From positions 1 to 57,307 of the forward strand of contig JAJFUE010000028.1 in assembly GCA_021372575.1 (NCBI GenBank): DNA of 57,307 nucleotides. The letters are read 5' to 3'. This DNA comes from a bacterium (GTDB lineage Bacteria; Sumerlaeota; Sumerlaeia; MVZB01). The notes beneath the pieces were generated by a model. The model was given only the letters and a program-made list of their open reading frames with translations. It made no database searches and was not told where the DNA came from. The number at the start of each line of letters is the position of its first letter. Positions within the stretch are counted from its first letter, which is position 1. Below are positions 1 through 57,307 of this stretch, one piece after another. The translations under genes and the position numbers were made by a program.

Positions 1-313
1 ATGAGTCCCATTTTCCCAATTCCCCCTCCACCCCTACCCAACCCTGGCACCGCAAAAAAATCCCCAAGCGCTTCGGCTAGGTAGGTCGGCTCTCCGAGCC
101 GACTCTTTTCCGTCGTCCGCTTCACCCCGAAGCGACATCACATTCAAAATCCCATCCCCCCAGCCGTGCGCCTGCCCAACCCCGCCCGGCCATGAATCCA
201 GCACGTACATTTCATCCTTCATCATGCGTCTCTCAGGCGATGACTTGCTTCGATTCCCATCGCGAGCGATTCGCAATAAACTGGCAGGAGTGATTTACCG
301 GTCTGCTTGATCT
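1..313. other. left-edge non-coding stretch
   Basis: No gene I can support. It holds a short hairpin repeat at 81-103 (listed separately) and a short run at about 211-225 whose minus-strand reading resembles the TGA-containing heptamer arrays seen elsewhere in the window. A minus-strand open frame (276 to 34) crosses both repeats, has no recognisable domain and is not called. The kinase gene that follows ends at 314. Confidence 0.5.
81..103. repeat. GTAGGTCGG-type hairpin repeat, copy 1
   Basis: The stem GTCGGCTC (85-92) pairs with GAGCCGAC (96-103) around a 3-nt loop and is followed by TCTTTTC. The same GTAGGTCGG...CCGAC design occurs as a doubled inverted repeat at 20171-20225 with a G/C swap that keeps the pairing. 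Covariation between the copies supports a structured repeat family. It could act as a terminator on the plus strand, but no plus-strand gene is seen upstream. Confidence 0.7.
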
Positions 314-2956
314 TTACTTTGAAGGCAGGTCGAGCTCATCCATGTCGAGCCCCTGATCCAGCTTGAGCGGCTCGATGTATTCGGTGCTGTTGTTGAACTT
401 TTTGCAGCCGCCGAGGTCCACCAACTGGCGATTACATTCGGCGCGCAACGCGTCGGCCGAGGCGTAACGGTCCTCGGGCCGCTTGGCCAGGCACTTCATG
501 ATGATCTCGTTGGCCGTCTGCGGGATCTTGACGTTGATGTCGCGCGGCGCAACGGGGCTCTTGTGCACCTGCTGGTATGAGATGTCGCCCGACAGGAACG
601 GCGGCGACCCGACGAGCGCTTCATAGAGCACGATACCTACCGAATACAAATCGCTGCGCCCGTCGATTTTGCCGCCGATGACCTGCTCCGGTGACATGTA
701 ACGCGGCGTCCCCAGCATGGCGCCGGTCGGCGTGAGCGTGTTTTCCTCGATATGCACGATGCCGAAATCGGTGATCTTCACCTCGCCGACCGAGTTGATC
801 ATGATGTTGTCGGGCTTGATGTCGCGGTGAATGATCCCCTTGGCATGGCTCGCGCCGAGCGCATCGCACAGCTGCACGGCGTAGAAGAAGATCTCGCTGA
901 TGTAGTCGAGGCTGATGTCCATCCCGTCGCGGAACTGCCCGTCGATCAGCTCGCGCAACGCCGGGCCATCGACGTATTCCATCACGATGTAGCTCTGCCC
1001 GCTCACGTTGCTGATGTTGTAGTCGTAGATGTTCACGATGTTGTGGTGCGACAGCGTGGCGGCGATGCGCGCCTCGCGGAAGAAACGGTCCAGGGCCTTC
1101 GAACTGCCCGACAGGCTGTCGCGCAGGATCTTCATCGCCACGGTCTGCTGGTTGCGAATGTCGAAGACCTTATAGACAACGCCCATGCCGCCCGACCCAA
1201 GCCGGTCCAGATACTGGTAACGGCCGACCGCCAGGTCGCCGATCAGTTCGCGCATTTTCGGGTCGGCATCGGGCGTCTTGCCGATGCTCATCTCCATCAG
1301 GCGCACCTTCTCGCCGACGTCGCGCCACGACGGATCGACCCGCGCGATCAGGTCCAGCGCCAGCACCGCGTCACGCGATGAAGACTGCGTCGCAATCAGC
1401 TGCTCGTGCAGCGAGTAGATGTTCTCGAAGTCCTCCTCGCGCGCCGGCTGGGCCCGGTAGCGGTCCAGCGCATCGACCAGGCGGCCGCCCTTGAGCAGCG
1501 CCTCCGCAAGCAACCGGTTGGCGGGTTCCGCGACGGCGGGGCTCGATGCCGCCAGCCGAAGCTGCTCGATCGCCGCGTCGTGCCGGTCGCTGCGCAGGTA
1601 GAGCTTCCCCAGCTCCATGCGCAGGTTCGGCAGGTCGGGGTTATGCGTCAGGATTTCGTTATACAGCGACTCGAGCTCGCCGGCGATATCCGCGTTGTCG
1701 GGCGCGATCTCGTGCGCCCGCTGCAGGTAGTTCATCGCCTTGGGATGATCCTGCTGCTGGCGGAAGAACAACCCCAGCCGCACGAGCAACTCCGGATCCA
1801 CCTCCGACGACATGTCGATCAGCTCGTCGATGCGTTCCAGGACTTGCGGATCGATCTCGTTCGCGTAATTCAGGGAGGCAACATACTTCTCGAGGGCCTC
1901 GCCGTAGCGGCCGTTGCGAATCTGGAGCTCGGCCATCGAGATCTCCGCCTCGCGCGCCATTTCCTTCTCGTGCTTGTGCTGGGCCTCGCGCTCCAGCAGC
2001 GCGTTCTCGTTGAGGTAACGCAGGATCTCGGCGGCCTTGTCGTAATCTCCGCGCTGCTCATACGCCATCGCGATCCGGTCGATCATGTCGCGGACTTCGC
2101 CATCGACCGTGAGTTGCTTGAGCGCGCGCATCGCCTCGTCCAGTTCGCCCTGCTCGATCAGGTCGCGCGCATGGTCGATGATGTAGCAGCCGACCTCCCA
2201 ACCGAGCAGCGCCACGCGCCGCGTCCACTTCTGCGTCAGCTCGGGACCGCCGTGGTCAAGCAGCAGGATGAAGAACCGGTCGCGCGAGCGCGCCGACATC
2301 TCGTTGGGCCGCTCGATCGAGTAACGGCTGAGGTAGAGCTCGAGCAGCCCCTGCCCCAGCGCCGGTTGCCCGCCGTCATACAGCTTCTCGATCGTCGCCA
2401 GCAGCCGCGATTCGGGGATGATCTTGCGGCACAGCCCGATCAGCGCTTCGGCGCCGGCCGGGTTCAGCTTGCCGCGCTTCATCAGGAGCATCAACGCAGG
2501 CTCGAACGTCTCGTCGAGCCGGCCCGCGCCGAGCCGCTCGATCATCTTGACGCCTTCCTGGGCGTCGATCAGGCGGCCCATCAGGATCTGCAGCGTCGTC
2601 CACGCGGTCCAACCCTCGATGCACTCGTTGGAACGGCTCAGAAACTCGGTCAACTCCGTCGAGACGCGCTCCATCTCCTCGTCGGCCGGGAGGGGCTCGC
2701 CGCCTTTCGCGTTGACGACCAACTTGTTGGTCCAACCCAATAGCTTTCCGACTTCGCCCGCCTGGCGCAGCAGGGCGTTATCGACCTGGTGCTCCATGGC
2801 CTGGCGGCAAAGCTCCAACGTGCGCTCGTCGAACCGCCCCATGCGGATATAGACCTCGGCGAGCGCCGCCATGAGGTCCGTGCTGTTCGGATTGTATCGC
2901 AGCGCCGTTTCCAGCGACTGCATGGTTTTATTCAAGATCGCGTTCATAGAGGCCAT
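314..2956 (-). CDS. TPR-repeat serine/threonine protein kinase
   Basis: 880 residues with an unusual order: a long N-terminal TPR solenoid (about residues 10-540) followed by a Hanks-type kinase domain (about 578-850). The kinase shows the glycine loop LGSGGMG (about 585), the VAMK lysine (about 607), the catalytic loop HRDIKPDN (about 708), DFG (about 729) and an APE-like SPEQ, so it should be catalytically active. No transmembrane segment is visible, unlike most bacterial PknB-type kinases, so it is probably cytosolic and the TPRs probably choose partners. It stands alone, 139 nt from nadD on the same strand. A second start nine bases in (2947) has a better-placed purine stretch, so the start is uncertain by three residues. 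Confidence 0.93.
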   Translation of the reverse strand: MASMNAILNKTMQSLETALRYNPNSTDLMAALAEVYIRMGRFDERTLELCRQAMEHQVDNALLRQAGEVGKLLGWTNKLVVNAKGGEPLPADEEMERVSTELTEFLSRSNECIEGWTAWTTLQILMGRLIDAQEGVKMIERLGAGRLDETFEPALMLLMKRGKLNPAGAEALIGLCRKIIPESRLLATIEKLYDGGQPALGQGLLELYLSRYSIERPNEMSARSRDRFFILLLDHGGPELTQKWTRRVALLGWEVGCYIIDHARDLIEQGELDEAMRALKQLTVDGEVRDMIDRIAMAYEQRGDYDKAAEILRYLNENALLEREAQHKHEKEMAREAEISMAELQIRNGRYGEALEKYVASLNYANEIDPQVLERIDELIDMSSEVDPELLVRLGLFFRQQQDHPKAMNYLQRAHEIAPDNADIAGELESLYNEILTHNPDLPNLRMELGKLYLRSDRHDAAIEQLRLAASSPAVAEPANRLLAEALLKGGRLVDALDRYRAQPAREEDFENIYSLHEQLIATQSSSRDAVLALDLIARVDPSWRDVGEKVRLMEMSIGKTPDADPKMRELIGDLAVGRYQYLDRLGSGGMGVVYKVFDIRNQQTVAMKILRDSLSGSSKALDRFFREARIAATLSHHNIVNIYDYNISNVSGQSYIVMEYVDGPALRELIDGQFRDGMDISLDYISEIFFYAVQLCDALGASHAKGIIHRDIKPDNIMINSVGEVKITDFGIVHIEENTLTPTGAMLGTPRYMSPEQVIGGKIDGRSDLYSVGIVLYEALVGSPPFLSGDISYQQVHKSPVAPRDINVKIPQTANEIIMKCLAKRPEDRYASADALRAECNRQLVDLGGCKKFNNSTEYIEPLKLDQGLDMDELDLPSK

Positions 2957-3095
2957 TCCGGAGCATATGGCGAAGCCGTGCCGACGACACGGCCGCTGTT
3001 CTGCTTATCGGCCGGCCCCTACAGTTTTCTTTAAGGAGAATTTGTACGGATTCAATTACGTAACAGAAAGGGGACAAGGGACAAATGCGGAGCGC

Positions 3096-3671
3096 TTACT
3101 CCCCTGCCCGGTAAAGGCTCTTTTGGCGGATCCAGTCCAGCACGCCGCCGGGGACCAGACCCGCCAATTCCCCTTCGCGGCCCCCGGCAATCTCCTCGCG
3201 GACAAACGTCGATGACAGGTCGGGCAGCGAGAAACCGCCGGCGACATCGACCGTGCCTTTCCCGCTGCGCGGCACGACCAGCGGCGGCGCCATCTCCATC
3301 AGCTTTTCGTATTCGAGCCAGCGCTCGGCATCCAGGAGGGTATCGCTCCCCATGATCCAGCGCCACGAATTGCCCGGATATTGCCGCGCCAGTTCGCGCA
3401 TCGTCTCGATCGAATAATGCACGCGCGGCTCGCGTTCGATGTCGAGCACCTTGACGCGATCGCCGAAACAGGCCAGCGCGCGGCGCGTCATTTCCATCCG
3501 GTCCTCGAATGGAGCCAGTTTCTTGCCGAATGGATGGCCGCCGGTCGGGATCGCCCATACCTCGTCGATTTCGCCCGTGCCAAGGGCCCAGGCCACGACG
3601 AGGATATGCGCCATGTGGGGCGGGTTGAAGCTGCCGCCGAAGATGCCGACACGCGGCGCGGCGGGCGTCAC
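3096..3671 (-). CDS. nadD: nicotinate-nucleotide adenylyltransferase
   Basis: Transfers AMP from ATP to nicotinate mononucleotide, giving deamido-NAD in the NAD pathway. The nucleotidyltransferase signature GIFGGSFNPPH lies near the N-terminus and the ATP-binding SSTFVREE near the C-terminus, as expected for NadD. I choose the GTG at 3671 (191 residues): it overlaps the queF stop as GTGA, has a G-rich stretch about 8 nt upstream, and puts the signature about 10 residues in, the family norm. An ATG at 3770 would add 33 arginine-rich residues that merely read through queF in another frame. Last gene of the queC-queF-nadD operon. Confidence 0.93.
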   Translation of the reverse strand: MTPAAPRVGIFGGSFNPPHMAHILVVAWALGTGEIDEVWAIPTGGHPFGKKLAPFEDRMEMTRRALACFGDRVKVLDIEREPRVHYSIETMRELARQYPGNSWRWIMGSDTLLDAERWLEYEKLMEMAPPLVVPRSGKGTVDVAGGFSLPDLSSTFVREEIAGGREGELAGLVPGGVLDWIRQKSLYRAGE

Positions 3672-4108
3672 TTGGCGCCCCGCCGTTTCGATTGCTGCCC
3701 GACAAACTGGGCGCGGATCGTCGTCTGAAGGCCGCCGCGCACCGTCATCTCGCACTCGACCTCGATCCACTTGGGGCTCAGGATGCGCACGAGGTCCTCG
3801 AGCATCCGGTTGGCGAGGTGCTCATAAAACACCCCGACGTTGCGGTACGAAAGCAGGTAATACTTGAGCGAGCGCAGCTCGACGCAAACCTTGTCAGGGA
3901 TATACGTGATGGTGACCGTGCCGAAATCGGGCAGGCCCGAGAACGGGCAGACCGACGTGAATTCGTCGGTCGTCGTGGTGATCTCAATATCGCGGCCGGG
4001 ATACTGGTATGCGAACGTCTCGAGAACGTCGGTGTCGATCGCATCGAGCCCCTGGAACTCCAGCCGCTTGTCGCGCGCCACAAACTCGACTTTCGGTTTC
4101 TTCGCCAT
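3668..4108 (-). CDS. queF: NADPH-dependent 7-cyano-7-deazaguanine reductase
   Basis: Reduces the nitrile of preQ0 to the aminomethyl group of preQ1, a committed step to queuosine in tRNA wobble positions. At 146 residues it is a short, unimodular (type I) QueF of the T-fold superfamily. The catalytic cysteine is C54 in TSVCPFSG, followed by D61 in GLPDFG; the QueF signature VELRSLKYYLLSYRN follows. It lies 18 nt after queC and overlaps nadD by four bases, so the three genes are very likely co-transcribed. Confidence 0.95.
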   Translation of the reverse strand: MAKKPKVEFVARDKRLEFQGLDAIDTDVLETFAYQYPGRDIEITTTTDEFTSVCPFSGLPDFGTVTITYIPDKVCVELRSLKYYLLSYRNVGVFYEHLANRMLEDLVRILSPKWIEVECEMTVRGGLQTTIRAQFVGQQSKRRGAK

Positions 4109-4126
4109 GTTTCCCTCGCTTGTTCT

Positions 4127-4849
4127 TTATTGCTCGCCGTTGATGATCGCGTCCCAGTCGATCGGGATCTGATACGGGATCGGATCCTTCACGCGGGCCT
4201 CGCGAAAACCCCTGAGCCGGAGGCGGCACGCATCGCAGCGCCCGCAGGAGATCCCGTCCTTCGATGGATTGTAGCATGAGAACGTCAGTCCATAATCGAC
4301 GCCCAGCTCCACGCCGCGCCGGATGATCCTGGCCTTCGTCATTTCCATGAGCGGCGCATGGATCCGCAGCGCATGGCCCTCGACGCCGGCCTTGGTCGCG
4401 ACGCAGGCCAGCTTCTCGAAGGCGCTGATGAACGCGGGACGGCAGTCGGGGTAGCCCGAGTAATCGATCGCGTTGACGCCGATGAAGATGTCGCACGAGC
4501 CGATGACCTCGGCCCAGCCCATCGCCAGAGAGAGGAACACCGTGTTGCGCGCGGGAACGTAGGTGGGCGGAATGCCCTGGCTCATCTCTTTCATCGGACG
4601 GTCGCGCGGGACGTCGATGTCGGCGGTAAGGGCCGACCCGCCGATGCCGCGCAGATCAACCGGCACGACCAGGTGCTGCGCGACATGGAAGTGATCCGAG
4701 ACCCGCTTGGCGGCCTCGAGCTCGTGGCGATGGCGCTGGCCGTAATCGAAGCTGATCGTGTACGGGACAAACCCCTCGGCCTTGGCGATGGCCAACACCG
4801 TCGTCGAATCGAGCCCGCCGCTTGAGAGTATGACTGCCTTGTGCCCCAT
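4127..4849 (-). CDS. queC: 7-cyano-7-deazaguanine (preQ0) synthase
   Basis: ATP-dependent enzyme that turns 7-carboxy-7-deazaguanine and ammonia into preQ0, the substrate of the next gene product, QueF. The PP-loop reads SSGGLDST at residues 9-16. The C-terminal zinc site has C192, C202, C205 and C208 (in CGRCDAC). I chose ATG 4849 (240 residues) because the protein then begins [12 protein letters not shown], as in the family, with a G-rich stretch about 8 nt upstream. The in-frame ATG at 4876 adds nine residues and is possible. queD and queE are not in this window. Confidence 0.93.
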
Positions 4850-5121
4850 CCCCAAATCCCCCCGAAATCCATCCACCCAACCCGAAACAGTTTAAAGTGG
4901 CGTCAAGCGATTCTCACGAAAAAAGTAGGGGCGGCACGCAAATCGCACAAACCGCTCAATCCGAAACATAAGCATATAATTATAAATTTGTATTGTCGCA
5001 TTTTCCAAGTTGGCCTATTATTAATCCAGATCAACGTAGTTCTCCGGCGCGGAATCAATCGTTTTTTGTTTCAAGGCTCCGCGCCTCATCCAAGTGCAAT
5101 TTTGATTTCAAGGATGCACAG
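4850..5121. other. divergent intergenic region, AT-rich
   Basis: Separates queC (leftward) from the first LVIVD gene (rightward). It is far more AT-rich than the surroundings, especially 4960-5000, which includes a TATAAT-like hexamer at 4975-4980 without a convincing -35 partner. I looked for a preQ1-type leader before queC and found no convincing fold. Confidence 0.4.
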
Positions 5122-7047
5122 ATGATGAACTCCGTGAAGCGATTTTTCCTAATTTACCTTCTCGCGGTATTTGGCTTGTTCGTGGGGCCAGGAAAATGTG
5201 CCGACTTGCAGTTGATCGGCCAGATCGGCGGCAAGACCGCCTGCCATGCGCAGGAAGGTGATCTGCTGCTCGTGGCCGTCGGGTCGTACGTCAAGGTGAT
5301 CGACATATCGGATCCCGCGAAGCCGGTCGAGCTCTCGACATTCAACGCGCCGATGGTCATCAACGAAATGAAAATCCGGAACCGCATGGCTTACCTCGCG
5401 ACGGGCGAATACGGATACGGCTCGGCGTTCGTGATTTTCGATCTTTCCGATCCGCGCAGCCCGGTCAAACGCGGGGTTTATCAGGTGCCTTCCGGACAGT
5501 ATAAGCAATTCGGAATCAGCGGCTCGATCGTGTTCGTTACCGAGGTCATGGATTTCGGGTCCGGCGTTTTCGCCTTGAACGTCAGCGATCCCGATCACCC
5601 GGTCAGGATCGGGAACATCATGAATTTGCCCGGTTACTATTCTCGCTACGCTGTCGAGGGATCGCGGTTATACGTGATGAGCGGGCGTGTCTATATCTTC
5701 GACCTCGCCGTGGACCCGATGCACCCCGTCGGCGTCTGCGACGCTCCCGCGAGCTACACGCTCAATCTCGCGGTCGAAAACGGCATGGCGTATTTCGCGT
5801 GCCGCACGAACGGGGTGCGAATCATGGACCTCAACGACCCGGCCAACCCGAAAGTTGTGGGCAGCCATCCCGCTGCCGGTGACGCGGAAGATATCGCCGT
5901 TTCGGCCGGGGTGGTCTATGTCACCCAGCCCACGAGCGGCGTGCTGGTGATCGATGCAACCGAACCGACGGCTCCCATTCTGCGAACGACGTGCACAACA
6001 ACGGCCGTCCCGAAAATGATCTCCGTATCGGGCTCGGCGGCCGCGGTCCTGAACGATTTCGGCGTCGATATACTCGATGTGGCCGACCCGCTGGCGCCGC
6101 AAGCGACCGGATCCTATACGCCGCCGCTGTTGCGGGTCAGCACGGAGTTCAACGACTTCCACATCGCGGACAACAAGGCTTACGTTTCAACCGAAAGCAA
6201 CGGCATCCGCGTCGCGGACGTAAGCGACCCGACCTCGCCCGGCCTGATCGCCTCATATTTTGTGGACGAAAACGGCTCGTTCGCCAACATGCACCCGCAG
6301 GGCGGCCTGCTGTTCACGAACGGCGATCGCTCGTTCAGGATCTATGACATGAACCACCTTGTCTTCCACGACCCGATCGGCAGTTGCCTGCTCCCCTACT
6401 CGATTCTGGATTTTAAAATAAGCGGCCCGTTCGTCTATTTCGCCGACTGGGTGGGCGGGCTTCAAATCGTCGATTGCAGCGTCACGACGCACCCGCTCGT
6501 GCGCTCGCATCTGATCACGCAATTCGAAATGCCGCAATGCGTGGCTCTCTCGGGCGATCATGTCTATCTCGCGGGCGGTCTGGCCATGAACGAACCATGG
6601 GAGGGCCGCTTGCGGATCGTGTACGTCAAGGACATCGACGAGCCCGTCGAACGCGGGTATTTCAATTTCAGAACGAGAGTGATGGGCCTTGAAGTGCGGG
6701 ATGAAATCGCCTACGTCTCCTGGGGCGATCGCATCTCCATACTCAACGTGCACGACCCTTACTACCCCGAACAGATTGGGATCCTCACAATTCATGCCCC
6801 CAGAAAAATAGCGCTCCAAGGCCGCTATCTCTACGTATTGTGCATGAACGGCGTAACGGTAGTGGACGTCAGCGACCCCGCGCATCCGGCCGTCGCGGCG
6901 ACGTTCGAGGCCCCTTACTCCGCAACCGACATCGCCGTCGCCCGCGAGCTGATCTACGTCCTGGACCGCCTGCGCGGGCTCTACATCCTGCGTGCGCCCG
7001 GCCTGCCAAGCCGGGTTCGCGCCGAAAACTATCTACTTTATGAATGA
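5122..7047 (+). CDS. secreted LVIVD-repeat protein, copy 1
   Basis: 641 residues. An N-terminal hydrophobic signal (about residues 7-24) is followed by many LVIVD-type repeats recognisable by the core 'hxVIDISDPxxPxxh' (for example VKVIDISDPAKPVEL, FALNVSDPDHPVRI, LRIVYVKDIDEP). In known proteins these repeats form a beta-propeller-like, surface or periplasmic structure; no enzymatic motif is seen. The start is the first ATG of ATGATG at 5122, with AAGGA seven bases upstream; the open frame continues back to 4993 but that part is not protein-like. A paralogue of equal design follows directly, so this is a tandem duplication. Function unknown. Confidence 0.85.
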   Translation: MMNSVKRFFLIYLLAVFGLFVGPGKCADLQLIGQIGGKTACHAQEGDLLLVAVGSYVKVIDISDPAKPVELSTFNAPMVINEMKIRNRMAYLATGEYGYGSAFVIFDLSDPRSPVKRGVYQVPSGQYKQFGISGSIVFVTEVMDFGSGVFALNVSDPDHPVRIGNIMNLPGYYSRYAVEGSRLYVMSGRVYIFDLAVDPMHPVGVCDAPASYTLNLAVENGMAYFACRTNGVRIMDLNDPANPKVVGSHPAAGDAEDIAVSAGVVYVTQPTSGVLVIDATEPTAPILRTTCTTTAVPKMISVSGSAAAVLNDFGVDILDVADPLAPQATGSYTPPLLRVSTEFNDFHIADNKAYVSTESNGIRVADVSDPTSPGLIASYFVDENGSFANMHPQGGLLFTNGDRSFRIYDMNHLVFHDPIGSCLLPYSILDFKISGPFVYFADWVGGLQIVDCSVTTHPLVRSHLITQFEMPQCVALSGDHVYLAGGLAMNEPWEGRLRIVYVKDIDEPVERGYFNFRTRVMGLEVRDEIAYVSWGDRISILNVHDPYYPEQIGILTIHAPRKIALQGRYLYVLCMNGVTVVDVSDPAHPAVAATFEAPYSATDIAVARELIYVLDRLRGLYILRAPGLPSRVRAENYLLYE

Positions 7048-7184
7048 CGGATAGCGGCTTTCGGGATTGGTCCGATTGTCGGGCTTCTGCAACGTTCGCA
7101 AAGACCAAGGCAATTCATGCTGCGGCTCATGTTATCTCCGTTCGATACGCGCCACTCAAGGCTAAATTTTAATGTGAGGTGAGC

Positions 7185-9104
7185 ATGATGAGTTCAAGCC
7201 GAATGCTTCCACTTCTCGCGGTATTTTTTTTGGCGATTCTGGGAACGGGGGCTGGGAAATGCGCGGATTTGCAGTTGATCGGCCAGATCGGCGGGCACAT
7301 CGACTGCCAGGCGCTCGAGGGCAACATCCTGCTGACCGGCATCGGGTCGTACGTCAAGGTGATCGACATATCGGATCCCGCGAAGCCGGTCGAACTTTCG
7401 ACGTTCAACGCGCCGATGGTCATCAACGACATGAAACTACTCAATCGCATGGCTTACCTTGCGACGGGCGCCTACGGATCCAGCTCGGCGTTCTTGATTT
7501 TCGATCTATCGGATCCGCGAAATCCTGTTAAACGCGGGGTTTATAAGCCCTTTCCTGCCGGGTATTATGCTCGAATTGGAATCAGCGGCTCGACCGTCTT
7601 TGTTACCGAGGTCATGGATTTCGGGTCCGGCGTTTTCGCCTTGAACGTCAGCGATCCCGATCATCCCGTCGAGATTGGAGAAACATTGAATCTGGGTTAC
7701 AATTTCAGTCCGCGTATTGCCGCTGATGCGACCAGGTTGTATGTGTACAATGGTCACGTCCTGATCTTCGATTTCGCGAATGATTTATCAAATCCGATCG
7801 CAACCTTCGATGTGCCGGCCACACAGACGCTTAACCTGACCGTCGTGAACGGATTTGCATATTTCGCGTGCGGGCCAAACGGCATGCACATCATGGATGT
7901 GAACGATCCGGCCCATCCGAAAAAAGTGGGCAGCCACCCGGCGGGCGGTTATGCCCAGGACATAGCCGTTTCGGCGGGGATGGCCTACGTGACCAATCCC
8001 ACCAGCGGCGTGCTGATCATCGATGCGACCGAGCCGACGGCTCCGATGCTGCGATCCACCTGCGCGACAACCACTCCCAAGATGACCTCCGTTTCAGGGA
8101 CAACGGCCGCGGTCTTCAACGACGACGCGGTGAACATTCTTGACGTTTCCGATCCGGACCAGCCGCGAATTGCCGGGACGTATGCGCCGCCGCTGCTGCG
8201 GGCCAGCACGGATTTCAATGACTTCCACGTCTCAGGCAACACGGCATACGTTTCGACGACGAGCAACGGGATCCGGGTCGTGGACGTGAGCGACCCGACC
8301 TCGCCCGGCCTGAAAGCTTCCTATTTCGTGAAAGAGAACGGCTCGTTCGCCAACATGTACCCAGAGGGCGGAATGCTTTTCACGAACGCCGATCGCTCAT
8401 TCATGATCTACGACCTCGACCACCTTGTCTTCCACGACCCGATCGGCCATTGCCTGCTGCCTCAAATGATTATGGAATTGAAAATCAACGGCTCGTACTT
8501 TTACGCGGCGGATTGGACGAGCGGGCTTCAAATCATCGATTGCAGCGTCACGACCCACCCCGTCGTGCGCGCGCAGCTAATCACGCAATTCGAAATGCCG
8601 CAAAGCGTGGCTCTCTCGGGGGATTATGTCTATCTGGCGTGCGGTCTGAGTTCGAACGGCCCGGCTGGGCGCATGAGGATCATCGATGTGAAGGACATCG
8701 ATCACCCCGTCAACCGCGGATTTTTCAATTACCAATTGCGAGCGAAAAGCATTTGTGTGAGGGATGAGCTCGCCTATGTTGCATGGTTTGAGGGATTGTC
8801 CATCCTCGACGTGCATAACCCGGACAATCCCGTCCAGGTGGGGGCCCTTCCCATCATGCACCTCAATAAAATGACGATCCAGGGCCGGTGTGTCTTCGTG
8901 TGCGGGATGACGGGCGTCACCGTCGTTGACATCAGCGATCCGGCGCATCCGGCCGTGGCGGCGACGTTCGAGGCCTATGACACCGCATGCGACATCGCCG
9001 TCGCCGGCGAGCTGATCTATGTCCTGGACCGCCTGCGCGGGCTCTACATCCTGCGCGCGCCCGGCCTGCCAAGCCGGGTGCGAAATTACCAGTTTTACGA
9101 ATAA
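7185..9104 (+). CDS. secreted LVIVD-repeat protein, copy 2
   Basis: 639 residues, collinear with the preceding gene: same MM start, hydrophobic signal, GKCADLQLIGQIGG junction, repeat order and C-terminal ending (RLRGLYILRAPGLPSRVR). Similarity is patchy: some stretches are nearly identical in DNA (for example around 5281-5370 versus 7340-7430, and both 3' ends), others have diverged strongly, as around 5640-5740. GAGG lies five bases before ATG 7185; GTG at 7179 and ATG 7188 are alternatives. It converges on the permease genes with a 15-nt gap. Function unknown; the -Cys-Ala- after the signal is not a proper lipobox. Confidence 0.85.
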   Translation: MMSSSRMLPLLAVFFLAILGTGAGKCADLQLIGQIGGHIDCQALEGNILLTGIGSYVKVIDISDPAKPVELSTFNAPMVINDMKLLNRMAYLATGAYGSSSAFLIFDLSDPRNPVKRGVYKPFPAGYYARIGISGSTVFVTEVMDFGSGVFALNVSDPDHPVEIGETLNLGYNFSPRIAADATRLYVYNGHVLIFDFANDLSNPIATFDVPATQTLNLTVVNGFAYFACGPNGMHIMDVNDPAHPKKVGSHPAGGYAQDIAVSAGMAYVTNPTSGVLIIDATEPTAPMLRSTCATTTPKMTSVSGTTAAVFNDDAVNILDVSDPDQPRIAGTYAPPLLRASTDFNDFHVSGNTAYVSTTSNGIRVVDVSDPTSPGLKASYFVKENGSFANMYPEGGMLFTNADRSFMIYDLDHLVFHDPIGHCLLPQMIMELKINGSYFYAADWTSGLQIIDCSVTTHPVVRAQLITQFEMPQSVALSGDYVYLACGLSSNGPAGRMRIIDVKDIDHPVNRGFFNYQLRAKSICVRDELAYVAWFEGLSILDVHNPDNPVQVGALPIMHLNKMTIQGRCVFVCGMTGVTVVDISDPAHPAVAATFEAYDTACDIAVAGELIYVLDRLRGLYILRAPGLPSRVRNYQFYE

Positions 9105-9119
9105 AGCGACCGGATTCTT

Positions 9120-9995
9120 TCAATCATTACCGGTCTGGCGCGGGTCGAGGGCGGCGCGGAGGGATTCGCCGAGGGTCTGGAAGAGAAACATCGTGAGGCA
9201 GATCGCGGCGGCGGGGAACGCGAGGAGGTGGGGGTGAGAGAGGAGGGCGTCGCGGCCTTCGGAGGCCAGCGTGCCCCACGACGCGTGCGGGATGCTCACG
9301 CCCAGGCCGATGAAGCTCAGGAACGATTCGGTGAAGATCGCCTGCGGGATCATGAACGTCGCCGTGACGACAACCACGCCGGTCGTGTTGGGGAGGATGT
9401 GACGGCGGAAAATGCGCCAGAATCCGGCACCGAGCGCGCGCGCCGCCTCGACGAATTCGCGGGTTTTCAACTCGGCCACGCGCACGCGGACGACGCGCGC
9501 CATTTGCAGCCAATACACCAGGCCCAAAGCGATGAAGATATTCGTCAGCCGCGGGCCCGTCACGACCATGAGCGCGATCACAACCAGCAGCAGCGGGACG
9601 GCGTAGAGGAAATCGACGAGGCGCATCAGCGCGGCTTCGACCAGTCCGCCGCGCAGGCCGGCCACGCCGCCGACCGTCACGCCGATGAGCAGGCTCACGA
9701 GCGCGCCCATCGCGCCGACCGCGAGCGAGATCCGGCCGCCATACAGCACGCGCGTCAGGAGGTCGCGGCCGAGCGCGTCGGAGCCCATCCAGTGCCGCGC
9801 GCTCGGCGGCGCATACGTGTGGTAGAGATCCTGCTCGCTTTCGGTGTACGGGCTCAGCCACGGCCCGACGATGGCAATAATGGTAATGAGCATCAACCCG
9901 ATGAACGCAAACCAGAACGCGCGGTCGCGGCGCATGCGCAGCCACCAGCGCGGCGCGCCACCGACCGGCCTGATCTGTGTCGGCGCCATCGTCAT
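9120..9995 (-). CDS. Opp/Dpp-family ABC transporter permease (OppC/DppC type)
   Basis: 291 residues, with an N-terminal OppC_N-like segment (HWMGSDALGRDLLTRVLYGGR) and the BPD_transp_1 domain. The EAA loop that docks on the ATPase reads EAARALGAGFWRIFRRHILPN around residue 190. About six membrane segments are visible. It overlaps the upstream permease gene by four bases (ATGA, 9992-9995), so the two are translationally coupled. No substrate-binding protein or ATPase is in the window, so the substrate (di/oligopeptide by family) stays open. Confidence 0.9.
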   Translation of the reverse strand: MTMAPTQIRPVGGAPRWWLRMRRDRAFWFAFIGLMLITIIAIVGPWLSPYTESEQDLYHTYAPPSARHWMGSDALGRDLLTRVLYGGRISLAVGAMGALVSLLIGVTVGGVAGLRGGLVEAALMRLVDFLYAVPLLLVVIALMVVTGPRLTNIFIALGLVYWLQMARVVRVRVAELKTREFVEAARALGAGFWRIFRRHILPNTTGVVVVTATFMIPQAIFTESFLSFIGLGVSIPHASWGTLASEGRDALLSHPHLLAFPAAAICLTMFLFQTLGESLRAALDPRQTGND

Positions 9996-10927
9996 GGGCG
10001 GCGCGTCCTCGGGTCGAGCCAGCGCGCAACCCCGTCTGAGATGAGATTAAAACTGACCAGCAGCACGGTGTAAAAGACCGTCAGGCCCATGATCATCGGG
10101 TAGTTGCGGTTGCTGATCGAATACACGAAATCGCGGCCGAGGCCCGGGATGTCGAAAATGAGCTCCACGACGAACGAGCCAGTCATGACGGCGGCGGCCT
10201 GCGGCCCGAGGAACGCCAGCACGGGCGCAAGGATGTGCCGCAGCGCGTGCACGGCGACGATCCGCCACGGCGCGACGCCCTTGGCGCGCGCGGTGCGCAA
10301 GAAATCACTTCGCAGCACTTCCGAAAGCTCGCTGCGGATCAAGCGTGCGAGATACGCGGTCGGCAGCGCGGACAGCGAAATCGCCGGCAACACCGCCGAC
10401 GCCGCGCCATACCACCCCGACCCGGGAAATAATCTTAATTTTAATGAGAATACATATAATAATAACGAAGCCAGGATGAACGACGGGATCGCGACGCCCG
10501 CCGATGCGGCGGTGGCATTGATCCGGTCGGGCCAGCCGCCGGGCTTGAGCGCGGCGGCAATTCCCAATGGAAATGCCAATGTTAATGAAATTGCCAACGC
10601 GATGACGCCGAGCACCGCCGAAACCGGGAACCGCTGCGCAATGACCTCGCCGACGGTCACGCCCGGCTGATCGTACGACGGCCCGAACCGGCCCGTTGCC
10701 GCCGCGCCGAGGTAGCGCGCGTATTGTTTCCACGCCGGCTCGTCGAGGTGGTAGTAGTGCTCGATCGCCTGCTGGACGGCGGCGGGGATTTTGCGGTCGC
10801 GGCTGAACGGCCCGCCGGGCGTCATGCGCATCAGGATGAAGGTGGCGGTCGCGACGGCCCACGCGACGACGATCACGATCGCCGCCGACCGCGCAAGCAT
10901 TGCCAAGATCCGCAAACAAGCCGACAT
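9992..10927 (-). CDS. Opp/Dpp-family ABC transporter permease (OppB/DppB type)
   Basis: 311 residues: N-terminal membrane segment, the OppB-type sequence MRMTPGGPF near residue 33, an EAA-type loop (RTARAKGVAPWRIVAVHALRH) and the family C-terminus with ELIFDIPGLGRDFV. It forms the permease heterodimer with the downstream gene. Two runs of AT-rich, rare-looking codons occur within membrane segments (10430-10465, residues 155-166; and 10560-10597, residues about 111-123), unlike the rest of the gene, although the protein stays family-like there. The start has no good Shine-Dalgarno; a 9-nt tandem repeat lies just upstream. Confidence 0.9.
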   Translation of the reverse strand: MSACLRILAMLARSAAIVIVVAWAVATATFILMRMTPGGPFSRDRKIPAAVQQAIEHYYHLDEPAWKQYARYLGAAATGRFGPSYDQPGVTVGEVIAQRFPVSAVLGVIALAISLTLAFPLGIAAALKPGGWPDRINATAASAGVAIPSFILASLLLYVFSLKLRLFPGSGWYGAASAVLPAISLSALPTAYLARLIRSELSEVLRSDFLRTARAKGVAPWRIVAVHALRHILAPVLAFLGPQAAAVMTGSFVVELIFDIPGLGRDFVYSISNRNYPMIMGLTVFYTVLLVSFNLISDGVARWLDPRTRRP

Positions 10928-10936
10928 GGAATAATG

Positions 10937-10972
10937 AGACCTATAAGACCTATGGGACCTGTAAGACCTATG
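10937..10972. repeat. 9-nt tandem repeat (AGACCTATR)x4
   Basis: Four contiguous 9-nt units (AGACCTATA, AGACCTATG, GGACCTGTA, AGACCTATG) nine bases upstream of the oppB-type start codon on the opposite strand. The array occupies the place where the leader and ribosome-binding site of that gene should be. Confidence 0.85.
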
Positions 10973-11224
10973 TCATGCTCAAATTGTAAACAGCTTATCG
11001 CTTTTCGCGCAACCAGTCATCGAGGGCCTTCCGTCAAACTTCTTGATGGAAGAAACGAACGGTTTTTATTCATCGGTCATCGTTTGGCATCCATCATTCC
11101 AGTTGACGGTTGGGATCAAATCGCCTATGAAAAATACAGGGCCGCATCCATCGCGATGTCCGCGTTGCGTTTGTTTATGTGCGGTGGTGCGCCGTGGAAG
11201 TTTGACAGGAGTTTCGTGCCGGCC

Positions 11225-11455
11225 ATGGGATACCGCGATTATTCCGAAATACCAATGGAACTGTTCACGCGCCTCTCCGATCCCGTTCACATCAACGACG
11301 ACCAACTGCGCCGCCGCCTGAAACAGGGTCAGGGCGAACCGATTTACCGCCTCGAGCAACTTGAGCGCATTTACAACGACATGGCGCTCGAGCCGCTCGT
11401 CAAGCTCGAGTTCGATCGATTCCATACGCTCCGCAAACATCACCAGCCGCGCTGA
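11225..11455 (+). CDS. small protein of unknown function
   Basis: 76 residues, acidic and basic rich, no signal or membrane segment. I do not recognise the family. Coding is supported by strongly GC-rich third positions from about 11255 to the stop and a helical, charged sequence ending YNDMALEPLVKLEFDRFH. The open frame runs back to 10724, but upstream of about 11200 the codons look non-coding. AGGAG at 11207-11211 precedes both a GTG at 11216 (4 nt) and the ATG at 11225 (13 nt); either could be the start. The SGNH hydrolase gene follows after 31 nt. Confidence 0.5.
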   Translation: MGYRDYSEIPMELFTRLSDPVHINDDQLRRRLKQGQGEPIYRLEQLERIYNDMALEPLVKLEFDRFHTLRKHHQPR

Positions 11456-11486
11456 CGCGCCGAAGCCTCCCCGAGGGGCAGCCCCG

Positions 11487-12110
11487 ATGCGAATCAAAGT
11501 CGTTGCGGCCGTCCTGTTCGTCGCGCTCGCGTGGATCGGTTATTACAGCTACACCGATTCCCACCGCAAGATCGTGAACTACCCTCCCCCAGCCACCGGA
11601 CCGATCGTCGCACTCGGCGACAGCCTGACGTTCGGCACCGGCGCCGATAGCGCGACGTGCTACCCGACCGTCCTCGGCAAGATGATCGGCCGGCCGATCG
11701 TCAACAAGGGCGTTCCCGGCGACAAGATCGCCGACGCGGCGGCGCGGCTCGACCGCGACGTGCTCAAGCTCAAACCGTCCATCGTGATCGTGTTCCTCGG
11801 AGGCAACGACGTCCTGCAGCAGTTGCCGCTCGACCGGAGCTTTCAGGACCTGGAGCGCATCGTGCGGCGCATCCAGGAGAAGGGGGCGATGGTGGTGCTG
11901 GTCGGCATTCGCGCCCTCTCGCCGATCGGCGGCCTGGGCGCGCGCTACCATGCGCTGGCCCGCGAGACCGGCTGCGTGTATATCGACGACGCCCTCGACG
12001 ACATCCTTACGGACGTCGCGCTGCGCCACGACCAGATCCACCCCAACGCCAAGGGCTACCACATCGTCGCCGAACGCATCGCCGCCGCGATGAAGCCATA
12101 CCTGAAATAA
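11487..12110 (+). CDS. SGNH/GDSL hydrolase (TesA-like esterase), membrane-anchored or exported
   Basis: 207 residues. An N-terminal hydrophobic segment (residues 3-17) suggests export or anchoring. SGNH blocks are complete: block I ALGDSLTFG (nucleophile serine), a block II glycine in NKGVPG, block III GGND, and block V DQIHPN with the catalytic Asp and His. Such enzymes hydrolyse esters or thioesters of small acyl substrates; the natural substrate cannot be read from sequence. The start has GAGGGG eight bases upstream. The open frame extends 42 codons further upstream but that part is serine-rich nonsense. Confidence 0.88.
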   Translation: MRIKVVAAVLFVALAWIGYYSYTDSHRKIVNYPPPATGPIVALGDSLTFGTGADSATCYPTVLGKMIGRPIVNKGVPGDKIADAAARLDRDVLKLKPSIVIVFLGGNDVLQQLPLDRSFQDLERIVRRIQEKGAMVVLVGIRALSPIGGLGARYHALARETGCVYIDDALDDILTDVALRHDQIHPNAKGYHIVAERIAAAMKPYLK

Positions 12111-12133
12111 ATTCAGGGAGCGTTCCGGGATTG

Positions 12134-12161
12134 CGTCTTTTGCCCTTTTGCGCTTTTGCGC
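12134..12161. repeat. 8-nt tandem repeat (CTTTTGCS)
   Basis: Three to four imperfect CTTTTGCG/CTTTTGCC units downstream of the SGNH hydrolase stop, one of several short-period arrays in the window. It has no hairpin and no obvious coding value. Confidence 0.55.
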
Positions 12162-12183
12162 GATCTCTTTTCTCTTCCCCCGC

Positions 12184-12213
12184 TTGACCTGCGCTGGGCA
12201 AACGCGCTAAACT
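12184..12213 (+). promoter_or_regulatory. predicted sigma-70-type promoter for the menC-like gene
   Basis: TTGACC (12184-12189), an 18-nt spacer, and TAAACT (12208-12213). It sits in the only non-coding stretch before the menC-like gene and would give a leader of about 135 nt. Pattern match only. Confidence 0.45.
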
Positions 12214-12357
12214 CAATTGTTCGTTGATGTAAATTCGAGTTCTTTCGCGCGCAGCGTTTGATTGTTCGCACATGTCACGTTCGGGGCGGCGGCGGCCGCA
12301 CCGGCAGGGGTCTGTGTATCCAACCCGGCCCCGAGTCCCCGATGGAGCCCGCGCATC

Positions 12358-13461
12358 ATGGCCAACCAAGTCACCCTGCTCCACATCGACGTTCCGATGA
12401 CCGAGCCGTTCCGCACCAGCTCGGGCTCAATCTCGAGCAAACAAGCCGTCATCGTGATGATCGAGCGCGAAGGCATCCGTGCGTTCGGCGAGGCCTCGCC
12501 GATGACGGGGCTGTTTCACTCGGCCATCACGGCCCAGGTCACGTGGGAATTCCTTGTCGATTACGCGATCGACGAGCTGATTCGCGACCGCCGCATGCGG
12601 CCGCAGTTCGTGGCCGACCAGTTCGCCCGCCACGCCTCGCAGACGTTCGGCTGGGCCGGGATCGAGGGCGCGCTGTGGGACCTGGCGGTGCAGGAGGAAG
12701 ACACGGGTTTCCTCGAGCGGCTGGAGCTCGAGGCGCGGCCGCTGGAGACGGGGCTTGCGCTGGGAATTTACCCGTCGATCAACGAGTTGGTCCGCTCGTG
12801 CCGGCACTGGATGAAATCCGGCTACCGGCGGATCAAGATCAAGATTGAACCGGGGTGGGACATCGAGCCGGCGCGCGCCATGCGCGCCGAATTCGGCGAC
12901 ATCCCGCTCGTCGTCGATGCCAACTGCGCCTACGGCAACGAACACCTCGAAGTCTTCGACGAGCTCGACAAATTCGGGCTGGTCATGATCGAGCAGCCGC
13001 TGGGCGTGACGGACTACCCGGGCCACAAGAAGCTGCAGGAACGGATCAAGACGCCAATCTGCTTCGACGAGAGCGCCACCGAATGGCAACGCGTCGAATC
13101 GGCGATCGCCATGGACGCCTGCCGGATCGTGAACATCAAGATCCAGCGGCTCGGCGGGCTGATGCCGGCGCGGCGCATGATCGAGCGCTGCAACGCGCAG
13201 GATATCCCGACGTGGATCGGCACAATGCCGGAGCTTGGCATCGGCGCGCTGCACGGGCTGTATCTGGCGATGCACCCGCTGTGCACGATGCCGACCGACA
13301 TTCAGGCCAGCAGCCGCTGGTTCGCCGAGGACATCATCGATCCGCCGATCGAGGTCAAGGACGGCATGATCGAAATCCCCGAGGCGCACCTCCGCCGGCC
13401 GCAGGTCAACCTCGACGCAATCGACCGGTTCACGAAAAACGCCAGAAGCTTCAAATTCTGA
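12358..13461 (+). CDS. menC: o-succinylbenzoate synthase / N-succinylamino-acid racemase family (enolase superfamily)
   Basis: 367 residues. The enolase-superfamily active site is intact: KIK with K160 and K162, metal ligands D187 (VVDAN), E212 (IEQP) and D237 (FDES), and K261 (NIKIQRLGG). The N-terminal capping part contains FRTSSGS, and WIGTMPELGIGALH near the C-terminus matches the OSBS/NSAR branch rather than muconate lactonising enzymes. OSBS dehydrates SHCHC in menaquinone synthesis; NSAR members epimerise N-succinyl amino acids. No other men gene is present, so the reaction is undecided. ATG 12358 is chosen because the 32 codons before it (from 12262) look non-coding. Confidence 0.85.
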   Translation: MANQVTLLHIDVPMTEPFRTSSGSISSKQAVIVMIEREGIRAFGEASPMTGLFHSAITAQVTWEFLVDYAIDELIRDRRMRPQFVADQFARHASQTFGWAGIEGALWDLAVQEEDTGFLERLELEARPLETGLALGIYPSINELVRSCRHWMKSGYRRIKIKIEPGWDIEPARAMRAEFGDIPLVVDANCAYGNEHLEVFDELDKFGLVMIEQPLGVTDYPGHKKLQERIKTPICFDESATEWQRVESAIAMDACRIVNIKIQRLGGLMPARRMIERCNAQDIPTWIGTMPELGIGALHGLYLAMHPLCTMPTDIQASSRWFAEDIIDPPIEVKDGMIEIPEAHLRRPQVNLDAIDRFTKNARSFKF

Positions 13462-13478
13462 GCCCCGACCGTATTTCG

Positions 13479-13506
13479 TTGTCAAATACCCATGATCATC
13501 TAAAAT
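13479..13506 (+). promoter_or_regulatory. predicted sigma-70-type promoter for the fusion gene
   Basis: TTGTCA (13479-13484), 16-nt spacer, TAAAAT (13501-13506), about 55 nt before the start of the glycosyltransferase-phosphatase fusion gene. Pattern match only. Confidence 0.5.
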
Positions 13507-13560
13507 ATGGGTGCCGGCGCAGGACGGCCTTTGCGAGAGCTTTCGGTCAAGTCGATATAG

Positions 13561-15828
13561 ATGACGGAAAATAATTCGCCGAATGAAACGCAGGTGGCCG
13601 CCAGCCGCCGCATCATGCCCTTGATCGCGATGGCGGCCCTGGGGCTTTCGCTCTGGTCGTGGTCGGGCGGGCTGTGGGACATCTGGTCGCGCGCCGACGC
13701 GAGGTGGATCCAATGGCTGCGCGACATGGTCGCCAACAACCACTGGTCGCCGCGCGGGCATTGGCCGCTCTCGAACTGGACCTACGAACTCATCCTGGTC
13801 CTCAATCACAATGTCGTGGATGCATGGTTGCTGAGGCTGCCGTCGGTGGTTTTCGGCGTGATCGCGCTCATGCTGACATACCGGATCGGCTGCGTGTTGT
13901 TCGGCGCGGGGGCGGGATGGCTTGCCGCGCTGATCTTCGCCGCGACGGCCGCGCTGGTCGGGGTCGTCCCGGCGCTGAACCCCGGGATGATGATGACGGC
14001 GTGGATCATGCTGGCGCTGGACACGTGGTTCCAGCGGCCGGCGGGCCGGATCGGACGGGGGCGCATCGCCGCAATCGTCGTATTGACGCTGCTCGGTCTT
14101 TTGACGGCCGGCTGGTGCGCGCCGCTGGTTGTGCTGGCCGTGATCGGCGCGGACTTGTATTGGGATCGCAAGCCGTGGCTGCCTGCGATCTGGGTGGTGG
14201 CCGCGATCATCGCCTCGATCGACACGCGCTACTGGGCGGCGGCGCTGACGGCGCTCGTCCCGCCGATGGCGATCATGCTGGGCGCGCTTGCGAATCATGT
14301 GAACGCGAAAAAACTGCCGGCGGAAGCCGGCAGGACGATCGGCGCGGCGGGCGTCATCGCCTCGATTACGATTCTTGCCGGCGGCCTGATCATGTTCCAG
14401 GAGCCGGACTGGTTCTGGACGCGCGGGTTTTTCATCATGCGCCCGGGGCTTTTCCTGCTCCTCGTCTTCATCATCCTCCTGTTTATTTTCAGCATCGTGA
14501 TCATCGTGAAGCCGCGCACGCCGATCGTGATCGGATCCGCAATCGCGCTCCTGACGATGGCGAACGTGGTCGTGCTGGGCGGACTCAAGCCGGCGATGAA
14601 TCCGGCGCGCACGGCCGCGAATATTTCGGACCTGATCGAGCACTACATGCCGGAGAATGATGCCGTCGTCGGCGTAATCGGCAAGGCCAACGACCCGCGT
14701 TACCATGTGCATGGCCGTTATCGCGTGAAGGAACTTCCGGCCAAGGAATCCAAATTCCAGCAGGTCAAGCGCATGCCGGCGATCTTGATCGGCCGCAAGG
14801 ATGAAGTCCACAAGATGTCGGCGGCGTTTCGCGCGGCCGGCTATACGCCCGCCAAGACAATCGACGGGCTCGGCCGGCGGCTGACCGTCCTGCAACGCAG
14901 CACGCTGGAGGTGAAATGCGACCCGTTCGTCCGGCTCATCGCCCTCGGCGACACGGGCACGGGCAACAATCACCAGTATCGCATCGGCGAGCAAATGGCC
15001 CGGCAATGCGACCGGTTCGGCAACGTGTCGGCGTGCCTGCTGCTGGGCGACAATATTTATGAGAACGACGAACTCGAGGCCGGCCTGGAAAAGCGCTTCC
15101 TCAAGCCGTTCGATCCGCTGATCCGCCGCAAGATCCCGTTCTACGCGGCTCTCGGCAACCACGACTATTCGGTGATTGACAAAGCGCGATTCGAAATGAA
15201 CTTGCCATGGTTCAACATGGGCGGCCACAACTATTATGCGCAGACGTTCGGCAACGGGCTGGTGACGGTGTTCTTCCTCGATTGCGAGACGATCAAGAAC
15301 GATCCGACCCAGTTCTTGTGGCTCGAGAACGAGCTGCGCAACTGCCGCTCGAAGTGGAAGGTGCTGATCAATCACATCCCCATGGTCGCGTCCAACGTCC
15401 TGCACGCGGACAATCCGGACACGTTCGACCTGCTCGACAAGCTGATGCTCAATGGCGGGGTCGATATGGTCCTGAGCGGGCACAATCATCTTTACGAACG
15501 GCGGCGGCTGCTGGATGGGATTCAGTATGTGACGATCGGCTCGGGCGGGCACGTCAGCGACGATTTCGAATTCCCACCCGACAAGAACCGCGCCGTCGGC
15601 TACAACAAGGCCTGCTGTTTCTCATGGATGGAGATCACGCCCGACGCGATCCACTTCCAGGTGCGCAACGAGACGGGAATGCTCGTTGATGAATTCCGAC
15701 TGAGCCGCGGCGTGGACGGCCGGGTCCAGGTGGCCGACATCCCGGTGGCACAGCAGGGATTGCCGCCGGCACCCCAGGCGAACGCCGCCGCCGAAAACAA
15801 ATCCATGCCGCCCTCGCCCGCACGTTGA
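13561..15828 (+). CDS. fusion: ArnT/PMT-like membrane protein + purple-acid-phosphatase-like metallophosphoesterase
   Basis: 755 residues in two parts. Residues 1-355 have about nine or ten hydrophobic segments with the PMT/ArnT (GT-C) layout: an extracytoplasmic first loop with ADARWIQWLRDM and the AWLLRLPSVVFG motif. The loop departs from the usual ExR...KPPL pattern, so transferase activity is doubtful. Residues 455-705 form a calcineurin-like phosphoesterase with D464 (GDTG), D497/N498 (GDN), N533/H534/D535 (GNHD), H605 and H641/H643 (GHNH), a complete two-metal site. About 40 low-complexity residues end the protein. GT-C active sites and a C-terminal domain after the last helix are normally extracytoplasmic. 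There is no clear Shine-Dalgarno at the chosen ATG. Confidence 0.85.
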   Translation: MTENNSPNETQVAASRRIMPLIAMAALGLSLWSWSGGLWDIWSRADARWIQWLRDMVANNHWSPRGHWPLSNWTYELILVLNHNVVDAWLLRLPSVVFGVIALMLTYRIGCVLFGAGAGWLAALIFAATAALVGVVPALNPGMMMTAWIMLALDTWFQRPAGRIGRGRIAAIVVLTLLGLLTAGWCAPLVVLAVIGADLYWDRKPWLPAIWVVAAIIASIDTRYWAAALTALVPPMAIMLGALANHVNAKKLPAEAGRTIGAAGVIASITILAGGLIMFQEPDWFWTRGFFIMRPGLFLLLVFIILLFIFSIVIIVKPRTPIVIGSAIALLTMANVVVLGGLKPAMNPARTAANISDLIEHYMPENDAVVGVIGKANDPRYHVHGRYRVKELPAKESKFQQVKRMPAILIGRKDEVHKMSAAFRAAGYTPAKTIDGLGRRLTVLQRSTLEVKCDPFVRLIALGDTGTGNNHQYRIGEQMARQCDRFGNVSACLLLGDNIYENDELEAGLEKRFLKPFDPLIRRKIPFYAALGNHDYSVIDKARFEMNLPWFNMGGHNYYAQTFGNGLVTVFFLDCETIKNDPTQFLWLENELRNCRSKWKVLINHIPMVASNVLHADNPDTFDLLDKLMLNGGVDMVLSGHNHLYERRRLLDGIQYVTIGSGGHVSDDFEFPPDKNRAVGYNKACCFSWMEITPDAIHFQVRNETGMLVDEFRLSRGVDGRVQVADIPVAQQGLPPAPQANAAAENKSMPPSPAR

Positions 15829-15853
15829 CATCTCGATGATGCACGGCTAAATT
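15825..15853 (+). promoter_or_regulatory. predicted sigma-70 promoter for frr
   Basis: TTGACA (15825-15830), exactly 17 nt, TAAATT (15848-15853). This is the best consensus promoter in the window; its -35 box overlaps the stop codon region of the preceding fusion gene. The leader to the frr start would be about 55 nt. Confidence 0.65.
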
Positions 15854-15915
15854 CATACCGAAGCCCGCGAGGCGCCATCCGCGCCACGGATCAGGTTGAA
15901 AGCGAGGTTGATGCC

Positions 15916-16473
15916 ATGTCCGAGGTTCTGTTCAAGGAAGCCCAGGCCAAGATGCGCAAGGCGCTCGAGGTGGTCGATCACGAAATGGGAGCGCTGCGCA
16001 CGGGCCGCGCCAACACCCATATGCTCGACGGGATCGAAGTCAACGTCTATGGAAACATGATGCCGATCAACCAGATTGCGACGGTCAACACTCCCGACGC
16101 CACGTCCATCGCGATCCAGCCGTGGGACAAAAATAATCTCGGGCCGATCGAGAAGGCGATCCTGCAGGCCAACATCGGCATTACGCCGAGCAATGACGGC
16201 AAGCTCGTGCGGCTGAACATCCCGCCGCTTACCCAGGAAACGCGCAAGGATATGGTCAAGCGCGCCCACCACATCGCCGAGGAAGGGCGCGTGGCCGTCC
16301 GCAACGTGCGCCGGCATTACAACGACGAAATCAAGAAACAGGAAAAAGACCACAAGATCACCGAGGACGACCGCGACAAGTTCATCGAGCGAGTCCAGAA
16401 GCTGACCGACGACAGCATCCTCGAAATCGACAAGCACCTGAAGGCCAAGGAAGACGAAATCATGAAGGTCTGA
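15916..16473 (+). CDS. frr: ribosome recycling factor
   Basis: 185 residues, the standard length. With EF-G it splits post-termination ribosomes. The N-terminal helix, the RTGRAN motif (residues about 29-34), PWDK, the IGITPSNDGK loop and the long C-terminal charged helices are all typical. GAGG lies eight bases before the ATG. The stop codon is followed by a 7-nt repeat array and then a strong intrinsic terminator, so frr is probably monocistronic. pyrH and tsf, its frequent neighbours, are not adjacent. Confidence 0.97.
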   Translation: MSEVLFKEAQAKMRKALEVVDHEMGALRTGRANTHMLDGIEVNVYGNMMPINQIATVNTPDATSIAIQPWDKNNLGPIEKAILQANIGITPSNDGKLVRLNIPPLTQETRKDMVKRAHHIAEEGRVAVRNVRRHYNDEIKKQEKDHKITEDDRDKFIERVQKLTDDSILEIDKHLKAKEDEIMKV

Positions 16474-16523
16474 TTTCGTGAATCGTAAATCGTGGATCGT
16501 GCATCGTGAAATCTGAATCGTGA
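16471..16523 (+). repeat. stop-codon-anchored TGA heptamer array after frr
   Basis: Starting at the frr stop codon (TGA 16471), TGA-like triplets recur at 16479, 16486 (TAA), 16493 (TGG), 16500 (TGC), 16507, 16514 and 16521, that is every 7 nt after a first step of 8. The filler is mostly ATCG. Real stops occur in all three frames. The array runs directly into the frr terminator. Confidence 0.85.
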
Positions 16524-16527
16524 ACAG

Positions 16528-16557
16528 GCGCCCGGAAATCCGGGCGCTTTTCTTTTT
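16528..16557 (+). terminator. intrinsic terminator of frr
   Basis: Perfect 8-bp GC stem (GCGCCCGG / CCGGGCGC) with a 4-nt AAAT loop, followed by TTTTCTTTTT. Textbook Rho-independent terminator on the plus strand. Confidence 0.93.
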
Positions 16558-16638
16558 GCGGACTCCGAAAATTGACAAATAACAAATGCCGGGACCACCA
16601 TTGAATGAACACGTAAAGATAATCTGCGGAGGGGAATC

Positions 16639-17223
16639 ATGGGCAGATACCTGGTCATTCTCGCGGCCCTGGGGTTGATCCTGATGGCACGGACGGCGGG
16701 GGCGCATTGCGACACGATGGATGGGCCGGTCGTTCGCGACGCGCAAACCGCGTTGAAAAACGGCGACATTACGCCGGTCCTGAAATGGATTCGCACTGCG
16801 GATGAAAAAGAAATCCGCGAAATGTTCCGAAAAACCTTGATCGTGCGGACCAGGGGCGACGATGCGCGCGAACTGGCCGACATGTATTTCTTCGAGACGC
16901 TCGTGCGCGTCCATCGGGCGGGCGAAGGCGAACCCTACACCGGGCTCAAGCCGGCCGGATCCGAAGTCGAGCCGGGAATCAAAGCCGCCGATGACGCGAT
17001 CGACAAAGGCTCGGTGGACGAGCTGATTGAAACTATTACGCGGACGGTCACGCGCGCCATACGCGAAGGTTTCAACAAAGTCGAAGCCGCGAAGGCGCAC
17101 AAGGATGAAAACGTTGCCGCCGGCCGCAAGTTCGTCGCGGCATATGTGAGTTTCATCCATTTTGTCGAAGGGATTCACGCCGCGACGGCCAGCGCCCCGG
17201 CGGGCGAAAAGCATCAGCATTAA
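16639..17223 (+). CDS. DUF6448-family exported protein
   Basis: 194 residues with a clear signal peptide ending about AGA|HCD (residues 1-22). The mature part begins HCDTMDGPVV and contains YFFETLVRVHRAGEGEPYTGLKP, the hallmark of the DUF6448 family, whose function is unknown. It ends in a His-containing tail (EKHQH). The strong Shine-Dalgarno GGAGGGG is five bases before the ATG. Free-standing gene after the frr terminator. Confidence 0.85.
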   Translation: MGRYLVILAALGLILMARTAGAHCDTMDGPVVRDAQTALKNGDITPVLKWIRTADEKEIREMFRKTLIVRTRGDDARELADMYFFETLVRVHRAGEGEPYTGLKPAGSEVEPGIKAADDAIDKGSVDELIETITRTVTRAIREGFNKVEAAKAHKDENVAAGRKFVAAYVSFIHFVEGIHAATASAPAGEKHQH

Positions 17224-17394
17224 CGCCGGCAACTGCGCATTTTTTTCTCAGGAAGTCCTGCGTCTATTCCCCATGGCGATCCAGTCATTTCACCGACGGC
17301 ATTCAGGGAAATGTCCCGATAAACATCGGCGTGGCCGGATTTAAAATGGGGCGTTGTGGAGTGATTCGTCAGACGAAGGAGGCGAACGGCTACC

Positions 17395-17754
17395 ATGGAT
17401 ACCAAGGACATGAACACGCCCAAGAAGGTTTTGGACGGAATCAACTTCATTCTGGGACTGTGGCTGATCATTGCGCCATGGGCGCTGAAGACCACGCTCA
17501 ACCCCGTCAGCACGTGGACGGCCGTCATCATCGGCATCTGCGTGGTGATCGTGTCGGCCTGGGGAATGGCCCAGACCTTCAGCAAGATGTCGGAGTGGCT
17601 GAACGTCATTCTCGGCGCGTTGTTCTTCATTTCCCCGTGGGTGCTGGGATTCGCGTCGATCTCGGCCGCGTGGAATGCGTGGATCCTCGGCGCGGCCATC
17701 GTGATCCTGGCGTTGATCGCAACGGTGACGATGGGCAGATACGTGACGCGATGA
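17395..17754 (+). CDS. SPW-repeat integral membrane protein
   Basis: 119 residues with four hydrophobic segments and two SPW-type signatures (LIIAPWAL near residue 25, FFISPWVLGF near residue 80), each in a two-helix unit: the SPW-repeat family, role unknown. AAGGAGG lies 12 nt upstream of the ATG, slightly far. The stop codon starts a short heptamer array. Confidence 0.85.
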   Translation: MDTKDMNTPKKVLDGINFILGLWLIIAPWALKTTLNPVSTWTAVIIGICVVIVSAWGMAQTFSKMSEWLNVILGALFFISPWVLGFASISAAWNAWILGAAIVILALIATVTMGRYVTR

Positions 17755-17815
17755 AGCGTGATGGGTGAAAAAAGGGTGGAGAGCATTTAATTTTCGCTCT
17801 TCACCCTTCACACTT
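17752..17815. repeat. TGA heptamers after the SPW gene, with an inverted partner
   Basis: From the SPW stop (TGA 17752) further TGAs follow at 17759 and 17766, 7 nt apart, so all three frames are closed within 14 nt. An inverted set (minus strand TGAAGGG, TGAAGAG) ends at about 17815. The two sets pair: GTGATGGGTGAA (17758-17769) against TTCACCCTTCAC (one mismatch), giving a possible stem-loop before priA. Confidence 0.7.
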
Positions 17816-17842
17816 CCCCGATGTTCATGGCATCGTGATGCC

Positions 17843-20167
17843 ATGAGCGCGGATCACGCTGCCTACCCACGAAAACCCTCGCCGGCGCGAACCGAAGGCC
17901 CCGGAGCGCTCAGCTATGCCCGCGTGGCGCTCAACCGGCCATTGGATCCGCTGACATACTACATTCCCGAATCGCTCAGCGATCAGCTGCGCGTGGGCGC
18001 GCTGGTGGAGGTCCCGTTGCGCAACGAGACCGCCGCGGGCGTGATCGTCGATATCGTCGATGAGCCCGGGACGAAGCATCAGCTCAAGCCGGTCGCGCGC
18101 AGGTTGTCGGCCGATTTTTCGATCGAGAATTCGCTGATCGAACTGGGCCGGTGGCTGTCGGAATATTATTTCTGCTCGCTCGGCGAGGCGCTGGCATGCA
18201 TGTCGTTCATCGGGCTGAACGACCTGTCGAGCCGCACGCGCACGGCGGTGACGCTCGCCGATCCCGAGCATTGGCTGTCGGTCTCGCGCGAGGCCGCGCC
18301 TGATGGCAAAAAAGTCACAGCCACGCAGCAGAAAGTGATCGCGGCGCTTTTGGCCGAAACCAACCGCCCGCAGACGCCGCGCGAGCTGGCCGAGGCCGCC
18401 GGCGTCAGCGAGGCCGTCCCGCGCCTCATGCTCGAGCACGACTGGCTGATCGCGACCGAGGAAGAAATCCTGAGGCTCGATGATTACCCCCTTCACGACG
18501 ATGGCGATCCCCGCCCGCTGAAACTCACCGACACGCAGGCCGAAGTCTTGAAGGAACTCCTCGATCCATTGCACGCGGGCAGGTATCAGACCTTCCTGCT
18601 GCACGGCGTGACCGGCAGCGGCAAGACCGAGCTTTATTTGCGCGTCATCGAGGACGCGCTGAAGATCGGCCGCACGGCGATCGTGCTCGTGCCGGAGATC
18701 GCGCTCACACCCCAGACCGTCCAATCCTTCCGGCGGCGGCTCGGCTCGACGGTCGGCGTCTATCATAGCCGGCTGTCGCTCGGGCAGAAGTTCGACCTCT
18801 GGAAGAGGATCAAAACCGACGAGGTGCGCGTCGTGATCGGCGCGCGATCGGCGCTGTTCGCGCCGCTCCCCTCGCTCGGCGCGATCATCGTCGATGAGGA
18901 ACACGAATCGACCTACAAGCAGGGCGAAACGCCGCGCTACCACGCGCGCGACGTGGCGGTCATGCGCGGCTCGCGCGAGAACGCGGTCGTGATCCTGGGT
19001 TCGGCGACGCCGTCGGCCGAGTCGCTGCACAACGCGCGCGAGGGCAAATACAAGTGGCTGCGCCTGCCCGAGCGCATTGGGCCGCACGCGCCGCCGGTCA
19101 TGAACGTGATCGACATGAAGCGCCACTGGCGCCAGGGCCAGATCGAGTCCGCCGGCGAATCAATGCTCTCGCCGCCGCTGCGCGACGCGATCGCGAAGCG
19201 ATTGGAAGTCGGCGAACAGGTGATGCTGCTGCTCAACCGCCGCGGCTTCGCCAACCAGATCCTGTGCATGGCGTGCGGCAAATTGCGCATGTGCCCCGAC
19301 TGCGACGTGCCGATGACGTATCACAAGACCGTCAACCGGCTGATGTGCCACTGGTGCGGCTACAAGACGGAGCTTCCGAAGGTCTGCCCCGAGTGCGGCG
19401 CCGAGGAGATCAAGAATCTCGGCATGGGCACGCAGCGCATTGAGGAAGTGCTCGCCGAGCTTTACCCGCAGGCGCGCATCCAACGCATCGACACCGACTC
19501 CATGCGGCGGCAGGGTGCGTTCAGCGCGGCGTGGGAGAAAATCAACAGGCACGAAATCGACATCATCCTCGGCACGCAGATGATCGCCAAGGGCCTGCAC
19601 CTCGAGCAGGTCACGCTGGTCGGCGTGATCCTCGCCGACTTCGCGCTCTTTATGCCGGATTTCAGGTCGGCCGAGCGGACATACTCGTTGCTCACGCAGA
19701 TGGCCGGCCGCGCGGGCCGCGGATCGATCCCGGGCGAAGTCATCGTGCAGTCGTTCATGCCGCAGCACTATGCAATCGACACGGCCGCGCGGCTCGCCGA
19801 AGAAGCCTTTTACGAACGGGAACTCAAATACCGGCGCATGCTGCGGTTTCCGCCGTTCGGCAAGCTCGTCGCGATCACGGTCAGCGGGACCGACCCGGAA
19901 TTCGTGCGCGACATGGCATTCCGGTTCGGCGGCCTGCTGAAGCCGCTGACGTATCGGCCGGATTACCACGGCATCCGCGTGCTGGGCCCGACGCCCGCGC
20001 CGCTTGGCAAGCTCGAAGGGCAGTGGCGCTGGCGTCTGCTTGCGCGCGGCGAGCGCCCCGGCCCGCTGCACGCCCTCGTGCGCGAGGGCCTTGCCCAATT
20101 CAACAAAGCCCCCAACCGCGCGCGGATTCACCTGACGATCGACGCCGACCCGTTTGACTTGATGTAA
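17843..20167 (+). CDS. priA: primosomal protein N' (replication restart helicase)
   Basis: 774 residues. It has the PriA N-terminal DNA-binding part (YARVALNRPLDPLTYYIP), Walker A GVTGSGKTE with K261, DEEH at 351-354, GSATPS (motif III), the zinc region with four CxxC pairs (CMAC, CPDC, CHWC, CPEC) inserted in the helicase core, and the AGRAGRG motif VI. It restarts stalled replication forks by loading the primosome. ATG 17843 is chosen since the 26 codons before it (from 17765) read through a repeat-bearing spacer. The gene is complete and family-length. Confidence 0.95.
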   Translation: MSADHAAYPRKPSPARTEGPGALSYARVALNRPLDPLTYYIPESLSDQLRVGALVEVPLRNETAAGVIVDIVDEPGTKHQLKPVARRLSADFSIENSLIELGRWLSEYYFCSLGEALACMSFIGLNDLSSRTRTAVTLADPEHWLSVSREAAPDGKKVTATQQKVIAALLAETNRPQTPRELAEAAGVSEAVPRLMLEHDWLIATEEEILRLDDYPLHDDGDPRPLKLTDTQAEVLKELLDPLHAGRYQTFLLHGVTGSGKTELYLRVIEDALKIGRTAIVLVPEIALTPQTVQSFRRRLGSTVGVYHSRLSLGQKFDLWKRIKTDEVRVVIGARSALFAPLPSLGAIIVDEEHESTYKQGETPRYHARDVAVMRGSRENAVVILGSATPSAESLHNAREGKYKWLRLPERIGPHAPPVMNVIDMKRHWRQGQIESAGESMLSPPLRDAIAKRLEVGEQVMLLLNRRGFANQILCMACGKLRMCPDCDVPMTYHKTVNRLMCHWCGYKTELPKVCPECGAEEIKNLGMGTQRIEEVLAELYPQARIQRIDTDSMRRQGAFSAAWEKINRHEIDIILGTQMIAKGLHLEQVTLVGVILADFALFMPDFRSAERTYSLLTQMAGRAGRGSIPGEVIVQSFMPQHYAIDTAARLAEEAFYERELKYRRMLRFPPFGKLVAITVSGTDPEFVRDMAFRFGGLLKPLTYRPDYHGIRVLGPTPAPLGKLEGQWRWRLLARGERPGPLHALVREGLAQFNKAPNRARIHLTIDADPFDLM

Positions 20168-20170
20168 CAG

Positions 20171-20225
20171 GTAGGTCGGGTCTTCGACCCGACTCCCGAA
20201 GTGTCGGGTCGAAGACCCGACCTAC
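20171..20225. repeat. GTAGGTCGG-type doubled inverted repeat, copy 2
   Basis: Two perfect 23-nt arms (20171-20193 and 20203-20225) flank a 9-nt spacer, and each arm is itself a small palindrome (GTCGGGTC / GACCCGAC). It begins four bases after the priA stop codon. It may serve as a priA terminator without a U-tract or be a REP-like element. A single-arm relative lies at 81-103. Confidence 0.9.
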
Positions 20226-20227
20226 CA

Positions 20228-20255
20228 TTGACTTCGCGTTCGAATCAGCTAGACT
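20228..20255 (+). promoter_or_regulatory. predicted sigma-70-type promoter for lysS
   Basis: TTGACT (20228-20233), 16-nt spacer, TAGACT (20250-20255), immediately after the inverted repeat and about 55 nt before the lysS start. Pattern match only. Confidence 0.5.
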
Positions 20256-20310
20256 CAGATGTTACACCTGCCGCGGGGATGCTGCGGGTATGCCATACAG
20301 GACTACGAAC

Positions 20311-21960
20311 ATGACCGACCAGCCGACCGACCAGACTCCACAGACACCCGAAGAAGCCCGCGCCGCTGAGGACCGGCTCGTTCGCGAGCGCCGCGACAAG
20401 GCCGAACGCATGCGCGCCGACGGCATCGATCTCTACGTGCACCGCTTCATCGCGAAGAACCACGCGGCCGAGCTGCACGAGAAATATCCCGACGACAAGA
20501 TGGAGACCGAGCAGATCGACGAGCAGGAAGTCTTCACGGTCGCGGGTCGCGTGATGCTCGTGCGCTCGTTCGGCAAGGCGGGGTTCATCACGCTCGACGA
20601 CGAGACGGGCCGCATCCAGGTCTATGTCAAGAGCGGCGTCACCGACGAGGCCGGCTTCAACCTGTTCAAGAAGTGGCTTGACGCGGGCGACATCGTCGGC
20701 GCGACCGGCACGCTGTTCCGCACGAAGACCAAGGAGCTCACGATCCACGCGACGGAGCTCAAGCTGCTCACCAAGTCGATGCGGCCACTGCCCGAGAAGT
20801 GGCACGGACTCAAGGACGTCGAGCAGCGTTACCGCCGGCGCTACGTCGATCTCATCACCAACCCCGACGTGCGCGAAACGTTCCGTCTCCGCAGCCGCGC
20901 GATCGCGTTCATCCGGCGCTTCCTCGACCAGCGCGGCTACATGGAAGTCGAGACGCCGATGATGCAGGCGATCTACGGCGGCGCCGCGGCCAAGCCGTTC
21001 GTCACGCACCACAACGCGCTCGACATGGACCTTTACCTGCGCATCGCGCCGGAGCTGTTCCTCAAGCGTCTCATCGCCGGCGGCTACGAGCGCGTCTATG
21101 AAATCAACCGCAACTTCCGCAACGAGGGCGTCTCGACGCGGCACAACCCCGAGTTCACGATGCTCGAGCTCTACACGGCCGGCTGGAACTACCAGGACAC
21201 GATGACGCTGACCGAAGAGCTGATCCGTGGCGCGGCGCAGGAAGTCCTCGGAAAGACGACGGTCCCGTTCAACGGCCATGAAATCGATCTTGGCTCGCCG
21301 TTCCGCCGGCTGCGCATCCTCGACGCGATCGCCGAACTGCTCGGGCTTGGCAGCAACCACAAACTCAAGTGGGGCCTCAAGAAGGAAGAGCTCTACGCGA
21401 TTTTGCGCGAAAAATACGGCAAATACGGGGAGATTGGCGAGGGCGAGCCGTTCACCGTCAAGGGCGAAGGGTTCAACCCGGAACAGGAATACGGCCACAC
21501 CGTGGCGGCGTGCTTCACGATCATCTCGAACCCGGCTTCGTCCGACGAATGCCTGATCAACATCTTCGAGACGTTCATCGAGTCCACGCTCGCGCAGCCG
21601 ACGTTCATCATGGATTACCCGAAGAGCCTGTGCCCGCTGACCAAGTCGAGCGCGGCGGACCCGGCGATGGCCGAGCGCTTCGAGATGTTCATCGGCGGGC
21701 TCGAGATGGCCAACGCCTACAGCGAGCTCAACGACCCCGACGAGCAGCAGGCGCGGTTCGAGGACCAGGTCAATCGCCGCAAGGCCGGCGACGAAGAGGC
21801 AATGAACGAGGTCGATTACGATTACGTGCGCGCGCTCGAATACGGCATGGCCCCGTGCAGCGGCCTCGGCATCGGCATCGACCGCCTGATCATGCTGCTC
21901 ACCAACAGCGCCTCGATCCGCGACGTCATCCTCTTCCCGCTCATGCGGCCGGAGAAGTGA
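20311..21960 (+). CDS. lysS: lysyl-tRNA synthetase, class II
   Basis: 549 residues. It has an OB-fold anticodon-binding domain (about 50-150, with VAGRVMLVRSFGK) and a class II core: motif 1 around FLDQRGYMEVETPM, motif 2 FRNEGVSTRHNPEFTMLE, motif 3 GLGIGIDRLIML near the end. It charges tRNA-Lys. ATG 20311 has AGGA eight bases upstream; ATG 20290 adds seven residues and is possible. It heads a likely lysS-M28 peptidase-lolC-lolE cluster, though a repeat array sits after its stop. Confidence 0.95.
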   Translation: MTDQPTDQTPQTPEEARAAEDRLVRERRDKAERMRADGIDLYVHRFIAKNHAAELHEKYPDDKMETEQIDEQEVFTVAGRVMLVRSFGKAGFITLDDETGRIQVYVKSGVTDEAGFNLFKKWLDAGDIVGATGTLFRTKTKELTIHATELKLLTKSMRPLPEKWHGLKDVEQRYRRRYVDLITNPDVRETFRLRSRAIAFIRRFLDQRGYMEVETPMMQAIYGGAAAKPFVTHHNALDMDLYLRIAPELFLKRLIAGGYERVYEINRNFRNEGVSTRHNPEFTMLELYTAGWNYQDTMTLTEELIRGAAQEVLGKTTVPFNGHEIDLGSPFRRLRILDAIAELLGLGSNHKLKWGLKKEELYAILREKYGKYGEIGEGEPFTVKGEGFNPEQEYGHTVAACFTIISNPASSDECLINIFETFIESTLAQPTFIMDYPKSLCPLTKSSAADPAMAERFEMFIGGLEMANAYSELNDPDEQQARFEDQVNRRKAGDEEAMNEVDYDYVRALEYGMAPCSGLGIGIDRLIMLLTNSASIRDVILFPLMRPEK

Positions 21961-21999
21961 TTTGTGAAACGTGAATCGTGGATCGTGGATCGTGAAACC
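21958..21999 (+). repeat. stop-codon-anchored TGA heptamer array after lysS
   Basis: The lysS stop (TGA 21958) is the first member of an exact 7-nt series: TGA 21965, TGA 21972, TGG 21979, TGG 21986, TGA 21993. Units read TGTGAAAC-like, then TGAATCG and TGGATCG. A 6-bp stem GCCCGC/GCGGGC (22004-22018) follows, just before the peptidase gene. Confidence 0.87.
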
Positions 22000-22024
22000 A
22001 GTTGCCCGCCGAGCGGGCGGTAAT

Positions 22025-23068
22025 ATGAGAAGATTATTCTTTAAACTTCGCGCGCGTTGGCTTTGGGTCATTGGGCATGTTTTGGCGGTGATTGCGGTTA
22101 TTCTGATCGTGCTGGGGTGCATCGTGTTTCCGATGCCGGGAAAATCCTTTCGCGGTCCTTTGCCGGCGTTGACGGCCGATCAGCAAGCGCTTTCCGGCGC
22201 GCTGGAACGGCATGTGCGCGTGCTCGCGGAGGAAATCGGCGAACGCTCCATGGACCGCTTCGACCGGCTCGAACTCGCGGCCGATTACGTTTCGGCGCAA
22301 TTTGCCGCGACGGGAATTCAGCCGAAATCGCTGTCGTACAATCTCGAAGGCCATCAGCCGCGCAACATTGAGCTCGAATTCCCCGGCGGCGCGAATGCCG
22401 GCGAGATCATCGTCGTCGGCGCGCATTACGATTCGGAGTTGGGAACGCCGGGCGCCAACGACAACGCCAGCGGCGTGGCCGCCACGATCGAGCTCGCGCG
22501 CATCCTGAAGGACAAACCGCGTGACCGCACGATCCGCCTCGTCGCCTTCGTCAACGAAGAGCCGCCGTGGTTCCAGACGGATGTCATGGGCAGCATGGTG
22601 TATGCGAAGGAGTGCCGCAAGAACGGCGACCGGATCGTCGGGATGCTTTCGCTGGAAACGATCGGCTACTACAGCGACGCCGAAGGCAGCCAGAACTACC
22701 CGCTCCCGGCGCTCGGCAAAATTTATCCCTCACGTGGCAACTTCATCGGCTTCGTCGGCAACATCGGCTCGCGCGAGCTGGTTCGCAATTGCGTCGGGGC
22801 GTTCCGCGCCAACGCACAGTTCCCGTGCGAAGGGATCGCAGCGCCTGAGGCGCTCGACATTGGACTTTCTGATCATTGGAGCTTCTGGCAGGCGGGTTAC
22901 CAGGCGCTGATGATCACCGACACCGCGCCGTACCGCTATCCGCACTATCATTCCGCACAAGACACGCCCGATAAAATCGATTATGATCGAATGGCGCGTG
23001 TGGTGGCGGGTGTTGCCTCCGTGGTCGAAGATCTGTCCAAGGCGAAACGGACCGGAACCGGCGAATGA
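22025..23068 (+). CDS. M28-family zinc peptidase, membrane-anchored
   Basis: 347 residues. One N-terminal membrane segment (about 14-35) puts the catalytic domain outside the cytoplasm. The M28 ligands are visible: H and D in VGAHYDSELGTPGANDNASG, the general-base pair EE in VAFVNEEPP, E in LSLETIGYY, and H in YPHYHSAQDTPD. The family holds aminopeptidases and related exopeptidases. I start at ATG 22025, since the 18 codons from 21971 translate the preceding repeats. The stop overlaps the next gene's start (ATGA, 23065-23068). Confidence 0.88.
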   Translation: MRRLFFKLRARWLWVIGHVLAVIAVILIVLGCIVFPMPGKSFRGPLPALTADQQALSGALERHVRVLAEEIGERSMDRFDRLELAADYVSAQFAATGIQPKSLSYNLEGHQPRNIELEFPGGANAGEIIVVGAHYDSELGTPGANDNASGVAATIELARILKDKPRDRTIRLVAFVNEEPPWFQTDVMGSMVYAKECRKNGDRIVGMLSLETIGYYSDAEGSQNYPLPALGKIYPSRGNFIGFVGNIGSRELVRNCVGAFRANAQFPCEGIAAPEALDIGLSDHWSFWQAGYQALMITDTAPYRYPHYHSAQDTPDKIDYDRMARVVAGVASVVEDLSKAKRTGTGE

Positions 23069-24294
23069 TCTCAAGATTCCTCATGAAACACTTCGATTGG
23101 TTTGTGGCGTGGCGCTATTTGTTTTCGCGCCAGCGCAAGGTGCTCGTGTCGGTCATCACACTCATCTCGATCGCGGGCGTGGCCGTCGGCGTGGCCGCGC
23201 TGATCGTGGTGCGCGGCGTCATGGACGGCGCCGACACGATGATCTTCCGCAAATACGCCGACCTTTACCCGCACGTGCGGATCGTCGATACGCGCGGCGC
23301 CGCGCAGCCGGTCGATCAGAAACTTCTCGACGAGCTCAACGCCAACCCGCAGGTCGTGCGCGCCGAACCGGTTTATGAAAAGAAGACGCTCTACCAGCCG
23401 GTCGGAACCGCCGGCGAAAGCATCCGTCTCATCAACCTGATCGGGACCGATCGCATCGGCAAGGGCACGCCGTATGTTCTCGACCAGAAAGTAAAGCAGC
23501 AGTGGACCCTGCCGCCGGATACGATCGCCGTCGGCGGCACGCTCGCGTTCGACTCGAAAGTCTGGATCGACTCGAAGGTCACGCTGACGGCGCTCAACCC
23601 GATTTACACCGCGATCGGCTGGATGTTCAAGCAGACCACGATGCCGGTGAGCATGCTGGTTTCGTCGGGATTTGACGAATATGACGTGTGCACGGCGTTC
23701 GTCAGCCGCGAGACGTTCCGCGACCTGTACCGCGTCAAGGGCGGCGCCGATTACATCAACGTCATGCTGAAGGACCCGTTCGCGGCCGACTCGTTCAAGT
23801 CCGCGCTCAAGACGCCGCCGCACTTCCGAGTCAGCACGTGGGCCGAGGAAAACCGCGAGATGTTCTCCGCGCTCAAGCTCGAGAAAAAGGCGATGTCGCT
23901 GATCCTTGTGCTCGTCGTGATCGTCGCCGCGTTCAACATCATCGGCACGCTGATCCTGATGGTGATCGAAAAAACGCGTGAAATCGGGATTATGAAGGCG
24001 ATCGGCGCGTCGCCGCGCCTCATCGCGCGCGTATTCCTTCTGGATGGGATTTTGATCGGCCTCATCGGGACGGCGGTCGGACTGGCGATCGGACTGACGC
24101 TTTGCGCGACGATTCCGCTCATCAAGCTGCCGATCCCGGCGATCGTCGCGGTCGATCACCTGCCGATCGAGGTCGATCCGGTCGCGGTGGCGATCATCCT
24201 GCTGTCTGCGATCGTGATCTGCACGCTGGCCGCCGTGTTCCCGGCGATTCAGGCCGCCAAGCTCAACCCGGTGGAGGCGCTGAGTTACGACTGA
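23065..24294 (+). CDS. LolC/LolE-family lipoprotein-releasing permease subunit, first copy
   Basis: 409 residues. N-terminal FVAWRYLFSRQRKVLVSVIT plus membrane helix, a large periplasmic MacB-like domain (about 50-275), then three C-terminal helices with the FtsX domain (FNIIGTLILMVIEKTREIGIMKAIGAS). With LolD it extracts lipoproteins from the inner membrane for transfer to LolA. Overlaps the peptidase gene by four bases and its paralogue by one base (24294). No lolD ATPase is in the window. Confidence 0.9.
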   Translation: MISRFLMKHFDWFVAWRYLFSRQRKVLVSVITLISIAGVAVGVAALIVVRGVMDGADTMIFRKYADLYPHVRIVDTRGAAQPVDQKLLDELNANPQVVRAEPVYEKKTLYQPVGTAGESIRLINLIGTDRIGKGTPYVLDQKVKQQWTLPPDTIAVGGTLAFDSKVWIDSKVTLTALNPIYTAIGWMFKQTTMPVSMLVSSGFDEYDVCTAFVSRETFRDLYRVKGGADYINVMLKDPFAADSFKSALKTPPHFRVSTWAEENREMFSALKLEKKAMSLILVLVVIVAAFNIIGTLILMVIEKTREIGIMKAIGASPRLIARVFLLDGILIGLIGTAVGLAIGLTLCATIPLIKLPIPAIVAVDHLPIEVDPVAVAIILLSAIVICTLAAVFPAIQAAKLNPVEALSYD

Positions 24295-25505
24295 TGCGCA
24301 AATACGAATTCCACCTCGCATTCCGTTACCTGTTTTCGCGCGAGCGGCGCACGCTGGCGTCGGTGATCACGATCATCGCGACGTTTGGCGTGGCGATCGG
24401 CGTGGCCGCGCTCATCGCGACGCTTGCGGTGATGGACGGCGCGACGGACCTGCTGTTCGGCCGCATCGCGCAGCTCTTCCCGCACGTGCGCATCCAGCTC
24501 ATCGAACCCGGCAGCGCCGCCGTGCCCGACGCGAAACTGCTCAAGGACCTCAGCGCCGATCCGCGCGTCGAACTGGCCGTCCCGATCCTGAACAAATTCG
24601 GAATCATCCAGCCGGCGCGCGGCCTCGAGAGCGACAAGGAGCCGATCGCCATCTTCGGGCTCGATGCCGGCACGGCCCGGCTGTTCGGCCTCAAGCGCGA
24701 CAACATCGCAACCAACGAAATCCTTGTCGGCGACGCGCTCGCGCGCAAACTGAACGTCAAGGAAGGCGACACCGTCCAGGTGCTCGCGGTGAACCCGCAC
24801 AGCGGCGCGACGACTCAGCAGATCAAGGTCGCGAAGCTCAGGATCGTGAGCCTGTTCTCGATGGGCTTCAACGACTTCGACGTGCAGAGCGTGTTCATGA
24901 ACGGCGACCGGCTGCGCGAGCTCTACCACGGCACGGAACAGTTCGATTACATTCACGTCAAGCTCAAGGAGCCGCTCGGCGCGAAGGCATTCGACGAGCA
25001 ACTGGTCCTGCCCGACGCGTATCGCTCGTGGGACTGGTCGAACCCGACCTACAGCGAAACGGGCGGTTTCTTCGCGATGCTCACATTCCAGAAATTCCTG
25101 CTGTTCGCGCTGCTGCTGCTGATCATCATCGTCGCGGCGTTCAACATTATCGGCACGCTGATCCTGATGGTGAACGACAAGACGCGCGAGATCGGGATCC
25201 TGCGCGCGATCGGCGCGCACCAGGGCGCGGTGGCGCGCGTGTTCCTGCTCGACGGCATGCTGGTCGGCGTGGTCGGAACGATCGTCGGCGTGGCGCTCGG
25301 CCTGATCGTGTGCGCGATCATCCCGATGATCGGCGTCGAAATGCCGGCGTCCGTTTACAAGTTCAGCTCGGTGCCGGTGAAGATTCACTGGTCGTCGGTC
25401 GCGATGGTGGTCGGCGCGGCGCTGCTGATCTGCACGATCGCGTCGCTGCTGCCGGCGCGCCACGCGTCCAAGCTCAAGCCGGTCGAAGCCCTGCGCTACG
25501 ACTGA
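24294..25505 (+). CDS. LolC/LolE-family lipoprotein-releasing permease subunit, second copy
   Basis: 403 residues, same architecture as the preceding gene (LAFRYLFSRERRTLASVIT at the N-terminus; FNIIGTLILMVNDKTREIGILRAIGAH at the FtsX part). Stop and start overlap as TGATG, so the two are made together and likely form the LolCE heterodimer. The open frame continues upstream to 24102 inside the first gene, but that reading is a shadow. A true LolC and LolE pair suggests an outer membrane. Confidence 0.9.
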   Translation: MRKYEFHLAFRYLFSRERRTLASVITIIATFGVAIGVAALIATLAVMDGATDLLFGRIAQLFPHVRIQLIEPGSAAVPDAKLLKDLSADPRVELAVPILNKFGIIQPARGLESDKEPIAIFGLDAGTARLFGLKRDNIATNEILVGDALARKLNVKEGDTVQVLAVNPHSGATTQQIKVAKLRIVSLFSMGFNDFDVQSVFMNGDRLRELYHGTEQFDYIHVKLKEPLGAKAFDEQLVLPDAYRSWDWSNPTYSETGGFFAMLTFQKFLLFALLLLIIIVAAFNIIGTLILMVNDKTREIGILRAIGAHQGAVARVFLLDGMLVGVVGTIVGVALGLIVCAIIPMIGVEMPASVYKFSSVPVKIHWSSVAMVVGAALLICTIASLLPARHASKLKPVEALRYD

Positions 25506-25530
25506 TCATTCCGGACGCTGAATCCTTGAT

Positions 25531-26343
25531 TCAGGCCCAGAGCGAGGCGCGCCCCGCGGCGTGCGCAATGCGGCTCAGCGGCCCGGCGTTGCCTTGCTTG
25601 ACGTCGATCCAGCCGCCGGCCGCGCGAATGATCGCGGCGCCGCCGGCCACGTCCCACAGCATGAAGTCTTCCTCGCAATACGCATCAACGCGGCCGCATG
25701 CGACATACGCCAGCGCGATCGCCGCCGCGCCGAACATGCGCGTTTTCTTGAACGAGATCAGCAGATTGATATATTCGCGCAGGCTCTCCGGACTGTGATC
25801 GCGCTTGATCGGCATCCCGGTGGCCACGATCGCCTTCGAGCGTTCGCCGATTTCCGAGACTTTCATCGGCTTGCCGTTAAGCCACGCGCCCCGCCCGACG
25901 ATGCCGCTGAACATCTCGTCGCGATTGAAATCGTAAATTACGCCGAGAATCGGTTCGTCGCCGCGCATGAGTCCGATGGACGTGCAGCAGGCCGGGATCT
26001 GCCGGCTGAAATTGAGCGTGCCGTCGAGCGGATCGACCACCCAATACAGTCCGTCCACCGTTTCGTTTTGTTCCGTTTCCTCGCTGATGATCGGGTGAGG
26101 GCTTTCGGCGCGCAGCATCTTCAGGATGAGCGACTCGGCATCGCGATCGGCCTGCATCTTGATGTCGCGGCCGATCTCGCTCAGCACCACGCGCGCGCCG
26201 GCCATCATCTCGCGGAGCAAACCGCCCGCCGCCCGCGCCGCGCGTTCGGCCAGATCGAAGTCCTTCTCCCATTCCGATCCAAGGCTTTCAGTCATTTTAA
26301 ATATCACTTTCTCAATGATAGTATCTTTTTCAGACTCGTTCAT
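25531..26343 (-). CDS. inositol monophosphatase family protein
   Basis: 270 residues. Metal-binding residues are present: E88/E89 in SEET, D104 and D107 in WVVDPLDGTLNF, and the distal Asp in LWDVAGGAAII. Members dephosphorylate inositol-1-phosphate, PAP/CysQ substrates or fructose-1,6-bisphosphate; sequence alone does not say which. An alternative ATG at 26295 would remove 16 residues. The gene converges with lolE. Its start abuts a REP-like cluster, so its promoter must lie in or beyond the repeats. Confidence 0.88.
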   Translation of the reverse strand: MNESEKDTIIEKVIFKMTESLGSEWEKDFDLAERAARAAGGLLREMMAGARVVLSEIGRDIKMQADRDAESLILKMLRAESPHPIISEETEQNETVDGLYWVVDPLDGTLNFSRQIPACCTSIGLMRGDEPILGVIYDFNRDEMFSGIVGRGAWLNGKPMKVSEIGERSKAIVATGMPIKRDHSPESLREYINLLISFKKTRMFGAAAIALAYVACGRVDAYCEEDFMLWDVAGGAAIIRAAGGWIDVKQGNAGPLSRIAHAAGRASLWA

Positions 26344-26345
26344 AA

Positions 26346-26572
26346 CCCGCGCGCTGAAAGCGCAAGAAGAATAAAGCCTGGGGCAGAGTGAAGCGCCGCC
26401 CCAGGTATGCGTCGCAAATATTTCGGAGCGCTGAAAGCGCGAAAGAAACCGAGTTCATCGCCCATTTCTGTCGCTCTTTCAGAGCTCTTGTTCTTTATAC
26501 ATTCCGTCCTGGGGCGTCGCTCCGCTCTGCCCCAGGCTATTTTCTTGCCGCGCCTTCGGCGCTCCAATCATG
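26346..26572. repeat. REP-like cluster: paired inverted modules without a transposase gene
   Basis: The left half has GCGCTGAAAGCGC (26351-26363), a CCTGGGGC...GCCCCAGG stem-loop (26377-26405) and a second GCGCTGAAAGCGC (26428-26440). The right half carries the same modules inverted, with a stem at 26508-26536. The same modules flank the RAYT gene at 40.5 kb, so this looks like a non-autonomous (MITE- or BIME-like) relative. It fills the gap between the inositol-phosphatase and ppx genes. Confidence 0.88.
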
Positions 26573-26597
26573 CCCGGATCCCTAGCCCACGCTCGGG

Positions 26598-27515
26598 CTA
26601 CCGCATCATGTATTCCCTCAACAAGCCATCCCCCACCCCGCTGCGGATGAGGATCAACCTGCTCATGCCGAATTTTCTCATCACCGCCCTGAGGACCAGC
26701 GAACCCGAGAGGATCACTTCGGCGCGCGCCTGATCGATCGGATAATATGCGCACATCTGCTCGACGCTCATCCCGCGCAGGCGCCCGATGATCGTGTCCA
26801 GTTCGCCGAGTGTCAAGCCGCTTGTATCCTTGCCGGCCATGATGGTGAGCGCGGTGATCGTTCCGCCGGAGCCAATCAGTTCCGTGTCCGGATCGATCGG
26901 CGGGTTTCCGATCATGCGGTCAAGCACTTCGCGGATGTTGTCTTCAACCGCGTCGATATCCGCGGCCGAGGGCGGAATCGTCCGGAAAAACATTTCTTTC
27001 AACCGCACCGCGCCAATCGGCGTCGAAACCGCGCGTTCTATGCGGCCGCCGCGCGCCTGGATGATTTCCGTCGAGCCGCCGCCGATATCGGCGATCACGC
27101 ACGGCGCATTCGCATCGGGACGGCATGACAAAACCCCCATGCCGATCAATTGCGCCTCCCTGTCGTCATCGATGATTTCGATATCGATGTTCGCCGCGCG
27201 CCGGATGGCTTCGATCAAATCGGCCGTGTTTTGCGCCTCGCGCGCGGCGCTGGTCGTCACGGCGCGATACGCCGTGACCCCGAGCGCGTCCATCTCGCCG
27301 CGAATCGAACGGTAAACATCGGCGGCGGCCGAGATCGTTTCCGGCGCGATCCGTCCGGTCGCAAACACGCCTTCGCCGATCCGCATCGGGTAGCGCCGCT
27401 CGGCGATCTGCCAGGCTTCGCCCGGCCTCTTCAGTTCCCAGACGCGGTATTTGGTCGCGTTGCTGCCGGCGTCGATCGCCATGAAACGCAGGGGATACTT
27501 CGGTTTTGGGTTCAT
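26598..27515 (-). CDS. ppx: exopolyphosphatase / pppGpp phosphohydrolase family (Ppx/GppA)
   Basis: 305 residues, the short single-module form of the actin-like ASKHA phosphatases. Phosphate-1 loop FMAIDAGSNATKYRV, a second loop IADIGGGSTEI (about residue 144) and the adenosine-type loop LIGSGGT (about 212) are intact. It hydrolyses polyphosphate and/or pppGpp. Overlaps nfo by four bases (27512-27515), so coupled translation is likely. Confidence 0.9.
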   Translation of the reverse strand: MNPKPKYPLRFMAIDAGSNATKYRVWELKRPGEAWQIAERRYPMRIGEGVFATGRIAPETISAAADVYRSIRGEMDALGVTAYRAVTTSAAREAQNTADLIEAIRRAANIDIEIIDDDREAQLIGMGVLSCRPDANAPCVIADIGGGSTEIIQARGGRIERAVSTPIGAVRLKEMFFRTIPPSAADIDAVEDNIREVLDRMIGNPPIDPDTELIGSGGTITALTIMAGKDTSGLTLGELDTIIGRLRGMSVEQMCAYYPIDQARAEVILSGSLVLRAVMRKFGMSRLILIRSGVGDGLLREYMMR

Positions 27516-28378
27516 GGCCGCCCCGCCAGACGGCGCAGCGTGGCGAGGTTCATGCGGTCCTCGGTGACGTCGTCGAACTTGGGTGTTTCGAGAATGAACG
27601 GGATGTTCGCGAGGCGCGCGTCGCGCAGCAGCGCGGCAAACGGCGCCTCGCCCATCTGGCCCTGGCCGATGTGCTCGTGGCGGTCGCGCCGCGCCCCGGC
27701 CGGCGTCTTCGAGTCATTCACGTGAATCACGCGCAGCCACGCGAGGCCGACGATGCGGTCGAACTCGGCGAGCGTCATGCTGACCCCAAGCTCGTTCGCG
27801 AACGGGTAGCCCGCGGCGAACATGTGGCACGTGTCGAGGCACACGCCGATCCGGTCCTTGTTCTCGACGGCGGAAACGATCGCCGCGAGATGCTCGAACC
27901 GGTAGCCGAGTGTCGTCCCCTGGCCCGCCGTGCTTTCAAGATATATCGCAACAGGATTGTCCGGCGTTCTCGCGAACAACTGGTTGATCCGCTCGGCGAC
28001 CGTTGCGAGGCCCTGCTCTTCGCCGCTGCCCATGTGCGCGCCGGGATGGAGCACGATTCCCGGAACGCCCAACACCCGCGCGCGTTCGAGCTCGTCCTGC
28101 ATCGCATCGCAGGACATCTTGGCCAGCCTTGGGTCAGGCGACGCCAGGTTGATCAAATAACTCGAATGCGCGACGGCCGCGGCCATGCCGGACTCGTCGA
28201 ACGCCTTGCAGAATGCTTCGGCCTCGCCGGGATCATACGGCCGGCCGCGCCACTGGTTGCTGTTCTTGAGGAAGATCTGCATCGCCGTCGCGCCAAGCGC
28301 CCGCGCGCGCTCGACCGCCTGCGGCATCCCGCCGGCAATGGATACGTGGCAGCCAAGTGGTGGAAATTGCGTGCTCAT
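27512..28378 (-). CDS. nfo: deoxyribonuclease IV (AP endonuclease)
   Basis: 288 residues, TIM-barrel AP endonuclease of base-excision repair. The zinc-site sequences are present: GCHVSIAGG, VAHSSYLINLASP, VLHPGAHMG, YLESTAGQGTTLG, CLDTCHMFAAGY, VIHVNDSK and DRHEHIGQG. The leader is odd: a 6-nt repeat array runs straight into the start codon (the ATG lies in phase with GAGCAC units), and no Shine-Dalgarno is visible. Confidence 0.94.
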   Translation of the reverse strand: MSTQFPPLGCHVSIAGGMPQAVERARALGATAMQIFLKNSNQWRGRPYDPGEAEAFCKAFDESGMAAAVAHSSYLINLASPDPRLAKMSCDAMQDELERARVLGVPGIVLHPGAHMGSGEEQGLATVAERINQLFARTPDNPVAIYLESTAGQGTTLGYRFEHLAAIVSAVENKDRIGVCLDTCHMFAAGYPFANELGVSMTLAEFDRIVGLAWLRVIHVNDSKTPAGARRDRHEHIGQGQMGEAPFAALLRDARLANIPFILETPKFDDVTEDRMNLATLRRLAGRP

Positions 28379-28429
28379 CTCGTGCTCGTGCTCGTGCTCG
28401 TAATCGTAATCGTAATCGTAATCGCAATC
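28379..28429. repeat. 6-nt tandem repeat abutting the nfo start codon
   Basis: On the minus strand it reads (GATTAC)x4-5 followed by (GAGCAC)x3, ending with GAG directly before ATG. The same compound array occurs at 53333-53375 and a remnant at 57159-57174. Period 6 distinguishes it from the 7-nt TGA arrays. Confidence 0.9.
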
Positions 28430-28459
28430 AAAACCATCACGCCCGCTGGTTATTCTCCC

Positions 28460-29230
28460 CTAACCCATCGAATGCGTGCTCAAGAACAGCTTCGCCTTTC
28501 TTCCCCACCGTCTTTCTCTTGCCCGGTTGAATCCATGCGCCGCCGCGGCGTCGTCGATGATCGTTTCGAACTGCTCGCGCGCCTGCTGCTTGCGCCCGGT
28601 CAGATGCAAAAGCTCGGCATACTCGTACCGCGCGTCCGAATAACTGAAATTCGCGAGAACCTTTTCGAACGCCGCGAGCGCGTTGTCATTGCGCCCGAGG
28701 CCGCGCCACGCGCGCGCGATCGCCGCAGCGCCGGCGCCGTAATCGTATCGCGCATCGCCATCGACCAGCGGCTGAAGGTATTTGAGCGCGCCGTCATAAT
28801 CATTCATCGCCAGCAGCGTAAGCCCGAGGCCGTATTGCGCCTCCTCCGTCTGCGGATCGCGCTTCAAGGCTTCGCGATACGCGTCGGCTGCCTCTTTCCA
28901 CCGCCGCTGCGCGCGGTATTCGTCGCCGAGCTTGGCCCAGTGATACGGCCGGTCCATGTGCCGGATCTGCGCCTTCAGCTCGGAAATGCGCCGCCCGCCC
29001 ATGAACAGCCGGTCCCATCGCCGCCCGATTTCGTATTGCGGCAGCTTGTTGACAAGGAAATAAATGAGCGCGCCGAGGCCGGTGAAGTTCATCAGCAGGA
29101 TGATGTAAATCCACCAGACGGGGTTGTCGTTGCGAATGCAGTCGATGATCATCCAGACACAAAACGCCAGCACGAGCGCGCCGAAAATGGTCATGTGCGC
29201 GGTGGGCAGGTATGGCAAATAGTAGGGCAA
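28460..29230 (-). CDS. TPR protein with N-terminal membrane segments (PLDc_N-like)
   Basis: 256 residues. Two N-terminal hydrophobic helices (about 13-32 and 38-58) with NPVWWIYIILLMNFTGLGALIYF resemble the PLDc_N two-helix module. The rest, about residues 85-235, is TPR-like (WAKLGDEYRAQRRWKEAADAY and further units) and would face the cytoplasm. The start is a TTG at 29230 with AAGGA eight bases upstream; an ATG at 29194 lacks a Shine-Dalgarno. Function unknown, perhaps a scaffold. Confidence 0.75.
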   Translation of the reverse strand: MPYYLPYLPTAHMTIFGALVLAFCVWMIIDCIRNDNPVWWIYIILLMNFTGLGALIYFLVNKLPQYEIGRRWDRLFMGGRRISELKAQIRHMDRPYHWAKLGDEYRAQRRWKEAADAYREALKRDPQTEEAQYGLGLTLLAMNDYDGALKYLQPLVDGDARYDYGAGAAAIARAWRGLGRNDNALAAFEKVLANFSYSDARYEYAELLHLTGRKQQAREQFETIIDDAAAAHGFNRARERRWGRKAKLFLSTHSMG

Positions 29231-29392
29231 TGCCGCATTCCTTCCGTCTGTCGCTCGTTGACGCTTCGCGAAGCCATTGCATCATAATCCATTGCGGGAA
29301 TCGAGCGCGTTATGAGTTTTTAGGCTGGAGTTGCGGCCAAAAAATCGGTTATCATGCACGGCGAAGTTTTGGCGAAAGCTGAGTAGTAAACA

Positions 29393-31819
29393 ATGCCTCC
29401 CGCAACAAGCAACGAGCCGTCCGATCCCATCGCCGAGGTCCTCGACACCCTGCGCGGCAGCCGCCGCGTGGCCAACAACATCGTCCACTGGCACACGATC
29501 CCGCCGCAGCCGGCGCGCTATGCGCCGTTCCCCGAGCATCTTGCGCCCGCGCTGCGCGCCGCGCTCGAGAAACGCGGCATCGACCGGCTCTACACGCACC
29601 AGGCCGAGGCGATCGAGCGCACGCTCGCCGGCGAGCATGTCGTCGTCGTCACGCCCACGGCGTCCGGCAAGACGCTCTGCTACAACGTTCCCGTTTTGCA
29701 GCGCCTGATCGAGCGCCCCGAAGCGCGCGCGCTGTACCTGTTCCCCACCAAGGCGCTTTCGCACGACCAGTATCAGGGCCTTTACGATCTCACGCAGGAT
29801 ATCGGCCGCGACATCAAGGTCTATACCTTCGACGGCGACACGCCGGCCGCCGCGCGGCGCTCCATCCGCGCCGCCGGCCAGATCGTCGTCACCAACCCCG
29901 ACATGCTGCACACCGGAATCCTGCCGCACCACACCAAGTGGATCAAGCTGTTCGAAAACCTCGACACGGTCGTCATTGACGAGCTCCATCAATACCGCGG
30001 CGTCTTTGGCAGCCACGTCGCGAACGTGATCCGCCGACTGCGGCGCATCTGCGAATTCTACGGCTCGCACCCGCGGTTCATCTGTTGCAGCGCGACGGTT
30101 GCCAATCCCGCCGAAATGGCCGAGGGGCTCGTGGGTGAAAAATTCGCGCTCATCGACAACAACGGCGCGCCGCGAGGCGAACGCGTCCTCATCATGTATA
30201 ACCCGCCGGTCGTGAACCGCGAGCTTGGCATCCGCGCCAGTTCCGTGAAGGAAGCGCGCCGCGTCGCGTTGCGCTTCATCGAGCGCGGCCTGCAAACGAT
30301 CGTCTTTGCCCGCTCGCGCGTGCGCGTCGAAATCCTGACAACCTATTTGCGGCGCGCACTCGCGAAGATGGGCGCCGACACCCGGCGCGTGTGCGGTTAC
30401 CGAGGCGGCTATCTTCCCAACGAGCGCCGCGACATCGAGCGCGGCATTCGCGATGGCGACATCCTCGCCGTGGTCTCAACCAATGCCTTGGAGCTCGGCA
30501 TCGATATCGGCTCGCTTCAGGCCGCCGTGTTGTGCGGCTATCCCGGTTCGATCGCATCGCTTTGGCAGCAGGGCGGGCGCGCCGGCCGCAAGCAGCAGAC
30601 CGCCGTCATGGTCCTCGTCGGCAACAGCTCGCCGATCGACCAATACCTCATGGAAAACCCGCAATACCTTCTCGGCGCCTCTCCCGAGCACGGCATTTTG
30701 AATCCCGACAACATCCTCATCCTCGCCGATCATTTGAAATGCGCTCTCAGCGAAATCCCGTTGCGCGACGGCGAAGCATTCGGCCCGGCGCACCCCGCCG
30801 CGATCCTCGAATATTTCGAGCAGCAGCGCATCGCGCGCCACACCGGCGGCGCGTGGCACTGGTCGAGCGATTCGTTCCCCGCCGAGTCGGTTCCGCTGCG
30901 CACCTCGACCGCGCAGAATTTCGTCATCCACAACACGAGCGACAACAACCGCGTCCTCGGCGAGATTGACTACGATTCCGCGCAGGAACTGATCCACCCG
31001 CAGGCCATTTACATGCACCAGGGCCGGACGTACTACGTCGATCGGCTCGACTGGGACGGCCGCAAGGCCTACGTTCGCGAGGTCAAGGCCGACTACTACA
31101 CCGACGCCATCGACAAGGCAGATTTAACCGTCATGCACGTTGACGAAACGGAAGAATGGAAAAACGTCGCGACAACGACTTCAACCAAGTCCCGCAGGGA
31201 CGACCGCTTTCAGCCCGCCACGTCAGTGGCGGGTATGGATCGCAATCACACCGCGAGTCCCGGAGGGACGGCTGAATCGGGACCATTCCACCCCATCCTT
31301 TCGCGCAATTTCGGCGACGTGCGCGTCGATATCGTTGTCCCCAAATTCAAGAAGATCAAATTCGAGACGCAGGAGACCGTCGGCTACGGCGATATCGACC
31401 TGCCGCAATATGAAATCCACACGCAGGCCGCGTGGTGGACGATCAAGCCCGAAACGAAGGAATGGCTCGAAAAACAGGGGCTCGATTTGGGCGGCGCGCT
31501 CAAGGGCCTCGCGTGGCTGATGGGCAACGTCGCCTCGCTCTACGTCATGAGCGATCCGCGCGACCTCGTGCCGGTTGCGATGGTGCGCTCGACGTTCGAC
31601 GGCATGCCGGCGATCTATCTATACGACCGTTTCGCCGGAGGGGTCGGCCTTGCGCGCCGCGCGTTCGGACTGGACAGGCAGATCTTCCGCGCGGCACTCG
31701 AGCGCGCCACGCACTGCGAATGCAAGGAAGGCTGCCCGGCCTGCGTCGGCCCAAGCCTTGAAATGGGCGAACGCGCGCGGAGCTCGGCGAAAGCGTTACT
31801 TCAAGAGATTTTGAAATAA
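29393..31819 (+). CDS. MrfA-like (DUF1998) superfamily 2 DNA helicase
   Basis: 808 residues. Walker A TPTASGKT (K93), DELH (about 196), and motif VI QQGGRAGR (about 392), followed by the DUF1998-type C-terminal domain with four cysteines in CECKEGCPACVG. This is the YprA/MrfA family of 3'-5' helicases, some of which act in mitomycin-type DNA repair. Between residues about 598 and 630 an arginine- and serine-rich insert corresponds exactly to a palindromic repeat in the DNA (31186-31280). The frame is kept, so the gene is probably functional. The start has only a weak Shine-Dalgarno. Confidence 0.9.
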   Translation: MPPATSNEPSDPIAEVLDTLRGSRRVANNIVHWHTIPPQPARYAPFPEHLAPALRAALEKRGIDRLYTHQAEAIERTLAGEHVVVVTPTASGKTLCYNVPVLQRLIERPEARALYLFPTKALSHDQYQGLYDLTQDIGRDIKVYTFDGDTPAAARRSIRAAGQIVVTNPDMLHTGILPHHTKWIKLFENLDTVVIDELHQYRGVFGSHVANVIRRLRRICEFYGSHPRFICCSATVANPAEMAEGLVGEKFALIDNNGAPRGERVLIMYNPPVVNRELGIRASSVKEARRVALRFIERGLQTIVFARSRVRVEILTTYLRRALAKMGADTRRVCGYRGGYLPNERRDIERGIRDGDILAVVSTNALELGIDIGSLQAAVLCGYPGSIASLWQQGGRAGRKQQTAVMVLVGNSSPIDQYLMENPQYLLGASPEHGILNPDNILILADHLKCALSEIPLRDGEAFGPAHPAAILEYFEQQRIARHTGGAWHWSSDSFPAESVPLRTSTAQNFVIHNTSDNNRVLGEIDYDSAQELIHPQAIYMHQGRTYYVDRLDWDGRKAYVREVKADYYTDAIDKADLTVMHVDETEEWKNVATTTSTKSRRDDRFQPATSVAGMDRNHTASPGGTAESGPFHPILSRNFGDVRVDIVVPKFKKIKFETQETVGYGDIDLPQYEIHTQAAWWTIKPETKEWLEKQGLDLGGALKGLAWLMGNVASLYVMSDPRDLVPVAMVRSTFDGMPAIYLYDRFAGGVGLARRAFGLDRQIFRAALERATHCECKEGCPACVGPSLEMGERARSSAKALLQEILK
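31186..31280. repeat. in-frame palindromic element inside the helicase gene
   Basis: Three hairpins in 95 nt: GTCCC-GCA-GGGAC (31189-31201), CCCGCCAC-GTCA-GTGGCGGG (31214-31233) and GTCCC-GGA-GGGAC (31257-31269). The outer two are copies of each other. It encodes about 32 residues (TKSRRDDRFQ... to ...GGTAESGP) with a composition unlike the flanking helicase sequence. Confidence 0.85.
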
Positions 31820-31841
31820 AATGCATGAACAGGAGGAAACG

Positions 31842-31879
31842 GAGAAAACGGAGAAATTCTCTGTTACCTCCGTTTTCTC
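31842..31879. terminator. bidirectional stem-loop between convergent genes
   Basis: GAGAAAACGGAG (31842-31853) pairs perfectly with CTCCGTTTTCTC (31868-31879) across a 14-nt loop, midway between the helicase stop (31819) and the response-regulator stop (31903). It lacks a clean U-tract, so a terminator role is inferred from position. Confidence 0.5.
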
Positions 31880-31902
31880 ATGTTTAAGAATTTCTGTTCA
31901 AA

Positions 31903-33318
31903 TTATCGATGCACGCGCCACGACGGGTGCGTGAGGTTGAATTTTTTTACGCGCGCGTTCATGCGATCGACGGATATTCCCAATAATGCCGAGGCCTGGC
32001 GCTGGTTCCAGCCGGTGCGCTCGAGGGCTTGGACGACGAGCGAGCGCTCGACTTCCTCGAGGTCGATCCCGCCTTCGGGCAGGACCGCCGCGCCGCCGGC
32101 CGGGCCGGCCGAGCCGGCAAGGCCCACTTCGCGCAGCGCCGCTTCATCAACCATACGGCCGGCGAAGCGGATCGCGAGGCGTTCGATCACATTGCGCAAT
32201 TCGCGCACGTTGCCCGGCCACGGGTTCGCGCGCAGCGTGTCGAGCGCCTCGGGCGCGAACTCGGCCGGCGCGAGGTGATGCTTGTCCGCGAACCGCGCGC
32301 CGAAGAACCGCGCCAGCGGCGGAACGTCCTCCGGCCGCGCGCGCAGAGGCGGGACCTCGATCGGGTAAATGTTAATGCGGTAATACAGGTCCTCGCGGAA
32401 GCGGCCGGCCTTGACCTCTTCGCCGAGCACCTTGTTCGTCGCGAACAACAGCCGGCAATTGACGCGAATCGGGCGCTCGCTCCCGAGCCGGTTGAATTGC
32501 AGCGTCTCGACCGCGCGCAGCAATCGCGCCTGCGCCTGCGGCCCCAATTCACCAATCTCATCCAGGAACAACGTCCCGCCGTCGGCCAATTCGAACTGCC
32601 CTCTTTTCCTCGCGAGCGCGCCGGTGAACGCGCCGCGCTCGTGGCCGAACAGCTCGCTCAAAAACATGTTCTCGTCCGGCAGCGCCGCGCAGTTGACTTC
32701 GACGAACGCGCCCCGCGCGCGATTCGACGCCTTGTGCAGCGCCCGCGCGACGAGCTCCTTGCCGACGCCGGTCGGGCCCTGAATCAGCACCGCAACATCG
32801 CTCGCCGCGATCTGGCGGATCTGGTCCTTGAGCGTCTTGATCCACGCGCTCGCGCCGACGATTTCTTCAAACTCTTCATATCGCCCCAGCGTGCGGCGCA
32901 GCATCTTGTTTTCGCTCGCCAGTTCGGCGCGATCCAGAATGTTGCGCAGGCGCAGCACGATCTCGTCGCGCGTCGCCTCCTTGGTCAGGTAATCGGCGGC
33001 GCCCTTGCGCATCGCCTCGACCGCCGTATCGACCGAATTGATCGACGTCAGCACGACGACCGGCGGAGCCTCGATCTCCCCGGCATTGACCTGTTCCGCC
33101 ACGCGGTCGAGCAGGTCCAGTCCGCTCAAGCCCGGCAGGCGGATGTCGGTCAGCACGATGTCGAAACGCTCTTCGGCGAGCTTGCCGAGCGCCGTCTCGG
33201 CGTCCTCGGTAGCAGTCACCGTGAACCCGCTGGCGGACAGGTTCCGCGACAGCCGTGTCGCGTAATCGCGGTCATCCTCGACGATCAGCACCCGGTGCAT
33301 GGCGTCGTTTGTTTCCAT
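31903..33318 (-). CDS. sigma-54-dependent response regulator (NtrC family)
   Basis: 471 residues: REC domain (about 8-125; acidic pair D15/D16, phospho-acceptor D58 in VLTDIRLPG), AAA+ domain with Walker A GPTGVGKE, canonical GAFTGA loop (about residue 227), Walker B GGTLFLDEIGEL, and a C-terminal Fis-type helix-turn-helix (WNQRQASALLGIS). It activates sigma-54 promoters after phosphorylation. GGAG lies a few bases before ATG 33318. No histidine kinase is adjacent, so its partner is unknown. Confidence 0.93.
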   Translation of the reverse strand: METNDAMHRVLIVEDDRDYATRLSRNLSASGFTVTATEDAETALGKLAEERFDIVLTDIRLPGLSGLDLLDRVAEQVNAGEIEAPPVVVLTSINSVDTAVEAMRKGAADYLTKEATRDEIVLRLRNILDRAELASENKMLRRTLGRYEEFEEIVGASAWIKTLKDQIRQIAASDVAVLIQGPTGVGKELVARALHKASNRARGAFVEVNCAALPDENMFLSELFGHERGAFTGALARKRGQFELADGGTLFLDEIGELGPQAQARLLRAVETLQFNRLGSERPIRVNCRLLFATNKVLGEEVKAGRFREDLYYRINIYPIEVPPLRARPEDVPPLARFFGARFADKHHLAPAEFAPEALDTLRANPWPGNVRELRNVIERLAIRFAGRMVDEAALREVGLAGSAGPAGGAAVLPEGGIDLEEVERSLVVQALERTGWNQRQASALLGISVDRMNARVKKFNLTHPSWRVHR

Positions 33319-33369
33319 TTAGCTCTCCACGCAACAATCCACATCAAACACAACGCACAATTCATACCG

Positions 33370-35142
33370 TTATTTCGACGATTTGTCTTTCGCTTTCGTC
33401 GTGTCGGCGTCCTGCCAGGCCCCGAGCCCGCGCATCATGCGATCGACCTCGCGGGCCGTCGCCGGGCCACCGGTCGTCAGGCCGTCCTCGAACTTCGTCG
33501 CGCCCGGCGCCTTCCCCTGTTCGAGTTGGGCCAGCGTGAGCCGGTCGCGCACCATCGTGTAGAAACTGCGCGCCTGCCGATACGTCACCGTGCCCTTGTA
33601 GTGCTTGAAAATCGTCTGGAGCAGCCGGTTGGCCTCGTCGTAATCGCCCGAATAATACGCGCGCTGGGCCTTCTCGAGCAGACCCACGGCCTGCTGGTTC
33701 TGATCCGACTGGCGCAGCCTCAGGCCATCGCGAATCATCCGATCGAGCTCGCGCGCCTGCGCCAGAAAGCCTTCGCCGGGGTTTCCAATCATGAACTGCT
33801 GGACCGCGCCGAGCGCATCGACGAGCTGGCCCTTTTCATACATGCCAAGGATGCGCTTGAGCTCGCGATCGGCCAGATCGACCTTGATCCGGCCGATGTA
33901 GGCCTCGGCATTGGGACCGACGACCGGGTGATCGAGCGCCTTTTCGAACTGGCGCAACGCCTCGTCGCTGAGCCCGTTCTTGCGGCACCACACGCCGAGT
34001 TCGTAATGTCCCACCTGGTCGCCGTCCTTGATCGCGGCGAGCTTTTCGCGGTAATCGACGCGCAGCAATTCGGTCGCGCCGCCGCCGGCCTGGATGCTTT
34101 CGGCCTTGCGGTAATCCTCGCGTGCGTCGTCGTACTTGCCGGCGCGGACGTTGCGCGCGCCCTGGTCGCGCCAGAGCCGCACGAGATGTTCCTTCGCAAA
34201 ATCGGGCACCTGGCCCAGACCATACTTTTCGTAAAGCTCGGCGGCCTCGGCGAGTTGCCCGCGCTGCCGCATCGTCATCTCGGCCTCTTCGAGCGTCACG
34301 CGAATCCGGTCGCGCGCGATCTCCGGCGCGTCATCGACGAGCTGTTCAATGTAAAGGTCGAGCGCGTCGGTGACCTTGCCGGCATCGCGCAGCCGGCGCC
34401 CCCATTCAAGGACGTATTGCGTCTTGCGCGCGCTTGCGAACTTCGGGTCGATCCGTTCGATGCGGCGCAGCGTGTCGATGCCGTTCTTGTAATCGTTGGT
34501 CAGGACGTCCTGCTCGACCTGCGCCTCGAGCCTCTCGGCCAGCTGTTTCGCAAGGTCCGGGTGGTCTTCGAAATATTTCGGCCCGAGCACCTCGAGCAGC
34601 CCGTCGATCTTGTCGAATTCGCCCAGCGCGGCGTGAAGCTGGACGCGCGCGGCGATGAGTTCGTCGGCGCGCGGGATCCGCACGTCGTCGAGTTTCGTCA
34701 GGATCCCGCTCAACGCGGTACGCGCCTCGGGTTTGAATTGATCGACGGACTTGACGATCGCATCGGCCTGGACCAGCAGCATCGTCGCGACCGACTCGGG
34801 CGCCGCGCCCGCCTTGATCCCATCGGCCATCGCGAGGATCGCCTGGTCGAGATCGCGCCGGCCGAACGCCTCGCGCGCGGCGATCATCTGGTTGTCGCCC
34901 TGGCCGCCCGGCAGGATTTTGCGGATCTGCGCGCGCGGGACGGTGATCGTCGCCTTGCCGACGCGGATCCTGACGTTGCTCGACGCATCCTCCCAGCCGG
35001 GCTCGAGGACGCCCTCGACGATCCGGCCGTCGTTGCGGTAGATGCGGTCGGCAAACGCCGGCCGGCACAAGCCGCCAATCCATAAAATCGCAATGGCTAA
35101 TGCCAACGGCCGAAAATGATTTTTTATCTTAGTCTTTTTCAT
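33370..35142 (-). CDS. exported TPR-repeat protein
   Basis: 590 residues. A signal peptide (basic MKKTKIK start, hydrophobic core, AFA|DR about residue 31) is followed by a segment resembling an SH3-like module (RIYRNDGRIVEGVL...GKATITVPRAQIRKI), then TPR-like helical repeats to near the end and a charged tail with KAKDKSS. Probably periplasmic. It sits seven bases after the broken PBP4-like gene on the same strand, so it may belong to the panD-PBP4 transcript. Function unknown. Confidence 0.8.
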   Translation of the reverse strand: MKKTKIKNHFRPLALAIAILWIGGLCRPAFADRIYRNDGRIVEGVLEPGWEDASSNVRIRVGKATITVPRAQIRKILPGGQGDNQMIAAREAFGRRDLDQAILAMADGIKAGAAPESVATMLLVQADAIVKSVDQFKPEARTALSGILTKLDDVRIPRADELIAARVQLHAALGEFDKIDGLLEVLGPKYFEDHPDLAKQLAERLEAQVEQDVLTNDYKNGIDTLRRIERIDPKFASARKTQYVLEWGRRLRDAGKVTDALDLYIEQLVDDAPEIARDRIRVTLEEAEMTMRQRGQLAEAAELYEKYGLGQVPDFAKEHLVRLWRDQGARNVRAGKYDDAREDYRKAESIQAGGGATELLRVDYREKLAAIKDGDQVGHYELGVWCRKNGLSDEALRQFEKALDHPVVGPNAEAYIGRIKVDLADRELKRILGMYEKGQLVDALGAVQQFMIGNPGEGFLAQARELDRMIRDGLRLRQSDQNQQAVGLLEKAQRAYYSGDYDEANRLLQTIFKHYKGTVTYRQARSFYTMVRDRLTLAQLEQGKAPGATKFEDGLTTGGPATAREVDRMMRGLGAWQDADTTKAKDKSSK

Positions 35143-35148
35143 TGGATT

Positions 35149-36687
35149 TTACGGATGGCCGGCTTCGCCGATGTGGGTCAGGTCGAGCACGATCCGCTCG
35201 ATCTGGCCGCGGAGGATCTTCGCCGGCGCGCGCGAGCCGTTCACCATGATCACGAAATACACGCCGTTGCCCGAGGGCGACTCGGTCCAGCCCGCGATCG
35301 CCTCGAGGCCTTCCGACGAGGTGACGACGGCGTGCAGCGGCGCCCTGGAATCGAACCGCCCGGCCAGCACGCCCTCGCCGGCATGCGGCACAAAAGAAAC
35401 GAACCTCGCGCCGTTTTCCTGCCGGGATGCGCGCCGCATGAGGTCGATCACGTTTTCGGCGGTCAGCCGGTCGAACGCCGAGCGGCCGGAGCCGTCAAAC
35501 AGGCGCGTCGGCGCATGCGGCAGCAGCAGTTGCCGCCCGAGGTAATCGCTCCGCGCGGCGCGGCCGCTTTCGAAATTGCCGCGCTGCCCGTCGGCCTTCA
35601 TCCCCATCGCCTTCAGGAGAACCTCGGCCTCGAGCGCCGAATCGTTCCGCAGCATGTTATCGACGATCTTCGACAGCGGCGCCGAACGACGCCGGTCGAG
35701 CACGGTCGTCCGGCTCGGCATCGCGTCGTCGGCGACGGTCGCGCTCGAGCAGCCCTTGCCCTCGACTTTCACCCCATTTTCGATCAGCCGTTGCTTCAGC
35801 GCCTCGGCGAAAAAGCGCCCCGGGTCCTCGATCGCCGCACGGTCGTGCGCCGCCGTCTTTACGGGCAGGTCCCCGCCGACCGAGATCAGGTTGCCCTGTT
35901 CGACGCGCTTATAGACGCGCTCGCGCCGCATGTTCTCGGCGGTCTTGACGTGATTGGCGAAGAACAGGTATTCGCCGATGTCGGGAAATACCTTGCACGT
36001 CGCCGCCTTGCCCGGCTTGCGGATCTTGTCGTAGGTGATGTCGAGCACGTTGTTGTTGAAGTTCACCGCGGAGATGCTCGGCAGGTCGGCCGCGCCGATT
36101 CGCTGCATCGGCCACCCCGGCCCATACCAGTCGTTGTCGAACGCGCGCGCGTCGGCAACCACCGCGCCGGTGACCTTCTTGATTTTCTGATCCTTGATCT
36201 TTCCGACCCAGCCGTCCAAAACCTTCGTCAACGCCGCCTCGCTCATGTATTGCGAGGAAAGCGACGGATCGCCGTTGGAGCGAATCACGATCGACCCGGT
36301 CAGCGTCTTCTCTTGATTGTCGATCTGGCCCGCATAGCCGATCTCGGTCGTGAACTGGTAATCCGGCCCAAGCAGGTCGAGCGCCGCGGCGGCCGTGAAT
36401 AACTGCACGAGCGAGCCGGGCTGCATGAACTTGTCGGCCTGCCGCGAATACAACACCTACGGCGAGTTGAAGTCGGCGACCATGATCGCGAGCTGGCCGT
36501 CGCCCCAGTCCATGTCCTTCATGAGGCCCGCCAGGCGCTTGCCGACGGGCGTCTCGGTCGTGTCGGTGGTCTCCGCCGACATGCGCGCCGCCGCGGCGTT
36601 CACGGCGCCCGCGACCGCATGCCTGGCCGGCATCAACAGGATGACCATCGCCAGGATGCAGGCAATCCGAACAAATTTCTGAGTCAT
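35149..36687 (-). pseudogene. PBP4/DacB-like (peptidase family S13) protein with in-frame amber codon and lost active site
   Basis: Read from ATG 36687, the frame opens with a signal peptide, reaches DFNSP, meets TAG at 36459-36457, and continues for 435 more codons that align naturally (VLYSRQADKFMQPGS...). PBP4 landmarks are clear: LFTAAAALDLLGP, NGDPSLSS, GPGW, DGSGRSAFDRLTAENV. Yet each catalytic motif is changed: SxxK reads SLVQ, SxN reads SAL (about residue 273 counted from 36456), and KTG reads VVT (about 377-379). So even with readthrough it should not be a D,D-carboxypeptidase. Either a decaying gene or a pseudoenzyme with a recent nonsense change or sequencing error. It lies 23 nt downstream of panD. 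Confidence 0.8.
36457..36687 (-). CDS. N-terminal fragment of the PBP4-like gene (signal peptide plus about 50 residues)
   Basis: 76 residues if the TAG is obeyed: signal peptide (VRIACILAMVILLMPARHAVA) and the start of the mature domain up to DFNSP. It cannot fold as a PBP4 domain alone. It is listed so the break is explicit; the downstream piece (from GTG 36456) would have no signal peptide. Confidence 0.55.
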   Translation of the reverse strand: MTQKFVRIACILAMVILLMPARHAVAGAVNAAAARMSAETTDTTETPVGKRLAGLMKDMDWGDGQLAIMVADFNSP

Positions 36688-36710
36688 GTGGGGTGATCCT
36701 CAGGGACCGA

Positions 36711-37112
36711 TCAGCATTCGTGGTCGCGGTCGCGCGGGACCGGTTGCGGGATTTCGTTGATGATTTCGCGGATGTCGTTGTCGTCGTCGAGCAGGACCAG
36801 CCGGGGCTTGTGCCGCCGGGCCTCTTCGGCCTCCATGTCGCAATAGGCGATGATGATGACCTTGTCGCCGATCTGGGCCAGCCGCGCCGCCGCGCCATTG
36901 AGGCAAATCATACGCGATCCGGGCTCGCCGGCATAGGTGTAAGTTTCGAACCGCGCCCCGGTGTTCAGGTTGACGACCTGGACTTTCTCGAACGGAAGGA
37001 TCCCGGACGCGTCGAGCAGTTCCTCGTCGATCGTGATCGAGCCTTCGTAATCAAGCCGGGCCTGCGTGATCGTGGCCCGGTGGAGCTTGCATTTGCACAT
37101 CGTCAGGCGCAT
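36711..37112 (-). CDS. panD: aspartate 1-decarboxylase proenzyme
   Basis: 133 residues. Makes beta-alanine for pantothenate/CoA. The self-cleavage site is the Gly-Ser of YEGSITID, which yields the pyruvoyl group; [12 protein letters not shown] and the [10 protein letters not shown] motif with GDKVIIIAY are typical. I choose ATG 37112 (MRLTMCKCK), with GAGGA about ten bases upstream; the frame extends to 37184 but that part is not PanD-like. A C-terminal acidic extension follows the usual end. Confidence 0.93.
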
Positions 37113-37453
37113 CGGAATGAATTCCTCGGTGAACGGCAACTCGCGGCCGCATCCCAAAGGCGGCCCCGAGCAACAGATTAGCAAAATTCGAAGGTTAATA
37201 GAAATTGAAAATCAAATTCAATATCACAAGATACACGAAAAGAAGTCAGTATGCTTGCAGTCTCGACATCGATATTTGCGGGGGGCTGATGAAGCGCGCG
37301 CGCTGAAAGCGCAACAAGAATAAAGCCCGGGGCAAAGCGAAGCGACGCCCCGGGTCAGGCCGCAAGAATCCACGAGCTCTGCAAGAGCAGAAGAAATCGT
37401 GCGAGTTCTTATCTTTCGCGCTTAAATTTTCATCTCTCATCTTTCATCTTTCA
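37113..37453. other. intergenic region upstream of panD
   Basis: Contains about 80 nt of AT-rich sequence next to panD (37170-37260), where its promoter probably lies, then a REP-like module (37298-37405) and a heptamer array (37430-37456) that belongs to the end of the M20 peptidase gene. No coding sequence seen. Confidence 0.6.
37298..37405. repeat. REP-like module, single orientation
   Basis: GCGCTGAAAGCGC (37300-37312), then the stem CCCGGGGC/GCCCCGGG (37326-37333 and 37347-37354) with the loop AAAGCGAAGCGAC, then a degenerate third arm near 37373-37395. Same order and spacing as the modules at 26.4 and 41.2 kb. Confidence 0.87.
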
Positions 37454-37456
37454 TCA
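37430..37456 (-). repeat. stop-codon-anchored TGA heptamer array after the M20 peptidase gene
   Basis: On the minus strand the peptidase stop (TGA 37456-37454) is followed by TGA at offsets 3, 10, 17 and 24, a 7-nt period with units TGAAAGA, TGAAAGA, TGAGAGA. All three frames are closed. Same rule as the frr, lysS, SPW and kinase arrays, but a different unit and the opposite strand. Confidence 0.8.
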
Positions 37457-38809
37457 TTCCCCAAAATACTCCGCCGCGAAGTGCGCAATGGCCAGCGCGC
37501 ACGGCAGCAGCATCCGGGCCTCGATCGACTCGTCGATGCAGTGGATGCCGAGCCGCGTGCGGTCGGCGTCGGGGTGGATCAGCTGGAACCCATACACCGG
37601 CGTCCCGAGCCCGCGCACATACCGCGCGTCCGTGGCGCCGATGCACCACGTCGGCACGATGGCGATCGGCTTGCCCAGCGCCCGCGCCGCGGCATTCTCG
37701 AATATCTCGCCCAGCCGCGGGTCCCAATTCGACACGCTCGGCGGGCAATCGGCGATCACCGCGAACTCGACGCCGTCGAGCCCCTCGACGAGCCGTTTCG
37801 CGATCTTGCGGACCGTCTTGAGATCGTTGCCCGGCAGCGTGCGCACGTCGCACGTCAGCAACGCCTCGTTCGGCAGCACGTTGTTCACCACGCCGCTCTG
37901 GAACATCGTCGGCGTGAACGTGTTGCGCGTCTGGCCGCGCAGCGAATTGGCCAGCGACGGATTCTTTTTCTCGATGCGCCGGAGCGCCTTGTCGATGTTC
38001 TTGGGGCCGACCGGCTCTTTCAGTTCCGCCCACTCGCGCGCGTATTTCAGGATCGGCGATTTGAAGCTCAGCGGCGCGTCCCACTTCTGGATCCGCTCGA
38101 CGAGCCGCGTCAGGAGCAGAAGCGGGTTTTCGCGTCCCCACGGCGACGACGCATGGCCGCCGGCGCCGCGCGCGCGGAATTCGACCACGTATTTGCCCTT
38201 GTCTCCGGCGCTGACGATGTTGATCGGCAGGTCGCCGCCCATCCGGCCAAGCGAACTGCCGCCACCCTCGCAGATCGAAAGATCGGCCTTCAACAGTTCC
38301 CCGTGCTTGTCGGCCAGGTAGCCGAATCCATGCTCGCCGCCGGTTTCCTCGTCCGCCCCGACCGCGAGCCGGATCTTGCCGTTGATGCCGAGTTTCTTGA
38401 GACAGGCCAGCGCGAAGATCTGCGCCGCGACCATCATCTTGCAATCGTTCGACCCGCGCCCCCAGATGCGCCCTTCGGCCATTTCCGCGCTGAACGGCGG
38501 ATACTGCCACGCCGATTCGTCGCCGACCGGCACGACGTCGCTGTGGCTCATCCACAGGATCGTGCGCGGACCCTCGCCGGCCTCGGCGATCAGGTTGGCG
38601 CGCCCGGGAACCCCCTCGAGCTCGCGCGAATCGATCCCCGCGCGCGCTTTCAGCCACCCCGCGGCCAGCGATGTCAGGCGCGATTCCTGCGCCGAGACGC
38701 CGTCGCCGGTGTTGATCGTCGGAATGCGCACCAACTCCCGGTGCAGCTCGATCAGTTCGTCCTCGCGCGCCGCAAATTCCTCGGCGATCCGCTCATGAAT
38801 GTTGGCCAT
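37454..38809 (-). CDS. M20-family metallopeptidase (dipeptidase/deacylase)
   Basis: 451 residues. Di-zinc ligands are visible: H in WMSHSDVVP, bridging D in WGRGSNDCK, the DEETGG glutamate pair, and a distal D/H region. The lid (dimerisation) domain lies about residues 185-310. M20 members are dipeptidases, carboxypeptidases or acyl-amino-acid deacylases; the subfamily looks like the ArgE/DapE/CPG2 type but the substrate is not readable. The coding strand is opposite to the histidine kinase, giving a divergent promoter region of about 140 nt. Confidence 0.9.
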   Translation of the reverse strand: MANIHERIAEEFAAREDELIELHRELVRIPTINTGDGVSAQESRLTSLAAGWLKARAGIDSRELEGVPGRANLIAEAGEGPRTILWMSHSDVVPVGDESAWQYPPFSAEMAEGRIWGRGSNDCKMMVAAQIFALACLKKLGINGKIRLAVGADEETGGEHGFGYLADKHGELLKADLSICEGGGSSLGRMGGDLPINIVSAGDKGKYVVEFRARGAGGHASSPWGRENPLLLLTRLVERIQKWDAPLSFKSPILKYAREWAELKEPVGPKNIDKALRRIEKKNPSLANSLRGQTRNTFTPTMFQSGVVNNVLPNEALLTCDVRTLPGNDLKTVRKIAKRLVEGLDGVEFAVIADCPPSVSNWDPRLGEIFENAAARALGKPIAIVPTWCIGATDARYVRGLGTPVYGFQLIHPDADRTRLGIHCIDESIEARMLLPCALAIAHFAAEYFGE

Positions 38810-38952
38810 GGCTCCCCTTGCCTTCGTTTTGATATGAGCAATTTACCACAATCGTCCTGGTGTGTGAAGGCGGGACCGCGAACCCATCTTGACTCAGTCT
38901 TGCCGACTGTATCAAAATGGGACAGAACGCGATATCGAAGGGTGTGTTCATC

Positions 38953-40230
38953 ATGGTCGATGGCGCCGGCTTTAAAGACAGATTCCTATCCAAGCTGGAC
39001 AGGCTCGATCCGGACCAGATCCAGAATTACCTCACCCACCTGCTCGGCCAAAAGCAACTCATGCAGACCGTGTTCGATCACCTCGACGAGGGGATCGTGG
39101 TGACCGACCCCAACCTGCGCATGCTGTTCATCAACCGGCGCGCGCGCGCCATGCTCGGCATGAGCCGGCAACGCTCGATTGTCGGCGACGACCTTATTGC
39201 GCGCATGCCGAACGATCACGCGCTCGCCTCCACCGTCGAATCGTTGCGCGGCCACCCGCGAACGATCGAGAGCTACGAAAGCAGCTACGGCCCGAACGAC
39301 CAGCGCACCGTCAGCATCACGACCCTCCTGATGCGCGATCCCGCCGCCGCGGACGACGAGGAAAACCAGCTCCTGATCCTGATCCTGCGCGACGTCACCG
39401 ACCGCGTCCAGCGCGAGAGCGAAAAGGCCCGCGCGCGGCGGCTGATCTCGATGGCGACGCTCACCTCCGGCATCGCGCACGAAATCAAGAACCCGCTCAA
39501 CTCGATCAACATCCACGCCCAACAGCTCGAGATCGAGATCGAGAACGCCCGCGAGCGCGGCGCCTCCGAAATCGAGCTGGCCCCGTTCAACCGCGCCAGC
39601 CGTGTCATTCTCGAAGAAACGTCGCGCCTGGCGCGCATCGTCGATGAATTCCTCCTTGCCGCGCGGCCGATCTCGCCCACCCTTGAGCCGCTCGATCTGC
39701 GCGTCATCTTCGGCCAGCTCGACCGCATCTTCCGCCCCGAGTGCGACCGTTGCCGCATCGAGCTGCGCATGTCGTCGGATCCCGACCTGCCGCCGGTCAT
39801 GATGGACGCGCACCTGATGCTGCAGGCCCTGCGCAACCTCGTGCGCAACGCCATCGACGCCCTCTGCGACCCCGACTGGCGCAACAGCCGCACGGCCGAG
39901 TTCGTCCCGCGCGTCCTCGTCGAGAGCCGCCTCAGCGCCGACGCCGTGCAGATCATCATCGAGGACAATGGCCCCGGCATCCCCGAGGGCACGCTCGAGC
40001 ATATTTTCGAGCCGTACTTCACGACCAAGCCCTCCGGCACCGGCCTGGGTCTGATGGTTGTCTATCGCATCGTCGCCGAGCACCACGGCGCCATGCACGT
40101 CGATACGCACCCCGGCGAAGGCAGCCGCTTCATCATCTCATTGCCATTGCACCAGAAGCCGATCCGCCTTCTGTCGCAGGGCGAACCCCAAGCCTCCCCC
40201 GTCGCGGTGCAGGGAAAGAAGAAGCGGTGA
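38953..40230 (+). CDS. NtrB-like PAS-domain sensor histidine kinase
   Basis: 425 residues, no membrane segment. A PAS domain (about 35-150, HLDEGIVVTDPNLRMLFIN) is followed by HisKA with the phospho-acceptor H176 in GIAHEIKNPLNS, and HATPase_c with RNLVRNAIDAL, DNGPGIP and FTTKPSGTGLGL. A cytosolic signal is likely. ATG 38953 has AAGGGTG about nine bases upstream; ATG 38917 is in frame without one. The natural partner is the sigma-54 regulator at 41281, but a RAYT/REP island lies between them. Confidence 0.92.
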   Translation: MVDGAGFKDRFLSKLDRLDPDQIQNYLTHLLGQKQLMQTVFDHLDEGIVVTDPNLRMLFINRRARAMLGMSRQRSIVGDDLIARMPNDHALASTVESLRGHPRTIESYESSYGPNDQRTVSITTLLMRDPAAADDEENQLLILILRDVTDRVQRESEKARARRLISMATLTSGIAHEIKNPLNSINIHAQQLEIEIENARERGASEIELAPFNRASRVILEETSRLARIVDEFLLAARPISPTLEPLDLRVIFGQLDRIFRPECDRCRIELRMSSDPDLPPVMMDAHLMLQALRNLVRNAIDALCDPDWRNSRTAEFVPRVLVESRLSADAVQIIIEDNGPGIPEGTLEHIFEPYFTTKPSGTGLGLMVVYRIVAEHHGAMHVDTHPGEGSRFIISLPLHQKPIRLLSQGEPQASPVAVQGKKKR

Positions 40231-40300
40231 ATCGTGAATCGCGAATCGTGGATCGTGGATTGCGGATCGTGAATGTGGATCGTAAATAAATCGTGGATAA
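40228..40300 (+). repeat. stop-codon-anchored TGA heptamer array after the histidine kinase
   Basis: From the stop (TGA 40228) the series continues with TGA 40235, CGA 40242, TGG 40249, TGG 40256, CGG 40263 and TGA 40270, all 7 nt apart. It then slips by one base and continues as TGG 40276 and TAA 40283. Units are ATCG-based, like the frr and lysS arrays. Confidence 0.85.
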
Positions 40301-40320
40301 AATGTGGAATTGGCCATCAA

Positions 40321-40515
40321 CCAAACGATTCATCATGACGCGAACGAACGGCAACAACCCAGCGCTAAAAGCGCGAGAGAAAGCGAACAACCATATCGCA
40401 ATCCAAATCGAGGCGAGAGTGAGGAAAAAACCAAACGATTTTGCCACGCCCCGAACGATGGGCATCACGCCAGCGCTGAAAGCGCGGGAGAAAGCAACCG
40501 ACCATGTCGCAATCC
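40321..40515 (+). repeat. two imperfect 84-nt direct repeats left of the RAYT gene
   Basis: Copy 1 (40321-40404) and copy 2 (40431-40515) share CCAAACGATT, a GCGCTRAAAGCGC palindrome (40362-40374; 40473-40485), GAGAAAGC and CCATRTCGCAATCC. Copy 2 contains the RAYT start codon (ATG 40504), and copy 1 has ATA at the same place. The duplication therefore includes the first 12 nt of the gene. Confidence 0.85.
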
Positions 40516-40956
40516 CTGGTCCAGATGTATGTCCACCTCATCTTCTCGACCAAGAACCGGGTGAATTTCATTCATCCCGATCTTCGCGCCGATCTTTGTG
40601 CCTATATGGGCGCCACGCTTCGCAATTTGGAATCACCGGCGATCAGCATCAATTGCGTTTCGGATCATATTCGCATTCTATATTCGCATTCGAAAAAGTT
40701 GACGCTCATTAAACTGCTTGAGGAAATCAAAAAAGAATCGTCGAAATGGACAAAGACAAAAGGCGATGATTTGGCGAAATTCTACTGGCAAACAGGATAC
40801 GGAGCATTTTCCGTCAGCGCTTCACGGGTGCCAAACGTGAAGCTTTACATCGAGAACCAGGAAAATCATCATAAACGCGTTTCCTTTCAGGACGAATTGC
40901 GTCAATTTTTTAAGGAATATGGAATAACGTGGGATGAACGTTATGTTTGGGACTGA
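40504..40956 (+). CDS. REP-associated tyrosine transposase (IS200-like Y1 family), HUH motif degraded
   Basis: 150 residues, full length for this small RAYT group: MSQSLVQMYVHLIFSTKNR start, catalytic-tyrosine helix with Y115 (VKLYIENQENHH), GYGAFSVS, and the family ending DERYVWD. The usual metal-binding His-hydrophobic-His is H55-I56-R57 (SDHIRIL), a one-base change of CAC to CGC. In characterised Y1 transposases both histidines are needed, so it may be inactive. AT-richer than its neighbours and embedded in REP-like repeats on both sides, which supports a mobile origin. Confidence 0.88.
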   Translation: MSQSLVQMYVHLIFSTKNRVNFIHPDLRADLCAYMGATLRNLESPAISINCVSDHIRILYSHSKKLTLIKLLEEIKKESSKWTKTKGDDLAKFYWQTGYGAFSVSASRVPNVKLYIENQENHHKRVSFQDELRQFFKEYGITWDERYVWD

Positions 40957-40961
40957 TTTCT

Positions 40962-41260
40962 CTCGCTCTTTCAGAGCTCGGGTGTTTTGGTCCCCGTACC
41001 TGGGGCGGCGCTGCGCTCTGCCCCAGGCTATATTCTTGTTGCGCTTTCAGCGCGCGCGTTTTGATCAAGGGAATGGTAAGCAACCAATCCATCACTATCA
41101 TGAAAGAGAAAAAAAGAAGCCGAACGGAATTGCCGAAGAGCAACGGAGCATAAAACAACCTAGCGCTGAAAGCGCGATAAGAATATAGCCCGGGGCAGAG
41201 CGAAGCGACGCCCCGGGTCAGGCGGACCAAAAACCCAAGCGCTGAAAGCGCGAGAGAAAT
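40962..41260. repeat. REP-like modules right of the RAYT gene, head-to-head
   Basis: Just after the RAYT stop: inverted module with stem CCTGGGGC/GCCCCAGG (40999-41027) and GCGCTTTCAGCGC (41041-41053). After about 110 nt of AT-rich filler comes a direct module: GCGCTGAAAGCGC (41163-41175), CCCGGGGC/GCCCCGGG (41189-41217) and GCGCTGAAAGCGC (41239-41251). The last copy ends 30 nt before the response-regulator start. Confidence 0.9.
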
Positions 41261-41280
41261 TCTTTTAAAAGCACAATTCA

Positions 41281-42630
41281 ATGAAACCCACCATCCTCAT
41301 TGTTGATGACGAAAAGAACACCCGCGAGGGGCTCAAATGGTCGCTCGAATCGGGCGATTATGAAATCCTGCTCGCGGCCAACGGGCGCGAGGCCTACGAC
41401 CTGTTTCAAAAGCATCCGGTCGATCTCGTCCTGACCGACCTCAAGATGCCCGACATGGACGGCCTCGAGCTGCTCAAGAAACTCAAGGCCGACGACCCGC
41501 AGGTCGCGGTCATCATGCTCACCGCGCACGGCACGATCGAGAACGCCGTCGAGGCGATGAACCTCGGCGCGATGCACTACCAGACGAAGCCGGTCGATCT
41601 CAAGGAACTCAAGATCAAGGTCGCGCAGGCGCTCGAGGGCCGCCGGCTCGCGATCGAAAACGAGCAGCTCAAATCGCAGCTCAGCGAACGCTACGCGTTC
41701 CACAACATCATCGGCCGCTCGCCGGTCATGGAGCGCATCTTCCAGATCGTGCGCCAGGTCGCGCCGACCCGCGCCACCGTCCTCATCCAGGGCGAAAGCG
41801 GCACCGGCAAGGAACTCATCGCCAACGCGATCCATTTGAATTCGCCGCGCGCGCGGCGGCCGTTCGTCGCCATCAACTGCGGAGCGCTCGCCCCGACGCT
41901 CCTCGAAAGCGAGCTCTTCGGCTACGAGAAGGGCGCCTTCACCAACGCGCTCAAGACCAAGCCCGGCCGTTTCGAGGTCGCCGACGGCGGCACGATCTTC
42001 CTCGACGAGATCAGCGAGACGAGCCCCGAATTCCAGGTCAAGCTCCTGCGCGTGCTGCAGGACCAGACGTTCGAACGCGTCGGCGGAGTCGCCCCGATCA
42101 AGGTCGATGTGCGCGTGCTGGCCGCGACCAACCGCGACCTCAAGGCCCGCGTCGCCGAGGGCAAATTCCGCGAGGACCTCTTCTACCGCCTGAACGTCGT
42201 CACGGTCGAGCTGCCCCCGCTACGCGATCGCCGCGACGACATCCCGCTTCTCGTCGAGTCGTTCAAGCGCGAGTTCGCGCAGGCCAACAACCGCCCCGAG
42301 CTCAACATCTCGACCAAGGCGATGCAGCTCCTGCAGGATTTTGACTGGCCCGGCAACGTGCGCCAGTTGCGTAATGTCATCGAGGGTCTGGTCGTTATGA
42401 ACAGCGGGCGCGAGGTCGCCCCCCGCGACCTGCCCCCCGAAATCTCCCGCGCCCAACCGGCCAAGGGCGCCGTGCACCTGCGCCTCGGCATGACGATGGC
42501 CGACGCCGAGCGCGAACTCATCAAGGCCACGCTTGCCGAACACGACGGCAACCGCGCCCAAACCGCGCGCATCCTCGGCATCGGCCGCAAAACCCTCTAT
42601 CGAAAGATGGAAGAGTATGGCTTGTCATGA
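41281..42630 (+). CDS. NtrC-like sigma-54 response regulator with GAFTNA loop
   Basis: 449 residues: REC domain (D9/D10, phospho-acceptor D53 in VLTDLKMPD), AAA+ core with Walker A GESGTGKE and Walker B GGTIFLDEISET, Fis-type HTH at the C-terminus (NRAQTARILGIG). The sigma-54-contacting loop reads GAFTNA (residues 218-223) instead of GAFTGA. Probable partner of the NtrB-like kinase at 38953. No clear Shine-Dalgarno; a REP module ends 30 nt upstream. It overlaps the methyltransferase gene by four bases. Confidence 0.93.
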   Translation: MKPTILIVDDEKNTREGLKWSLESGDYEILLAANGREAYDLFQKHPVDLVLTDLKMPDMDGLELLKKLKADDPQVAVIMLTAHGTIENAVEAMNLGAMHYQTKPVDLKELKIKVAQALEGRRLAIENEQLKSQLSERYAFHNIIGRSPVMERIFQIVRQVAPTRATVLIQGESGTGKELIANAIHLNSPRARRPFVAINCGALAPTLLESELFGYEKGAFTNALKTKPGRFEVADGGTIFLDEISETSPEFQVKLLRVLQDQTFERVGGVAPIKVDVRVLAATNRDLKARVAEGKFREDLFYRLNVVTVELPPLRDRRDDIPLLVESFKREFAQANNRPELNISTKAMQLLQDFDWPGNVRQLRNVIEGLVVMNSGREVAPRDLPPEISRAQPAKGAVHLRLGMTMADAERELIKATLAEHDGNRAQTARILGIGRKTLYRKMEEYGLS

Positions 42631-43439
42631 TTGAGAATCAGGATCTCACGCAGGCCGAGCGCGGCGACTGGTTTCGCCGTGCGTTCGATGACCAGTACGC
42701 GGACCTCTACGCGCACCGCAACCTGATCGAGGCCGCGCGCGCCGTGAGGCTCCTGCACCGCGTGCTCAGGCTCGAGGCCGACATGGCGGTGCTCGATCTG
42801 TGCTGCGGCCCGGGCCGCCACCTGCATTTCCTCGGCCGCGGCGTGCGCCGCGCCGTGGGGCTCGATCTCTCACCGGCGCTGCTGCGCCGCGCCGCGCTGC
42901 ACTGGCGCGCCGACGACATCGAAAGCGAGGAAGGCCTTGGCCCGAGCCGCCGCCGCGCGATGCTCGTGCGCGCCGACATGCGCCGCCTGCCGCTCGCCGA
43001 CGCCTCGTTCGACCGCGTCGTCAATCTCTTCACGAGTTTCGGCTATTTCATGGACGACGCGGACAATCACTTCGTCCTCGAGGAAATCTCGCGCGTTTTA
43101 CGCACCGGCGGCATGCTCGCGATCGACCTCATGAACCGCGAGGCTCTCCTTGCGAACCTTGTCCCGTTCAGCGAGCGCCTCATGGCCGGCAAGCGCCGCC
43201 TCGTCGAGCGCCGCCGCTGGGATCATCCGACACGGCGCATCGTCAAGGAAATCGAACTCTTCGACACCGACGGCTCCGCCGAGCGCTGGCACGAGTCGGT
43301 GCGCGTCTATGATCCGGCCGAACTCGAGTCGATGCTGCGCGCCGCCGGCCTCGAACCAGCCGACCGCTTCGGCGACTACGACGGCTCCCCCTGGGCGCCC
43401 GAGTCGCCGCGGCTGCTGGTCATTGCGCGCAAGCAATAA
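42627..43439 (+). CDS. class I SAM-dependent methyltransferase
   Basis: 270 residues. The SAM motif I VLDLCCGPGRHLHFL (about residue 55), motif II VGLDLSPALL, a motif IV-like FDRVVNLFTSFGYF and the SRVLRTGGMLAID strand are clear. Close to the UbiE/small-molecule methyltransferase fold, with no feature that fixes the substrate. The start overlaps the regulator stop (ATGA), implying co-expression with the two-component genes. C-terminus ends PRLLVIARK. Confidence 0.88.
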   Translation: MIENQDLTQAERGDWFRRAFDDQYADLYAHRNLIEAARAVRLLHRVLRLEADMAVLDLCCGPGRHLHFLGRGVRRAVGLDLSPALLRRAALHWRADDIESEEGLGPSRRRAMLVRADMRRLPLADASFDRVVNLFTSFGYFMDDADNHFVLEEISRVLRTGGMLAIDLMNREALLANLVPFSERLMAGKRRLVERRRWDHPTRRIVKEIELFDTDGSAERWHESVRVYDPAELESMLRAAGLEPADRFGDYDGSPWAPESPRLLVIARKQ

Positions 43440-43440
43440 A

Positions 43441-43469
43441 GCGGGCCGGTTCGCAATGAACCGGCCCGC
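43441..43469. terminator. bidirectional hairpin between convergent genes
   Basis: A perfect 12-bp stem, GCGGGCCGGTTC / GAACCGGCCCGC, with a 5-nt loop begins two bases after the methyltransferase stop. The MFS gene ends at 43494 on the other strand. No U-tract on either side; a terminator role is likely from position and strength. Confidence 0.7.
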
Positions 43470-43493
43470 CTTGCATCAATACACGCGATGGCA

Positions 43494-45062
43494 TCACGCC
43501 TCGATATTTTCCTTTTTAGGGAAGGCAGCATAGACCAGCACCAAACCGATCAGGAGCACGCCAACGGCCGCCGTGAGTCCGCCCGCGGGACCGGTTTTGC
43601 CCTTCATGGCCGTAACCAGATATGCCCAGTTGATAGTCATCAGGATGCTCAGCGCGGCGCCGATGAACGTCGTGATCAGTCCGCCGGCCATCAATCCCTT
43701 GTGGGTCTGGCCCATCTTGATCGTGCCGGCGATATCGACTTGGCTAACATTGCGGCCGACGATCAGCATATAGATCGCCAGCGAGCTGAGGTGCATCACG
43801 CCGGCCCAGGTAAAGACCATCTTGTATCCGAGCGCGTTTTGCGGGAACCACTGCAGCGTCATGCCGACGAGCAGCGTCATGAACATCCCGCCAAGCGCGC
43901 CGGTCGAGCCGCCCAAGCCGACGACCGATCCCGCGTACCGCGACGGGAACATGTCCGTCGCCGTGGTGAAGATGTTCGCCGACCAGCCCTGGTGGCCCGC
44001 CGTCGCCATGCTGATCAGGAAGATCGCCAGCCAGAAATTATCCACGCGCACGGCAATCAGCGCCCCGGGCATGCACAGCGCGCACGTCAGCATCGCAATG
44101 TAGCGTGCCGAGCCGACGCTGAAACCCCGCTTGATCAGGTGCCCCGAGAACCAGCCGCCGAAAATCGAACCGATATCGGCCATCAGGTACGGGATCATCA
44201 GCACCAGAAAATCGGTCGCCCTGACCATTCCGCGTTCCTTGGCCAGGTACGGCGGCAGCCAATACAGGTAGAACCACCACACCGGATCGGTCATGAATTT
44301 CCCGAGCAGGAACGGCCACACCTGCTTGCAGCGCAGCAGCGCCGTCCAGCTGATCTTGACCGTTTGTTCGGCCGGCGGTTGCCCGGCCTTGATCATTTGA
44401 TATTCGGCGGGATCCAGACGCGTATGCTTTTCAGGCGGTTGAAAGAAAATCAACCAGCTCGCCAGCACGATCAACCCGAGCAAGCCCACGATCACGAACG
44501 CGATTTGCCAATGGTGAAAAAACACAACCAGATAGAGCAGGAGCGGAGCAAGCATGATGCCGACGTTGGAGCCGGAATTGAATAGCCCCGTGCCCAACGC
44601 GCGCTCTTTCTGCGGGAACCACTGCGCCACCGCCTTGATCGACGCCGGGAAGTTGGCCGATTCGGCCGCACCCAGCGCGAACCGTGCGATGCAGAAATGG
44701 ATGTGATCGCGGGCGAACGCGTGGCCGGCGACCGCCAGCGACCACAGGCCGATCGCTAGCCCGAGCGCCATCTTCACGCCTAGCACGTCGATCAGCCGCC
44801 CCGCAACCGTCATGAAGATTGCATATGCGGTTTGAAACGAGAAATTGATCCAGCCGTAGTCGGCTTCCGACCAGTGCAGATCCTTGTTGATGGTTTCGCG
44901 CAGGATCGCCAGTGACTGCCGGTCCAGGTAGTTGATGGTCGTGATCATGAACAGCAGGCCGCAAATCCACCAGCGCAGATGCGGAATCGGCGATTTTCTT
45001 CCGACGCCCGTTGGCGTCGCGGTGGTTCCTCTGGCCGTCGTGGTCAAATCGGCTGGTTTCAT
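43494..45062 (-). CDS. MFS transporter, hexuronate (ExuT)-like anion:cation symporter
   Basis: 522 residues, about 12 membrane helices. The first helix ends INYLDRQSLAI, followed by the MFS loop 2-3 motif (GRLIDVLGVKMALG) and GAAESANFPASIKAVAQWFPQKERA, typical of ExuT/GudP-type anion symporters that import hexuronates or related sugar acids. Chosen start ATG 45062 has AAAGGG six bases upstream; ATG 45077 adds five residues. A C-terminal extension with two or three extra hydrophobic segments (about residues 440-515) is longer than usual. No sugar-acid catabolic genes adjoin it. Confidence 0.87.
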   Translation of the reverse strand: MKPADLTTTARGTTATPTGVGRKSPIPHLRWWICGLLFMITTINYLDRQSLAILRETINKDLHWSEADYGWINFSFQTAYAIFMTVAGRLIDVLGVKMALGLAIGLWSLAVAGHAFARDHIHFCIARFALGAAESANFPASIKAVAQWFPQKERALGTGLFNSGSNVGIMLAPLLLYLVVFFHHWQIAFVIVGLLGLIVLASWLIFFQPPEKHTRLDPAEYQMIKAGQPPAEQTVKISWTALLRCKQVWPFLLGKFMTDPVWWFYLYWLPPYLAKERGMVRATDFLVLMIPYLMADIGSIFGGWFSGHLIKRGFSVGSARYIAMLTCALCMPGALIAVRVDNFWLAIFLISMATAGHQGWSANIFTTATDMFPSRYAGSVVGLGGSTGALGGMFMTLLVGMTLQWFPQNALGYKMVFTWAGVMHLSSLAIYMLIVGRNVSQVDIAGTIKMGQTHKGLMAGGLITTFIGAALSILMTINWAYLVTAMKGKTGPAGGLTAAVGVLLIGLVLVYAAFPKKENIEA

Positions 45063-45204
45063 CGCAAACCCTTTCATTGTTGGAAATATTGTTGCTCACG
45101 CGATCCTAAACACAATCCACGAGCATACCATTTAAATCCATAGTTGAAAGCTTTTTGTGAAAAAATTCGCGGTGGCGATGGTCCGAAATGAACAATCCAC
45201 ACCA

Positions 45205-48200
45205 TTAGAACGATATCTCGACCCGCGGTTTGGCGCCCTGTTTCTGATCGATTTGTGCCGCGCGAACGAAAATCCGCTCCGGCTTGATATTGGCTTTGAC
45301 GAGATAATCCCGGGCCGTTGAAGCCCGCCGATTGGCCAGCCTCGTGAGCGTCTCCACAGGCAGCGTCCCGGCCTCCCGGGCTTTTTCCACCTCGGATTTC
45401 TCGCGCTTCGCAAACACCCCCAGCACGCGTCTGCGGCCCTGCGTGGAAGTCGTTGGCTCATCCCCTCGTTTCGGCAGCGCCGGAACGTCTTCGGGCGACG
45501 CGTAGCCGGCCAGCGACACGCGCAGCCCCGGCCTCGATTGCATCGTCTTGGCAAGCTGGTCGAGATACTTGCCGGCCTCCGGCGCAAGATCGCGCGAGCC
45601 CGCGGCAAACACGATCGGCTTGAAACTCATGACCCCCTGCCCCGTCAGCTTCCCGCCGACCGACACCACCGCGCCCAGCGGCGCGTAAATGACCTGCACG
45701 GCCGAGCGGACCGAGTTCGTCGAGCCATTCAGCAGCGCCTTGCGGATCACGCCGCCGATCCCGACCTGCGGGTTGCGCAAATCGCCATCGACCGGAATAC
45801 TCAACTTGATGTCGCCGTTGCCGTCGCGCAGCATCGCCAGCGCGGTGTTGACCGGGTAACCAAGCTGGCTGCTCAGCGCGTCCATTTCGTCCGGCCGCAG
45901 CCGCTCCAGTTCGAACATGTTCATCGCCAGGTCGTTCTTCGATTTCAAGATCCCGCCGCTGAGATTCAAATCCGTGATCAGCGTCAGCCGTCCGCTGGCG
46001 AGCCGGTATCCGATATATTGCTGCGTGTATGGCGTGAACTTCGGCAGCTCGACCGATTCGATGCGGCTCACGAGCGCCGCCGTCGGCAGCGCGGCAAACG
46101 GCGAAACCGTCCCCTCGATTTTGATGTTCGCGTATTTGCCCGCGCGCGTCGTCAGCAGCAGCGGCGACGGCTGGTCGGGCTTCGTCGAGTCCAGTCCCGT
46201 GATGCTGAGGTTCATCGGCTGGAACACCATCATCACCGCCGGCCGCGCCGCCTCGTCGCGAATCAGCAACCGGTTGTCGCCCTCGAACGCGATCCGCCCC
46301 ACCTTGATGTGAAGCGGCGTGCTGTCCTTCTTCTCTTCGGCTTTCGCCTCGCGCGCCGGCGTTGGTTTGGTGGAGGCCGATGTTGCCGGAGCCGATGACC
46401 ACTCCTGCAATTCCGGCGCGCCGTTGGCGCCGCGAACGAGCACGCACACAAACCCCGACGATTGCAACGATTCCGCGATCATCGACTTGCCGTCATAACT
46501 CAGCCCGCTCAGCGCCACCTCGCGAACCGACAGCGCATGCGTCTGGCTTGTGATCGCGGTCTTGCGCAGCGGCCGCTCGAGCGCGCGCATAGATCCGAGC
46601 CGGATTTTTTTGATTACGACATCCGTGGGCGTCTTGAACTTCGCGCCGGTCACCGCGAACTCGCCGAGGTCCAGGACGTTGAGCCCCTTCTGGCGATCCT
46701 CGACCGTGAGCCCCGCGATCGCCACGTCACCCTGATGCTCGACCTTCGTCGCCTTGCCGGCCGCCACATGCACCGTGCCTTTCCAATCGAGCGAGTCCTG
46801 CCGGATCGAGTACGGCTGCTGCGGCACCCTGGCCCGTAGGTCCGTCAGGCGCGTCTCGCCGCGCAGCGCGATGCGCGACTCGGACGTGAGGCCATCGACG
46901 TCGAGGCTCGTGTTGCTCACCAGCCATTGTTTCAACCCGAGCAGCCGCCGGTCCGCTTTCGTATCGCGCACCGTCAGCCCGTCGCCCGTGATGTTCGCGA
47001 CGACCTTGATCGAATTCTTCCCCTGATCGTACGCCACGTCGCCCTTCCACTCGAGCGCCGACTGCGCGACATCAAGGCCCTGCGCCGCGAGCCTGCTTTT
47101 CAGATCCGCCAGCTTGATCTGCCCGCTCACGTTCACGACCGGCGCGGCGCCAAGCCCCGCCTTGATGTTGGCGTCGGGCCACGCGAGCGACCCCAGTTGC
47201 ACGAGCGTGCTCGAGCTCTTGCGGTCGTCCAGCCTGAATCCGTTCACCGTCAACGCGCCCTGGACCGTCACGTTATTTGCGGGTTTGGGCGCGACCCTGA
47301 CCGTGCCTTTCCAGCCGAGTTCCTTTTGTTCGAGCGCCATCCCCTGCGCGGCGAGATCGGCGCGCAGGCCTTTCAGACGCAGCCCGGCGCCGATCCACAC
47401 GTTTCCTGTCTCGGTCGTCCCGCCCAGTTCCACCCGCGTCGATTGAATGGCCATCTCATCCAGCGCGCACAGCCGCGACGACGTCTTCATGTCATCGACT
47501 TTCAGGCCGCGCGAGCGCACGTCGCCCAAAACCTTCACCGCGCCGGTTTTTTCGTCGCGCGTCATTTCACCGCGCCAGCCGATTTCTGTTTGCGCAATGC
47601 CCAATCCCTGCGCCGCCAGTTTTGCCTTCAAGTCCGCAACATGAAAATTGCCCGCGACCTTGATGCCCGAGCCAACCATCGACACCCGGCCGTCCCAGCC
47701 CAGCGTCACGTTCCCGAGCTCGCCCTGCGGCGCCCTGGCCCGCAGATTCCGCAGCGTCACCGTGCTCACCGCGTCAAGCGCGACCGCGCCGGAACCCGCA
47801 TTCGCGAATTTGATGTCGCTCTTGGCGCCGATCTCGCCGCCGAAGCCGGTGACGCCCTGCGGCTGGGCAAGCCCGCCCAGCCACTCAAGCGGCAGATGCG
47901 CGACCCGCACCGACGCCGTCACGAGCTGATCCTGCCTGAACGGCCGCATCGCGCCGTTGAGATTCAACTTCCCGCCATTCAGGCCCATCGCCAGCAAGAA
48001 ATTGGTCGGCAGTTCGGGCCGCGCGCTGTCGATCGGATCGAAGTGCAGGTCGTAAATATCGACTTTGCCCTGCACGCGCGGCTCGCGGTAGGTCAGGCTC
48101 ACGTTGTGCAGATCGATCGAGCCGATGCTGATTTCCCACGGCCGTCCCTTCGATTCCGTTTTGGGCGCGGAAGGCTGTGGCTTGAAAACAATCCCGCCGA

Positions 48201-48585
48201 TCGAGAAGCTGCCGTCCGGTTGTTGATGCACGTCGATCAGGACGTTTTCGATCGAGAATCCCGAGATACTCAGCCGCCGTTTCATCAGCGGCCGCCAGTC
48301 GAGATCGACTTCGCACGTGCCGAGGTTCATGCGCCGGTCGTTGGCCTGCACGCTGAACGCCGAATACACGACGAGCCGCCCCGAGAACGGGTTGAACTCC
48401 ACGGCCTTGATGATCGCGGTCTGGAGCCCCTGCCCGCGCAGCCAGCGCTGGGCGCCCCAGCGAATCCCGTGCGGCAGCAACAGCAGCGCCAGGCAGAACA
48501 GCGCGACCCCGCCGATCACGAACCACAACCAGAAATGCCGATGTTTCGTGAAGATCGATTTCAGGCCGGAAATGCGCCAACCCAT
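45205..48585 (-). CDS. large AsmA-like / DUF748 envelope protein with internal 87-residue repeats
   Basis: 1126 residues. One N-terminal membrane anchor (about 17-38), then an AsmA-type beta-rich body (GFSIENVLIDVHQQPDGSFSIGG). Residues about 318, 405, 493 and 580 start four tandem units of about 87 residues with the core L+A+LAAQGhxhxQxxhxWKG. The C-terminal third is DUF748-like (FTPYTQQYIGYRLASGRLTL...) and ends in an OmpA-like segment (LANRRASTARDYLVKANI). AsmA-clan proteins bridge the periplasm and are linked to phospholipid or envelope homeostasis. ATG 48585 has GAGG eight bases upstream; GTG 48594 is an alternative. Confidence 0.87.
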   Translation of the reverse strand: MGWRISGLKSIFTKHRHFWLWFVIGGVALFCLALLLLPHGIRWGAQRWLRGQGLQTAIIKAVEFNPFSGRLVVYSAFSVQANDRRMNLGTCEVDLDWRPLMKRRLSISGFSIENVLIDVHQQPDGSFSIGGIVFKPQPSAPKTESKGRPWEISIGSIDLHNVSLTYREPRVQGKVDIYDLHFDPIDSARPELPTNFLLAMGLNGGKLNLNGAMRPFRQDQLVTASVRVAHLPLEWLGGLAQPQGVTGFGGEIGAKSDIKFANAGSGAVALDAVSTVTLRNLRARAPQGELGNVTLGWDGRVSMVGSGIKVAGNFHVADLKAKLAAQGLGIAQTEIGWRGEMTRDEKTGAVKVLGDVRSRGLKVDDMKTSSRLCALDEMAIQSTRVELGGTTETGNVWIGAGLRLKGLRADLAAQGMALEQKELGWKGTVRVAPKPANNVTVQGALTVNGFRLDDRKSSSTLVQLGSLAWPDANIKAGLGAAPVVNVSGQIKLADLKSRLAAQGLDVAQSALEWKGDVAYDQGKNSIKVVANITGDGLTVRDTKADRRLLGLKQWLVSNTSLDVDGLTSESRIALRGETRLTDLRARVPQQPYSIRQDSLDWKGTVHVAAGKATKVEHQGDVAIAGLTVEDRQKGLNVLDLGEFAVTGAKFKTPTDVVIKKIRLGSMRALERPLRKTAITSQTHALSVREVALSGLSYDGKSMIAESLQSSGFVCVLVRGANGAPELQEWSSAPATSASTKPTPAREAKAEEKKDSTPLHIKVGRIAFEGDNRLLIRDEAARPAVMMVFQPMNLSITGLDSTKPDQPSPLLLTTRAGKYANIKIEGTVSPFAALPTAALVSRIESVELPKFTPYTQQYIGYRLASGRLTLITDLNLSGGILKSKNDLAMNMFELERLRPDEMDALSSQLGYPVNTALAMLRDGNGDIKLSIPVDGDLRNPQVGIGGVIRKALLNGSTNSVRSAVQVIYAPLGAVVSVGGKLTGQGVMSFKPIVFAAGSRDLAPEAGKYLDQLAKTMQSRPGLRVSLAGYASPEDVPALPKRGDEPTTSTQGRRRVLGVFAKREKSEVEKAREAGTLPVETLTRLANRRASTARDYLVKANIKPERIFVRAAQIDQKQGAKPRVEISF

Positions 48586-48639
48586 CGTGACCACCTCTGC
48601 CGAAGCGCTTTATCAACTGCATCCGAGGATATTGCACTA

Positions 48640-48668
48640 AAACAAAAAAAGCCACTCAGGAGAGTGGC
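48640..48668 (-). terminator. intrinsic terminator in the leader of the AsmA-like gene
   Basis: On the minus strand: GCCACTC, TCCT loop, GAGTGGC, then TTTTTTTGTTT. It lies about 55 nt upstream of the AsmA-like start codon and no convincing minus-strand gene precedes it. It could attenuate that gene or end a small RNA (see findings). Confidence 0.75.
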
Positions 48669-48688
48669 GTCACCAAGAACACATGGGG

Positions 48689-48716
48689 TTTTTCGGTGAC
48701 AGTTTTTCGGTGACAG
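48689..48716 (+). repeat. 14-nt perfect tandem duplication
   Basis: TTTTTCGGTGACAG occurs twice without spacer (48689-48702, 48703-48716), just upstream of the small ORF. Confidence 0.85.
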
Positions 48717-48722
48717 GCATGA

Positions 48723-48857
48723 ATGGCGTTCCTTGCGCAGGTGGCCGTGCTGGTCGCCGTGCTGCCTGTGCTGGCGGACGTAGCGGACAAAAGTGGTTTG
48801 ACGGTCGATCGGATGCGGGCGGCATTGAATCGGTTGCGACGCCGGTACGGATTGTAA
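48723..48857 (+). CDS. possible 44-residue small protein
   Basis: An open frame with GC-rich third positions: a hydrophobic N-terminal half (VAVLVAVLPVLADVA) and a basic helical C-terminal half (RMRAALNRLRRRYGL). AGG lies five bases before the ATG. I know no family for it; it may be a gene fragment or chance. No terminator follows. Confidence 0.3.
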   Translation: MAFLAQVAVLVAVLPVLADVADKSGLTVDRMRAALNRLRRRYGL

Positions 48858-49133
48858 TGGTCTGTGGCGCCGCAACACGATGAGCAAAAGCCAAACCCGC
48901 CACTTGAAAAAGAAGAAAAACCTTTAAACAGCGCTGTAACCCGAAACTCCGAGCCTATTTAGTCGATCGTCCCCGAAACTCAAAATGAATCTGCCGGAGG
49001 CTTTTGGTCTTGTGTTCCAGCGGCCGCGGGTGGTATTGCATCGATTACAGGCAAGCACATCAAACAAACCCGGCGCACCGCGGAATTTTCATTTGATTTG
49101 TAGGCGTCATTCAGAAGCAATCGGAGAATCCGC

Positions 49134-49514
49134 ATGAAGAACCTGATCTTGATCGTCATCCTCGTTGTGGCGGGCGTCGTGATTTACGGCAAGTTTCAAA
49201 AGGATCCGGATGTGGCGCTGAGCGATGGGTTGCGCAATCGCTGGTTCAGCAGGGGGTCCAACCAAACCGGCATGGTCTCGGCCGTCGATCACTTCGAGGT
49301 CGATAAGGACCTGCACGTGAAGGTCTTCCTGACCGAGGACTACCAGAACCTGCCCGGCACGCAAATGGATTGCATGAAGAGCATCGTGGCCATCGTGCGA
49401 AACGAGCAGGTCAAGGGTCCGATGGCGACGATCGAATTCATCTACCGCGGCAACACGATCGCCAAAACCAGCGATGCGTCCTATACCATCCAAATGATTC
49501 AACCCGGCACTTAA
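49134..49514 (+). CDS. small single-pass membrane or exported protein, unknown
   Basis: 126 residues. The N-terminal hydrophobic segment (NLILIVILVVAGVVIYG, residues 3-19) then a soluble domain containing two cysteine-free beta-like stretches and one Cys (MDCMKSIVAIVRN). GGAG is seven bases before the ATG. I do not recognise the family. It converges on the flavoprotein gene with a 4-nt overlap of the stop codons (49511-49514). Confidence 0.75.
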   Translation: MKNLILIVILVVAGVVIYGKFQKDPDVALSDGLRNRWFSRGSNQTGMVSAVDHFEVDKDLHVKVFLTEDYQNLPGTQMDCMKSIVAIVRNEQVKGPMATIEFIYRGNTIAKTSDASYTIQMIQPGT

Positions 49515-50749
49515 TGGGCGGCGTGCGTGCCGGCGAGGTGGCCGGAGCTCCACGCCCATTGCAGGTTGTAGCCGCCGCAGTCGGCATCGACATCCAACAC
49601 CTCGCCGCAGAAATACGCGCCCGGCATGATCTTCGACTCCAGCGTGCGGCGATCGACCTGGCGGACATCGACCCCGCCGGCGGTCACTTGCGAAAACATC
49701 CACGACTGCGTCCCGACGCACGTCATGCGCCACTGCTTCATGAGCGCGGCCAGCGCCTTGATCTGCTCGCGCGTCAGTTCGCCACACGGCTGACCCAACG
49801 CCTCGATCCCGGCCGCGCGGAGCACGACCGACGCGAGGCGCTTGTGCAGCAGGCCGACCAGCGCGAACTCGGCGGTGCGCGCCGGGTGCACGGCGAAACG
49901 TTTTTCAAGCTGCTCCGCCAGCGCATCTTCGCTGATCCCAGGGAATAGATCCAATGCGACCGTCACCGCCTGCCGCGCATCGAGCGCCTGCGAGGCGATG
50001 CGGCTCAGGTCCATGACCGCAATCCCGGACAGCCCGTAATCGGTAAACAGGATCTCGCCCGCTTCGCGCCGCCGCGTTTCACCCACGCGAATCTCGACCA
50101 TGCCCTGCACGCGCACGCCCTGGAGCTGCTTGAGGAACGGCGCGTCGATCTTGAGCTGCACGAGCGCCGGCACGGGGCGCACGATCGCGTGGCCCAGCGC
50201 CTCGGCGATCTTGAACCCCGCGCCGTTGGAGCCCAGGTTCGGCGACGATTTGCCGCCGGCGGCGACGATCACGCGGTCGGCGGAGAACGTCCGGTTGTCT
50301 GCGGTCACGCAGTTGAATGTTGAGCCCTGTTTCTCGACACGCTGCACGGCCGCCTCGCAAACGGTCTCGACGCCGAGCCGCTCGAGCTCGTCGCGCAACA
50401 GGTCCAGCACGGCCGAGGCCTGGTCGGTCGATGGAAAGACCTTGCCGTCCTCTTCCGCGCGCATGAGCAGCCCGAGCTGCTCGAAGAACGTCATCGTCTC
50501 GGCGACGCCGAACTGGTTGATGATACCCATGGCGAACCGCGCGCCGCCGCCGTGGTAATGCTCCTCGCCAAGGCGCAGGTTGGTCAGGTTGCAGCGACCG
50601 TTGCCGGTGGCGAGCACCTTCTTGCCGACGCGCTGCATGCGCTCGAGCACCGTGACGCGAGCCCCGCGGCGCGCCGCCGCAACCGCCGCCATCAACCCGG
50701 AAGCCCCGCCGCCGATGACAATTAAACGTACTGTGTGCGGTGAGTGCAT
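49511..50749 (-). CDS. BaiN/HI0933-like FAD-dependent oxidoreductase
   Basis: 412 residues. Rossmann FAD motif LIVIGGGASGLMAAVAAARRG at the N-terminus, then the family signature GKKVLATGNGRCNLTN, and near the C-terminus QVTAGGVDVRQVD with GAYFCGEVLDVDADCGGYNLQWAWSSG, diagnostic of this HI0933/BaiN group. Characterised relatives are flavoenzymes; the substrate here is unknown. ATG 50749 is preferred (GGGG eight bases upstream, motif at residue 8); ATG-like start 50788 adds 13 residues. Confidence 0.9.
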   Translation of the reverse strand: MHSPHTVRLIVIGGGASGLMAAVAAARRGARVTVLERMQRVGKKVLATGNGRCNLTNLRLGEEHYHGGGARFAMGIINQFGVAETMTFFEQLGLLMRAEEDGKVFPSTDQASAVLDLLRDELERLGVETVCEAAVQRVEKQGSTFNCVTADNRTFSADRVIVAAGGKSSPNLGSNGAGFKIAEALGHAIVRPVPALVQLKIDAPFLKQLQGVRVQGMVEIRVGETRRREAGEILFTDYGLSGIAVMDLSRIASQALDARQAVTVALDLFPGISEDALAEQLEKRFAVHPARTAEFALVGLLHKRLASVVLRAAGIEALGQPCGELTREQIKALAALMKQWRMTCVGTQSWMFSQVTAGGVDVRQVDRRTLESKIMPGAYFCGEVLDVDADCGGYNLQWAWSSGHLAGTHAAH

Positions 50750-50850
50750 ATTGAATACCCCAACGAAATCGAGTGAATTCGGAAACAAGAATTCTTGATT
50801 ACTATGAACCGGAAGTTTGTGGAGAGTCCACCAAATAGCCTTTTATAGGA

Positions 50851-50866
50851 GTACGTTATAATGTAC
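50851..50866. promoter_or_regulatory. near-palindrome overlapping a TATAAT box, possible operator
   Basis: GTACGTTATAATGTAC is a 16-nt palindrome with a single mismatched pair and contains a consensus -10 (TATAAT, 50857-50862) for the rightward nuclease-like gene. No good -35 is visible 17 nt upstream. Inferred regulatory site. Confidence 0.35.
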
Positions 50867-50978
50867 CGAGAAGATGGGCGGCAAATAGATCGCGTAAAAT
50901 CTGCTTGAGTACCGGAACTCAACTCGTTAGTATCCGCTGTCGCATGAATATTTAAAAACTCGATTATAGCAAAGAATT

Positions 50979-52007
50979 ATGAAACGAATCAGCCGCACCC
51001 CAGAGATAATTAGTCTATTCGAAGAAATATCACGTGCTGGGAACCTAAAAATACAAGATCCGACCAGTCAGAAAGAAATTCTTGATCGGATATCAAGCAC
51101 GTTCAAAAAATGCAAAGAGAACCCAATCTTCGTTCATGGTCATCGTACAGAATCCATGTTCGAATACGTTGTGGCCGCTCTTGGGGAAGTTTCTTTAATC
51201 AAACGCGAAGACGTCGGAAACATTTTTTGCTCAAATAAGACGATCCGGCCACCAGATTTCAGTATTCTTCTCAAAGACGGCACAGGAATATTTGTCGAAG
51301 TTAAAAATTTCCATAAGTACAGCGCAGACGCCATTTTTTCGATTAGAAATAATGATTTTGAAGAGTTGTGTAATTACGCAAAATTATTCAAGCAGGATTT
51401 GTATTTTGCGATTTATTGGTCGTGTTGGGGAGCATGGACCCTTATAGCTATCGATGATTTTGAACAGAAAGAAAAACCTTCGATTACATTCCCCGAAGCG
51501 ATGAAGAAAAATAAAATGTCCTTACTTGGAGATTTGATGGTAGGCACAACACCGCCACTATCTTATCGGCTTTTCGCCGACCGTAACAAGCCCCGAGTTA
51601 TGGAAAAGAATGGAGCTATTGAATTTACGATTGGCGGGTTTGAGATTTATTGCAACGGATTACGGATCGAAGAAGAAATTGAAAAAAAGCTCGCCCTATA
51701 CTTTATTTTTTATTCAGATTGGGAGGCAAATGAACCTGAAGCAAAGTTTGAACGTGATCAATTGGACTATATTGAACAAATTTTCCTACCAAAAGAAGGC
51801 TATACCGATCGGAAAATATATCTGTTTGGTTTTTTAAGTCAGATGATCTCTAGACATTACAAAGAGGCGACCTCAGAAGACGGCGTTATTCATCGACTAA
51901 GCCCGATCAAAGAACCGGAAGCGTTTAGCATCGGTTTGTCGAAGAATTATAAAGGGAAACAATTAGGACTCGCTATTATTACTGTTAAGGCTAACAATAA
52001 CGCGTAG
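50979..52007 (+). CDS. orphan PD-(D/E)xK nuclease-like protein on an AT-rich island
   Basis: 342 residues, unknown family. Residues 91-109 fit a PD-(D/E)xK nuclease core: PPDF with D93, then E107-V-K109 in GIFVEVKNF, with an acidic helix before it (E58, E62). The C-terminal 200 residues are alpha/beta, rich in Lys, Ile and Glu, with no recognisable partner domain. The codons are A/T-rich in strong contrast to both neighbours, as is the 190-nt upstream region, so recent transfer is likely. A restriction, repair or defence role is possible but inferred from the fold motif only. Confidence 0.75.
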   Translation: MKRISRTPEIISLFEEISRAGNLKIQDPTSQKEILDRISSTFKKCKENPIFVHGHRTESMFEYVVAALGEVSLIKREDVGNIFCSNKTIRPPDFSILLKDGTGIFVEVKNFHKYSADAIFSIRNNDFEELCNYAKLFKQDLYFAIYWSCWGAWTLIAIDDFEQKEKPSITFPEAMKKNKMSLLGDLMVGTTPPLSYRLFADRNKPRVMEKNGAIEFTIGGFEIYCNGLRIEEEIEKKLALYFIFYSDWEANEPEAKFERDQLDYIEQIFLPKEGYTDRKIYLFGFLSQMISRHYKEATSEDGVIHRLSPIKEPEAFSIGLSKNYKGKQLGLAIITVKANNNA

Positions 52008-52053
52008 CATTCGGGGGCTCGCAATAAAGAATTCAGGGGTCTTGGGGATCAAT

Positions 52054-52084
52054 CGGCCCCGGATCGCTCCGGGGCCGGTTTCTT
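52054..52084. terminator. terminator between convergent genes
   Basis: The 8-bp stem GGCCCCGG/CCGGGGCC with a 6-nt loop is followed on the plus strand by GGTTTCTTC. It ends the nuclease-like gene and probably also serves the aminotransferase gene (stop at 52101) from the other side. Confidence 0.75.
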
Positions 52085-52100
52085 CGATTGGGTTGGCGAT

Positions 52101-53294
52101 TCAGGCTTCCAGCCACGTCTTGAGCTTGCCGATGCCCTCTTCGATATCCGCGACGTTGATCCCGGAATACGCGAAGCGAATATAGGCTTCCTGCTCGCCG
52201 GGCTGCGGCCGGCCAAAGTGCAGGCGCGAGCAGAACGAGACGCCGGTGTCCTTGAGCGCCGCGCGGCGGAAGTCCTCATACGAGTCGAAGCCCTTGCGCT
52301 TCATCGCGCCGGTCACGTTCGGGAACAGGTAGAACGTGGCGTTGGGGCTGAAGCAGCGGATGCCGTCGATGTTGTTGAGCATCTCGACGGCCTTGTCGCG
52401 CCGCTCCTTGAGGATGCCGATGATCTTCTTCGGGCCGGACTGGTCGCCGGTCAGGCCCTCGATGGCGGCCCACTGGATGTAGTGGTTCGAGCACGACTCG
52501 ATGTTGACGTTGAGCTTGGCGATGGCGTCGATGATGGGCTTGGGGCCGATCGCCGCGCCGAGCCGCCAGCCGGTCATCGCGAACTTCTTCGAGAACGTGT
52601 AGAGGATGACGCAGCGCTCCTCCATGCCGGGCAGGGATGCGAGCGACTGGGACTTGCCCTCGTAGCGGATGTCGAAATACGCCTCGTCGCACAGGACCGT
52701 GAGGTTGTGGCGGCGGACCAGGTCAGCGACCTTCTCGAGCTCGGCGCGCGAGGACTCGGCGCCCATCGGGTTCTGCAGGTCGTTGAAGACGAGGAATTTC
52801 GTCTTGGGCGTGATCGCCTTTTCGATCTCCTCCATCTTCATTTCGAAGTTTTCCTTGCCCTCGGTGTAGCCGTAGGGGACGGCCTTGCCGCCGTTGAATT
52901 CGATCTGCGACTCGTAGATCGGGTAGCCGGGGTTCGGATACAGGACCTCGTCGCCGGGGTTCATCAGGGCGAGGAAGAACTTGCCGATGACGGGCTTGCC
53001 GCCGGGCTGGATCGCGACGTTTTCCATCGCGTAGTGCGTGCCATGAGAGCGGTTGATGTCCTCGGCCAGAGCCTGGCGCAGTTCGGCGATGCCGTAGTTG
53101 GAGCAGTAGCCGGTCTTGCCGTCCTTCATGGCCTTATAGGCGGCCTCGATCATGTTGTCCGGCGTCCTGATGTTCATGTCGCCAAGGTGGAACGGGTAAA
53201 CCCGGTGGCCCTGGGCGATGGCGGCCGCGGCTTCGGCCGAGACGGCGAAAGCGGTTTCGGTTCCAAGGCGGGACATGCGTTCAGCGAGATTCAT
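52101..53294 (-). CDS. pyridoxal-phosphate aminotransferase, class I/II (aspartate-type)
   Basis: 397 residues, fold type I. The PLP lysine is K236 in FSKKFAMTGWRLG; the substrate-side pattern GYCSNYGIAELRQAL and FNDLQNPMGA (the NPxG-like Asn) fit the aspartate/aromatic class. The C-terminal arginine region FGRPQPGEQEAYIRFAYS is present. Substrates not determinable. The start at ATG 53294 has GGGGAAAGAG upstream. The open frame continues antisense-like through transketolase up to 54479, which is a shadow. Located 83 nt after transketolase. Confidence 0.9.
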   Translation of the reverse strand: MNLAERMSRLGTETAFAVSAEAAAAIAQGHRVYPFHLGDMNIRTPDNMIEAAYKAMKDGKTGYCSNYGIAELRQALAEDINRSHGTHYAMENVAIQPGGKPVIGKFFLALMNPGDEVLYPNPGYPIYESQIEFNGGKAVPYGYTEGKENFEMKMEEIEKAITPKTKFLVFNDLQNPMGAESSRAELEKVADLVRRHNLTVLCDEAYFDIRYEGKSQSLASLPGMEERCVILYTFSKKFAMTGWRLGAAIGPKPIIDAIAKLNVNIESCSNHYIQWAAIEGLTGDQSGPKKIIGILKERRDKAVEMLNNIDGIRCFSPNATFYLFPNVTGAMKRKGFDSYEDFRRAALKDTGVSFCSRLHFGRPQPGEQEAYIRFAYSGINVADIEEGIGKLKTWLEA

Positions 53295-53332
53295 GGTTCT
53301 CTTTCCCCTTCTAGAAGATCGATTCGATTCGA

Positions 53333-53375
53333 ACACGATTACGATTACGATTACGAGCACGAGCACGAGCACGAA
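53333..53375. repeat. 6-nt compound repeat between tkt and the aminotransferase
   Basis: Plus strand (GATTAC)x3 then (GAGCAC)x3 ending GAACG, the same composition and order as the array before nfo (28379-28429), in the opposite orientation relative to transcription. It occupies most of the intergenic gap. Confidence 0.9.
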
Positions 53376-53377
53376 CG

Positions 53378-55369
53378 TTACTTGGCCATCGACGGCTTTT
53401 CGATCAACTTGACCGCGCGCTTGGCGATGTGCTCGGCGGTGAGGCCGAAATACTGCATCAGCTCCCACGGGTCGGCGGACTGGCCGAAGCGGTCGTCGAT
53501 GCCGATCATGTCCAGCTTGAACGGGGTGTCGAGTTCCTTCTCGCACGCCGCGACTTGGGCGACGAGGCCGCCGAGGCCGCCGGTCTGGTGTTCCTCGACG
53601 GTCATGACGGAGCCGACCTGGCGCATGGCGGCGATGATCGCGTCGCGGTCGAGCGGCTTGACCGTGTGCAGGTTGATGACGCGCGTCTCGAGGCCGGCTT
53701 CTTCCTTGAGGATCCATGCGGCGCGCATCGCCTCGGCCACGGCCGGGCCGCACGCGATGATCGCGACGTCCTCGTTCTCGCCGGCGTAATCCGAAGCCGG
53801 AATGGTTTCGAACGCGTCGGGGAACTCGGGCTGGGCGCCGCGGAAGCGGATGATGTTGGCCACGCCCCACTTGTAGGGGGTGTCGGGGCGGGTGACGACC
53901 GGCGTGCCCTCGCGCGCGTAACGGACGTAACCGGGGCCGGTGACCTTGAGGATGATTTCCTCGGTGGCCTTGTCGGTCTCGATCGAGTCGCACGGCACCG
54001 AGATGTGCATGTTCGGGAGGATCGAGAGGATGGAGATTTCCTCGAGGGCCTGGTGCGTGGCGCCGTCGCGGCCGACGGAGATGCCGCCGTGCGCACCGGC
54101 CATCTTGACGTTCAGGTTGCCGTAGCAGGCGGTGGTGCGCCACTGGTCCCAGTTGCGGCCGCAGGCAAAGACGCCGTAGGTGCCGCCGACGGGGATGAGG
54201 CCTTCGCGGGCGAGGCCGCAGGCGACGCTGACCATGTTCTGCTCGGCGATGCCGACGCTGAAGACGCGGTTCTTGCGCTCGGGGTGCTTGGCCTCGAAAT
54301 CGGCGATCTTGATGCTGCCGGAGATGTCGGCGTGCAGGGTGACGATGCGCGGATCGTCGCCGATGCGCTCGATGGCCTTGCCGAACCCGAAGCGGGTCGG
54401 CTCCATCTTGACCTGCATCGTGCCCGGCTGGGCGTTCCACCAGTAGTCGCGCGAGAACTTGGGCATCAGCCCGGCGCAATGCCGGGTGGCCTTGGCCTTC
54501 ACGTCGGCCGATTGCTTGAGCAACTGATCGACTTTTTCCTTCGTCAGCTCGGGCTCGCCGATGTCGGCGAGGGCCTGGTCGAGCTGCTCGCGGCTGGTGG
54601 TGGCGATGCCGTGCCAGCCGGCCTTGTCCTCCATGAAGGAGACGCCCTTGCCCTTGTGCGTGGCGACGAGGATGCAGACGGGCTGGCCCTTGACGGCCCT
54701 GGCCTGGTCGAACGTGTCCACGATCTGCTGCATGTCGTGGCCGTCGATCTTCATGACCTTCCAGCCGAACGCCTCGTATTTCCTGTCGAGCGGCTCGACG
54801 TTCATGACGTCCTTGGTCGGACCGTCGATCTGCAGGCCGTTGACGTCGATGATCGCGACGAGGTTATCCAGCTTGAAGTGGCCGGCGGACATCGCCGCTT
54901 CCCACACACTGCCTTCCTGCTGCTCGCCGTCGCCCATCATGCAGAACATGCGCGCGTCGGAGCCGCGGCCCTTGAGCGCAAGGGCCTGGCCGACGCAGTA
55001 GCCGAGGCCCTGGCCGAGCGAACCGGTGGAGACCTCGACGCCCTGGAGCTTCAAGCCGTTGGGGTGACCCTCGAAGGGCGAACCGAACTGGCGCAGGCCG
55101 GTGACGACGTCATCCATCTTGCAGTAGCCGGTCTGGGCGAGGGCCACGTAAAGGGCCGGGGCCTTGTGGCCGGTGGACCACACGCAACGGTCGCGCTCGG
55201 GCCAGTCGGGCTTGGCCGGATCATGGCGCATGACGTGGCAGTAGAGCGCGGCCGTCACGTCCATGATCGAGAGCGTGCCGCCGGGATGGCCGGAGCCCGC
55301 GCAATGGATGGCCAGGATGTTGTAGGCACGCATGCGTTGAGCCGCGGCCTGAAGCTGTGGGATCTGCAT
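53378..55369 (-). CDS. tkt: transketolase
   Basis: 663 residues, both halves in one chain. The TPP-binding GDGEQQEGSVWEA...IIDVNGLQIDG, the early HCAGSGHPGG, and the pyrimidine domain with VGIAEQNMVSVACGLA are complete, followed by the C-terminal domain (IIACGPAVAEAM). It moves two-carbon units in the pentose phosphate pathway. GGGAG lies about eight bases before ATG 55369. Lys-rich end. Probably the first gene of a two-gene transcript with the aminotransferase. Confidence 0.96.
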   Translation of the reverse strand: MQIPQLQAAAQRMRAYNILAIHCAGSGHPGGTLSIMDVTAALYCHVMRHDPAKPDWPERDRCVWSTGHKAPALYVALAQTGYCKMDDVVTGLRQFGSPFEGHPNGLKLQGVEVSTGSLGQGLGYCVGQALALKGRGSDARMFCMMGDGEQQEGSVWEAAMSAGHFKLDNLVAIIDVNGLQIDGPTKDVMNVEPLDRKYEAFGWKVMKIDGHDMQQIVDTFDQARAVKGQPVCILVATHKGKGVSFMEDKAGWHGIATTSREQLDQALADIGEPELTKEKVDQLLKQSADVKAKATRHCAGLMPKFSRDYWWNAQPGTMQVKMEPTRFGFGKAIERIGDDPRIVTLHADISGSIKIADFEAKHPERKNRVFSVGIAEQNMVSVACGLAREGLIPVGGTYGVFACGRNWDQWRTTACYGNLNVKMAGAHGGISVGRDGATHQALEEISILSILPNMHISVPCDSIETDKATEEIILKVTGPGYVRYAREGTPVVTRPDTPYKWGVANIIRFRGAQPEFPDAFETIPASDYAGENEDVAIIACGPAVAEAMRAAWILKEEAGLETRVINLHTVKPLDRDAIIAAMRQVGSVMTVEEHQTGGLGGLVAQVAACEKELDTPFKLDMIGIDDRFGQSADPWELMQYFGLTAEHIAKRAVKLIEKPSMAK

Positions 55370-55838
55370 GGGTTCTCTCCCTTCCCTTCACCGCGAGGAG
55401 TCTCAACCATCCCGGTGATGGGGAACTCTTGTCGGATTTGAAACGGAAAGCTCGTTTAATAATATGTCTGATGTGCGCTCAATACATTTGGCGCATTGTT
55501 GGGTGATCTTAGGTCAAGTCCGTTCCGGGGCGCAACGATTTTGATCTTGTTAAAAGCACCAAATATCGGGCCTGCGGGTGGCTGAATAAACCTTCACGAA
55601 CGAATGCTGTTCGCGTGAACGGCACTTCCCCGAATGGAAATCATCGTGAAATGCCGCACATTCATTGTGTCAGTTTATTTCCACCAACAAGCGGCAGCAA
55701 GCTGCCGCACTCCACATGGGTGTACATGCGAAAGTGGCGCGAAAACGGGTGTTTTTCGGCGGAGGGGGGGAAGTGTGGAACGCTTCAATGGGGGTGAGGT
55801 ATTACCGGCGGCGGTGCCGGGGCGAGGTATTATCTCGA
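55370..55838. other. intergenic region right of tkt
   Basis: 469 nt without a supported gene. AT-rich next to tkt (55440-55560), where its promoter must lie. A perfect palindromic repeat sits at 55691-55708. Open frames across 55615-55900 have no codon bias and are not called. Confidence 0.55.
55691..55708. repeat. GCGGCAGC-AA-GCTGCCGC palindrome
   Basis: Perfect 8-bp inverted repeat with a 2-nt loop, followed by ACTCCACA. It resembles REP-like palindromes but only one copy is in this window. Confidence 0.7.
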
Positions 55839-56750
55839 TTATGGCGGGGAGGTCAGGAGATCGGCGCGGATGGAATCAAGCAGATTGCTGGAGCCGGGGA
55901 AGGTCGGGCGGCTCGTGATCGCTTCGAGGAGTTTCGATTTGATCGGGTCGGCAGACTTGCGGTTGGAACCGGCCGATGCGGGGAGTGGCAGGCTTCCGAG
56001 CGGCGATTTGCCGATCGGGAGATCGGCGATCCCAGGAACAGCGAGACCGTTCGCGGATACCAGCGCGACGGTTTGGTCGTAAAGCTTTTTGGTCTTGGCG
56101 GCGATTTCCTCGATCGAACGGTATGTGGGGACCGAAGGGACTACCGGGACGAATGGAACCGAAGATGGAAGAGTGAGGGATTGAGGATTGTCGATTGACG
56201 ATTGAGGCTTGGGAGAATCGGTTATCGGCGCGGTTGAATGGGAATCTATGGCCGGAGAGGGATTTTTCCCGGAGCAAACTGAAGTTTGAACTCCGAACAG
56301 GAATTCCGACGGCGGGCGATTGCTGGGGCAAACTGAAGTTTGAACTCCTGACTGAAATTGCGGCGCCGGGCGGTCGGGGGGTGGCGCGGAGGGCGGGGTC
56401 TTGAGTTGCAGGATCGATTTCTGGACGGAGACGAGGCGCCAGAGGGATTGGATGCCGGCGTTGATCGTGACGAGATTGGGGCGCCGGGAGCGCGCGTCGG
56501 GGTCGGACGGGTTGGCGTGGGCGGCTTCGGCCTCAGCGAGGCGGTCGTGCGTCCAACCGCTAAGCAGCTTGCTGAGATCGGCGGCGGCGGATTCGAGCGC
56601 GGAGATGGAGGGAGAAGAGGTCAAGTGCTGAGTCCTGAGTCCTGAGTCCTGAGAAAAAACTTCAACCACGGAACACACGGAATACACGGAAAAGATTGCG
56701 GGGGCGCGGGTGGAGCGCCGCCCGATGGGGGAAATGATAATCGAGAACAA
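55839..56750 (-). CDS. possible protein of unknown function interrupted by repeats
   Basis: 303 codons as read. Protein-like parts are about residues 48-115 (SISALESAAADLSKLLSGWTHDRLAEAEAAHAN...) and 208-300 (SIEEIAAKTKKLYDQTVALVSANG...). Between them the frame translates low-complexity DNA: a 20-nt repeat giving GVQTSVC twice and a 7-nt array. The first 43 residues translate two more arrays, so the true start may be the TTG at 56624. I cannot assign a family. It may be a real gene tolerant of insertions or a relic. Confidence 0.4.
   Translation of the reverse strand: MFSIIISPIGRRSTRAPAIFSVYSVCSVVEVFSQDSGLRTQHLTSSPSISALESAAADLSKLLSGWTHDRLAEAEAAHANPSDPDARSRRPNLVTINAGIQSLWRLVSVQKSILQLKTPPSAPPPDRPAPQFQSGVQTSVCPSNRPPSEFLFGVQTSVCSGKNPSPAIDSHSTAPITDSPKPQSSIDNPQSLTLPSSVPFVPVVPSVPTYRSIEEIAAKTKKLYDQTVALVSANGLAVPGIADLPIGKSPLGSLPLPASAGSNRKSADPIKSKLLEAITSRPTFPGSSNLLDSIRADLLTSPP
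56174..56212 (+). repeat. TGA heptamer array inside the rightmost ORF
   Basis: TGA 56174, TGA 56182 (8), TGT 56189, TGA 56196, TGA 56203, TGG 56210, otherwise 7 apart; units TGAGGAT, TGTCGAT, TGACGAT, TGAGGCT. The minus-strand gene reads through it as Ser/Pro/Gln-rich sequence. Confidence 0.7.
56275..56348. repeat. CAAACTGAAGTTTGAACTCC pair
   Basis: The 20-nt word occurs at 56275-56294 and 56329-56348, exactly 54 nt apart, so both are read in the same minus-strand frame as GVQTSVC. The core CAAACTGAAGTTTG is near-palindromic. Confidence 0.85.
56625..56653 (+). repeat. TGAGTCC heptamer array
   Basis: Three exact TGAGTCC units after TGCTGAG, then TGAGAAAA: another TGANNNN array of period 7. 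It lies at the left of the minus-strand ORF's presumed start. Confidence 0.85.
56667..56693 (+). repeat. CACGGAAYA 9-nt tandem repeat
   Basis: CACGGAACA, CACGGAATA, CACGGAAAA in tandem, directly after the heptamer array. Confidence 0.8.
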
Positions 56751-56865
56751 TAAGAAAATGTAATTCCCTTAGCGACCCTTATGGCCCTTAGGAAACTTAA
56801 TCTGAAAAATAATGAAAATTATTCTTGGGTGAAAATGGACTGAATGGACTGGATGGACCAGAAAA

Positions 56866-56976
56866 TCAAAAAGTCGCAAATTTCGGCTTTTTTGCACGGT
56901 CAATGATGTAAGCGATCGCAAAACCTATGGGTAAAAAAACAGCCGAGAGGACGGCATATTTCGAAAGTGGATCCAT
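56866..56976 (-). CDS. possible 36-residue single-pass membrane peptide
   Basis: MDPLSKYAVLSAVF start, one hydrophobic segment (about residues 8-25, AVLSAVFLPIGFAIAYII), then a basic tail (DRAKKPK). The shape fits a small inner-membrane protein, but the ribosome-binding site is poor and there is no neighbour evidence. The open frame continues upstream to 57222 through repeat DNA. Confidence 0.3.
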   Translation of the reverse strand: MDPLSKYAVLSAVFLPIGFAIAYIIDRAKKPKFATF

Positions 56977-57158
56977 TTGAGTCTGCTTCGGACGCGATGT
57001 TGATCGTATTTTTAACATGACGCGCCAATTTGAGGCTATGCCGATTTCAAGACCAGGCTTCGCAATCCGTGGGTTCTGGCGCCACTCTGGGGTTCTTGAT
57101 AGATTGGGGGGGCTATAGTGGATCTGAAAAGTTTTGTCCGAGAAGTTCTGTCGCGTCT

Positions 57159-57174
57159 CACGATTACGATTACG
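57159..57174. repeat. remnant of the GATTAC 6-nt array
   Basis: CACGATTACGATTACG: two GATTAC units, the third occurrence of this motif in the window. Confidence 0.65.
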
Positions 57175-57221
57175 CCGTAAGGCGTGAAATTGAATGCAGA
57201 ATGTGAACAAATTCTTGCTCA

Positions 57222-57253
57222 CAGAGAAGCAGAGAAACAGAGACGCAGAGAAA
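57222..57253 (+). repeat. CAGAGAAN 8-nt tandem repeat x4
   Basis: CAGAGAAG, CAGAGAAA, CAGAGACG, CAGAGAAA, contiguous. Another short-period array near the window's right end. Confidence 0.85.
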
Positions 57254-57307
57254 TTTCAAAGACGGGGGAAAGGGCTGAAGCCAAAGGCCGAGAAGCGCGC
57301 TGAAGCG

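Follow-up and report, generated by a model that had tools for sequence, protein, structure and literature searches.

The window, the whole 57,307-nucleotide stretch of Sumerlaeota DNA analysed here, carries on its reverse strand a PBP4 (Peptidase_S13) homologue with defective catalytic motifs and an internal TAG (Table 1). The gene opens at ATG 36687, with GAGG about 11 bases 5′ of it, and its translation closes at the TAA at 35149. The earlier note had called it a PBP4-like gene open but for one TAG, and this identification is borne out: the 512 codons are interrupted solely at codon 77, and Pfam Peptidase_S13 (PF02113) matches the read-through product at 1.2e-64 and the frame downstream of the TAG at 1.5e-60. 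The read-through match spans positions 5-427 of 444 and scores 219 against a cut-off of 22.8; the gene is therefore not a chance ORF. Solved PBP4 structures are also retrieved by sequence with the window protein (best E 7.5e-26). GC by codon position is 0.63/0.45/0.88 over the whole gene and 0.61/0.47/0.92 5′ of the TAG, similar enough for the two parts to be read as a single coding gene. The stretch 5′ of the TAG has a GC3 typical of coding sequence and still aligns to the homologue from genome G002, at 35% identity across 51 codons. Long antisense ORFs at the gene are probably by-products of GC-rich sequence. Hydrophobic N-termini, judged by eye, suggest that the window protein and the other members of its clade are secreted; the protein from genome G021 has a lipobox-like LVITSGC.

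Table 1. Features of the window, with positions counted from its first letter.
Feature	Position	Strand	Basis
Motif-defective PBP4 (Peptidase_S13) homologue, 512 codons + TAA, one internal TAG	35149..36687	-	translation, Pfam, modelled fold
In-frame TAG, codon 77, domain I segment right before the SxxK helix	36457..36459	-	translation
GTG right behind the TAG, mechanical start of a 435-aa open frame; without SD-like sequence	36454..36456	-	
SxxK site, S-L-V-Q; nucleophile Ser kept, Lys replaced	36403..36414	-	alignment
Arg aligned with DAP-contacting Asp155 of E. coli PBP4 (Trp+4)	36100..36102	-	sequence alignment
SxN site, D-S-A	35635..35643	-	alignment anchored on conserved Ala-Glu 3′ of SxN
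KTG site, V-V-T	35320..35328	-	alignment
Downstream gene, 6 bases past the PBP4 stop, encoding a TPR protein with a hydrophobic segment at its N-terminus; may be an operon partner	33370..35142	-	
Upstream gene panD (aspartate decarboxylase), same strand	36711..37184	-	
Ppx/GppA gene ending in TAG	26598..27515		Pfam
Repeat and transposase region	40334..41260		
IS200-like Y1 transposase gene	40504..40956		
342-aa ORF ending in TAG	50979..52007		

The three motifs expected of an active DD-carboxypeptidase/endopeptidase (PBP4), SxxK, SxN and KTG, are all broken in the window protein, which the full-domain profile match nonetheless places in Peptidase_S13/PBP4 as a homologous family. The earlier note had reported the loss of all three. 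Its readings of SLVQ and VVT stand, whereas its "SAL" lies one residue off the true SxN site, D-S-A; in SxxK, the lysine is gone and the nucleophilic serine is still present. To place this defect in context, 41 alignment columns at least 85% conserved over 104 homologues with intact motifs were taken as the conserved set, seven of them being catalytic positions. The window protein retains one of these seven, against 28 of the 34 other conserved positions (Fisher p = 0.0012), and the defect is thus not random scatter.

The remainder of the protein is predicted to fold as PBP4 does. An AlphaFold2 model of the read-through protein, built from an alignment of 32 sequences, has a mean pLDDT of 90.1 and a pTM of 0.88. 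It superimposes on B. subtilis PBP4a (1w5d) with Z 42.0 over 440 residues (rmsd 2.3), on Actinomadura R39 with Z 41.3 over 443 residues (rmsd 2.6) and on E. coli PBP4 with Z 39-40 over 430-437 residues (rmsd 3.6-4.0; for 2ex2, Z 39.4, rmsd 3.6, 437 aligned), and Foldseek ranks the same PBP4 entries first. The model shows the penicilloyl-serine-transferase fold, and SxxK and SxN are separated by inserted domains. Since the structural matches run over the full length, the non-catalytic domains appear to have been kept.

Homologues were collected by searches of all 39 genomes of the class, 61 genomes in total; seven partial matches within long frames were left unfetched (G037:C385, G030:C42, G025:C77, G038:C172, G017:C288, G030:C1 and G037:C82:6168), and a contig scan using the window protein as single query gave no match. 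The window genome (G000) is a 4.63 Mb draft, 95.6% complete. The best matches come from G002, of the same family (43% identity), and G003, of the same order (33%), and both are motif-defective. Defects, different in each case, mark all of the nearest homologues, which come from the family, order and class of the window genome (Candidatus Sumerlaeota). At Ser,Lys / Ser,Asn / Lys-Thr-Gly the window protein reads SQ/DA/VVT; G002, GK/DP/KNG (Gly as the nucleophile residue, D-L-P, K-N-G); G003, EK/NT/LMS (Glu as the nucleophile residue, N-R-T, L-M-S); G008, AM/ST/VQG (Ala and Met in SxxK, S-Q-T, V-Q-G); G021, SK/NN/IHG (SxxK kept, N-D-N, I-H-G); and G010, SK/DN/MAG (SxxK kept, D-Q-N, M-A-G). Pairwise identity among the six is 22-40%. 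Pooled, they retain 167 of 196 conserved non-motif positions versus 15 of 42 motif positions, and DGSG is retained in all six. Four of the genes (G002, G003, G008, G021) have no internal stop; the interrupted ones are the window gene, by its TAG, and the G010 gene, by a frameshift. The latter (L036, G010:C805, 891-2722) has a long Pro/Ala/Ser-rich N-terminal extension and adjoins dapB- and dapA-like genes, as read by eye.

Such defects are confined to this group in the sequences compared. In the tree set of 110 sequences, these six alone lack the motifs; among the other 104, 96 read SK/SN/KTG, three are without the N-terminal part, one is a fragment covering SxxK only and four have a variant KTG (KPG twice, KAG, KSG). 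A second collection, of 41 loci drawn from many phyla, agrees with this: its grossly defective members are the five relatives named above. Two S13 proteins of two MAGs (L131, L135) have KDG instead of KTG and retain SxxK and SxN, and one locus of the 41 (L157) reads differently around SxxK, at the point where its frame breaks in two.

FastTree on all columns groups the six defective sequences with a support of 0.943. For IQ-TREE, 50 of the 110 sequences were sampled (17 near ones and 33 spread across the rest) and the motif neighbourhoods deleted; SH-aLRT/UFBoot values are then 63.4/91 for the six, 98.5/99 for the four nearest and 91.8/100 for the window protein with G002 and G003. The grouping persists once the motif columns are removed, and the clade is thus not an artefact of shared motif states. 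Fragments shorter than 300 residues (L114, L117) were excluded from the tree input and the fragment L038 was included; the L004 row overran its own stop (1039 aa), and a 60% occupancy filter was relied on to drop the surplus columns. The deep grouping of all six is moderately supported (SH-aLRT 63). The simplest account would be a single early loss of catalysis, after which the active site drifted separately in each lineage; alternatively, separate losses in G008 and G021 could have been grouped by long-branch attraction.

These relatives bear on two proposals of the earlier note. It had suggested a long life as a pseudoenzyme, with a plain pseudogene to be concluded should relatives encode an intact SxxK/SxN/KTG enzyme. 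The nearest homologues are themselves motif-defective, mostly uninterrupted and in one clade, which favours the former and leads us to reject a plain pseudogene of an intact enzyme as the sole reading. The check it proposed, a search for an uninterrupted relative with the same motif losses, came out positive in part: uninterrupted defective genes exist, each with its own set of losses.

The dN/dS comparison suggested there may also point to past constraint. Between the window gene and G002, codon differences by position are 0.44/0.36/0.53 over 497 codons. In a three-branch codon model, the fit worsens by 2dlnL 43.5 when omega is fixed at 1 on the window branch, and omega = 1 is rejected on all three branches, with synonymous sites saturated and branch lengths at or near their bound, in control triples too, such that the omega values themselves carry little meaning. 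The test tells us only that, over the greater part of the window branch, the gene was not dead. Root-to-tip distances from the common node are 1.25-1.61 for the defective members versus 0.83-1.13, the defective ones being somewhat faster.

Taken in aggregate, the data make it reasonably probable that the window gene belongs to an old Sumerlaeota lineage of PBP4 pseudoenzymes selected for non-catalytic extracytoplasmic work, and that its TAG is recent or an error. The sequence of events would be: loss of DD-peptidase catalysis before several Sumerlaeota families diverged; retention of secretion, as judged by eye, and of the whole multi-domain PBP4 fold, as modelled; selection, suggested by the constraint, for a non-catalytic extracytoplasmic protein; and, in the window copy, a later hit to the frame by a TAG, through a recent nonsense mutation or an assembly base error. 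The pattern expected of a pseudoenzyme lineage, loss of catalytic residues in several related uninterrupted genes, is present here in six clade members, four of them uninterrupted. Against this reading count the lack of a conserved neighbour, the interruption of two of the six genes, the faster defective branches, the saturation of synonymous sites and the moderate support for the clade of six. So does the finding that G001 and G016, which belong to the same families, have no S13 match, as expected for a dispensable gene.

The main rival is slow erosion of a paralogue, in which an S13 copy is no longer needed, catalytic residues drift first, and the TAG and the G010 frameshift mark the end stage. 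The census of S13 and S11 genes leaves room for this rival, with the S13 family being lost in these lineages. The window genome holds one further S13 protein with intact motifs (C214), and G003, G010 and G021 hold additional S13 fragments, intact in their motifs where covered; G002 (71% complete) and G008 (94%) have the defective S13 protein only. Peptidase_S11 (DacA-type) was found in none of G000, G002, G003, G008, G010 and G021, and was matched in 6 of 14 control genomes. Erosion would further account for the different substitutions in each lineage, the same faster branches and interruptions, the genomes devoid of S13 and the variable neighbourhood. It does not readily explain four uninterrupted frames whose products are 22-40% identical to the window protein, the high retention of conserved non-motif positions or the rejection of omega = 1 (at saturated synonymous sites). 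Nor would neutral decay break the active site yet spare a fold that is modelled with confidence over its full length. On balance, erosion is possible but unlikely.

If the protein was instead selected for non-catalytic work, the likeliest mechanism would be scaffolding or regulation of cell-wall enzymes via surfaces away from the active site. This is proposed by analogy with a catalytically dead PBP4 at midcell, with partner binding by PBP4 and with the LytM pattern. EnvC and NlpD are degenerate LytM factors kept as partners or activators. A comparable case is H. pylori Csd2 in Csd1-Csd2 (PMC5053510), likewise a degenerate peptidoglycan hydrolase kept as a partner or activator. Like these proteins, the clade members would have retained a peptidase fold past catalytic loss in a partner role, their own role being drawn by analogy; unlike them, they are not of the M23 metallopeptidase fold, which is unrelated, and the partners of EnvC, NlpD and Csd2 are known. 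Closer at hand, passages of PMC9166362 report that E. coli PBP4(S62G), although catalytically dead, is still found at midcell, that domain 3 is required for localisation and NlpI binding, and that PBP4 binds PBP1A, LpoA, EnvC and NlpI. The inactive PBP4(S62G/S62A) in these passages is an analogue, but an engineered laboratory mutant rather than a natural lineage. A full-text literature search did not find a natural motif-less S13/PBP4 family, and passages of PMC8092238, a paper on Sumerlaeota, mention no PBP; the word "penicillin" does not occur in it.

The specific form suggested earlier, a cell-wall-binding scaffold, is partly disfavoured by the alignment. According to the same passages of PMC9166362, Asp155 of E. 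coli PBP4 contacts DAP. In 59 of 101 intact sequences, and in 16 of 18 near ones, the equivalent position holds an acidic residue; the window protein, G002 and G003 have R, R and L there, and G010, G008 and G021 have D, E and Q. Replacement in the nearest three would weaken the case for reading of stem peptides in the old way. Identity between the window protein and G002 is flat across domains, at 41-46% in five blocks, and thus indicates no single functional surface. Compared with PBP4/DacB and PBP4a/DacC (PF02113; 2ex2, 1w5d, R39 1w79), the window protein shares the family, the full-length fold and, by eye, a secretion signal, and differs in its broken motifs and in the replaced DAP-contact position.

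NlpI is a TPR protein, and the gene immediately downstream of the window PBP4 encodes one. A bolder version of the scaffold idea would have the PBP4 pseudoenzymes of several Sumerlaeota families swap DD-peptidase activity for a scaffold role, the window protein pairing with this TPR protein in the manner of E. coli PBP4-NlpI. It invokes G008, in which the defective protein is the sole S13 found and no S11 was found; we regard it as rather improbable. No conserved neighbourhood emerged when the 39 class genomes were searched with PanD and the TPR protein and flanks were read: panD and the TPR gene lie beside a defective PBP4 in the window genome only. TPR homologues occur in 31 other class genomes, four of which also carry a defective PBP4 (G003, G008, G010, G021), and the two share a contig in none of the four. 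The TPR neighbour as a partner is a lead only. In G022, an intact S13 gene (C59:33412-34653) lies next to a TPR homologue (C59:34754-36340) in convergent orientation, which could be chance.

The pocket might also have acquired an altered catalysis, performing a different acyl transfer or hydrolysis. Here, the SxxK serine of the window protein, G021 and G010, the lysine retained in others and the invariant DGSG would be residues of use. However, none of the seven catalytic positions is common to all six proteins, and Gly, Glu and Ala as nucleophile residues in G002, G003 and G008 make a shared serine mechanism impossible. This renders the proposal very unlikely.

The TAG itself is most likely a stop, arisen by a recent nonsense mutation or an assembly base error, as the earlier note had allowed: TAG is an ordinary stop nearby. 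In relatives the frame can be open. Should the TAG be real, this genome probably makes no full-length protein. The third option in that note, readthrough, fared badly. Coding composition on either side of the TAG would suit readthrough or recoding into a full protein, but a Pfam-complete Ppx/GppA gene in the window ends in TAG, ARAGORN named a tRNA at 38 of the genome's 40 Rfam tRNA matches, none with a CUA anticodon (an incomplete set, several standard anticodons also being absent), and a search of the genome gave no PylS above the cut-off, which one control genome exceeds. Amber suppression and pyrrolysine insertion find no support here, and production of the full protein by readthrough is highly improbable. 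Equally hard to credit is a restart at the GTG, yielding a 435-aa cytosolic protein from the open frame 36456-35149: this GTG has no SD-like sequence, whereas ATG 36687 has one, and the product would have neither a signal peptide nor the first strand of domain I.

For annotation, the consequences extend beyond this gene. All five clade proteins tested exceed the 107.8 cut-off of the TIGR00666 PBP4 equivalog (NCBIfam), at 157.7-221.5 bits. The name of this model asserts a carboxypeptidase/endopeptidase activity that the residues of the clade would not allow, and an annotation pipeline would be expected to name these proteins active carboxypeptidases. PBP4-family proteins thus receive an enzyme annotation from profile score alone, and predictions of Sumerlaeota wall chemistry or beta-lactam targets made from annotation would be wrong for this clade. 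If the clade has been selected for non-catalytic work, it offers a natural separation-of-function experiment on the roles of PBP4 besides peptide cutting.

Elsewhere in the window, the 342-aa ORF has a GC3 of 0.39 versus 0.8-0.9 in most window genes and no Pfam match at 1e-5; it is probably foreign DNA. The Y1 transposase gene has a GC content below that of its surroundings. On its flanks stand 30-nt repeats, some copies direct and others inverted, that have an AGCGCT-AAAGCGC core, and these repeats with their transposase resemble a REP element with its RAYT.
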